The notes under the pieces: model-generated | Seen by the model: only the letters and a program-made list of their open reading frames with translations | Database searches by the model: none | Told to the model about the DNA's origin: nothing | Origin: a virus | Virus record (IMG/VR): IMGVR_UViG_3300011254_000129 | Span: 1 to 31,460 of that record | Reading direction: 5' to 3' (one strand) | Length of the DNA stretch: 31,460 nucleotides | Shown here: in pieces, positions 1 through 31,460 of the stretch | Layout of the letters: every line of letters starts with the position of its first letter | Position numbering within the stretch: the first letter of the stretch is position 1 | Made by a program: the position numbers and the translations under genes

Positions 1-1
1 A

Positions 2-127
2 ACAGAAGCTGAAGCACAGTCATGGGTTTGGGCTAACGGAGTAGATCAGTCTGAAACAGAGACTGCACTACAAGCCAACATTGATGCGCAGATGAATCCT
101 ACTGAAGCATCTGGTGTGCCTTGGTAA
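2..127 (+). CDS. 3' end of an unidentified late gene (partial)
   Basis: An open frame runs from the window edge to a TAA at 125-127 and gives the last 41 residues of a protein. The segment is acidic and Gln/Glu-rich and ends in SGVPW. The next gene starts 3 bases after the stop, as expected inside one operon. No family is recognisable from so short a tail. The position just left of the lysis and ejection genes suggests a structural or tail protein, but that is inference. The 5' part lies outside the window. Confidence 0.6.
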   Translation, partial: TEAEAQSWVWANGVDQSETETALQANIDAQMNPTEASGVPW

Positions 128-130
128 ATT

Positions 131-802
131 ATGCGTTACTTTGTGTTGTTTGCCTTGATGACGTTATCACTGTCTGGACTTGCTCAGACTAGAGAGCAGA
201 TTGAAGGCGAAGTAGAGATAGAAGGACTGCCTTCTGAACTACCGGACAACACACAAGAAGGTGATTTAAATAGTAATACGCAGGTAAACGGAGACAATAC
301 TTCTGGCAGCTATAACACCAATAAAACCTATAACGGTGCAGGTTCTAGTGGTATGCCAGTAAACACAGCAATTAGTCCAAGCCTTATGTCTAACGGATCT
401 GAAAGCTGTCTCCAAAGTACTACAGGAGGCTTACAGCTTTTAAGTGTTGGCGTTTCTTCGGGAAGATACACACAAGATATTGAATGTAATCGAAGAAGAG
501 ACGCCATAACTTTAAGCAACATGGGAATGAAGGTAGCGGCAGTATCACTAATGTGTCAAAACCCAAACGTATGGAGAGCTATGTTTATGAGTGCTACTCC
601 ATGTCCTATCGTTAAAAGTGGTAAATTAATTGTAGGTAGAAGTGCTTTACTTGAAATAAAACAAAACCCTAAGTTACATGTATCTGATTATTCAGATAAT
701 AAAGACTTTTATGATAGCTTACTAGGAGTAGGTACGAATGAATCAACTGAGGTTGAAAGCACTGTTAGCGTCTCTGATCGTTTCCGCACCAGCGCACAGT
801 AA
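131..802 (+). CDS. Sec-exported cysteine-containing protein, unknown function
   Basis: This 223-aa protein starts with a typical signal peptide: a short Arg-containing n-region, a hydrophobic stretch at about residues 4-16 and a likely cleavage after LAQ. A low-complexity Asn/Gly/Thr linker follows at about 25-80. A compact cysteine-containing domain follows at about 90-190, with the motifs IECNRRRD and SLMCQNPNVW. The cysteines suggest a protein that folds in the periplasm with disulfides. Proteins of this pattern occur, as I recall, in other marine phages without a function. The start lies 3 bases after the previous stop. The last 65 bases overlap the next gene, which is also exported. It could act on the envelope during lysis or exclusion. 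It is not a recognisable enzyme. Confidence 0.75.
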   Translation: MRYFVLFALMTLSLSGLAQTREQIEGEVEIEGLPSELPDNTQEGDLNSNTQVNGDNTSGSYNTNKTYNGAGSSGMPVNTAISPSLMSNGSESCLQSTTGGLQLLSVGVSSGRYTQDIECNRRRDAITLSNMGMKVAAVSLMCQNPNVWRAMFMSATPCPIVKSGKLIVGRSALLEIKQNPKLHVSDYSDNKDFYDSLLGVGTNESTEVESTVSVSDRFRTSAQ

Positions 803-1580
803 CGAAATTGATACTTTAGTTAATGCAAGTCAATCTATTCGAGATAGTTTTAAGTATGGTATTCAGGCTGTTGGCGGTATGCAGTCGTATTCTTCTCAAG
901 GAAAAATAGCTCCTACAGGCACAACGGATAGTGGTAAAATAAGTTATGATCAATCTGATGCCTACAATCAAGCATTAGCAGCAGTTCAAAATACTACTTA
1001 TACATACAATCCGGGCGCGCAAGAGTATTTTGATCAACAAGCTGACAATGCTATGAGCGAAGTAAACATAGCGGTCGATACTTTTGTCGAGGCCAGCCAA
1101 GCCGTAATAGAAGTGGTTGTTGTAAACCAAATGGCTGAAGATGCTCAGAATGCTGGAGACGAAAGAGGTGCTATGGCTCTTCAAGAATACATTGAAGCCA
1201 ATGACGTTGTTTTAGCAGATGCTGAAGTAGATTTCTACAATGAGTCTTTAGAAAACGTAGAATCAGCCGCACAAGTTGCAGCAGCTTATTTTGCTGTAGC
1301 CAATGACGAAGAGCTAGTAGCTTCAGCAAATGATATGGCTTATGACATTCGTGTCACATATCAAGAAGCCGCCACATCGTTTTTTGATGTTGCTACACAG
1401 GCAGTGTGGGTTTCATTTGATGGTGGTACAACTATACAAGGTTTAGCACTTGGTGGATACTTTGTAACTGTTGAGTCTGTCCTTATTGAAGGGGAAGAAA
1501 CAGAATTTTTTAGGACATCACCTGAAGGCGGCTGTTGGTTCGCTTTAGACTATGAGGCATGTATCAATGGCCCTGTCTGA
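738..1580 (+). CDS. Second Sec-exported protein, acidic and Ala-rich
   Basis: This 280-aa protein has a clear signal peptide (MNQLRLKALLASLIVSAPAHS). After cleavage the protein is strongly acidic and Ala/Val/Glu-rich, with long predicted helices (about residues 70-225) and a short C-terminal domain holding two cysteines (GGCWF and EACIN). The start is supported by a GGAG ribosome site 10 bases upstream, inside the previous gene, so the two exported proteins are probably translationally coupled. The 65-base overlap in different frames is unusually long. I do not recognise the family. A periplasmic role beside the holin is plausible. A virion or receptor-related role cannot be excluded. Confidence 0.75.
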   Translation: MNQLRLKALLASLIVSAPAHSNEIDTLVNASQSIRDSFKYGIQAVGGMQSYSSQGKIAPTGTTDSGKISYDQSDAYNQALAAVQNTTYTYNPGAQEYFDQQADNAMSEVNIAVDTFVEASQAVIEVVVVNQMAEDAQNAGDERGAMALQEYIEANDVVLADAEVDFYNESLENVESAAQVAAAYFAVANDEELVASANDMAYDIRVTYQEAATSFFDVATQAVWVSFDGGTTIQGLALGGYFVTVESVLIEGEETEFFRTSPEGGCWFALDYEACINGPV

Positions 1581-2097
1581 TTTAGAATTAAATGTAGGCG
1601 GACAGTCTTTTAAAGGCGTATATATTGCAGTAGTAGTTTCGTTTGCATCAACTATTGCTGGAGGTATTTGGACAGCTTCAGAGTTCTTTAGCCGTTTAGA
1701 GGCTCAAGAAGCCGCTGTAGAAGAGGCGGGGGTTGTTGCTACTACCCTACAGGCTAGATTTAAAGACTTGCGTGAAAGCCAATCTACATCCTTGCAGGGG
1801 TATGAAGTAACTATATCCAACATGCAACAAAGTCTTGAAGACAACGACGTAGCAAGTCTACAAGGAAAACTAGCTGAGTTAGGTACTAATCTTGAAGCTA
1901 TTATGGAAGCGCAGAAAGATTTGTTAGATCTTAGAGATCGTGTTGCTTCAGTAGAAAAAAGTAATTCAGAATCTGTACTAAAGGTAGAAAATAAAGTTGA
2001 GGCACTTAAAGATACTTCAGATCGTCTCAAGCGCATACAAAAAGAAATAGATGATCTATGGCTTGGCCTAGATTCTTTAGCAAACCCACTAGGATAA
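1567..2097 (+). CDS. Membrane-anchored coiled-coil protein (spanin-like topology)
   Basis: From the ATG at 1567 the product is 176 aa. It has a short N-terminal segment, one hydrophobic helix at about residues 16-38 (GVYIAVVVSFASTIAGGIW), then a long charged heptad-like region to about residue 165. An in-frame ATG at 1552 lacks a ribosome site, while GAGG stands 9 bases before 1567. The chosen start overlaps the previous stop by 14 bases. One N-terminal anchor followed by a periplasmic coiled coil is the layout of inner-membrane spanins (Rz type) and of some virion anchor proteins. With the holin two genes downstream, a lysis role is a reasonable inference, but no sequence family is recognised. 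Confidence 0.7.
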   Translation: MALSDLELNVGGQSFKGVYIAVVVSFASTIAGGIWTASEFFSRLEAQEAAVEEAGVVATTLQARFKDLRESQSTSLQGYEVTISNMQQSLEDNDVASLQGKLAELGTNLEAIMEAQKDLLDLRDRVASVEKSNSESVLKVENKVEALKDTSDRLKRIQKEIDDLWLGLDSLANPLG

Positions 2098-2101
2098 AAA
2101 G

Positions 2102-2287
2102 ATGTTAAGAACTGAAGAACTACTTGCTAGGATTGAAGGCCATGAAAAAGAATGTGCTGTTCGTTATGAGATGATTCAACGGCAGTTAGATTCTGGAGTT
2201 AAAAGGTTTGACAAGCTGGAAAAGATGGTCTTGTCTATTTATCCTTTTATTATTGCAAGCATTGTATTTGCAGAGTATTTTAGATGA
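2102..2287 (+). CDS. Small protein with C-terminal membrane helix
   Basis: A 61-aa product with an amphipathic charged N-terminal half (ARIEGHEKECAVRYEMIQRQ) and one hydrophobic segment near the C-terminus (about residues 44-57, SIYPFIIASIVFA). AGGA precedes the start by about 8 bases and the gene begins 4 bases after the previous stop. Its own stop overlaps the next start as ATGA. This layout resembles XhlA-type accessory lysis proteins, which sit beside holins. The position directly before a holin fits, but the assignment rests on topology only. Confidence 0.65.
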   Translation: MLRTEELLARIEGHEKECAVRYEMIQRQLDSGVKRFDKLEKMVLSIYPFIIASIVFAEYFR

Positions 2288-2682
2288 TTGAACAACTTAT
2301 AGGACCAGTAACAGGCTTGCTAGATAAGTTTGTTGAAGATAAAGATCAAAAGGCTAAGCTGGCGCACGAAGTTGCGACAATGGCTCAAAGACATGCACAA
2401 GAATTAGCTCGCTCACAGATTGAAGTAAACAAGACAGAAGCGGCACATAGTTCTTTGTTTGTTTCTGGATGGAGACCCGCCGTTGGCTGGTGTTGTGTAT
2501 TAGGAATGGCAGGCAATTTTCTTGTAATACCTATGGCTAATTTTTCATTAGCTCTAATGGCTATAGAAGTTACTGTACCACTTATTGATTTAGAAACTAT
2601 GATGCCAGTTCTCATGGGCATGTTAGGCTTAGGCGCTATGCGTTCTTATGAAAAAGTCAAGGGCGTATCAAGGGAGAAGTAA
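2284..2682 (+). CDS. Three-transmembrane-type holin
   Basis: This 132-aa protein has an N-terminal charged helix (residues 1-55) and then the motif SGWRPAVGWCCVLG at about 61-74, typical of the 3TM holin family (Pfam Holin_3TMs, also found near gene transfer agents). Two further hydrophobic helices follow at about 75-95 and 103-118, and the C-terminus is charged. Holins of this kind form the inner-membrane lesion that lets endolysin reach peptidoglycan. The ATG overlaps the preceding stop (ATGA). The endolysin gene lies 13 kb downstream rather than next to it, so the lysis genes are split by the virion block. Confidence 0.8.
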   Translation: MIEQLIGPVTGLLDKFVEDKDQKAKLAHEVATMAQRHAQELARSQIEVNKTEAAHSSLFVSGWRPAVGWCCVLGMAGNFLVIPMANFSLALMAIEVTVPLIDLETMMPVLMGMLGLGAMRSYEKVKGVSREK

Positions 2683-2685
2683 GAA

Positions 2686-5600
2686 ATGTCGAAGAAAAGA
2701 CAAAATCGTAATACAAAGAATTTTAAAAAAGCTGCTGCTTCTCAACGGGCGCGTGAGCCTATGCGTCGTGGTGGTTCATTTACGCCTCAAACTATATCAG
2801 AAGATGAAAGGCGGGGACGCCAGCCAAAAAAACCAGCTGGTCAAACAGATGGAATAAACCCTACTCCTACTAAAGGTTTACCTCCACGAACTACTGCTGG
2901 TCCTAAACCACCGCTTATGCAAACTGTAAAAAATCAAGGTCCAAACAATATACCGGGTGCGCCTATTGTTACTTTAAAAGCTAACTCACAAACAACTGCT
3001 GCAAGACAAGCAGAAGCTCCTAATAGTGCAGCGTTACCTCCTGATAATAGCGAACTGACACAAGGCTCACCAGATACTTCTACTTCGAGTTATCAAGAAG
3101 GCCGACGACGACAAGAAGAGGCTGCTGCTGCTGCCGCTGCTGCCGCTGCTGCTGCTGCCGCTGCTGCCGGGTATGGAAACGAGCGTGGTTCTGGGCAAAA
3201 CACTGGTTCTAATTCTCCTTTAGGACAAGGCGCCCCTACAGATGCTCCTATTGATCTTCCAATAAATCGTCCAGACCTTCCTGACCTTCAACAAATAGAA
3301 GTGGCTCAATTAGAGGCTGGCCCAGATTCAGCTGTATATCAAATGGCTGACACAGGCTCTGCAGAAGCTACAAAAGGTCAGGCATCTACTGCGACTGCTG
3401 CTAGAGACATTACGACAAGGGTAGCAGAAACTCCCAAAGATGTTGCAGCTGCTCAAATGCAAGCAGCAATTGCAGAAGGCGTTGCACCCGGAGAAGCAGC
3501 AAGAGGCCAAGTAAGTGATGAGGCAATTGCAAAAGTAGAAGAAGGAACTATTACCCAACCTGCTGTTGCGGCTGAAAGAGATAGAGCTTCAGAAGATGCA
3601 GCTAGGGCAGTAGCAGCACAAAGGCCACGAGCAAAAGACTATGCTGAAGCAGCTACAGAAGGTGTTGCGGCTGAAATAGAAGACATTGAAGGTCCAGCAG
3701 TCATTACGCGCGAAGGTGCTACAATTTCTAAAGCTGAAGTAGATCGACTAGGAGAAATAGCTCAAGGTCGAGGCATAGACCTTAAAGATCTTCCAGAATA
3801 TAAAGATGTAATTCAGAAGCGTGTTGCTCAACAAGGCGAGGCGGTTACAGCTCAGTATCGTAGTCGTCTTGGCGAAGCACCAGAAGCTACTGCAGCACGG
3901 GCAGAGTTTGTTGGTGTAGAAGACACACCACAAGCTCGGCAGCAACGTATCGAACAGTTTGATTCTTTTGATCCAGCAAAGCGTGAAGCGTATACAAGCA
4001 TGGGAGTTGATGCTTTTGAAGCTGCTCAAATGGAAGAGGTTCGTAAAGCTTCTGCAGCAAGTCGTGAAGCTATTACAGCAGACTCTTCACCTGAAATGAT
4101 TGCAGAGCAAACAAATCTTGACAATCTTCCAACATATCAAATGGCCGCAAAGCGTACAGCACAAGTTGCTGAAGCTGCTCAGGGCATTGCTACACAGCTA
4201 GGCGGTCAACCCGCAGTAGACCTTGAAGGTCGTCAAGCTATTCTAGGGGAAGCTCCAAAGGGCGATGCTGCTCAAATTGGTGGTATCCCAACAGCACAGG
4301 CCGCACAAATGCAAGCCGTCACAGGCCAAGAAAGGCGTATGGCCGCAGCTGACATGGCAACTGTTGTGGTTGAGATGCCTCCAGAAGTTACTGCTGCAAT
4401 CTCAGAAAATCCTGCAACCGTTGAAGCCCAGCTAGATACAGGAGCAGATCCTCAAGTTACAGCGGCTGTTGCAGCACTTCCAGAAGAAGCACTAGTTTCT
4501 ACACAGATGGAAGGTCTTTTAGCCGGTATGGAAGAAGGTAAAACTCCTTTGTGGGCTAAACCTGCAGTAGATGCAATTAATGCTCAAATGGCTTCAAGAG
4601 GCCTCAGCACATCTACTGTTGGTCGAGATGCTTTGTTTAATGCTATTATTCAAAGTGCATTGCCAATGGCTCAAAGCAACGCTCAAGCACTTCAACAACG
4701 TGCAGCACAAAACTTAAGCAACGAACAACAAGCAAACCTCGAACAGTCTAGGCAAATTGCTAGTGTTCGTATGCAAAATCTAGCTAACCGACAAACTGCT
4801 GCATCTCAAACAGCACAAATGGCACAGCAGATTAAAGTACAGCAGGGTGAGTTTCGTCAACAAGCAGGAATGCTTACAGCTCAACAAGAACAACAGTCTC
4901 GCATGGCTGATGTACAGTTTCAACAACAACAAGCGCAACAAGAATCTGCACAGCGTCAACAGGCTGCTGTACAAAATCTGTCTGCTTCACAGCAAATGGA
5001 ACTTGCAAATCTCCAAGCCATCAATGCTTCTGCTGCTCAGAACTTAAGTGCAGACCAGCAAACAAGACTAGCAACATATCAAGCTCAAGTTAATCGTACT
5101 ATGCGTCAGGCTGAACTTCAGCAAGATATGGATAAAGCAAATCTTAGTACAGCCCTTCAGGTTGAACTAAAGAATTTGTCAGAACAGAACTTAGCTGCTC
5201 GTGATACAATGTCAGCAGAAAATCAAGAAAGACTAACCAATCTTAATGTCCTTGTAGATTTTAAAAAGACGAACGCACAGCTTGCACAACAAATGGATCT
5301 TGCAAATCTATCGGCTGATCAACAAACACGCCTTGCAAATCTTTCTGAAAGAGCTGCAGCAGACTCTGCAAACTTTACAGAAGCCAATCGTTTTGAGCTA
5401 ACTCGTTTACAAACTTACACTCAATTCATGGCACAAAACACACAGCTTAGACAACAGGCTGAATTAGCTAATCTAAGCTCAGAAGAAAAAATTACTCTTG
5501 CAAACTTGAGTGCAGAAAATCAAGCGTCTTCTGATAATTTAAACGCATCTCAGCAAGTTGAGTTAGCTAACTTGAATGCCCGACTTCAAGAAGCTAGTCA

Positions 5601-7209
5601 AAATGCGCAAATGCGTCAACAGATTATTACACAAGACTTTAGTCAAAGTCAACAAACAGAACTTGCAAATCTTGAATCTTTAAATCGTGCTGGTTCTGAA
5701 AATCTTAGTGCTGAACAGCAGACTAAATTAACACAGTACAATGCACAAGTCAACCGTAAGATTCGACAAGCAGAACTTAACCAGCAGACTGAAGGTGCAA
5801 ATCTTGATGCTAGGGTTAAAGTTGAACTGTCTGAGCTTACAGAGCGTAACGCTACTTCCCGTGCAAACATGAGTGCTGAACAACAAACACGTCTCGCAAA
5901 TCTTAGTACGCTTGTAGACTTCCGAAAGACAGATGCTGCTTTTGCGCAACAAATGGACATGGCTAATTTAGCTAACGAGCAACAGATGGAGCTTGCTAAT
6001 CTTCAAGAAAGGTCTTCGGCGGATGCTGCAAACTTTACTGAAGAAAACAGATTCCGTATGCAAGAACTAAATAACTATGTTCAGGTTATGTCACAGAATG
6101 AACAGTTGTTACAGCAAGCAGATCTTGCGCGTCTTAGCATGGAAGAGCGTGTTTCTCTTGCTAATCTTGATTCTCAGAATCGTGCAGACTCAGAGTCTAT
6201 GTCAGCAGAGAATGTTGCAGAGCTTCAGCAGTATGAAAAGCGTATGCAGGCGGCTCAAACCAATGCACAGCTAGCACAACAAATGGGCATTGCAAATCTA
6301 AGTAATCAACAGCAAGCCTCAATGTTCAATGCTCAAATCAATGCTAACATGGATATGCAACAATTTGACGCTAACCAGCAGGCGGCTATGGCTAACAGTC
6401 AGTTTATGCAATCAATGACCATGAAGGACTTTGATGCTCGTCAACAGTCTGTTATGCAAAATGCTTCGGCATTAGCCTCTATGGACATGGCAAACCTTGA
6501 TGCTCGTACACGCATTGCAGCACAGAACGCTCAAGCATTTTTACAAATGGACATGTCTAATTTAAGTAATGAGCAACAAATGGCTGTTATGAATCAACAA
6601 CAAGCCCAACAAACAATGTTGTCTAATCAAGCAGCTGAAAATGCTTCACGTCAGTTTAATGCTTCTAGTGAACAACAGGCCGATCAGTTTATGGCAAGTT
6701 TAGCTGCTCAAACACAACAGTTTAATGCGGCACAAGTAAATGCAAATCGACAGTTTAATGCGTCAGAGCAGAATCGTATTGCGGCTCAAAATGCCCAAAA
6801 CTCTACACAAGTATCTCTGGCTAATGCACAAATGGCAACAGATATCAGCAAACTTAATGCACAAATGGACCAACAGCGTGAACAGTTTAATACTGCAAAT
6901 CGTCAGGCTATTGAGCAAGCGGACATTTCATGGCGACGACAGTCTAACACAATTAATACTGCAGCGCAAAACGCAGCTAACCAACAAAATGTCATGAACG
7001 CTTTTAATCTAGACATGTCAGAGCTTCAGTATCTTTGGCAAGAAGTTCGAGACAATGCGGCATATACTCGACAGGCTTATGAAAACCAACAAACTAGAGA
7101 AACTCAGTTGTTGGCTACAGCTATTGGTAATGAAGCGGCTGCTAGTGGTGAAAAGAACTCAACAACAACTAGTTCAATTTTAAGCCTTATAAATAGATAT
7201 ATAGGGTAA
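2686..7209 (+). CDS. Giant Gln/Asn-rich repetitive virion (ejection) protein
   Basis: A 1507-aa protein, the largest in the window. Regions: a basic Pro/Thr-rich disordered N-terminus (1-145), a run of 16 alanines (146-161), an Ala/Glu-rich helical part (about 190-650), then a long Gln/Asn-rich array of short units of the form ANLSxxQQxxLANL (about 665-1400). Residues 762-981 and 982-1201 are an exact-length duplication. The C-terminus (about 1425-1507, YLWQEVRDNAAYTRQAYE) looks globular and better conserved. GGGAGAAG precedes the start. Marine podoviruses often carry such long repetitive proteins in the internal or ejection block, so I infer a virion protein that extends or unfolds on injection. 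No enzymatic motif is visible. A tail-associated role is the main alternative. Confidence 0.8.
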   Translation: MSKKRQNRNTKNFKKAAASQRAREPMRRGGSFTPQTISEDERRGRQPKKPAGQTDGINPTPTKGLPPRTTAGPKPPLMQTVKNQGPNNIPGAPIVTLKANSQTTAARQAEAPNSAALPPDNSELTQGSPDTSTSSYQEGRRRQEEAAAAAAAAAAAAAAAAGYGNERGSGQNTGSNSPLGQGAPTDAPIDLPINRPDLPDLQQIEVAQLEAGPDSAVYQMADTGSAEATKGQASTATAARDITTRVAETPKDVAAAQMQAAIAEGVAPGEAARGQVSDEAIAKVEEGTITQPAVAAERDRASEDAARAVAAQRPRAKDYAEAATEGVAAEIEDIEGPAVITREGATISKAEVDRLGEIAQGRGIDLKDLPEYKDVIQKRVAQQGEAVTAQYRSRLGEAPEATAARAEFVGVEDTPQARQQRIEQFDSFDPAKREAYTSMGVDAFEAAQMEEVRKASAASREAITADSSPEMIAEQTNLDNLPTYQMAAKRTAQVAEAAQGIATQLGGQPAVDLEGRQAILGEAPKGDAAQIGGIPTAQAAQMQAVTGQERRMAAADMATVVVEMPPEVTAAISENPATVEAQLDTGADPQVTAAVAALPEEALVSTQMEGLLAGMEEGKTPLWAKPAVDAINAQMASRGLSTSTVGRDALFNAIIQSALPMAQSNAQALQQRAAQNLSNEQQANLEQSRQIASVRMQNLANRQTAASQTAQMAQQIKVQQGEFRQQAGMLTAQQEQQSRMADVQFQQQQAQQESAQRQQAAVQNLSASQQMELANLQAINASAAQNLSADQQTRLATYQAQVNRTMRQAELQQDMDKANLSTALQVELKNLSEQNLAARDTMSAENQERLTNLNVLVDFKKTNAQLAQQMDLANLSADQQTRLANLSERAAADSANFTEANRFELTRLQTYTQFMAQNTQLRQQAELANLSSEEKITLANLSAENQASSDNLNASQQVELANLNARLQEASQNAQMRQQIITQDFSQSQQTELANLESLNRAGSENLSAEQQTKLTQYNAQVNRKIRQAELNQQTEGANLDARVKVELSELTERNATSRANMSAEQQTRLANLSTLVDFRKTDAAFAQQMDMANLANEQQMELANLQERSSADAANFTEENRFRMQELNNYVQVMSQNEQLLQQADLARLSMEERVSLANLDSQNRADSESMSAENVAELQQYEKRMQAAQTNAQLAQQMGIANLSNQQQASMFNAQINANMDMQQFDANQQAAMANSQFMQSMTMKDFDARQQSVMQNASALASMDMANLDARTRIAAQNAQAFLQMDMSNLSNEQQMAVMNQQQAQQTMLSNQAAENASRQFNASSEQQADQFMASLAAQTQQFNAAQVNANRQFNASEQNRIAAQNAQNSTQVSLANAQMATDISKLNAQMDQQREQFNTANRQAIEQADISWRRQSNTINTAAQNAANQQNVMNAFNLDMSELQYLWQEVRDNAAYTRQAYENQQTRETQLLATAIGNEAAASGEKNSTTTSSILSLINRYIG
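3121..3168 (+). repeat. GCT/GCC microsatellite coding 16 alanines
   Basis: Sixteen alanine codons in a row, only GCT and GCC, inside the 1507-aa gene. The mix of the two codons breaks a perfect trinucleotide repeat. The tract links the disordered N-terminus to the helical part and could change length by slippage in steps of one residue without losing frame. Confidence 0.9.
4969..6288 (+). repeat. Two tandem 660-bp (220-residue) diverged copies
   Basis: Copy 1 is 4969-5628 and copy 2 is 5629-6288. At protein level they line up over their whole length without gaps: QVNRTMRQAEL with QVNRKIRQAEL, NVLVDFKKT with STLVDFRKT, and FTEANRFEL with FTEENRFRM, each 220 residues apart. The DNA has diverged, so the duplication is old but has kept its register. 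Each copy is made of shorter units built on ANLS and QQ. Confidence 0.85.
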
Positions 7210-7220
7210 AGGAGATATAA

Positions 7221-8513
7221 ATGGGATTTTTATCTAAAATTGGTAAAGGTATTAAAGGTGCCTTTAAAAAAGTTGGCAAAGCTATTAAAAGTGGGTTAAA
7301 ATCCGTAGGTAAGTTTATGGATAAGATCGGCATTGTAGGACAAATTGGGTTGTCCCTTTTACTGCCGGGCATTGGAGGAATGTTGGCTAACTCATTTCAA
7401 GGATTAGTAGGAGCAATGACAACTTATTCAGGAGTAGGTTCTACTATTGTCAAAGCGGCTGGTGGGTTTTTAAAAAGTGTAGGCACAGTAGCTGGGAGCA
7501 TGGGCAAAGCATTTAGTTCTGTTACGGGAGCCATTAAAAATGTTGTGGGTGAAACACTTAAGTTTGGCGCTAATAAGCTTGGATTAGGAAAAGTTGCCTC
7601 TAGCTTAGGAACTACTTTTGGATCTCAAGGACTTACAGATCTTGGCACTAGTATTTCTAAAGCGTCTTTCGACAACATAACAGGTGCAGTTAAACTAGGC
7701 TTTGAAGAAATAGGTGCAAGCTTTACAGACATAGGCACAAGCTTTAGTGATGTTTTTAATCCTGATGTTGATCCTATGAAAGGACTAACGGACATACAAG
7801 ATACAGGAGCAGTTCCAACAACTGCAGCGCCATCTGCTGATGTTTTGCGTGAACAAGCCTCTGCTCAAATACAACAGCTTAAAGATAGTGGAATGTCTTT
7901 AGATGCTATTAGACAAGAAATACCTTCTGAGTATCTTGATTTAGTAGACCCTATTCCTCAAGATAGTTTATTAAATCCTGTGCAACAAGGCGTTACGGTC
8001 GGTGGAGATACACTGCCAGATACTTTAGACACAATGGCATCTGATTTTGAATTACAGCGACAGAAAGCATTGACTACAAAACTACCATCAGTAGGGGACA
8101 AAAACTTTGTACTTGATAAAATGAAAGAAGTTCAATCAGGTTTAGCGGATAAACTTCGTCAACAAGCAGTTGATGTTAGGGAAGGCTTTACAGCATTTAA
8201 AGAAGATCCTTTAGGTGTCTCTGCAGGTTTTGCAGTAGACAAAACTATGGAGGGCGCTGAAGCTGGCTTTAAACGACGTGGAATGGAGTTTGTTGCAGGA
8301 GACATGACACCAGATGTAACTCAAAGAGTATATTCTATGGCTGCAGCAGCTCCTGTAGACTATGTAGAAGTAGCTCCAGCACAGCAAATGAGTCAAGAGT
8401 ATTTTGCTCAAAACCAAAATTTATTTAATACGCATCCTTATGGCGCAACGTCGTTTATGGTAGATAATAATTATTATCAAGATTTAAATACAACTATGCA
8501 GCGAATGGGGTAA
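7221..8513 (+). CDS. Virion-block protein with amphipathic N-terminus (probable ejection protein)
   Basis: This 430-aa protein opens with a Lys/Gly amphipathic stretch (GFLSKIGKGIKGAFKKVGKA) followed by hydrophobic Gly-rich segments at about residues 38-60 and 70-110. This resembles a membrane-active peptide fused to a helical protein. The middle (about 190-300) is acidic with Pro-rich linkers. The C-terminus is Gln/Tyr-rich. AAAGGAGAT lies at good spacing before the ATG, 11 bases after the giant gene. The features fit a protein that inserts into the host membrane during DNA injection, as T7 internal core proteins do. This is inference from composition and position; no catalytic motif is seen. 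Confidence 0.75.
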   Translation: MGFLSKIGKGIKGAFKKVGKAIKSGLKSVGKFMDKIGIVGQIGLSLLLPGIGGMLANSFQGLVGAMTTYSGVGSTIVKAAGGFLKSVGTVAGSMGKAFSSVTGAIKNVVGETLKFGANKLGLGKVASSLGTTFGSQGLTDLGTSISKASFDNITGAVKLGFEEIGASFTDIGTSFSDVFNPDVDPMKGLTDIQDTGAVPTTAAPSADVLREQASAQIQQLKDSGMSLDAIRQEIPSEYLDLVDPIPQDSLLNPVQQGVTVGGDTLPDTLDTMASDFELQRQKALTTKLPSVGDKNFVLDKMKEVQSGLADKLRQQAVDVREGFTAFKEDPLGVSAGFAVDKTMEGAEAGFKRRGMEFVAGDMTPDVTQRVYSMAAAAPVDYVEVAPAQQMSQEYFAQNQNLFNTHPYGATSFMVDNNYYQDLNTTMQRMG

Positions 8514-8519
8514 GTAAAC

Positions 8520-9125
8520 ATGGATATGAATTATGCTACTGTGGCTTTAACAGGCGGAAGGCCTATTCCGGGTCAAAGCCTTACAACTGATCCTGCAAAC
8601 CCAGCACCTTATGAAAAGCCACCTAAGTTTACTTCTGTGCATGAGGCTTCTCGAAGTATTTTTGAATATTTTATAGAACCAGAAACATACTCAAATACAA
8701 TGGAGTTGTTAGCAGACGACGTTCCTTTGATGGATATTGTACAAACATTTGTATTTACAGGCTTTAGGGAGGGACAGTGGAATCCCGATCTTATGCTAAT
8801 GCTTGTAGAACCTATCGCATATATTATACTTGCTTTAGCAGAGCGAGCAGGAATTGATCCTGTTATTTATGCAGGTGAAGATGAGGACGAGGCAGCAGAC
8901 TTAGCAATGTTAGGTACAACCTTCCAAAAAGAAAGACTTAAAAATATGGAAGAGTTTTCTAAAGAGCAGATAGCTTTGCCTGAAGGCGTGTTGCCTAGAG
9001 AAATTACAGAGCAAATTAAAACTATTCAACCCCCAGAAAGTTTATTAGCTAAACAGCCAGAAGAAACCACAGAAGCAGGCGGAGAAAGTCTGTTGTCAGA
9101 GCCTGTTGTAGAGGAGCAAGTATAA
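8520..9125 (+). CDS. Conserved marine phage virion-block protein
   Basis: A 201-aa acidic protein with a well-ordered central region: RPIPGQSLTTDPANPAPYEK near the N-terminus, then MDIVQTFVFTGFREGQWNPD and EPIAYIILALAERAGIDP at about 72-120. The C-terminal 60 residues are Glu/Pro-rich and probably disordered. The pattern recalls proteins I remember from many uncultured marine podoviruses beside the internal proteins, always without a function. An ATG two codons downstream is an alternative start. The stop overlaps the next start (TAATG), so translation is coupled. It may be a small scaffold or chaperone-like partner of the large ejection proteins; that is speculative. Confidence 0.75.
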   Translation: MDMNYATVALTGGRPIPGQSLTTDPANPAPYEKPPKFTSVHEASRSIFEYFIEPETYSNTMELLADDVPLMDIVQTFVFTGFREGQWNPDLMLMLVEPIAYIILALAERAGIDPVIYAGEDEDEAADLAMLGTTFQKERLKNMEEFSKEQIALPEGVLPREITEQIKTIQPPESLLAKQPEETTEAGGESLLSEPVVEEQV

Positions 9126-10678
9126 TGGCTATTCAAGAATTTGGACAATCCTTACTTTCTGATATCCGTGAAAGGAATGAAAGAGAGAGGCGTCGGGCGC
9201 GTAAACGAGAGGAAAAGGATCTTTTGCTAGGCATTGGGATGAAGGTTGCGGATTCAGCACTGACTAGCTATGCTAACAGAAAAACAAACAAGTTTCTTCA
9301 AAGTGAAGCTTTTTTAGCTAATAATTTACAATATAAAACGCAGTTAAGAAGAGCTACACTGGATGTCACAGATACTAATGGTAACGCAGAAGACGCTAAT
9401 TTTTTATTGAATAAATATTTGCCAGAAACTTTAGCGAGATTTCAAGCAATTGCTCCTGCTAATGCAAGCGCTACAGATATTAAAAGTCAAGCTATGTATG
9501 AAGCTCAAAGAAGGGCTGAAGAAAGACTAGCAGAATTAAATGACGAAAGAGTTAAAGCTGCCAGATCTCTTGTGTCTTCTTCAGGCGGAAGCGAAACAGC
9601 TTATAGAGATGCTGTAATAGCTTCAAGATCTAGTGGAGGTATAAAGGGTTTAGTTACAGGATTTGGTAATTTAATAACAGGCGGAACAGCCCATGATGCC
9701 GCATTAACAACTGACATGTATAGAAAATCTGAAACTTACAAGTCTTTATATAAACAAAATCCTACGCTAGCTCTTGATACTGTCGAAAGAATAGAAAATC
9801 TTAAAAAATCAGGAATATCTTTTAAAGAAGCTAATTTTGTATTTGAAAAACCTGAATCTTTAGAAGTATATGATCCTATTACTGGCGGCACTACAAAAAC
9901 ATCAATACAGTCTGCAACGCAAAACGGTATTTATGTAGGATATCAAGATTTAAGCACTCAAGAGTTTGTACATACATATTCGCCTGAGCAAAAAAAGCGA
10001 GTAAAAAATGTAGCAAGAATTGTTACTCCTGAAAGAGCAGAGCAAATAAGAGCAACTACATTTAGTGTTATTAATGACGAGCAAAGAGACCAACTAGTAG
10101 AAGTATTTACAGCTGCTTATGGAACTACACAAGACGATTCAGCATCAGCAAAAGCTATTAAACAGCATTTTTACGGTAATCTAGGATTAAACGCTGGTCT
10201 TTTAGAACAAGATTTTAATATGCAAAGACCAATTGCTTATGCGGTTGCTGCTGAAATGGAAATATTAAGGCAGCAAATGCTTGGTGGTGGTAAGATAGGA
10301 ATGATGGGTGGCATAGAAAGAAACAGAGTAATTGGTCTTGAGTTAGAAACAAATGCTGAATCTGTTAGTCCTATATTAGCTTTAGCGGCTCTTGACTCTT
10401 TAGAAGAAAAAAATACTTTACGAAGAAGTGAAGATACTTATGATAATGTTAGAAGAACTTTAGAAGATAACTTTAAAGGTGGAAACGAAAGCGTATCAAA
10501 ATTTATAGAAACTTTTGCAGGTTTAGATGTAAGCACTCAATCAGATTTATTTGATTGGATGAGACCCTACCGCTCCTTAAATCAAGAAAGAGCAAACGGT
10601 CTTTCTATAATAGAAACATTACAAAGAAACCACGCTCATTTAACTAATACAAAATATGTAAATCGTCGAAATCGTTAG
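9125..10678 (+). CDS. Virion-block protein, unknown (probable internal protein)
   Basis: This 517-aa protein starts with a very basic helix (ERNERERRRARKREEKD at about residues 17-33), followed by a mostly helical protein with no cysteine cluster and no catalytic motif that I can see. GGAG stands 9 bases before the start, and the ATG overlaps the previous stop by one base. The basic N-terminus could bind DNA or anchor to the portal-core stack. Its place between other large virion-block genes makes an internal or ejection protein likely. The specific role is unknown. Confidence 0.7.
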   Translation: MAIQEFGQSLLSDIRERNERERRRARKREEKDLLLGIGMKVADSALTSYANRKTNKFLQSEAFLANNLQYKTQLRRATLDVTDTNGNAEDANFLLNKYLPETLARFQAIAPANASATDIKSQAMYEAQRRAEERLAELNDERVKAARSLVSSSGGSETAYRDAVIASRSSGGIKGLVTGFGNLITGGTAHDAALTTDMYRKSETYKSLYKQNPTLALDTVERIENLKKSGISFKEANFVFEKPESLEVYDPITGGTTKTSIQSATQNGIYVGYQDLSTQEFVHTYSPEQKKRVKNVARIVTPERAEQIRATTFSVINDEQRDQLVEVFTAAYGTTQDDSASAKAIKQHFYGNLGLNAGLLEQDFNMQRPIAYAVAAEMEILRQQMLGGGKIGMMGGIERNRVIGLELETNAESVSPILALAALDSLEEKNTLRRSEDTYDNVRRTLEDNFKGGNESVSKFIETFAGLDVSTQSDLFDWMRPYRSLNQERANGLSIIETLQRNHAHLTNTKYVNRRNR

Positions 10679-10696
10679 ACACTAAAGGAAATTTTA

Positions 10697-13600
10697 ATGG
10701 CTACTAAAACGTATAATCTTTTTGGGGAAGAGGCTGGAATAAATCCTTCTCTTATACCCAAAGCAAAAGACTCTATGGACATTAGTCCTTTTAGAGTTGA
10801 AGTGCCTAACTATGTTAACCCTTTTGATTATGATCGTGTTGATCCTAAAGAAAAAGAATCAATAACTGAATTTGATACTGACCCTGAACTCCTTGAAAAA
10901 TTTAACGGTGTAATGGAATACTTAGGAAACAATAGTGCTTTTACTAATAGTCTTTTAGATCCTATTAGCACACCTTCTGAAACTATGCGTGACGATAATA
11001 TTAACATTGCAAAGCTTTTTGATAAGGCCATAGCCTTTAAAGATGCGCCAGAAAATATAAAAGAAGATTACGCTTACATTAAAGACCGTTGGGATGCTGC
11101 AGAAAAAAAAGGTTTTGGAGAATGGATGGACATGTTCCAAGACTACACAGTAGACTTTGCTACTGACCCTGTAGTTCTTGGAAGTTTGATTGGAGGTTTT
11201 TTTACAGGGGGAGGCACTACAGCCGCTGGAATTGCTTCTCAGGCTTCTGCTAGAGCAGCCCTTGCTAATACCCTCCGTCGGGCAGCAAACGGTGCTGTGG
11301 CGGTAACAGGAGGCTCTGGCTACACCGGAACAGCCGTTCGAGGAGCAGCTGGGCTTGGTATATATGATATTGCAGGACAAAGTTTAGATCTTGCAATTAA
11401 ACGTCAAGAAGAATATAGCCCTGCACAAACTGCTTTAATGTCTGTTGTTGGAGGTGGAGCCGCTGTAGGAATACGCGCAATAGCTCCTTCTGTAAAAACA
11501 TTTCTTTTTGGAAAATCTAAAGTAAATCGACAAACAAGCGAAGGAGCTTTTGAAGAAGCTGTAGATACTCGCACAAGAGCCGATAGAGCTAGGGAAGCTT
11601 TTGAAGCTGCAGCAGAACAAGCCGAAAAAGGCGAAATGGGATACTATACTCCTACCGGCCAAAACAAAGATTCTTTTCCGGCACTAATAGGACTGCCCGG
11701 ACGAGCAGCACAAATGGCTGATGATGTTGAAACAAGAGTTCTTGAAGGACGTATTATTGATTTAGAGGCAGAAGACTATTCAATTTTAGATGATCTTGTA
11801 GAAGACCTTGGTGGTGGTAAAGCTACTAAAGAATATGTTATGGATGCCGTAAATGTTGCTCAAAATCAAACAGATCCTGAAAAAGTAAAGAGTGTTTTAT
11901 TTAATAAACTTCATAGACAATTTTCACGCGCAACATCTACTATGTTTTTTGGAAAGGCCGCAGGTATTTTATCGCCTTATCGTGGATATTCTGCAACTGC
12001 AAAACAACTTCAAGGAAAGTTTGCGCGAGAGTTTAATAAAGTATGGTCTGGAAAACAATACAAAATTGAAGGCGATTTTTTTGAAACGCAGCAAAGATAT
12101 TTTGGAGATTTCTATACTCAATATATTGATATTGTCAGGCCTCTTTCATATAACAAAGTCAAAGGAAAACTAAAAGATAATGTTAATGCTTCTTTAAGTA
12201 TGGCTATGCGTGGTGTAGATTCTGATGTTGCAGGGTTAGAGCCTGTATATGAAGCCGCAAGAAAAATGAAAGAATTATATTCGGACATTGGTGATCGACT
12301 TGTTGCGGCTGGAGTTATTGATGAAAAAGTAGATAACTATATTCCTCGTATGTGGAATAGAACAGCCATTGAAAAAAATGAAGATCGTTTTGCACAGCTT
12401 CTTGTAGATCAAGGAGAAGCGGCTAATTTAGGAGAAGGCCGTCGAATTACTCAAGAACTATTAGAAAAACGCAATCAGCTCGACTCTGGAACTGACGGGC
12501 ATTTTTTCTCAGCAAGTCGTAAATTTAATAACATTCAAGATGATTTTATTTTTGAAGAATTTTTAAATACTGATGTTGTTGGCACACTCCATAATTATGC
12601 TTTTCATGCTGCAAAAGCTTTATCTAAAAAGGAAGTGTTTGGAGTTAATAATGAAAGAGAGTTTATTTCTAGGTGGATTAACCCTATTACAGATGATCAT
12701 TTTAAAGCTACTGGACAATCATTATCTAAAGGCGACAGACAAGCTATTGTTCAGCTTTACAGAACGGCTACAGGCGAAAACATGGAAGGCCTTGATGGTT
12801 ATTTAAGAACGGGCGTAGAAACTTATGGGCTTATAAACCGTCTCGCTTATCTTTCTCAAGCAACTGCTGCAAGTTTATCAGAAGTATTAGTTAATATTGC
12901 TGACGCTGGTTTTGTAAATAGCGTAAAAGGTTTTAAAGATGCATCTGAAATAGCATTTTCAAGAATTACTAAAAATACTGAAAAAAAACTAAAGAATGAA
13001 TTTGGTCTTACTGCTGAGGAAGTTAAACGTGAAATGTATGAGTTTGGTTTGTCAATAGATCAAGGAATTTCTCAAATAGGCAATCGGCTTGGAGGAGATG
13101 ATTATTATTCTGAACCTTTACAAAAAATTAGTAACGGGTTTTTTAAAATAACTCTTCTAGATGATTGGACTAAATTTGCACAGACGGTTAGTTATTCTAC
13201 AGGGAAAAGGCACATCATTAAAAACCTAGAAGAAGTAGCTGAGTATATAGACTCAGGTGCTAAAATATCTTCTCGTATTCAAAATAAAATGGATGAGTTA
13301 AGTGAACTAGGAATTGATATTGACCAAGGAGTAGACTGGTTTAAAGGTGGTGCAAAACTTGATGATGCTTTTTATAAAGAAATAAAACAAGGTTCTGCAC
13401 GTTATGCTAATGATGTTGTTCTTCAACCAAATGCAATGTCAAGTCTGCGTCCAATGATGTATTCAAATCCAAAAACTCAAATAATGTTTCAGCTACTGTC
13501 TTATCCTGCGGCATTTACAAATGTTATTCTTAAAAGAGCAGCAAAAAAAATAAGTCGAAATCCTACTGAAAACACTGCTAAAGTATTGTCGGCAGGACTT

Positions 13601-14170
13601 CTTATGACCGAAATGCAGCGGTGGGTACAGTACGCAAGAACAGGCGGAATGAGCGAGCAAGATTTGTCTCCTTCTGAAGCTAGAATAGAAGGCCTTAAAC
13701 GCGTAGGCGGACAAGGACTTATGCTCGCACAACTAGAAAGGGCTAAGGAAACTTCGGAATATACCGGAACAATAACTCCGTTTGTAACCGCACCTTTTGG
13801 ACCACTGGGTGCTGATGTAACAGGTGCTGTTTTTCAAGGACGACCTTATCAAACGCTTGGATCTAAAATGCCTTTTTATTCTATGTTTGGTTCTGCTGCA
13901 AATATTACAGGCAATGAAGACGAATACGAAGAATATAAGGAATACTTTAAGCAAAAAGATCGAGAACTACGACGCAGCCTACAAACTAAAAAGCCTATCA
14001 AAACTAGAGATGTGTTTGCAAAAGGAGGTATAGTAGAAGTTCCTAATGCTCCAGAAGAGCCTGATGAGCGTATAGATAAAATGACAGGTCAACCGTACAA
14101 CGAACAAGCCGGTTTAGCTTTTATTGACGAAGAAGATCCTAAACCCGTATCACTATTGTCTAAGGTGTAA
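10697..14170 (+). CDS. Large internal virion (ejection) protein
   Basis: A 1157-aa protein that starts with an acidic Pro-rich segment, then Gly-rich hydrophobic stretches near residues 155-180 and 240-265 (LMSVVGGGAAVGIRAI), then a long helical body. The last ~50 residues form a motif I know from large marine phage virion proteins: FAKGGIVEVPNAPEEPDERI, then DKMTGQPYNEQAG and FIDEEDP. By size and position it corresponds to the T7 gp16 type of injected core protein. The lytic transglycosylase motif of gp16 is not visible, so muralytic activity cannot be claimed. AAAGGAAAT precedes the start. The next gene begins 2 bases after the stop. Confidence 0.75.
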   Translation: MATKTYNLFGEEAGINPSLIPKAKDSMDISPFRVEVPNYVNPFDYDRVDPKEKESITEFDTDPELLEKFNGVMEYLGNNSAFTNSLLDPISTPSETMRDDNINIAKLFDKAIAFKDAPENIKEDYAYIKDRWDAAEKKGFGEWMDMFQDYTVDFATDPVVLGSLIGGFFTGGGTTAAGIASQASARAALANTLRRAANGAVAVTGGSGYTGTAVRGAAGLGIYDIAGQSLDLAIKRQEEYSPAQTALMSVVGGGAAVGIRAIAPSVKTFLFGKSKVNRQTSEGAFEEAVDTRTRADRAREAFEAAAEQAEKGEMGYYTPTGQNKDSFPALIGLPGRAAQMADDVETRVLEGRIIDLEAEDYSILDDLVEDLGGGKATKEYVMDAVNVAQNQTDPEKVKSVLFNKLHRQFSRATSTMFFGKAAGILSPYRGYSATAKQLQGKFAREFNKVWSGKQYKIEGDFFETQQRYFGDFYTQYIDIVRPLSYNKVKGKLKDNVNASLSMAMRGVDSDVAGLEPVYEAARKMKELYSDIGDRLVAAGVIDEKVDNYIPRMWNRTAIEKNEDRFAQLLVDQGEAANLGEGRRITQELLEKRNQLDSGTDGHFFSASRKFNNIQDDFIFEEFLNTDVVGTLHNYAFHAAKALSKKEVFGVNNEREFISRWINPITDDHFKATGQSLSKGDRQAIVQLYRTATGENMEGLDGYLRTGVETYGLINRLAYLSQATAASLSEVLVNIADAGFVNSVKGFKDASEIAFSRITKNTEKKLKNEFGLTAEEVKREMYEFGLSIDQGISQIGNRLGGDDYYSEPLQKISNGFFKITLLDDWTKFAQTVSYSTGKRHIIKNLEEVAEYIDSGAKISSRIQNKMDELSELGIDIDQGVDWFKGGAKLDDAFYKEIKQGSARYANDVVLQPNAMSSLRPMMYSNPKTQIMFQLLSYPAAFTNVILKRAAKKISRNPTENTAKVLSAGLLMTEMQRWVQYARTGGMSEQDLSPSEARIEGLKRVGGQGLMLAQLERAKETSEYTGTITPFVTAPFGPLGADVTGAVFQGRPYQTLGSKMPFYSMFGSAANITGNEDEYEEYKEYFKQKDRELRRSLQTKKPIKTRDVFAKGGIVEVPNAPEEPDERIDKMTGQPYNEQAGLAFIDEEDPKPVSLLSKV

Positions 14171-14172
14171 AT

Positions 14173-16035
14173 ATGATAGGTCCGTTTGTAAAATCTATTG
14201 CAAGAGCAACAAACAATTCTTTGAGGGACGATTACGTAGAAGCAACTGCTCAAAAACTTGATAGGGTTGTTCGTGATTTTGAAGGCTCAGAAAATCCTTC
14301 AGATGAAATGTTATATGATTTTGAAAACTATGTAGATGTACTTACTCAATACACTGTTAAAAAAGACAATGCAGATTTAGAAGACGTGTTAGAGTTTGAA
14401 AGACTTAAAAGACTTGTAGATCCTAATCAAAACTATCGTAATCAAATTTCATCTTCTTTATCAGACGTTAGGTCTTTAGTTAAAATTACAGATAAGTTTA
14501 CAAAAGAAAGCAAGGCTCTTCCTGAAGAGGTAGTTCCTCTAGCTAAAGTAGCTGGAGACGCCTTGTTAGATGGAAGAAGTAAAGCACTTTCTCCGTTTGT
14601 AACGAAAGAAGCTAAACAGAAAATTGGCGCTAATGTCTTAAATGAACTATTAGAAGTAGATACATACAAACCTATTATTGAATCTATTGCTAGACGAATG
14701 CCAGAAAATCAAACAATTGATGAGCTACAAGCAAGTGCAAAAGAACGGGCGCAAAACAAAGTAGACTTTACTAGAAATAGTGTCGAAAAGAAACCACAGT
14801 TTAGGGCTACTACAAGTCATCATGACCTACCATACGACATTTCGTTTGCTTATCCACGGGAGTTGGGGACGCATGTAGGGACGCTAGGACAAGCAACTTC
14901 TATTGCTGTTCAGGGAATAAACCCCTACAGCGACATAGGGCGATATTTAGACTCTCGTTTAGTGCCAACACAAAAGTCCGATGTAGATCAGTTCTTTGGC
15001 TCTCAAAAAATGGTGGAAATTAAAGACGTAGTAGATAAGCCCATGAAAGCTTCAAGGCCTGCTGCTATGAGTAAGGGTTATATCAATGTAAAAAATCCTT
15101 TAAAGATTGATTATGACGTTAAAGAATGGAGTGCTGAATATTTTTTAGTAGATCAAGGCCAGAAAATTTATGATTCAATTGTAAAACAAGCAGGTAATCT
15201 TGCTAGTCCTCAACTTAAAAAAGATTTTACAGATCTTATAAAAACTGCTCAAGAAATTACAGATACTGAGTGGAAAAAGGGTTTAGGTTTAGACTCAGCA
15301 ATGCGTATAAGTTTACAAAAAGTAGAGTTAAATTTTAAATTTCAAAAACTTCTTCAGCGTAACGGCTTTGATTCTGTCCGATATAAAAACGAAGTAGAAG
15401 CATCTCTTAAAGGAGAGCCTAAGTATTCTTATATTCTTTTTAAACCTGAGCAGTTTAAGTCCACGACTGCTAAGTCTTATGATAAAGGAGATCCACGCTT
15501 TACATTTAATGAGGGTGGTCCTGTAGGGCGTAGCGAAAGCGCAATACCACTAAACATTAAAGCCTTTATTGGCGATCTGTTAGGCTATGACACTCCTATT
15601 ACTGAAGAGCATTTAGACGAAGAAGAATATCAAAGCTTAATAGAGATTGCTCGTCGTGTTAAAGAAGCAGGAAAAAGCGCTATCGAATATGCAGACTATC
15701 AAACACAATCAGAAGGGCGGTCTCAGTATGCAGATATTGGAGGTGGTGGTGGAAACCTTGATTTCTTAAAGAAAGTATTTGATCCAAAGTATAGTTTAAA
15801 AACAACTCTTGGGCAAGCCAGTATCGAAGAAGACAGTCAAGGAAATACAATCATTAAAGATCGTTATAATTTTAATAATGCTTCTGGTGATATGAATGCT
15901 ATTGATTTTTTAAAGGGTGTTAAAAGTGCAGGGACTAACATATACGCACAAGCAAGAAATGTGGCTACTGCGTTAGGAAGTGCGCCCGGAGAAGGTAGTG
16001 AAGTTGTAATTAATTTAGGGCGCTTAGACTCTTAA
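14173..16035 (+). CDS. Virion-block protein with ADP-ribosyltransferase-like domain
   Basis: A 620-aa protein with three parts. Residues 1-200 are helical and charged. Residues about 210-445 resemble ART-fold domains found in phage and plasmid polyvalent proteins: FRATTSHHDLPYDISFAYP, then GTHVGTLGQAT with His234, GYINVKNPLKIDYD, GFDSVRYKNEVE with Glu407/Glu409, and SYILFKPEQFKS. The C-terminal 150 residues (LGYDTPITEEHLDEEEYQSL, IEYADYQ, KTTLGQASIEEDSQGNTI, VVINLGR) look like a conserved tail domain of large marine phage virion proteins. If active, it would transfer ADP-ribose from NAD to a host target after injection, like T4 Alt. The ART assignment is by motif pattern only; the tail and context are stronger. 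Confidence 0.65.
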   Translation: MIGPFVKSIARATNNSLRDDYVEATAQKLDRVVRDFEGSENPSDEMLYDFENYVDVLTQYTVKKDNADLEDVLEFERLKRLVDPNQNYRNQISSSLSDVRSLVKITDKFTKESKALPEEVVPLAKVAGDALLDGRSKALSPFVTKEAKQKIGANVLNELLEVDTYKPIIESIARRMPENQTIDELQASAKERAQNKVDFTRNSVEKKPQFRATTSHHDLPYDISFAYPRELGTHVGTLGQATSIAVQGINPYSDIGRYLDSRLVPTQKSDVDQFFGSQKMVEIKDVVDKPMKASRPAAMSKGYINVKNPLKIDYDVKEWSAEYFLVDQGQKIYDSIVKQAGNLASPQLKKDFTDLIKTAQEITDTEWKKGLGLDSAMRISLQKVELNFKFQKLLQRNGFDSVRYKNEVEASLKGEPKYSYILFKPEQFKSTTAKSYDKGDPRFTFNEGGPVGRSESAIPLNIKAFIGDLLGYDTPITEEHLDEEEYQSLIEIARRVKEAGKSAIEYADYQTQSEGRSQYADIGGGGGNLDFLKKVFDPKYSLKTTLGQASIEEDSQGNTIIKDRYNFNNASGDMNAIDFLKGVKSAGTNIYAQARNVATALGSAPGEGSEVVINLGRLDS

Positions 16036-16043
16036 GGAAAAAA

Positions 16044-16469
16044 ATGCAAAGACTTATAGAAACTTTAAAGCGTCACGAAGGCGTTAAGTACTACGTTTAT
16101 AAAGACCATTTAGGCTATGAAACTATAGGCGTAGGGCGCTGTATAAAGCGTGGTGTGGGCTTAGGACTAACACATGATGAAGTAGACTACCTGCTGATGA
16201 ATGACGTACAGCGGTGCTTAGAAGAGCTTGACGGGGCTTTTGCATGGTTCAAAGACCTTACCGAAATTAGACGAGAGGCAATGGTAAATCTTTGTTTTAA
16301 TTTAGGACTTACACGACTTCGAAAATTTGAAAATGCTTTAGCAGCAATGTCAATCCACAATTACGATGAAGCAGCAGATGAGTTTTTAGATAGTCGTTGG
16401 GCTACACAGGTTGGTCAACGTGCAATAGAAGTAACAGAAATGATTCGTACTGGAGATATGTATGAGTAA
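16044..16469 (+). CDS. Endolysin, T4 lysozyme family (GH24)
   Basis: This 141-aa muramidase aligns with T4 lysozyme over its catalytic face: Glu12 in HEG, Asp21 in YKDHLGY, and Thr27 in TIGVGR. All three match T4 Glu11, Asp20 and Thr26 at the same spacing. It cleaves the MurNAc-GlcNAc bond of peptidoglycan. There is no signal peptide or N-terminal anchor, so it is cytoplasmic and needs a holin to reach the wall. Its length is normal for the family. TTAAGGAA precedes the start. It overlaps the next gene by 8 bases. Confidence 0.93.
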   Translation: MQRLIETLKRHEGVKYYVYKDHLGYETIGVGRCIKRGVGLGLTHDEVDYLLMNDVQRCLEELDGAFAWFKDLTEIRREAMVNLCFNLGLTRLRKFENALAAMSIHNYDEAADEFLDSRWATQVGQRAIEVTEMIRTGDMYE

Positions 16470-16752
16470 GGAAAAAGATTCTAGGCTAAAAAGGGCAGGA
16501 GTAAGTGGATATAACAAACCGAAACGTACGCCCAGTCATAAAACAAAATCACATATCGTGGTGGCAAAAGAAGGCGACAAAGTTAAAACAATTCGCTTTG
16601 GTCAAAAAGGTGCGAAGACTGCAGGCAAACCAAAGGCCGGAGAGTCAGCAGCAATGAAAGCAAAAAGAAAATCGTTTAAGGCTAGACATGCTAAGAACAT
16701 TAAGAGAGGAAAGATGTCGGCAGCTTATTGGGCTGATAAGGTCAAATGGTGA
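16462..16752 (+). CDS. Small basic protein of marine phages, unknown
   Basis: A 96-aa, very Lys-rich protein (SRLKRAGVSGYNKPKRTPSH, SHIVVAKEGDKVKTIRFGQ, KARHAKNIKRGKMSAAYWAD). There is no membrane helix. The sequence pattern is familiar from many marine phages, where it is usually found near other basic mini-proteins. The charge suggests nucleic acid binding or packing in the capsid. The function is not known. The ATG overlaps the endolysin stop by 8 bases (ATGAGTAA), so it is translated from the same message. Confidence 0.75.
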   Translation: MSKEKDSRLKRAGVSGYNKPKRTPSHKTKSHIVVAKEGDKVKTIRFGQKGAKTAGKPKAGESAAMKAKRKSFKARHAKNIKRGKMSAAYWADKVKW

Positions 16753-16757
16753 AGTTT

Positions 16758-16946
16758 ATGAAAAATATATTTACAGAACACCCCAGTGCAGCTGATGAAA
16801 CATACTTACAGCATTTAAAAAGGGCATGTGTGTTTTCAGGTTGGATGCTTTTAGGAAGTCTTGCATGTTTAGTACACGCAGTGTTTCCTTTTCTTTTTAC
16901 AGAGACCGCAAGTAAAATAGTTTCTAAATTATATATTAGTTATTAA
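16758..16946 (+). CDS. DUF6356-like small membrane protein
   Basis: The product is 62 aa from the ATG at 16758. It follows the pattern of the DUF6356 family as I recall it: FTEHPSAADETYLQHLKRAC at the N-terminus, a hydrophobic helix (SGWMLLGSLACLVHAVFPFL) and a TASK motif near the C-terminus. Another in-frame ATG at 16746 overlaps the previous gene. The later start is preferred because the family begins just before FTxHP. One or two membrane passes are likely. Members occur in bacteria and phages without a proven role. Here it lies between endolysin and another membrane protein, so a link to lysis is possible. Confidence 0.7.
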   Translation: MKNIFTEHPSAADETYLQHLKRACVFSGWMLLGSLACLVHAVFPFLFTETASKIVSKLYISY

Positions 16947-16956
16947 GGAATAAAGA

Positions 16957-17148
16957 ATGGGCATAAAACAAGCACTTAAATCGCGCACAGTTCAATACGG
17001 TGTAGCACTTGCTGTTCTTTCAGTTCTCCAAGGCTTTGTAGGTTTTCTACCTACTAATCCAGCAGTACAAGCAATGGTAGGCTGTGTGATTGCAAGTGGA
17101 ATTGTTGTACTACGCTTTATGACTACTCAACCAGTGAGTCAAAAATGA
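16957..17148 (+). CDS. Small two-helix membrane protein (holin candidate)
   Basis: A 63-aa protein with two hydrophobic segments, about residues 14-31 (YGVALAVLSVLQGFVGFL) and 36-55 (AVQAMVGCVIASGIVVLRF), joined by a short turn with Pro, and charged ends. TTAAGGAATAA precedes the start. A two-helix protein of this size three genes after the endolysin could be a second holin or an antiholin for the 3TM holin at 2284. No motif proves this. The stop overlaps the next start (ATGA). Confidence 0.65.
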   Translation: MGIKQALKSRTVQYGVALAVLSVLQGFVGFLPTNPAVQAMVGCVIASGIVVLRFMTTQPVSQK

Positions 17149-17333
17149 CAGCAAAGAAAAAAACAAAATCAAAAGTAAACGAAGCGGGTAACTACACAAA
17201 GCCTACCATGCGTAAACGCCTCTTCAATAAGATAAAGGCAGGTTCAAAGGGCGGCAAAGCTGGTCAGTGGTCAGCCCGAAAAGCTCAAATGCTTGCTAAA
17301 GAGTATAAAGCTGCCGGAGGCGGCTACAAATAG
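17145..17333 (+). CDS. Small basic Gly/Lys-rich protein, unknown
   Basis: A 62-aa basic protein (NEAGNYTKPTMRKRLFNKIK, then GSKGGKAGQWSARKAQMLAK). It is soluble by composition, with a predicted helix at the C-terminus. The pattern recalls small proteins I have seen in many ocean phages. It has no known role. The ATG overlaps the previous stop. Its last 38 bases overlap the 3' end of a gene on the other strand. Confidence 0.7.
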   Translation: MTAKKKTKSKVNEAGNYTKPTMRKRLFNKIKAGSKGGKAGQWSARKAQMLAKEYKAAGGGYK

Positions 17334-17487
17334 AGCGTTGTTTGAGCCAAAGAAATAAAAATAAAAGTATAAGCGCTGGTTGAAGCACTACAAAAATTAC
17401 AAGGTTAGCCAGCGCATAACCCATCCCCGTTACGTCTCCTATTACTTGGAGAATGTATACACAATAGTTAAAGAGTTCATTTATCAT
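17296..17487 (-). CDS. Antisense small membrane protein
   Basis: The - strand encodes 63 aa from the ATG at 17487 (MINELFNYCVYILQVIGDVT). A strong hydrophobic helix follows (LANLVIFVVLQPALILLFLF) and a basic end. It reads as a real protein, with an NxxIFVxxQPxLIL pattern I recall from small marine phage membrane proteins, and it fills a stretch with no + strand gene. The start shares CATG with the + strand gene at 17486. The 3' end overlaps the + gene at 17145. No good ribosome site is visible before the ATG. The frame is open 65 codons further upstream, but that part mirrors the + gene and is not counted. It could be the last gene of the - strand operon. Confidence 0.55.
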   Translation of the reverse strand: MINELFNYCVYILQVIGDVTGMGYALANLVIFVVLQPALILLFLFLWLKQRSICSRLRQLYTL

Positions 17488-17737
17488 GGCTTTAAAAAAA
17501 TCCCAAAAATCGTTGAAGGCTTGGACGAAGCAGAAGTGGCGCACTAAGTCCGGTAAAAAATCTAGTGAAACAGGAGAAAGGTATCTCCCCTCTAAAGCTA
17601 TCAAGTCTTTGTCAGCTAAAGAATATGCTGCAACAACTAAAAAGAAAAGAGAGGATACTAAAAAGGGCAAGCAACACAGCAAACAGCCAAAGAAGGTTGC
17701 CCAAAAAACTAGGAAGTATAGATCTAAACGATCCTAG
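17486..17737 (+). CDS. DUF5872-like basic protein
   Basis: An 83-aa protein, about one third Lys/Arg, with the pattern I associate with DUF5872: KSLKAWTKQKWRTKSGKKSS, ETGERYLPSKAIKSLSAKEY, then AATTKKKREDTKKGKQ. The family is found in phages and in some large eukaryotic DNA viruses; the function is unknown. The charge suggests binding to DNA or packing in the virion. It is the last + strand gene. A 152-base gap separates it from the previous + gene, and the ribosome site is weak. Its last 14 bases overlap the 3' end of the converging - strand gene. Confidence 0.75.
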   Translation: MALKKSQKSLKAWTKQKWRTKSGKKSSETGERYLPSKAIKSLSAKEYAATTKKKREDTKKGKQHSKQPKKVAQKTRKYRSKRS

Positions 17738-17948
17738 TGTTTAGTGCATTAAGTTCTTTTTCAAGATCTTCATGCAAGCCAACAAGCGTTCTATATGCTT
17801 CTTCAATAACAGTCTTTACAATCTGCTTTTCTTCTGTTGTTTTAAAGATCCTATCAATATCTTTAACTGGAAGCTGGCTTAGTTCTGACATCATAACTCC
17901 TTTAGAATTAAAAAAAACTTTAAACCCAATAAGATTTCCATCAGACAT
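17724..17948 (-). CDS. Small acidic protein at the end of the replication operon
   Basis: From the ATG at 17948 the product is 74 aa, mostly one or two charged helices (DIDRIFKTTEEKQIVKTVIE). GGAG stands 8 bases before this start. A later ATG pair, 54 bases downstream, has its own strong AAGGAG site, so a 55-aa form starting MSELSQL is equally possible. An earlier in-frame ATG at 17966 has no ribosome site. The gene overlaps the previous - strand gene by 8 bases and converges on the + strand gene at 17486-17737. No family is recognised. Confidence 0.6.
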   Translation of the reverse strand: MSDGNLIGFKVFFNSKGVMMSELSQLPVKDIDRIFKTTEEKQIVKTVIEEAYRTLVGLHEDLEKELNALNTRIV

Positions 17949-18168
17949 CACGAGTCTCCATTTCAATCCTAACGATGTCTAACCCCTCAAGATAATCTTT
18001 AGATTCCATTAACAGCTTTAGCTGCGCCTCCATAGCCTCATAAAAAGCATCGTGGTCGTGAAAGGCCATAGGGTTACTAATAATAACTTCAACTGCCAGT
18101 GCGTGTTTTTTTACATCTGCTTCGTAATAATTTCTCATTGTTTTTAGTATCTGTTGTGGATTCAACAT
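17941..18168 (-). CDS. Small helical protein, unknown
   Basis: A 75-aa protein with an opening MLNPQQILKTMRNYYEADVK and then helices rich in Ala, Glu and His (AFHDHDAFYEAMEAQLKLLM). Small phage proteins with a central RxYYEAxxxKxxAxVEV stretch are, as I recall, common in marine podoviruses near the RNR or nuclease genes; none has a function. AGGA lies 8 bases upstream of the first ATG. A second start at codon 11 would shorten the overlap with the preceding gene from 80 to 50 bases. Confidence 0.65.
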   Translation of the reverse strand: MLNPQQILKTMRNYYEADVKKHALAVEVIISNPMAFHDHDAFYEAMEAQLKLLMESKDYLEGLDIVRIEMETRDV

Positions 18169-18265
18169 CTTTGTTATCCTTAAAAATTTTATCCCAGTTT
18201 GAATTAAACTTGTCTTTATTAACTTGGCGGGGGGACGAACCCTTCCCGCCGTGCCAAGAACTCAT
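18089..18265 (-). CDS. Small GGKGxxPR-type phage protein
   Basis: A 58-aa frame starts one base after the RNR stop. Its N-terminal half, SSWHGGKGSSPRQVNKDKFN followed by SNWDKIF, matches a short motif (GGKGxxPRxxxxxxFxxNWDxIF) that I recall from many T7-like phages, function unknown. The C-terminal 25 residues are Lys-rich and run 80 bases into the next gene in another frame. The ribosome site is weak (GAGAT), so it is probably translated by coupling to RNR. The motif makes the gene convincing despite its size. Confidence 0.6.
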   Translation of the reverse strand: MSSWHGGKGSSPRQVNKDKFNSNWDKIFKDNKDVESTTDTKNNEKLLRSRCKKTRTGS

Positions 18266-18266
18266 A

Positions 18267-20138
18267 CTATATCTCGCAATTGTTACCGGTGCAAGCTAAA
18301 GTCTGTGAGCCTTCAGTCATGTCACTATCTTCAACAATATCCCAAGACATTTCAGTGGGGAAGTCAGCAGACATTTCTGCATATTCTTCTTCACTAACAG
18401 GCTCGTAAGGTGCTTGTTGATAAGTATGCTCTGAGTAGGGCAAGAATGATACCCCACTAATCTTATCAAACTTATTATACAGCCATTGTCCAATCTCTAA
18501 AAACTCATCATCACGATAGTAACACGTCATGGACGGCTTATGCTCACACCAAAAGTCCTGATAAATTTCCCATAACTCAAGTTGTTCCATTGCACCCATC
18601 TCAGAGGCCACCACAGCCCCGTCAGGAGATTTTATAGGGAAGGAGAATACCTTGGTACTGGGTGACATGACATCGTCTTCTACGGGGATTCCAGCCTCTT
18701 CAAGGACGGTGCAGAGGGGGTCTCTTGCGTCTGCTCTAACTCGTCTAATATACTGATCTGAGTATCTAGGGTGGATGCCACTAGCAGAATCAACCAGCTG
18801 ACTAACAGTACCGGAAGGCTTAACAGCAGTAATGGCAGTGCTAACATTGATACCAAGGCGAGCAGCCCAAACTGCATTAGTCTCAACAGCTTCTTCTTTA
18901 AGTTCAGTGAGCCAAGTTTTAAGAACACCTTTATCCCTCCTTCCTGACAATGTTTTGTGGTCCATGATGCCTGTTAGACTAACGCCAAGCAGTGCTTCTT
19001 CTTCAGTGTTTCGTTGCCACACCTTACGCAGATAACGGAAGTCGGTTAGGGTAGCCTGTAAAGTTCCAAAGATAGTCGCAACACGTACTTTTCGTTTAAG
19101 GTCTGACAAAGTATCGGACGACCTGACAACAACCTCTGACAAATTACAGAATTGATAGGGTCGGAGGATGATTTCTGAGCATGGATTAGTTCCAAAGTCA
19201 TAGGTAGCATCTCGTCGCTCATTTTTTGCAGCTTGTTTTTGACTTGCAACCCTAGAGAACATTCCTCGCTCTCCTGATCTTGACTCGTATAAACTTTTCC
19301 ACTCATTTAAAAATGCCTCAAAGTCTGGCTTCTCTGTATAACAAGCACTGTTGTTGGCTAGCCCTCGTTGAGGATTGTCGTTCCACCATTGTCCTGACTT
19401 TGCTCGTCGGAGCCTATCGTCAGTGAGGTTACTAAGACTGATGAGAGCGGACCTTCGAACCCCTCCGACGACGACGATCTGTGCAATCTTACAGCAGATA
19501 TCGTGACACTCGATGGAGGAAAGCTTACGTCCAGCAGCCTCCCTAAAGATCTCTGTGGTAAATTTAAAGAGGTCAACAAGAGGGTCCGCACCAGATGCTC
19601 TACCTCCAAAGGTTTTAAGGGCTGACCCTGCAGGTCGTATTCCACTGATGTCCCACTTTGGAAGCTGACCCGAATAGAGCAAGCTAACAAGTTCTCTGTA
19701 GGCTTTAGCCCATCCAATTTTGCTGTCAGCGACGTGTATAATGGTATCTGTTTCATGAAATTCTTCTGCTACCTCCGGTAATTTACTTACATATTGTCGT
19801 TCAACTGAATAACCTACTCCTGTTCCGCACATAAGCACGTACATCATTTCGTCGAATGCTTTGGGGTGGTCAATGGGCATGTAGCTACAATTAAATCCTG
19901 CTACGTTGTCACGGTCAAGAGCCTCACCAGCAGTCATTAACGCTCTCATGCTAGGCATAACGTCCATATCGTGAATGTCTTTAAAGATTCCATTAGCTTC
20001 TTCAAGAGTTAACTTACCTTTCTCAATCCAGAAGTTTAGGTATCTGTCAATTGTTTCTTCCCAAGACTCTCGCCTTTGTTCTTCTGGCAGATAACGAGCG
20101 TACCTGCTTTTGTGAATGTACTGTTGATATAAATCCAT
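18267..20138 (-). CDS. nrdJ: Class II ribonucleotide reductase, adenosylcobalamin-dependent
   Basis: This 623-aa enzyme reduces ribonucleotides (by family, triphosphates) to deoxyribonucleotides with B12. Cys320 in NPCSEI is the thiyl radical residue, with Asn318 and Glu322 in the same motif. Cys84 (FNCSYMP) and Cys331 form the reducing pair. The 11-residue spacing from Cys320 to Cys331 equals Cys408-Cys419 of the Lactobacillus enzyme. Cys616 and Cys621 at the tail form the shuttle pair (ACTGNNCEI). The protein is about 115 residues shorter than the Lactobacillus one. AAGGA precedes the start, which overlaps the upstream stop (TAATG). It lets the phage make dNTPs with or without oxygen if the host supplies B12. 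Confidence 0.93.
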   Translation of the reverse strand: MDLYQQYIHKSRYARYLPEEQRRESWEETIDRYLNFWIEKGKLTLEEANGIFKDIHDMDVMPSMRALMTAGEALDRDNVAGFNCSYMPIDHPKAFDEMMYVLMCGTGVGYSVERQYVSKLPEVAEEFHETDTIIHVADSKIGWAKAYRELVSLLYSGQLPKWDISGIRPAGSALKTFGGRASGADPLVDLFKFTTEIFREAAGRKLSSIECHDICCKIAQIVVVGGVRRSALISLSNLTDDRLRRAKSGQWWNDNPQRGLANNSACYTEKPDFEAFLNEWKSLYESRSGERGMFSRVASQKQAAKNERRDATYDFGTNPCSEIILRPYQFCNLSEVVVRSSDTLSDLKRKVRVATIFGTLQATLTDFRYLRKVWQRNTEEEALLGVSLTGIMDHKTLSGRRDKGVLKTWLTELKEEAVETNAVWAARLGINVSTAITAVKPSGTVSQLVDSASGIHPRYSDQYIRRVRADARDPLCTVLEEAGIPVEDDVMSPSTKVFSFPIKSPDGAVVASEMGAMEQLELWEIYQDFWCEHKPSMTCYYRDDEFLEIGQWLYNKFDKISGVSFLPYSEHTYQQAPYEPVSEEEYAEMSADFPTEMSWDIVEDSDMTEGSQTLACTGNNCEI

Positions 20139-20254
20139 TACTGTTCCTTTAGATGTTGTCGTTGTGGTTTACGTTTCGCTGGTGGTTCGCCCTTTTGTTT
20201 AAACTTTTTCTTTCGATTAAACTTATCAGAGCGTTCTTGCTTTCGGTCTATCAT
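20138..20254 (-). CDS. 38-aa very basic mini-protein
   Basis: A 38-aa frame fills the space between endonuclease I and RNR exactly. Its ATG overlaps the endonuclease stop (ATGA) and its stop overlaps the RNR start (TAATG). AAGGA stands a few bases before the ATG. The product has 15 Lys/Arg against 5 Asp/Glu (KFNRKKKFKQKG, KRKPQRQHLK). The context makes it a real gene rather than chance. It may bind nucleic acid. No family is recognised. Confidence 0.65.
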   Translation of the reverse strand: MIDRKQERSDKFNRKKKFKQKGEPPAKRKPQRQHLKEQ

Positions 20255-20727
20255 AGTCCTTCTTCTTTATGCTTTATATTAATCCACTCGTCCGGTAAAG
20301 ATTGTTCACTATACCATCGGAATCCTTTTGAGGTTGCCCACTCGCCGTGAGATCTTTTTGTTCCGTCTTTACGTCGCTTTGCCTGTGGCATAGGGGCGCT
20401 AGGATCAGAAAACAAGAAGACTAGCTCGTGGTTTTTAGGTAAGCACTTACTTATCCAAATGTATTTAGAGTATTCGGGGGCGTCCCAAAACCTCCCCTTA
20501 GCTTCAAGCAAAATAGTCTTGCCCTTAATTACTCTAACAAAGTCTGCATGATACGTGTGATTAACGGTGTAGTCAACTTTAGTTGTATGGATATCCCAGT
20601 TTGATAAAGGTCCAGAATGCAGCTTATACTCCCACTGAGAATCATAGCCGGGTTCTAAATCTTTTTCAACAGGCCTTGCAACCCTTCGCTTGCGATAACC
20701 TTTTCTTATTTTTGGTTGCTTATTCAA
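20251..20727 (-). CDS. Endonuclease I (Holliday junction resolvase), T7 gp3 family
   Basis: This 158-aa nuclease has the T7 endonuclease I core: Glu33 in QWEYKL, Asp62 in YHADFV, and Glu75-x-Lys77 in LLEAKGRF. These match T7 Glu20, Asp55, Glu65 and Lys67. It resolves branched DNA before packaging and helps break down host DNA. The N-terminus is basic (KIRKGYRKRRVARP). The start is a TTG that overlaps the stop of the small upstream gene (TTGA), with AGGAG about 11 bases before it. No nearby in-frame ATG is suitable. Confidence 0.88.
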   Translation of the reverse strand: MNKQPKIRKGYRKRRVARPVEKDLEPGYDSQWEYKLHSGPLSNWDIHTTKVDYTVNHTYHADFVRVIKGKTILLEAKGRFWDAPEYSKYIWISKCLPKNHELVFLFSDPSAPMPQAKRRKDGTKRSHGEWATSKGFRWYSEQSLPDEWINIKHKEEGL

Positions 20728-20894
20728 TGTAGGACTGCTCCTCTTTTTTCTATTTCTAACTCTAAGGCAGTCTGAAGATTGTAAATTGCTTCATCTTCAA
20801 TACTTTCAACAGAATAGCCATTACTGAGGTGAGAAGCAAAGCCAAGAATAATTATTTCAAGCGGGATTAAAAGTCCCTGTTGATCATCTTCCAT
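20724..20894 (-). CDS. 56-aa small protein, unknown
   Basis: An ATG at 20894, inside the 3' end of the 102-aa gene, opens a 56-codon frame (starting MEDDQQGLLIPLEIIILGFA) that ends in a TGA overlapping the TTG start of endonuclease I. It is acidic, with a hydrophobic stretch (LLIPLEIIILGFASHL) and a helical Glu-rich end (IEDEAIYNLQTALELEIEK). It accounts for an otherwise empty 140-base gap, and the overlap with the nuclease start supports coupling. The ribosome site is poor. No family is recognised. Confidence 0.55.
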   Translation of the reverse strand: MEDDQQGLLIPLEIIILGFASHLSNGYSVESIEDEAIYNLQTALELEIEKRGAVLH

Positions 20895-21175
20895 GTTTGC
20901 ATCTCAGCTTTAATATCTTCTAGAGTATATGAATGGATTGGCCTTTGCGGGTTTTTAGCTACAAGACCCTTTAGTTTTTTACGCACCCATCGTGGTGAAA
21001 AGGTGCTAAGAAAAAACTTGTTGTTGGAAAACACATGCGTCTGATCAGGGAGAAGTTCTTTATAATTATTTAAAGTGATCATCTTGGCTTCTTCTTCAGA
21101 GACTAATGTGTGTAACCAAGCAACAAGAATAGGTGGGACTTGCCTGTTGATTTGTTTAATTGTTTTTCTGTTCAT
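20867..21175 (-). CDS. 102-aa protein between exonuclease and endonuclease I, unknown
   Basis: A 102-aa basic protein whose ATG overlaps the exonuclease stop (ATGA). Features are an N-terminal hydrophobic-basic helix (INRQVPPILVAWLHTLVSEE) and a central FSPRWVRKKLKGLVAK stretch that could contact DNA. The C-terminus is a Trp-containing helix (IKAEMQTWKMI). It sits among nucleases in an operon that keeps replication genes together, so a helper role in DNA processing is plausible. No known domain is seen. Confidence 0.65.
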   Translation of the reverse strand: MNRKTIKQINRQVPPILVAWLHTLVSEEEAKMITLNNYKELLPDQTHVFSNNKFFLSTFSPRWVRKKLKGLVAKNPQRPIHSYTLEDIKAEMQTWKMINRDF

Positions 21176-22032
21176 AACAGGATCTCGTCAACTCGTGGGG
21201 GTGCTACAACTTTAGTAAAGTATGTAGGACCGTTTGAATATGCGTAAGCCTTAAGGCCTTCACCGTCGTTAGCATCTGAGTAGCACTCAAACTTATAAGG
21301 GCAGTACGCACAACCAGAAGGCAGCTTCATGTTTCCTTTCTTGCCTTCAGGTATAGGAGAATAGCATTTTGAAGGGGGCGTGTCAACCGATAATGCTGAT
21401 CTAATCTTCTTTATTCTCTGAGGTATGTTAGGCTTTTCAAGATCATCGGGCCTGTATAAACATAACTCACCACTCTCTTTGTTGATAACAAGAAAGCCTC
21501 CAGCCTTTGTTTCTTCAGCGGTCTCATAACCGGAAAGCTGCGCTAGGTATCCAAAGGGGTCGTTATCGGCCAGTGTACCATTCTTAAATTTATTGAATGC
21601 AAACTTAGAGGCTGTCTTAACATCTACTACCTCGCCGTTAATCTTACAGTCCATGTGGCCTTTGATGCCCGACACGTCTATTTCTTTCTGTTCTGATGTA
21701 ACCTCGTGTCCTGTCATGCGGACTAGCATCAAAACAATCTCCTCTAGAAGATGCCCATAAAGAAACTTAATCTGTGTTGCACCGCTTACTGTTCTCGCTG
21801 AAGATGGTGTTCTGCTTTCATACCACAACTGTCGAAGGGGCTTACCAATGTTAGACATCCGTAAAGTGAACTCAGCTTGTGGATCTCGTGGTGTAGCCCA
21901 AGACAAGATGCTTTCTTTAATACGGACAAGAGTATCATCTAGCTCTGTCTCATCAATGTTAAGTGGCTCGCCAATCGACAAGTCTTCAAGCTTACCGTAA
22001 ATGTCTTGTATAAGAGTATCTAAGTTTTTCAT
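21172..22032 (-). CDS. PD-(D/E)XK exonuclease, Cas4/RecB type with Fe-S cysteines
   Basis: A 286-aa nuclease. The core has His94 (GHLLEE), Asp128 in GHMDCK, Asp137-x-Lys139 in VVDVKTAS and Gln165 in QLSGY: the H-D-(D/E)xK-Q order of RecB/Cas4 nucleases. Cys241, Cys244 and Cys250 (C-x2-C-x5-C) have the C-terminal spacing of the Cas4 iron-sulfur cluster. The usual N-terminal cysteine is absent (SNIGKPLRQLWYE), and Cys223 may be the fourth ligand. In T7 the matching job, 5'-3' digestion of host DNA and primer removal, is done by gp6. The ATG overlaps the upstream stop (ATGA). Confidence 0.85.
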   Translation of the reverse strand: MKNLDTLIQDIYGKLEDLSIGEPLNIDETELDDTLVRIKESILSWATPRDPQAEFTLRMSNIGKPLRQLWYESRTPSSARTVSGATQIKFLYGHLLEEIVLMLVRMTGHEVTSEQKEIDVSGIKGHMDCKINGEVVDVKTASKFAFNKFKNGTLADNDPFGYLAQLSGYETAEETKAGGFLVINKESGELCLYRPDDLEKPNIPQRIKKIRSALSVDTPPSKCYSPIPEGKKGNMKLPSGCAYCPYKFECYSDANDGEGLKAYAYSNGPTYFTKVVAPPRVDEILL

Positions 22033-22541
22033 TTTAATTCCATTTTAACTTCATTAAGTATTTGACGAGCGTCTTTAAGTGAACAACGAAACCACTCGCC
22101 TTGTTGGTTGAACTTACTAGCCAGTATCTGATGTGCTTTTGCTTCTGCTGCTCGTCTGTCACTGACTTTGCAAAAGTATTGTAACTCAAAATCACGAAAG
22201 GGGCTAGAGGTTTGATAACCTTTTAGTCTGTCTATTGCGTCTACAGCCATTCCAACCTTTACCCATCCTTCAAACGCAGGGTTAGTGATGATATATACTT
22301 CTCCTTCTTTAGAGGATTTGTAGTTCTGTAAGGAACTAAATGCTGCCTCTTCAAATCCTTCGTAGCGTCCGGGCTTGTGGAGTGGATGAGATTTAGAAAT
22401 ATATTTGCCATCAACAAACATTCGGTTAGGGTTGTGTTTAGCGGTACGCTCTTTATTTTTTTTGGGATTATCCTTGTAATAATAAGGCTTACCAGTTCTA
22501 GGATTAATCTTAGTGTGTGTCTGCCCAGTTGTTTCCGACAT
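22029..22541 (-). CDS. GIY-YIG nuclease, T5orf172/MUG113 type
   Basis: A 170-aa protein. Residues 80-155 form a GIY-YIG domain of the T5orf172 kind: VYIITNP (82-88) for GIY, VKVGM (94-98) for YIG, Arg105 in DRLKGYQ, and catalytic Glu133 with His137 in AAEAKAHQ, then GEWFRCS. The N-terminal 75 residues are basic and Tyr/Asn-rich (RTGKPYYYKDNPKKNKERT) and may bind DNA. GGAGAG precedes the ATG, which lies within the last bases of the polymerase gene. It could be a free-standing homing nuclease or a nuclease that attacks host or rival DNA. There is no intron or split gene beside it. Confidence 0.8.
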   Translation of the reverse strand: MSETTGQTHTKINPRTGKPYYYKDNPKKNKERTAKHNPNRMFVDGKYISKSHPLHKPGRYEGFEEAAFSSLQNYKSSKEGEVYIITNPAFEGWVKVGMAVDAIDRLKGYQTSSPFRDFELQYFCKVSDRRAAEAKAHQILASKFNQQGEWFRCSLKDARQILNEVKMELK

Positions 22542-24270
22542 TATACTCTCCTGTTAAACTACACTTTAAGTTAAAATCATTACCAGCTTTTTCAATTGCA
22601 GCAATACCTAACTCACCTACTTTATCTGCTACGTCTTTGTGTGCTTCGATCTGCCACTCATCGTGGACGTTAGCCACAAAGTGTGCATCAAGATCCTTTA
22701 TAGATTCTTGAAGATTAACTACCGCTTGCTTCATAACAATAGCACCAGCACCTTGTAGCAAAGTATTTAGCGCTGCGTGTTCCGACCGAACAAATAACTT
22801 ACGTTTGTCCAATCCCTTGAGGTATCCTCTTCGAGCCGCTCCCGCAACTCTGTCTTTAAGATGTTTAAATGCAGGGAGATTATCGAAGAAAGATTGTCTA
22901 AGTCGTCCACCATCTTTTGCGTCTCCTCCAACCACTGAACCAAGCTTTGCATCTCCTGCTCCGTACAAGAGTGCATAGATGAAAGTTTTTGCCTGAGGTC
23001 TTGATTCAAGTCCCGCAGCATTTTGGTTTGCTGTGTGTATGTCTCCGTTGAGAAGTTCATAAGTAAAGCCCTCGTCGTTCATGTAGTGTGCTAACATTCT
23101 TAGTTCAAGTCCACTAGCATCAATACCCACTAGTCGATACCCATCATCTACTGTCCAACACTGGCGACACTCTTTACCGTATGGGCTACTTATGCTGGGT
23201 ACTTGTGCCATGTTGGGACTTCTGTGTGTCATTCGCCCTGTCACTGCGCCATTAGTATTTACAAAGCCGTGAATGCGTCCGTCGTCTCCAAGCTCTTTGA
23301 ACCAAGAGTTTATCTGTGCAATACGCTTTTGAAGCATTAGATACTCAGCAATGATTGCAGCTTCAGGTATGTTTTTTACTTGCGATAAGACTTTCTCATC
23401 AACAATTGGCTGTCCCGTAGGCGTAAACTTTGTAGGCTTCCAGCCAAACTCCAAGAGATATTCTCCAATTTGTTTTCTAGAGCCAAGATTAAAAGGTTCA
23501 GAATCACGGCGAATAAGATGCTCATTCGGATTGATACTCGCCTTCTCATACTCTTCATCAGACAGCCTAACCTTCCTTGTTTCTTTGTGGACTTGCGCCA
23601 TCTTAGACAGCTTACCTGCTTTAGTAAACATAGGAACAAGTTCCATAGATGTTTCACGAGGCTTGAATGTTTTGTGTACCTGTCGTTCTGCTTGAGATAA
23701 CTTACCTGTTAGCTCTGCTAAAAGCTCCATTGCGTGTTGTTGGTTTAGCTTGAAGCCTTTTTCCCTCTGTGTATTTAAGATGCGATAAACTTCATGCTCT
23801 AACCTAACTGCTGCTGGACCAAAGCCCGGAAGCTCTGTTGTTGTTAGATGTCTAAATACTTTATAGTTAAGCGACACATCTTGCTTGCAATACTTCATCA
23901 TTTCAGGTGTGTAGTATTCAAAGTTATCATACTCAATCTTACGGTGTCGTAGCCTATAACCCCAGCCCTCAAGAGCATGGCCGCCTTCACGAGAAGGATT
24001 AAACAATCTAGAAAGTACGAGGGTATCTACAATCTTTATGTTGCCATCATCAAGATCGACACCCGTTAATCTCTTAACAACTGGAATGTCGTAGCCAAGA
24101 ATGTTATGACCAATAAGTTTACTGGCGTTTTTTAAAAGATTTATTCCTTTGTCAACACACTCAGGACCATACTCGTAAAACTTTCCGGTCTCTGTATCAA
24201 GTGCAACAACACAAAATATCTTTGTTGGTTGCAGCCCGTCTGCTTCTATATCGAAAACATAGGATGTCAT
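22510..24270 (-). CDS. polA: Family A DNA polymerase with 3'-5' exonuclease
   Basis: This 586-aa replicative polymerase is T7-like. The proofreading domain (1-170) has Asp7/Glu9 (FDIEADG), HNILGYD (55-61) and Tyr127-x3-Asp131 (YCKQD). The polymerase domain has motif A (GIDASGLELR, Asp384), motif B (Arg424, Lys428, Tyr432, YGAG) and motif C (VHDEW, 535-539). The residue matching E. coli Phe762 is Tyr432, as in T7 (Tyr526), which is linked to virulent phages and low discrimination against dideoxynucleotides. It is shorter than T7 gp5 (704 aa). No DnaJ-like insert is seen, unlike HMO-2011-type phages. Its ATG overlaps the primase-helicase stop (ATGA). Confidence 0.95.
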   Translation of the reverse strand: MTSYVFDIEADGLQPTKIFCVVALDTETGKFYEYGPECVDKGINLLKNASKLIGHNILGYDIPVVKRLTGVDLDDGNIKIVDTLVLSRLFNPSREGGHALEGWGYRLRHRKIEYDNFEYYTPEMMKYCKQDVSLNYKVFRHLTTTELPGFGPAAVRLEHEVYRILNTQREKGFKLNQQHAMELLAELTGKLSQAERQVHKTFKPRETSMELVPMFTKAGKLSKMAQVHKETRKVRLSDEEYEKASINPNEHLIRRDSEPFNLGSRKQIGEYLLEFGWKPTKFTPTGQPIVDEKVLSQVKNIPEAAIIAEYLMLQKRIAQINSWFKELGDDGRIHGFVNTNGAVTGRMTHRSPNMAQVPSISSPYGKECRQCWTVDDGYRLVGIDASGLELRMLAHYMNDEGFTYELLNGDIHTANQNAAGLESRPQAKTFIYALLYGAGDAKLGSVVGGDAKDGGRLRQSFFDNLPAFKHLKDRVAGAARRGYLKGLDKRKLFVRSEHAALNTLLQGAGAIVMKQAVVNLQESIKDLDAHFVANVHDEWQIEAHKDVADKVGELGIAAIEKAGNDFNLKCSLTGEYNVGNNWADTH

Positions 24271-25904
24271 ATTTCATCTCCAAGCTCGTCAATCATTGTG
24301 TCAATGTCTACTTCGTTAAGGCGTCCAGTATCTTGGTCGTAGTGTAGATGTGTAGCTAAACCTACATCACCAGTGTACCTAGATTTTAAGACACGTACCT
24401 TTGTAGTTGAGGCAACCATAACATCGTCTGACTGTTGGTTACGCTCTAAGCTTATCACACAATCGCTCAACTGTGCAATAGATTGTGAGCCACGTAGATG
24501 ATTTAATGCAGTCTCAATACCGTTCTCATGGCCTCGATCACCTTGAGTGCGTCGAAGGTGTGACACAAGAATCATACCACAGCCGGTCTCTTCTACGAGA
24601 GTTCTAAGCCTGTGCATAATCATATCAATAGCTTTACGTTCATCGGGGTCGTCGGATAAAAGAACAAGCATGTGAAGGTGGTCAAGAACAATCCACTTAC
24701 AATCACAGCCGATGATCATGTAGCGCAGTTTGCTGAATACACTTTCTAGGTCGTTCATGCCGAGGTGTCCATAAACCCAAACACGATCTGTGTTTTCGCC
24801 GCCGAACATTTCTTGGTGCATTTCTCTAAGGTTGTCATCGTCAAAGAGATTACGAACACTGTCAAGGTGGAGACGTGCATCGGCCTCAATGGATAAAATA
24901 CCATCAATAGTTCTTTGCCAGTTTTCTTCGAGGGCCATAACGCCCACGTTGTCCTTAGTTTTTTTGATAAGCCAATGCTCTAGCTCACGGGTAACGCTGG
25001 ACTTACCAAGGCCTGTACCACCCGTCAAGGTTACTAGCTCACCAGCACGAAGACCTTCAAGCTTTTCATTTAGACCTTCCCAAGGAAAGGGTACAGAGTC
25101 TGTGCGTGTTCTGGTAAGATAGTTTTCTAGATTGTCGGAGACGTTAAGGACGCCTGAGGGTGTATACTTCTTAGCGTTCCACCAGCTGTGGACATAGGCC
25201 TTGTGTTGACCAGCACGTAACATATCGTTAGCGTCTTTATAATCAACAGGCATTTCCATAATCTTAGCTTTGCCCGGACGTAAAAGTCTAGCGACTTTCT
25301 TTGCTGCTTCACGGCCATGCTGATCATTGTCGAAATTAATAATAATATTATCAAAGGATTCTAAGAACTCTAGATTTTCTTTGACGTCTCGATCAGCAGA
25401 CTGTGCGCCGTTGCGAATAGATACGACAGGCCATTGAGACCCCATAAGTTCATAGGCGGACATAGCATCTACCTCACCCTCAACAAGGGTAACGTATTTA
25501 CCACCGCTCTGAAACAACTGTTGGCCGAAAAGACCACAGCTCTTGCTGTCTCCACGCCATATAAAGCTTTTATTTTCTTTACGAACTTTGGCGCTTACTG
25601 CTTCATTGCCAGAGTAATAAGGGTATATATGCTCGACGATCTGGCCCGTAGAGTTTTTAACAGAAAGCACCCTGTATTTTTTAGCTGTTGCTAGGCTGAT
25701 ACCTCTGTCTGTAAGGGGATAGAATTCCCCGTTGGATGTGGGTGTCTTCTGAAAGTTAGATATCGAAGTCACTTTATTTTCTTCCTTTGCTTTAGGAATA
25801 AAAACCCCACAGCTAAAACATTTGATAGATCCATCATCGTTCATAGCTGCAGGGTCGGAACCCCCGCACTCTGGGCAGGGGAGTCGAGTTTGAATAAAAG
25901 CCAT
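24267..25904 (-). CDS. Primase-helicase, T7 gp4 type
   Basis: This 545-aa protein unwinds the fork and makes primers. The N-terminus has a zinc ribbon (Cys10, Cys13, Cys29, Cys32). A Toprim domain follows with Glu142 (LVEGEVDAMS) and Asp192/Asp194 (NFDNDQHG). The helicase has Walker A GGTGLGKS (295-302), the catalytic Glu pair (ALEEN, near 326), Walker B WIVLDH (404-409), a VSHLRR motif (447-452) and the arginine-finger-like KSRYTGD (507-513). All parts of T7 gp4 are present and complete. It starts 1 base after the previous gene. Confidence 0.95.
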   Translation of the reverse strand: MAFIQTRLPCPECGGSDPAAMNDDGSIKCFSCGVFIPKAKEENKVTSISNFQKTPTSNGEFYPLTDRGISLATAKKYRVLSVKNSTGQIVEHIYPYYSGNEAVSAKVRKENKSFIWRGDSKSCGLFGQQLFQSGGKYVTLVEGEVDAMSAYELMGSQWPVVSIRNGAQSADRDVKENLEFLESFDNIIINFDNDQHGREAAKKVARLLRPGKAKIMEMPVDYKDANDMLRAGQHKAYVHSWWNAKKYTPSGVLNVSDNLENYLTRTRTDSVPFPWEGLNEKLEGLRAGELVTLTGGTGLGKSSVTRELEHWLIKKTKDNVGVMALEENWQRTIDGILSIEADARLHLDSVRNLFDDDNLREMHQEMFGGENTDRVWVYGHLGMNDLESVFSKLRYMIIGCDCKWIVLDHLHMLVLLSDDPDERKAIDMIMHRLRTLVEETGCGMILVSHLRRTQGDRGHENGIETALNHLRGSQSIAQLSDCVISLERNQQSDDVMVASTTKVRVLKSRYTGDVGLATHLHYDQDTGRLNEVDIDTMIDELGDEI

Positions 25905-25905
25905 T

Positions 25906-26136
25906 TTAATCCTCTACGATTTCAGCTTCCTCAATAAACACAGCATCTTCTGAGAGATACTCTTGGACTTTGGCGTGTAATGCAACCGATGCGGCTTGTG
26001 CAATAACCACTCGATCTTCAAGACCTCGAACGTCTTGCTCTGCTAACACTAAAAGCTGGAAGGCCTTTTGGCCCTCCGGTGATAGTAGATTTACATCATA
26101 GGTTGTGTCCTCGTGGACGTAAGTAATGTTACTCAT
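25906..26136 (-). CDS. DUF6447-like small protein
   Basis: A 76-aa acidic protein with the pattern YDVNLLSPEGQKAFQLLVLA followed by a helical part (RVVIAQAASVALHAKVQEYL). It resembles, from memory, the small DUF6447 proteins of phages and cyanobacteria (YDxxxLSxxxKxxL, then xxIAxxxTAR), but the match is loose. The start overlaps the stop of the SSB gene by one base (TAATG). A partner role for SSB or the primase-helicase is possible from position only. Confidence 0.7.
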   Translation of the reverse strand: MSNITYVHEDTTYDVNLLSPEGQKAFQLLVLAEQDVRGLEDRVVIAQAASVALHAKVQEYLSEDAVFIEEAEIVED

Positions 26137-26564
26137 TAAATCTCATCTCCTTCATCTTCTTCTTCAATGTCAAACTCAGCACCGTCTGGTGCATCGTACT
26201 GAATAAGGTCTAGTACTTGCATGGCTTGGAAATCTAAACCCTTAAAGTCTTGACCGTTCCACTGTGTCTCCCACTCTTTAAACTGCACCTTAACATGAGA
26301 GCCATTACCAACGGTAACATTTATTTCTTTCTTGCTTTTATCATAAAGCTTTGGCGCATCACGGATCATACCACGAGGTCCGTCAACCTTACGCTTGATA
26401 ATAAGTGCTGGACCCTCGTCCATATCTTTTACTGTAAAGCCACGGGACTTGAATCTATCAGCCACCTCGTCATCGACTACAAGGTTAACTGAATAAGCGG
26501 GTGTAAATTTAGTGTTTGGTGTGGTAACAAACGACCAGTATGCTCGTCCTTCTAAAACTGCCAT
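26136..26564 (-). CDS. Single-stranded DNA-binding protein
   Basis: From the ATG at 26564 the product is 142 aa. It has a beta-rich body (AYWSFVTTPNTKFTPAYSVN, ALIIKRKVDGPRG, EINVTVGNGSHVKVQFKEW) and a very acidic C-terminal tail (EFDIEEEDEGDEI). This is the layout of T7 gp2.5-type SSBs, whose tail binds polymerase and helicase. The frame stays open 51 codons upstream, but that part overlaps the previous gene. AGGAGA lies 8 bases before the chosen ATG and the earlier gene stops 4 bases before it. It is shorter than T7 gp2.5 (232 aa). Position just before primase-helicase and polymerase supports the call. Confidence 0.8.
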   Translation of the reverse strand: MAVLEGRAYWSFVTTPNTKFTPAYSVNLVVDDEVADRFKSRGFTVKDMDEGPALIIKRKVDGPRGMIRDAPKLYDKSKKEINVTVGNGSHVKVQFKEWETQWNGQDFKGLDFQAMQVLDLIQYDAPDGAEFDIEEEDEGDEI

Positions 26565-26568
26565 ATAC

Positions 26569-26787
26569 TTATCTCCTATTGTGTAAGTGTGTAATGTAGG
26601 CGGGTATTTGTTGTAAAACAAATTCTTCTGTAATTGGTTTATTCTGCTGCTTGGCCTGTAGTTTAACCCACGATTCCATATATGATCGAACATTTTCTGG
26701 TGGAATATTAACTCCAAGCATCATGATAAACGCTCTAATTAAAACGTCTTCAATAAATTCATCTTCAGATAAAGTTTCGTCGTGCAT
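26569..26787 (-). CDS. 72-aa acidic protein upstream of SSB, unknown
   Basis: A 72-aa mostly helical protein with an acidic N-terminus (MHDETLSEDEFIEDVLIRAF) and a basic C-terminus ending ITHLHNRR. AAGG stands about 10 bases before the ATG and there is a 4-base gap to the SSB start. Nothing in it points to a family. The place in the replication operon suggests a minor early function. Confidence 0.65.
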   Translation of the reverse strand: MHDETLSEDEFIEDVLIRAFIMMLGVNIPPENVRSYMESWVKLQAKQQNKPITEEFVLQQIPAYITHLHNRR

Positions 26788-26798
26788 AATCCAGTGCC

Positions 26799-27044
26799 TT
26801 AAGTGGACAAAGATGAAAGAAGTGTACTCATCTTAACGCTATCTAAGATGAAGTTAAGTCCTTCAGGAGAAAGGTCGGAAGATATGTTTACTTCTCCGTC
26901 GCTTTCAATGATTAACAAAAACCCTGAGTCTTTGGTTGGGGACATTTGAGTTCTTAAAGTGTCTAATGAGTTTTGAACTCTATCAAATAAATCTACATCT
27001 GTAAAGGATTCTTTTTGTGAAAAATTACCTTCAATTACTTTCAT
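26799..27044 (-). CDS. Small protein, unknown
   Basis: From the ATG at 27044 the product is 81 aa, acidic and Ser-rich (VIEGNFSQKESFTDVDLFDR, LLIIESDGEVNISSDLSPEG). GGAGG precedes a double ATG by a few bases. The second ATG has the better spacing and overlaps the stop of the 23-aa gene by one base. The longer frame starting at 27071 would run through that ribosome site. Mixed helix and strand are expected. No family is recognised. Confidence 0.6.
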   Translation of the reverse strand: MKVIEGNFSQKESFTDVDLFDRVQNSLDTLRTQMSPTKDSGFLLIIESDGEVNISSDLSPEGLNFILDSVKMSTLLSSLST

Positions 27045-27115
27045 CATTCCTCCATCTTTATCATCAACCATATGCCTGCTACCCCTATTGTTAAAATTAT
27101 AAAATACATCTCCAT
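27044..27115 (-). CDS. 23-aa single-helix membrane micropeptide
   Basis: A 23-codon frame whose product is nearly all one membrane helix (MYFIILTIGVAGIWLMI) with a charged end (KMEE). It starts 2 bases after the DUF3310 stop and ends in a TGA that shares a base with the next ATG. It exactly fills the gap between two genes. The ribosome site is distant (GAGG 13 bases upstream). It may act on the host inner membrane. The length alone would allow chance, so the context is the main support. Confidence 0.4.
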   Translation of the reverse strand: MEMYFIILTIGVAGIWLMIKMEE

Positions 27116-27117
27116 GT

Positions 27118-27408
27118 TTATTGGTTTACCTCTTCAATTAATTTATCTAAATACCATTTACACTTTCGTAAATCTTCAATAGGCTTTCCTTTATAATCGT
27201 AACGCCATAGGTACTTGAGTGCGTTACCTTTAAGGTAGCCTCGAAACTCGTGGTCAGGCATGGAAGCTTTTATTGCTTCAATAGCTTCTACTGCTCCCAT
27301 ATTATAATGGTCTGGTCTGGTTACTGGATCAGGATCTTTTCTAATAGAAAGCCTCGCAAGTTCTCTTACCTTGTCCCACTCCATAGGTTTAGCATCGTCT
27401 ATTGACAT
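27118..27408 (-). CDS. DUF3310 protein, T7 gp1.7 nucleotide-kinase-like domain
   Basis: A 96-aa protein. Residues 27-95 match DUF3310: VTRPDHYNMGAVEAIEAIKA, FRGYLKGNALKYLWRYDYKG and DLRKCKWYLDKLI. The same pattern is the C-terminal part of T7 gp1.7 (KPSHY, EAIEVI, FKGYCFGNILKY), described as a nucleotide kinase with dGMP/dTMP activity. The protein lacks the N-terminal half of gp1.7, so the activity is uncertain. A strong GAAGGAGG site precedes the start, inside the end of the upstream gene (TAATG overlap). Confidence 0.8.
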   Translation of the reverse strand: MSIDDAKPMEWDKVRELARLSIRKDPDPVTRPDHYNMGAVEAIEAIKASMPDHEFRGYLKGNALKYLWRYDYKGKPIEDLRKCKWYLDKLIEEVNQ

Positions 27409-27578
27409 TAGTATCCTCCTTCACGAATGCGATTAAGTATATCATAGGTTTGTTCATAGCTCAAGTTTAAAGCTTGAAGGCCTTTGAGAACTGAATCGTA
27501 ATCTGGATTTGAGTTACAGTAAATGTTTACAAACACAAGGTCTGAAACGATTGCTTCAATTTCTGTTGCTTCTAACAT
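27408..27578 (-). CDS. 56-aa acidic small protein
   Basis: A 56-codon frame (MLEATEIEAIVSDLVFVNIY at the N-terminus, ending NRIREGGY). AAGGA stands 7 bases before the ATG, and its last codons (GAA GGA GGA TAC TAA) supply the ribosome site of the DUF3310 gene; the stop overlaps that ATG. Composition is helical and soluble. It is convincing as a gene because site, start, stop and neighbours all fit. No function is known. Confidence 0.65.
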   Translation of the reverse strand: MLEATEIEAIVSDLVFVNIYCNSNPDYDSVLKGLQALNLSYEQTYDILNRIREGGY

Positions 27579-27588
27579 AGCATTTCCT

Positions 27589-27741
27589 TTATGTAATCTT
27601 GCCCGTTAAAAAAGAATCAATGATTTGAATGCAGGTGTATTGTACAAACAGCGCACCTAGAATCCCTCCGAAAGGATAAACTACATAGGCTTTCCACGGA
27701 TTGTCTCGTAGCCACTGCTCTATTTCTTCATCCGTCATCAT
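27589..27741 (-). CDS. 50-aa membrane protein
   Basis: A 50-codon frame with a charged N-terminus (MMTDEEIEQWLRDNPWKAYV) and one membrane helix (YPFGGILGALFVQYTCIQII). The start is a double ATG overlapping the TGA of the preceding gene, so either Met is possible. No ribosome site is seen, which suggests coupling. It ends 10 bases before the next start. The function is unknown; an inner-membrane effect on the host is possible. Confidence 0.6.
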   Translation of the reverse strand: MMTDEEIEQWLRDNPWKAYVVYPFGGILGALFVQYTCIQIIDSFLTGKIT

Positions 27742-28016
27742 ATTATGTTTACATATTCATCGTTGATAATTGTTTGAATATGTATATAACCTTCGGGCCA
27801 GTATGTGTAAGATTCTTTTAAAGCCTTTGCTGTCCTGTGAACTGATGCTTCAAAGTGTTCAAACATTCCTATCTCTTCTCTATAGTACCAGAACGGTATG
27901 CGTAACACTGGCTCTGCTGGTCCGTGTTCCTCATAATACACAACAATCTCTGCGTCGTTACCAACAGGCCCGTCGTTTCCAAAGTGTTTAGTGTGGTCGT
28001 TCTCCGGCTGTTTCAT
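27738..28016 (-). CDS. 92-aa acidic protein, unknown
   Basis: From the ATG at 28016 the product is 92 aa (MKQPENDHTKHFG...), acidic and aromatic-rich with strand-like stretches (EIVVYYEEHGPAEPVLRIPF, YTYWPEGYIHIQTIIND). AGGAG lies 5 bases before this ATG. An in-frame GTG 6 bases earlier would lie between the site and the ATG, so it is not the start. The fold may be a small beta protein such as a host inhibitor, but there is no motif to say so. Confidence 0.7.
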   Translation of the reverse strand: MKQPENDHTKHFGNDGPVGNDAEIVVYYEEHGPAEPVLRIPFWYYREEIGMFEHFEASVHRTAKALKESYTYWPEGYIHIQTIINDEYVNII

Positions 28017-28024
28017 ATACACTC

Positions 28025-28126
28025 CTAATTAACTATGTGTCCAACAAAGGCCGCAACAAACAGAGGCATTATAAATATTCCTAAGAATAAACATTCTTGT
28101 AACATGAAACTAATTTTACTTTTCAT
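28025..28126 (-). CDS. 33-aa membrane micropeptide
   Basis: A 33-codon frame with one of the best ribosome sites in the window (AAGGAGATTTAAAATG). The product is a short basic start (MKSKISF) followed by one long hydrophobic helix (CLFLGIFIMPLFVAAFVGHI). It begins 1 base after the stop of the 99-aa membrane protein and ends in a TAG that overlaps the ribosome site of the next gene. The strong site makes it more credible than the 23-aa peptide. The role is unknown. Confidence 0.6.
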   Translation of the reverse strand: MKSKISFMLQECLFLGIFIMPLFVAAFVGHIVN

Positions 28127-28127
28127 T

Positions 28128-28427
28128 TTAAATCTCCTTCAGTAGTGCTACAGTTAACATAAAAAATGATATAGTGTTTAACATTATCAGTGCACGATCT
28201 CTCCATATTACAGAGACCCACGTCCATAAAGCAATCCCAACACTTCCAAACATAAGATCATAGATACGATATTCTGGTCCGGCAGATCTCATGGCTAAAC
28301 TACATAAAACTAAAATAGATGCTCCCCATTTTATATACCAATCAAAGTTATCGGGATACCAGTTCCGGTCAGGTTTGTTGCGACCCATAGCGCGAACTGC
28401 TGGGTCTCCTTTTTCTTTATTACTCAT
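28128..28427 (-). CDS. Integral membrane protein of marine phages, unknown
   Basis: A 99-aa protein with a soluble basic N-terminus (DPAVRAMGRNKPDRNWYPDN) and three to four hydrophobic helices (WGASILVLCSLAM, IYDLMFGSVGIALWTWVSVI, LNTISFFMLTVALL). The pattern NWYPDNFDWYIKWG is one I recall from other ocean phages in the early region. The start overlaps the upstream stop by 4 bases. It may modify the host membrane early in infection. Confidence 0.7.
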   Translation of the reverse strand: MSNKEKGDPAVRAMGRNKPDRNWYPDNFDWYIKWGASILVLCSLAMRSAGPEYRIYDLMFGSVGIALWTWVSVIWRDRALIMLNTISFFMLTVALLKEI

Positions 28428-28759
28428 GATATATCGCTAGGGTATGCAAGAGTTAAATCAGACTTATAATAGCTGATGATACTATCTGTAATCAGTGATA
28501 AAAACTCCCGCTGTTCTGTTGGTTCCATTTTTTTAAAGATATGTAAAAGTCCTGCCCCTGTTGTAGTAAAAGGTATATACTCAATATCTAAATGTCGTGC
28601 GGCCTCTTGCAAATGAGGAAGCTCCCAATTAAGTTGTTTTAAAATATCTATAGCACTAAGACTGTTATTATCCATAATCTTTACTATATCAAAAGCATCA
28701 TCTACTTCAATATCAGATGCTAAAACGTATACGTCATTTGAAATGTGTACATTAGCCAT
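28424..28759 (-). CDS. 111-aa soluble protein, unknown
   Basis: A 111-aa acidic protein, mostly helical (DAFDIVKIMDNNSLSAIDIL, QREFLSLITDSIISYY). It starts 1 base after the stop of the preceding 308-aa gene, with GAGGGCGG upstream as a loose ribosome site, and overlaps the membrane protein gene downstream. No known family. Confidence 0.65.
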   Translation of the reverse strand: MANVHISNDVYVLASDIEVDDAFDIVKIMDNNSLSAIDILKQLNWELPHLQEAARHLDIEYIPFTTTGAGLLHIFKKMEPTEQREFLSLITDSIISYYKSDLTLAYPSDIS

Positions 28760-28760
28760 G

Positions 28761-29687
28761 TCACGCCGCCCTCAAATATTTACGAAGAGTTGAAATAGAA
28801 TCCTGCTGTCGTTTGAACTGAACAGACGCAAGAGTATTTTTGTTACGAACATTATCAGCATGGGTAGTATAATCTGTTACTGCGTTATAGGCTGCCCATT
28901 CAGTATTACCAAGCCGAGGACAATATATATTCCTGTAACAATTGACAAGGTAATTAAAACCTGTGTTGTGTCTTTTGAGATGATTGCCGATATTGTACGG
29001 GTTATGCCCTTCTTGAATAAGCTCATTTAGTTGGTCTCCTATGCCTACAATATCTGCAAACATTCTAACTGCAGTTTCAGGCTCAATTGAATTACTATAC
29101 ATTTCTTTCCACACATCTCTTTCAGATTCGAAAAAGTCAAGAGATTTTACAATAGTTCGTGATGCTTTGTCAATATCTAAGTTTGTTGTGTGATTGCCTT
29201 TGAACACTGCAACCTCTCCAGAAATAAATACTTGAAGGTTTGTACAGGCCGCTTGGATTGCCGCCGCACTGATGACAAACGGAAAGCTACTATCAATAGA
29301 TGTTGTAGCCAGTAACCCCAGCGAAGCATTATCACCGTCAGGTGTCTCATAAGTATGGGCCGGTAACTTATATTTTACAAAAGACCTTGCACCGTCATGA
29401 CTTACTGCGATCTGTTCGCTGATGCCCTCAGTGTTCAGGCCGCTCCTTAAGATTATTTCTCGTGCTGTCTTAATAACATCCTTTGGTGCTACCGCTTTGT
29501 GTCGAGATGAATGAATGCCTAAAGACTTCTTAGTATCGGTGCGATAAGTCACCCATTTATCAGTTTCATGATAACTATAATCGGAACTAAACAACGCAGG
29601 GGTGGTAGCAATCTCAAAATCTGCGTCACCAAAGCCCCCGAAAACATCAGGGGCGCTAGAGTTAAACATACTAATTACATTATCCAT
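28761..29687 (-). CDS. DUF932-like phage protein
   Basis: A 308-aa protein that resembles the DUF932 family of phage and plasmid proteins: HETDKWVTYRTDTKKSLGIH near the N-terminus, a middle section (ISEQIAVSHDGARSFVKYKL), and a helical end with NTEWAAYNAVTDYTTHADN. DUF932 proteins are common early phage products of unknown role. GGAGATAGC precedes the start. It is the second gene after the promoter at 29968-29997 and the largest of the early genes. The family call is by overall layout and should be treated as tentative. Confidence 0.65.
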   Translation of the reverse strand: MDNVISMFNSSAPDVFGGFGDADFEIATTPALFSSDYSYHETDKWVTYRTDTKKSLGIHSSRHKAVAPKDVIKTAREIILRSGLNTEGISEQIAVSHDGARSFVKYKLPAHTYETPDGDNASLGLLATTSIDSSFPFVISAAAIQAACTNLQVFISGEVAVFKGNHTTNLDIDKASRTIVKSLDFFESERDVWKEMYSNSIEPETAVRMFADIVGIGDQLNELIQEGHNPYNIGNHLKRHNTGFNYLVNCYRNIYCPRLGNTEWAAYNAVTDYTTHADNVRNKNTLASVQFKRQQDSISTLRKYLRAA

Positions 29688-29700
29688 GTGCTATCTCCTA

Positions 29701-29907
29701 TTAAGCCGCACGTTCAACAATCAACTGGCGTGGAATATCTACTAGCTTTCGAAAGCCTATGGGTCGAGACTTAGAATGTTGTAGATAAAAACCATACTTA
29801 CCAATTTGGATACTATAAAAACAATTACCCTTTGAGATACTGTAGCGGTTAAGGACTTTACGCTTACGAATCATATAGCTTTTGTTAAATAGTTTACCTG
29901 TGTTCAT
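29701..29907 (-). CDS. Small basic protein, first gene after the promoter
   Basis: From the ATG at 29907 the product is 68 aa, rich in Lys, Arg and Tyr (LFNKSYMIRKRKVLNRYSIS, FYLQHSKSRPIGFRKLVDIP). GGAG lies 6-7 bases before this ATG. An in-frame ATG 12 bases upstream has no site. It is the first gene behind the best promoter in the window, which is typical of early phage proteins that act on host transcription or nucleases. It has no recognisable domain. Confidence 0.6.
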   Translation of the reverse strand: MNTGKLFNKSYMIRKRKVLNRYSISKGNCFYSIQIGKYGFYLQHSKSRPIGFRKLVDIPRQLIVERAA

Positions 29908-29967
29908 ATGAAACTCCATAATAATAATGATAACAATAAAATAAACTGGCTCTAACCAGCGGCGACT

Positions 29968-29997
29968 ACTATACTACAGGACTGCTCTCCGTGTCAA
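29968..29997 (-). promoter_or_regulatory. Sigma70-type promoter of the replication operon
   Basis: On the - strand TTGACA (29997-29992) is followed after 18 bases by TATAGT (29973-29968), one base off the consensus at -10 and perfect at -35. The first A of the -35 hexamer follows the TGA of the upstream gene, whose stop lies within TTGACA. Transcription would start near 29961, ahead of the gene at 29701-29907, in one of the few non-coding gaps. It would be read by host RNA polymerase. Confidence 0.7.
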
Positions 29998-30194
29998 GGC
30001 TTCTTATCTTCGCACGGATATTTCTTATTATACAACATCTCAAAAGCATCTAAATAATCTAAATATTTATCTACTTCATCTTTAAAGTATCTATTATAAT
30101 ACATTTTCTCGACACCAATAGCTATCTGTTGGTCGTGGATAAAACTAAAATTCCATGCTTGTTTTAACAGGCCTAGTCTAAAATCTTTACTCAT
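29994..30194 (-). CDS. 66-aa protein, unknown
   Basis: From the ATG at 30194 the product is 66 aa (SKDFRLGLLKQAWNFSFIHD, YYNRYFKDEVDKYLDYLDAF), helical, Tyr- and Lys-rich. GGAG lies 7 bases before this ATG. An in-frame ATG 6 bases earlier is too close to the site. The stop codon sits inside the -35 box of the promoter at 29968-29997. No family is recognised. Confidence 0.6.
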   Translation of the reverse strand: MSKDFRLGLLKQAWNFSFIHDQQIAIGVEKMYYNRYFKDEVDKYLDYLDAFEMLYNKKYPCEDKKP

Positions 30195-30260
30195 AATCAT
30201 ACTCCAAAAAATAAAGTAAATCTTATATATACCACCCTACCTACATTACCCGAACCTAAT

Positions 30261-30863
30261 TCATTGTACTAAATAATTGTAATGGGCTTCGGAAACTTGA
30301 TGCCCGTTCTGCCACGATTTGTCACGATCTCCCAAGAAATTACACCAATTGTTCCAAAGCTGTTCGGTCCCGATGCTGTGACATATGTTAATATATTGAG
30401 AGATTCTTGTTCGCCGGATGTCCTCAGACTTCAAAGTCTTGGGAAGTTTGAGGTGCTTTTCATCAATGCCGTACATTCTAATATTATGTGTATCAATACA
30501 ACCAACTAAACCTTCGGTCATCTGGCACACAAAACCCGCTTTAACCAATCCCAAATTTGGAACGCGCAGAAATATTTTCATCAAACTCATTGCTTTGTGG
30601 GCATCGGTTCGGTTAGAATTACAGATTGCTAAGTATTGTGAGTGCATAAAATGTTTATTGCTTTGTAAATATTTGTAAGCATTTCGCTTGCTCCCCCATA
30701 AAAATTTAGAGTCTGCCCCGTTCTCTTTAACATCTAATATCTGGCGTCCAACTCCTGACCAGCTTTGTTGAATACTTAAGACTACCATGAGGATAATATC
30801 TGCAAGATTATCAGCTGATAACTTTGAGTAATCTTGAATAGCTTTTGCATGAATATTATACAT
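30261..30863 (-). CDS. HhH-GPD DNA-glycosylase-like protein
   Basis: A 200-aa protein whose centre aligns with the helix-hairpin-helix and catalytic loop of endonuclease III: VPNLGLVKAGFV (101-112) for LPGVGRKTANVV, then CIDTHNIR (122-129) for AVDTHIFR. Asp124 matches catalytic Asp138. Lys120 of endonuclease III corresponds to Val107, with Lys108 beside it, and the loop is one residue shorter. The four-cysteine Fe-S loop is absent. An active enzyme would remove a base, probably without lyase activity. It overlaps the preceding gene by 8 bases. It could repair phage DNA, attack modified host DNA or be a binding protein only. Confidence 0.6.
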   Translation of the reverse strand: MYNIHAKAIQDYSKLSADNLADIILMVVLSIQQSWSGVGRQILDVKENGADSKFLWGSKRNAYKYLQSNKHFMHSQYLAICNSNRTDAHKAMSLMKIFLRVPNLGLVKAGFVCQMTEGLVGCIDTHNIRMYGIDEKHLKLPKTLKSEDIRRTRISQYINICHSIGTEQLWNNWCNFLGDRDKSWQNGHQVSEAHYNYLVQ

Positions 30864-31062
30864 TTTTTAACTCTCCTAAAAACTCATTAACATTAAGTTT
30901 AGATTCTGTTACTGCATCGTGAAACTCATATACATCGTCAAGCGTCCAAGTATTGTTAAGCTTTTTCCCCCAAGCCTCAATAAGTATGTCTATAAAATCT
31001 TCATCGTCTAAGCAATACTTTACTTTACGATTCCAATTAAGCTTTTTAACTTTCTTCACCAT
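30856..31062 (-). CDS. Small protein with basic N-terminus
   Basis: From the ATG at 31062 the product is 68 aa: a basic start (VKKVKKLNWNRKVKY) and an acidic helical rest (DDEDFIDILIEAWGKK, VYEFHDAVTESKLNVNEFLG). GAGG lies 9 bases before this ATG; an earlier in-frame ATG at 31077 lies inside the preceding gene before that site. It overlaps the HhH-GPD-like gene by 8 bases, so the two are likely translated together. No family is recognised. Confidence 0.6.
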   Translation of the reverse strand: MVKKVKKLNWNRKVKYCLDDEDFIDILIEAWGKKLNNTWTLDDVYEFHDAVTESKLNVNEFLGELKNV

Positions 31063-31066
31063 GATA

Positions 31067-31294
31067 TTATTCCTCATCCCAAGGTATCATTTTATTCCAG
31101 CAGGGCGGACAGTGATAAACACCGCTGTCAGCACCAATAAGTATTTCGCGGTCATCCGCATTTAGATCGGGGAACACATGTTGAACCAGAGCATTCCGAT
31201 CATCTTTATATTCTTTCCAAGAATCTTCGGGAACGTCCACGGCCTGTAAAGATTTACACATATTACACTCAGACATCACAGCTATCATTGTCAT
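31067..31294 (-). CDS. Small zinc-ribbon-like protein
   Basis: A 75-aa acidic protein with CNMC near the N-terminus and CPPC near the C-terminus (HCPPCWNKMIPWDEE), about 48 residues apart: a layout for one zinc ion held by four cysteines. GAGG stands 6 bases before the first ATG, and this start overlaps the preceding stop (ATGA). Such small early zinc proteins may bind nucleic acid or host RNA polymerase. This is suggested only by the cysteines. Confidence 0.65.
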   Translation of the reverse strand: MTMIAVMSECNMCKSLQAVDVPEDSWKEYKDDRNALVQHVFPDLNADDREILIGADSGVYHCPPCWNKMIPWDEE

Positions 31295-31395
31295 ATTACA
31301 CCTCGCATTAATTTATAATTAAACACTAACATTGCCCAATCAATGTGGTCATCCGACTGGCCTGCAACAAACCATAACACTTCTTTAACTACCAT
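31291..31395 (-). CDS. Small gene at the contig edge (possibly truncated)
   Basis: A 34-codon frame from an ATG at 31395 (MVVKEVLWFVAGQSDDHIDW at the N-terminus) ends in a TGA overlapping the next ATG. The adapter begins 2 bases beyond the ATG, so no ribosome site can be judged, and the true start may lie further upstream in sequence that was not assembled. Confidence 0.4.
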   Translation of the reverse strand: MVVKEVLWFVAGQSDDHIDWAMLVFNYKLMRGVI

Positions 31396-31396
31396 T

Positions 31397-31460
31397 AAGA
31401 GCACACGTCTGAACTCCAGTCACGGCTACAACTCGTATGCCGCCTTCTGCTTGAAAAAAA
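31397..31460 (+). other. Illumina TruSeq adapter plus poly(A): artefact
   Basis: From 31397 the sequence follows the TruSeq indexed adapter: AAGAGCACACGTCTGAAC, then CTCCAGTCAC, a six-base index GGCTAC (TruSeq index 11) at 31424-31429, then CTCGTATGCC and TTCTGCTTG to 31453, followed by seven A. There are two mismatches to the standard sequence after the index. This is library sequence kept at the contig end, not phage DNA. Confidence 0.97.

Follow-up and report, generated by a model that had tools for sequence, protein, structure and literature searches.

The window, i.e. the whole stretch of 31460 bases analyzed here, corresponds to the virus record IMGVR_UViG_3300011254_000129. Its GC content is ~0.36-0.45, and the phage collection contained no near match to its first 25 kb. 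Since the minus strand carries genes for a B12-type ribonucleotide reductase, DNA polymerase A, a T7-like primase-helicase, and an endonuclease I-like protein, the virus, a marine phage, looks, by gene content, like a T7-supergroup podovirus. A GIY-YIG (T5orf172) endonuclease gene on the same strand (22029-22541) overlaps the end of the DNA polymerase A gene.

The gene under study encodes a protein of 620 aa (Table 1). The ORF given in an earlier note on this DNA is real; its ATG start was confirmed by translation. The start lies two bases past the stop of a 1157-aa ORF, and the sequence AAGG is found a few bases 5′ of the ATG. The upstream ORF matches the virion structural family phrog_6958 (E = 2e-19) and, by tblastn, virion structural proteins of the Pseudomonas phages KPP25 and PaP3. 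A match of ORF 9125-10678 to the BrnT toxin was discarded as noise (17.9 bits vs. a cut-off of 34.5). The phrog_7595 gene of the window also weakly matches phrog_220 (minor head protein and DNA pilot). A holin-family gene (phrog_3427, 2284-2682) is distant from the lysozyme gene and is followed downstream by a 1507-aa ORF without family match.

Table 1. Coordinates of genes, domains, and candidate active-site residues in the window.
Feature	Position	Strand	Basis
1157-aa ejection-type virion protein	10697..14170	+	corresponds to N-terminal part of relatives' giant protein
620-aa ORF	14173..16035	+	ATG start; helical N-terminal part, ART-like domain, C-terminal module (translation, model)
ART-like domain, aa ~205-434	14785..15474	+	sub-threshold ART-PolyVal, phrog_7348, structural matches, hhalign
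Arg211, strand 1, canonical-His position	14803..14805	+	alignment
His234, strand 2 (GxHVGT)	14872..14874	+	alignment, model strand E233-236
Asp400 immediately ahead of strand 5 (GFDS), candidate for the third active-site position	15370..15372	+	nearly invariant
Glu409, acid in strand 5-6 turn	15397..15399	+	36/37 ungapped rows
C-terminal module, aa 458-620	15544..16032	+	phrog_7348 positions 2391-2554; alpha/beta in model
Phage lysozyme gene, adjoins ART ORF	16044..16469	+	PF00959, E = 3.3e-13
96-aa phrog_7595 protein	16462..16752	+	phrog_7595, E = 1.2e-42

Sequence and fold of the ART-like domain

An ADP-ribosyltransferase (ART)-like domain had earlier been placed at residues ~210-445, with the motifs GTHVGT (His234), YINVKNPL, GFDSVRYKNEVE (Glu407, Glu409), and SYILFKPEQFKS. 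All of these motifs are present, and intermediate sequences, profile-profile comparison, and two structure models support an ART-type domain, with bounds now at residues ~205-434.

On its own, the window protein stays under the Pfam gathering cut-off for ART-PolyVal (PF18760), with 20-22 bits (20.1-21.8) vs. 31.2, and its 20.1-bit match is restricted to the C-terminal part of the profile. All scanned members of its family likewise score under the cut-off. In the first set of relatives, ART-PolyVal was the most frequent Pfam match (17 of 23 members; best E = 2.2e-5). Searching PDB sequences and isolated phages with single domain sequences gave nothing useful. Direct hhalign of the window family gave no significant match to the RPP1 domain; the link passes via intermediates. 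Over several search rounds, relatives of the domain were found encoded on ~50 viral contigs, and the motif blocks are kept exactly in relatives of 29-41% identity on dozens of viral contigs, a conservation well above what chance would give. From the window, the chain leads to L041 and L024 (35-41%), on to L134 (BLASTP of L041 vs. L134, E = 1e-11), and then to L187 and L193, which exceed the ART-PolyVal cut-off (42.3 and 38.0 bits) and cover nearly the whole profile. Members with the canonical YHGT motif (L134, L186-L194, and L211) appeared in later rounds, and hhalign aligned the profile of the window family to that of this canonical set with 99.5% and E = 3.8e-23. These intermediate sequences establish the homology of the window domain to polyvalent ARTs.

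The prototype of ART-PolyVal is the vRNAP of Roseovarius Plymouth podovirus 1 (CBX87992.1). With this family the window domain shares the order of blocks (strand 1 motif, GxHxGT strand 2, NPL strand, G[FY]DS strand 5, and SYI strand 6); in relatives, it likewise seems to reside in giant proteins encoded alongside virion genes. It differs in its Arg on strand 1 and its sub-threshold score, and its partners are an ejection protein and a phrog_7348-type C-terminal module rather than an N4-type RNA polymerase. Ribosomal protein S17 and uL23m, which the family profile also matched, scored low and were rejected as chance matches. As none of the 20 pattern matches in a genome_contigs scan with the family profile was confirmed, no prophage form was found there.

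In an AlphaFold2 model of the domain (23 sequences; mean pLDDT 70.7, higher in the strand core), the strands follow the ART order. A full-length model (38 sequences) agrees with it, and the core domain blocks mostly reach pLDDT 80-96. Comparison of the domain model by VIA-align gave 9k3a_B from the cyanophage A4 pre-ejectosome as best match (Z 7.6, rmsd 4.4, 140 aligned), followed by tankyrases/PARPs (~5-5.7), AcrIF11 (6kyf, Z 5.4), and MbcT (6fkg, Z 5.3). With the full-length model, ART folds took all of the first nine rows, after which the score dropped from 4.3 to 3.2. Both models thus point to the fold of the ART superfamily, and sequence homology backs the Z values, which are middling by the tool's own scale. 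The hhalign comparison and the structural ranking favored an ART. Foldseek alone returned no PDB match at E ≤ 0.001 with either model, but among viral models (BFVD) nine matches at E ≤ 1e-3 were obtained, the lower rows being named ART-PolyVal-like.

The best structural match, 9k3a_B, is A-4L gp27 (L055 20119-25269, minus strand), whose translation holds LYHGTRVKGW...GSGTYFSKSSQAASDNA. Like the relatives of the window protein, it is a podovirus ejection protein, and its ART-like segment bears LYHGT and GTYFSKSSQA; unlike the window domain, it has the canonical His on strand 1, and it comes from a different host and ejection protein. Since hhalign of the canonical set against A-4L gp27 reached only the YHGT strand (E = 0.033, no significant sequence similarity), the link is a structural one. 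Pfam misses the segment, which a ParB-like stretch seems to precede. The literature search, whose results did not include the 9k3a paper, yielded no text on whether its authors call A-4L gp27 an ART. AcrIF11, an ART fold among the top matches of both models (Z 5.4 and 4.8), is a small stand-alone anti-CRISPR protein, whereas the window ART is a domain of a predicted virion protein.

Candidate active-site residues and selection

Published polyvalent ARTs carry His on strand 1, Tyr on strand 2, and Asp on strand 5 (PMC5512222). In the window family, the strand 1 motif reads [FY]R plus a small residue, with the R standing where YHGT has its histidine: all 28 family rows covering the site have R, and all 6 canonical rows have H. 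Arg211 therefore departs from the H-Y-D configuration on strand 1, as does His234 on strand 2; the latter is kept in 36 of 37 ungapped rows of both clades, lies in the DSSP strand E233-236, and is also His in the canonical members used, including L187 and L193. Only strand 5 agrees, with the nearly invariant Asp400, which the model places just ahead of strand E401-405. Because the polyvalent configuration has its Asp in strand 5 (PMC5512222), we take Asp400 as the candidate third residue. Glu409 also remains a candidate, since the His-type domain of L010 has lost the strand-5 Asp (Thr instead) but retains the Glu. Ser419 is invariant or nearly so in the alignment. Compared with the R-S-E type (Arg, Ser/Thr, and Glu on strands 1, 2, and 5), Arg211 fits strand 1, but His234 does not fit the Ser/Thr of strand 2, and the relatives belong to the polyvalent lineage.

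The active site named in the earlier note thus held in part. Its Glu409 is conserved, whereas its His234 sits on strand 2 and was rejected as the strand-1 catalytic His, its Glu407 was rejected as catalytic Glu because the position varies (E/T/Q/K/A/V/M/N and others), and both Arg211 and Asp400 had been missed.

In a maximum-likelihood tree, Arg-type and His-type domains fall on opposite sides of one branch (100/100), with long branches in the His group limiting statements on the root. The window domain is best read, from these alignments, as a member of a derived arginine-type clade of polyvalent-protein ARTs. This clade was absent from the isolated phages searched. The ART domain is the slowest-evolving part of the 620-aa protein: compared with L001, dN/dS was 0.033-0.035 for the ART domain, 0.084 for the N-terminal part, and 0.118 for the C-terminal module (dS ~0.5). 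The value of 0.033 indicates that the domain is kept by strong purifying selection.

Replacement of the strand-1 His throughout the clade could mean a changed or lost reaction. The main rival to an active enzyme, prompted by the missing His, is that catalysis was lost with the change to Arg and that the ejectosome retained the fold for a structural or host-binding role. Large inter-strand insertions in some members would suit such a role, as would the fact that 9k3a_B itself belongs to an assembled pre-ejectosome. A purely structural module would not, however, be expected to evolve most slowly and to retain exactly the cleft residues, and very divergent members show little or no variation at Arg211, His234, Asp400, Glu409, and Ser419. 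Active R-S-E ARTs, moreover, normally have Arg on strand 1 (PMC7955679). For both reasons, we weigh loss of catalysis below the enzyme and regard it as unlikely. The fixed change from His to Arg offers a natural test of how far the ART cleft tolerates changes in its strand-1 residue.

Association with ejection proteins

The family phrog_7348, a profile of 2564 positions labeled endolysin in PHROGs, spans the upstream ORF (positions 45-1056, E = 1.7e-192), the ART domain (1339-1607, E = 1.3e-35), and the C-terminal module. In the relatives L025, L027, L028, L034, L036, and L037, these three regions are covered by a single ORF of 1634-2187 aa, so that the ART is covalently part of an ejection-type virion protein. 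Some of these fused proteins of 1.6-2.2 kaa also contain LysM, and that of L027 additionally matches phrog_6958. The ejection context claimed for the gene is hence supported, as the protein to which relatives fuse the ART corresponds to the next upstream ORF of the window. Judged by these gene layouts, the ART is split off as an adjacent gene in the window and fused to the ejection protein in relatives. Other relatives are stand-alone ART proteins of 740-960 aa with LysM, and the N-terminus of the 620-aa protein resembles those of the stand-alone L024, L058, L088, L119, and L124 (alignment A7).

Further rearrangements involve the two flanking modules. In L119, residues 752-837 form a phrog_7595 module at the C-terminus of the ART protein (E = 1.5e-36), which in the window is a separate gene; the comparison is read as gene fission or fusion across the group. 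L124 and L126 also carry a phrog_7595-like tail. The C-terminal module is shared with pelagiphage HTVC115P gp40, SIO1 gp23, and ICBM1 AYP28148.1 (E = 2e-19 for gp40 and ~1e-5 for siovirus proteins). In HTVC115P gp40 and the siovirus proteins, the ART domain was not detected. What had been called a conserved tail domain at 458-620 is accordingly conserved, as the C-terminus of phrog_7348, but nothing marks it as a tail domain. Given fused, split, stand-alone, and ART-less arrangements among relatives, the ART is interpreted as movable cargo in a modular ejection protein, and on podovirus ejection proteins it would represent a swappable module.

The endolysin label of phrog_7348 is probably wrong and may be explained by LysM in some members; the profile would correctly be described as an ejection-type protein with an ART domain. 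L010 (3615-8126) encodes a 1503-aa protein with a His-type ART (VYHTS, GVHVGT) before a C-terminal module of the window type. HTVC115P gp46 (L011 3338-3787) is annotated as a toxin-activating lysine-acyltransferase and lies among large hypothetical genes upstream of gp40.

Possible role in infection

We favor, with a probability of about 0.6, the reading that the 620-aa gene encodes an ejection-associated virion protein with an ART of the polyvalent lineage. The protein would be packaged alongside the ejection proteins and enter the cell together with the DNA or shortly ahead of it. NAD+ would then be bound in a cleft formed by Arg211, His234, and Asp400 and close to Glu409. Early in infection, ADP-ribose would be passed to at least one host molecule, and the bacterium would thereby probably be disarmed or redirected from the outset.

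According to Iyer et al. 2017 (PMC5512222), no protein-modifying domain is more common in polyvalent proteins than the ART; their prototype is a podovirus vRNAP, and T4 Alt serves as the model. A 2022 survey reported ARTs in 3% of siphoviruses and podoviruses (PMC9503650). The injected-ART strategy is hence already published, and the description of such a system as little-described does not hold: a 2017 study had already reported ARTs in injected podovirus proteins (PMC5512222), and the structure of a podovirus pre-ejectosome protein with an ART-like fold has been solved (9k3a). New here are the arginine-type clade, a different ejection protein, and the uncultured phages. The analogy with T4 Alt drawn earlier is reasonable for the mode of use, Alt being a head-packaged ART injected with the DNA (PMC5512222). 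It does not extend to the type of enzyme: Alt is of the R-S-E type, with Arg on strand 1 and Ser on strand 2, whereas the window domain has His on strand 2 and derives from the H-Y-D polyvalent type.

A T7-type RNA polymerase (PF00940) was detected in none of 16 records (the window, 13 relative contigs, and two isolates sharing the C-terminal module; the contigs may be incomplete); T7, the positive control, was detected. SIO1 was likewise reported to be without RNA polymerase (PMC6775973). From both observations, early transcription is probably carried out by the host polymerase. An Alt-like action of the domain on host RNA polymerase is attractive and plausible, but no more than a guess. Still more tentatively, the Arg-His-Asp class with its invariant Glu may have evolved once from His-type polyvalent ARTs and, borne by ejection proteins of widespread uncultured marine podoviruses lacking their own RNA polymerase, may modify the host transcription machinery or a defense factor before phage expression; we consider this extended scenario doubtful.

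Instead of tagging host proteins, the domain could act as an NAD+ glycohydrolase or modify nucleic acid or a small molecule, e.g. against NAD-based defense. The ART superfamily includes such activities, and MbcT and RES toxins, which degrade NAD, were among the structural matches. NAD-dependent conflicts in phages are also listed in the survey (PMC9503650). No specific sequence feature points to such an activity, however, and the polyvalent lineage has been proposed, as a proposal only, to modify host proteins (PMC5512222), so that we judge a non-protein target improbable compared with ADP-ribosylation by an ejected ART. Very remote is the idea of chance motif likeness in a phage structural protein, to which the sub-threshold Pfam score and the Foldseek result would point, but against which stand the intermediate chain to above-threshold members, with its hhalign E-value, and the ART folds heading the rankings of both models, which were aligned separately.

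With an ejected ART as the preferred reading, injected ARTs would extend beyond T4-like and N4-like phages and recur on ejection proteins of uncultured, largely marine podoviruses. The probable correction of the phrog_7348 label concerns database annotation, and the solved cyanophage A4 pre-ejectosome provides a template for direct study of a podovirus-borne ART-like domain. Among the relatives, we also noted that in L020 (1-3303) the ART domain is followed by a further stretch with LLIDEAQSDVHKQG and then LysM; possibly, this stretch represents another polyvalent-protein domain.
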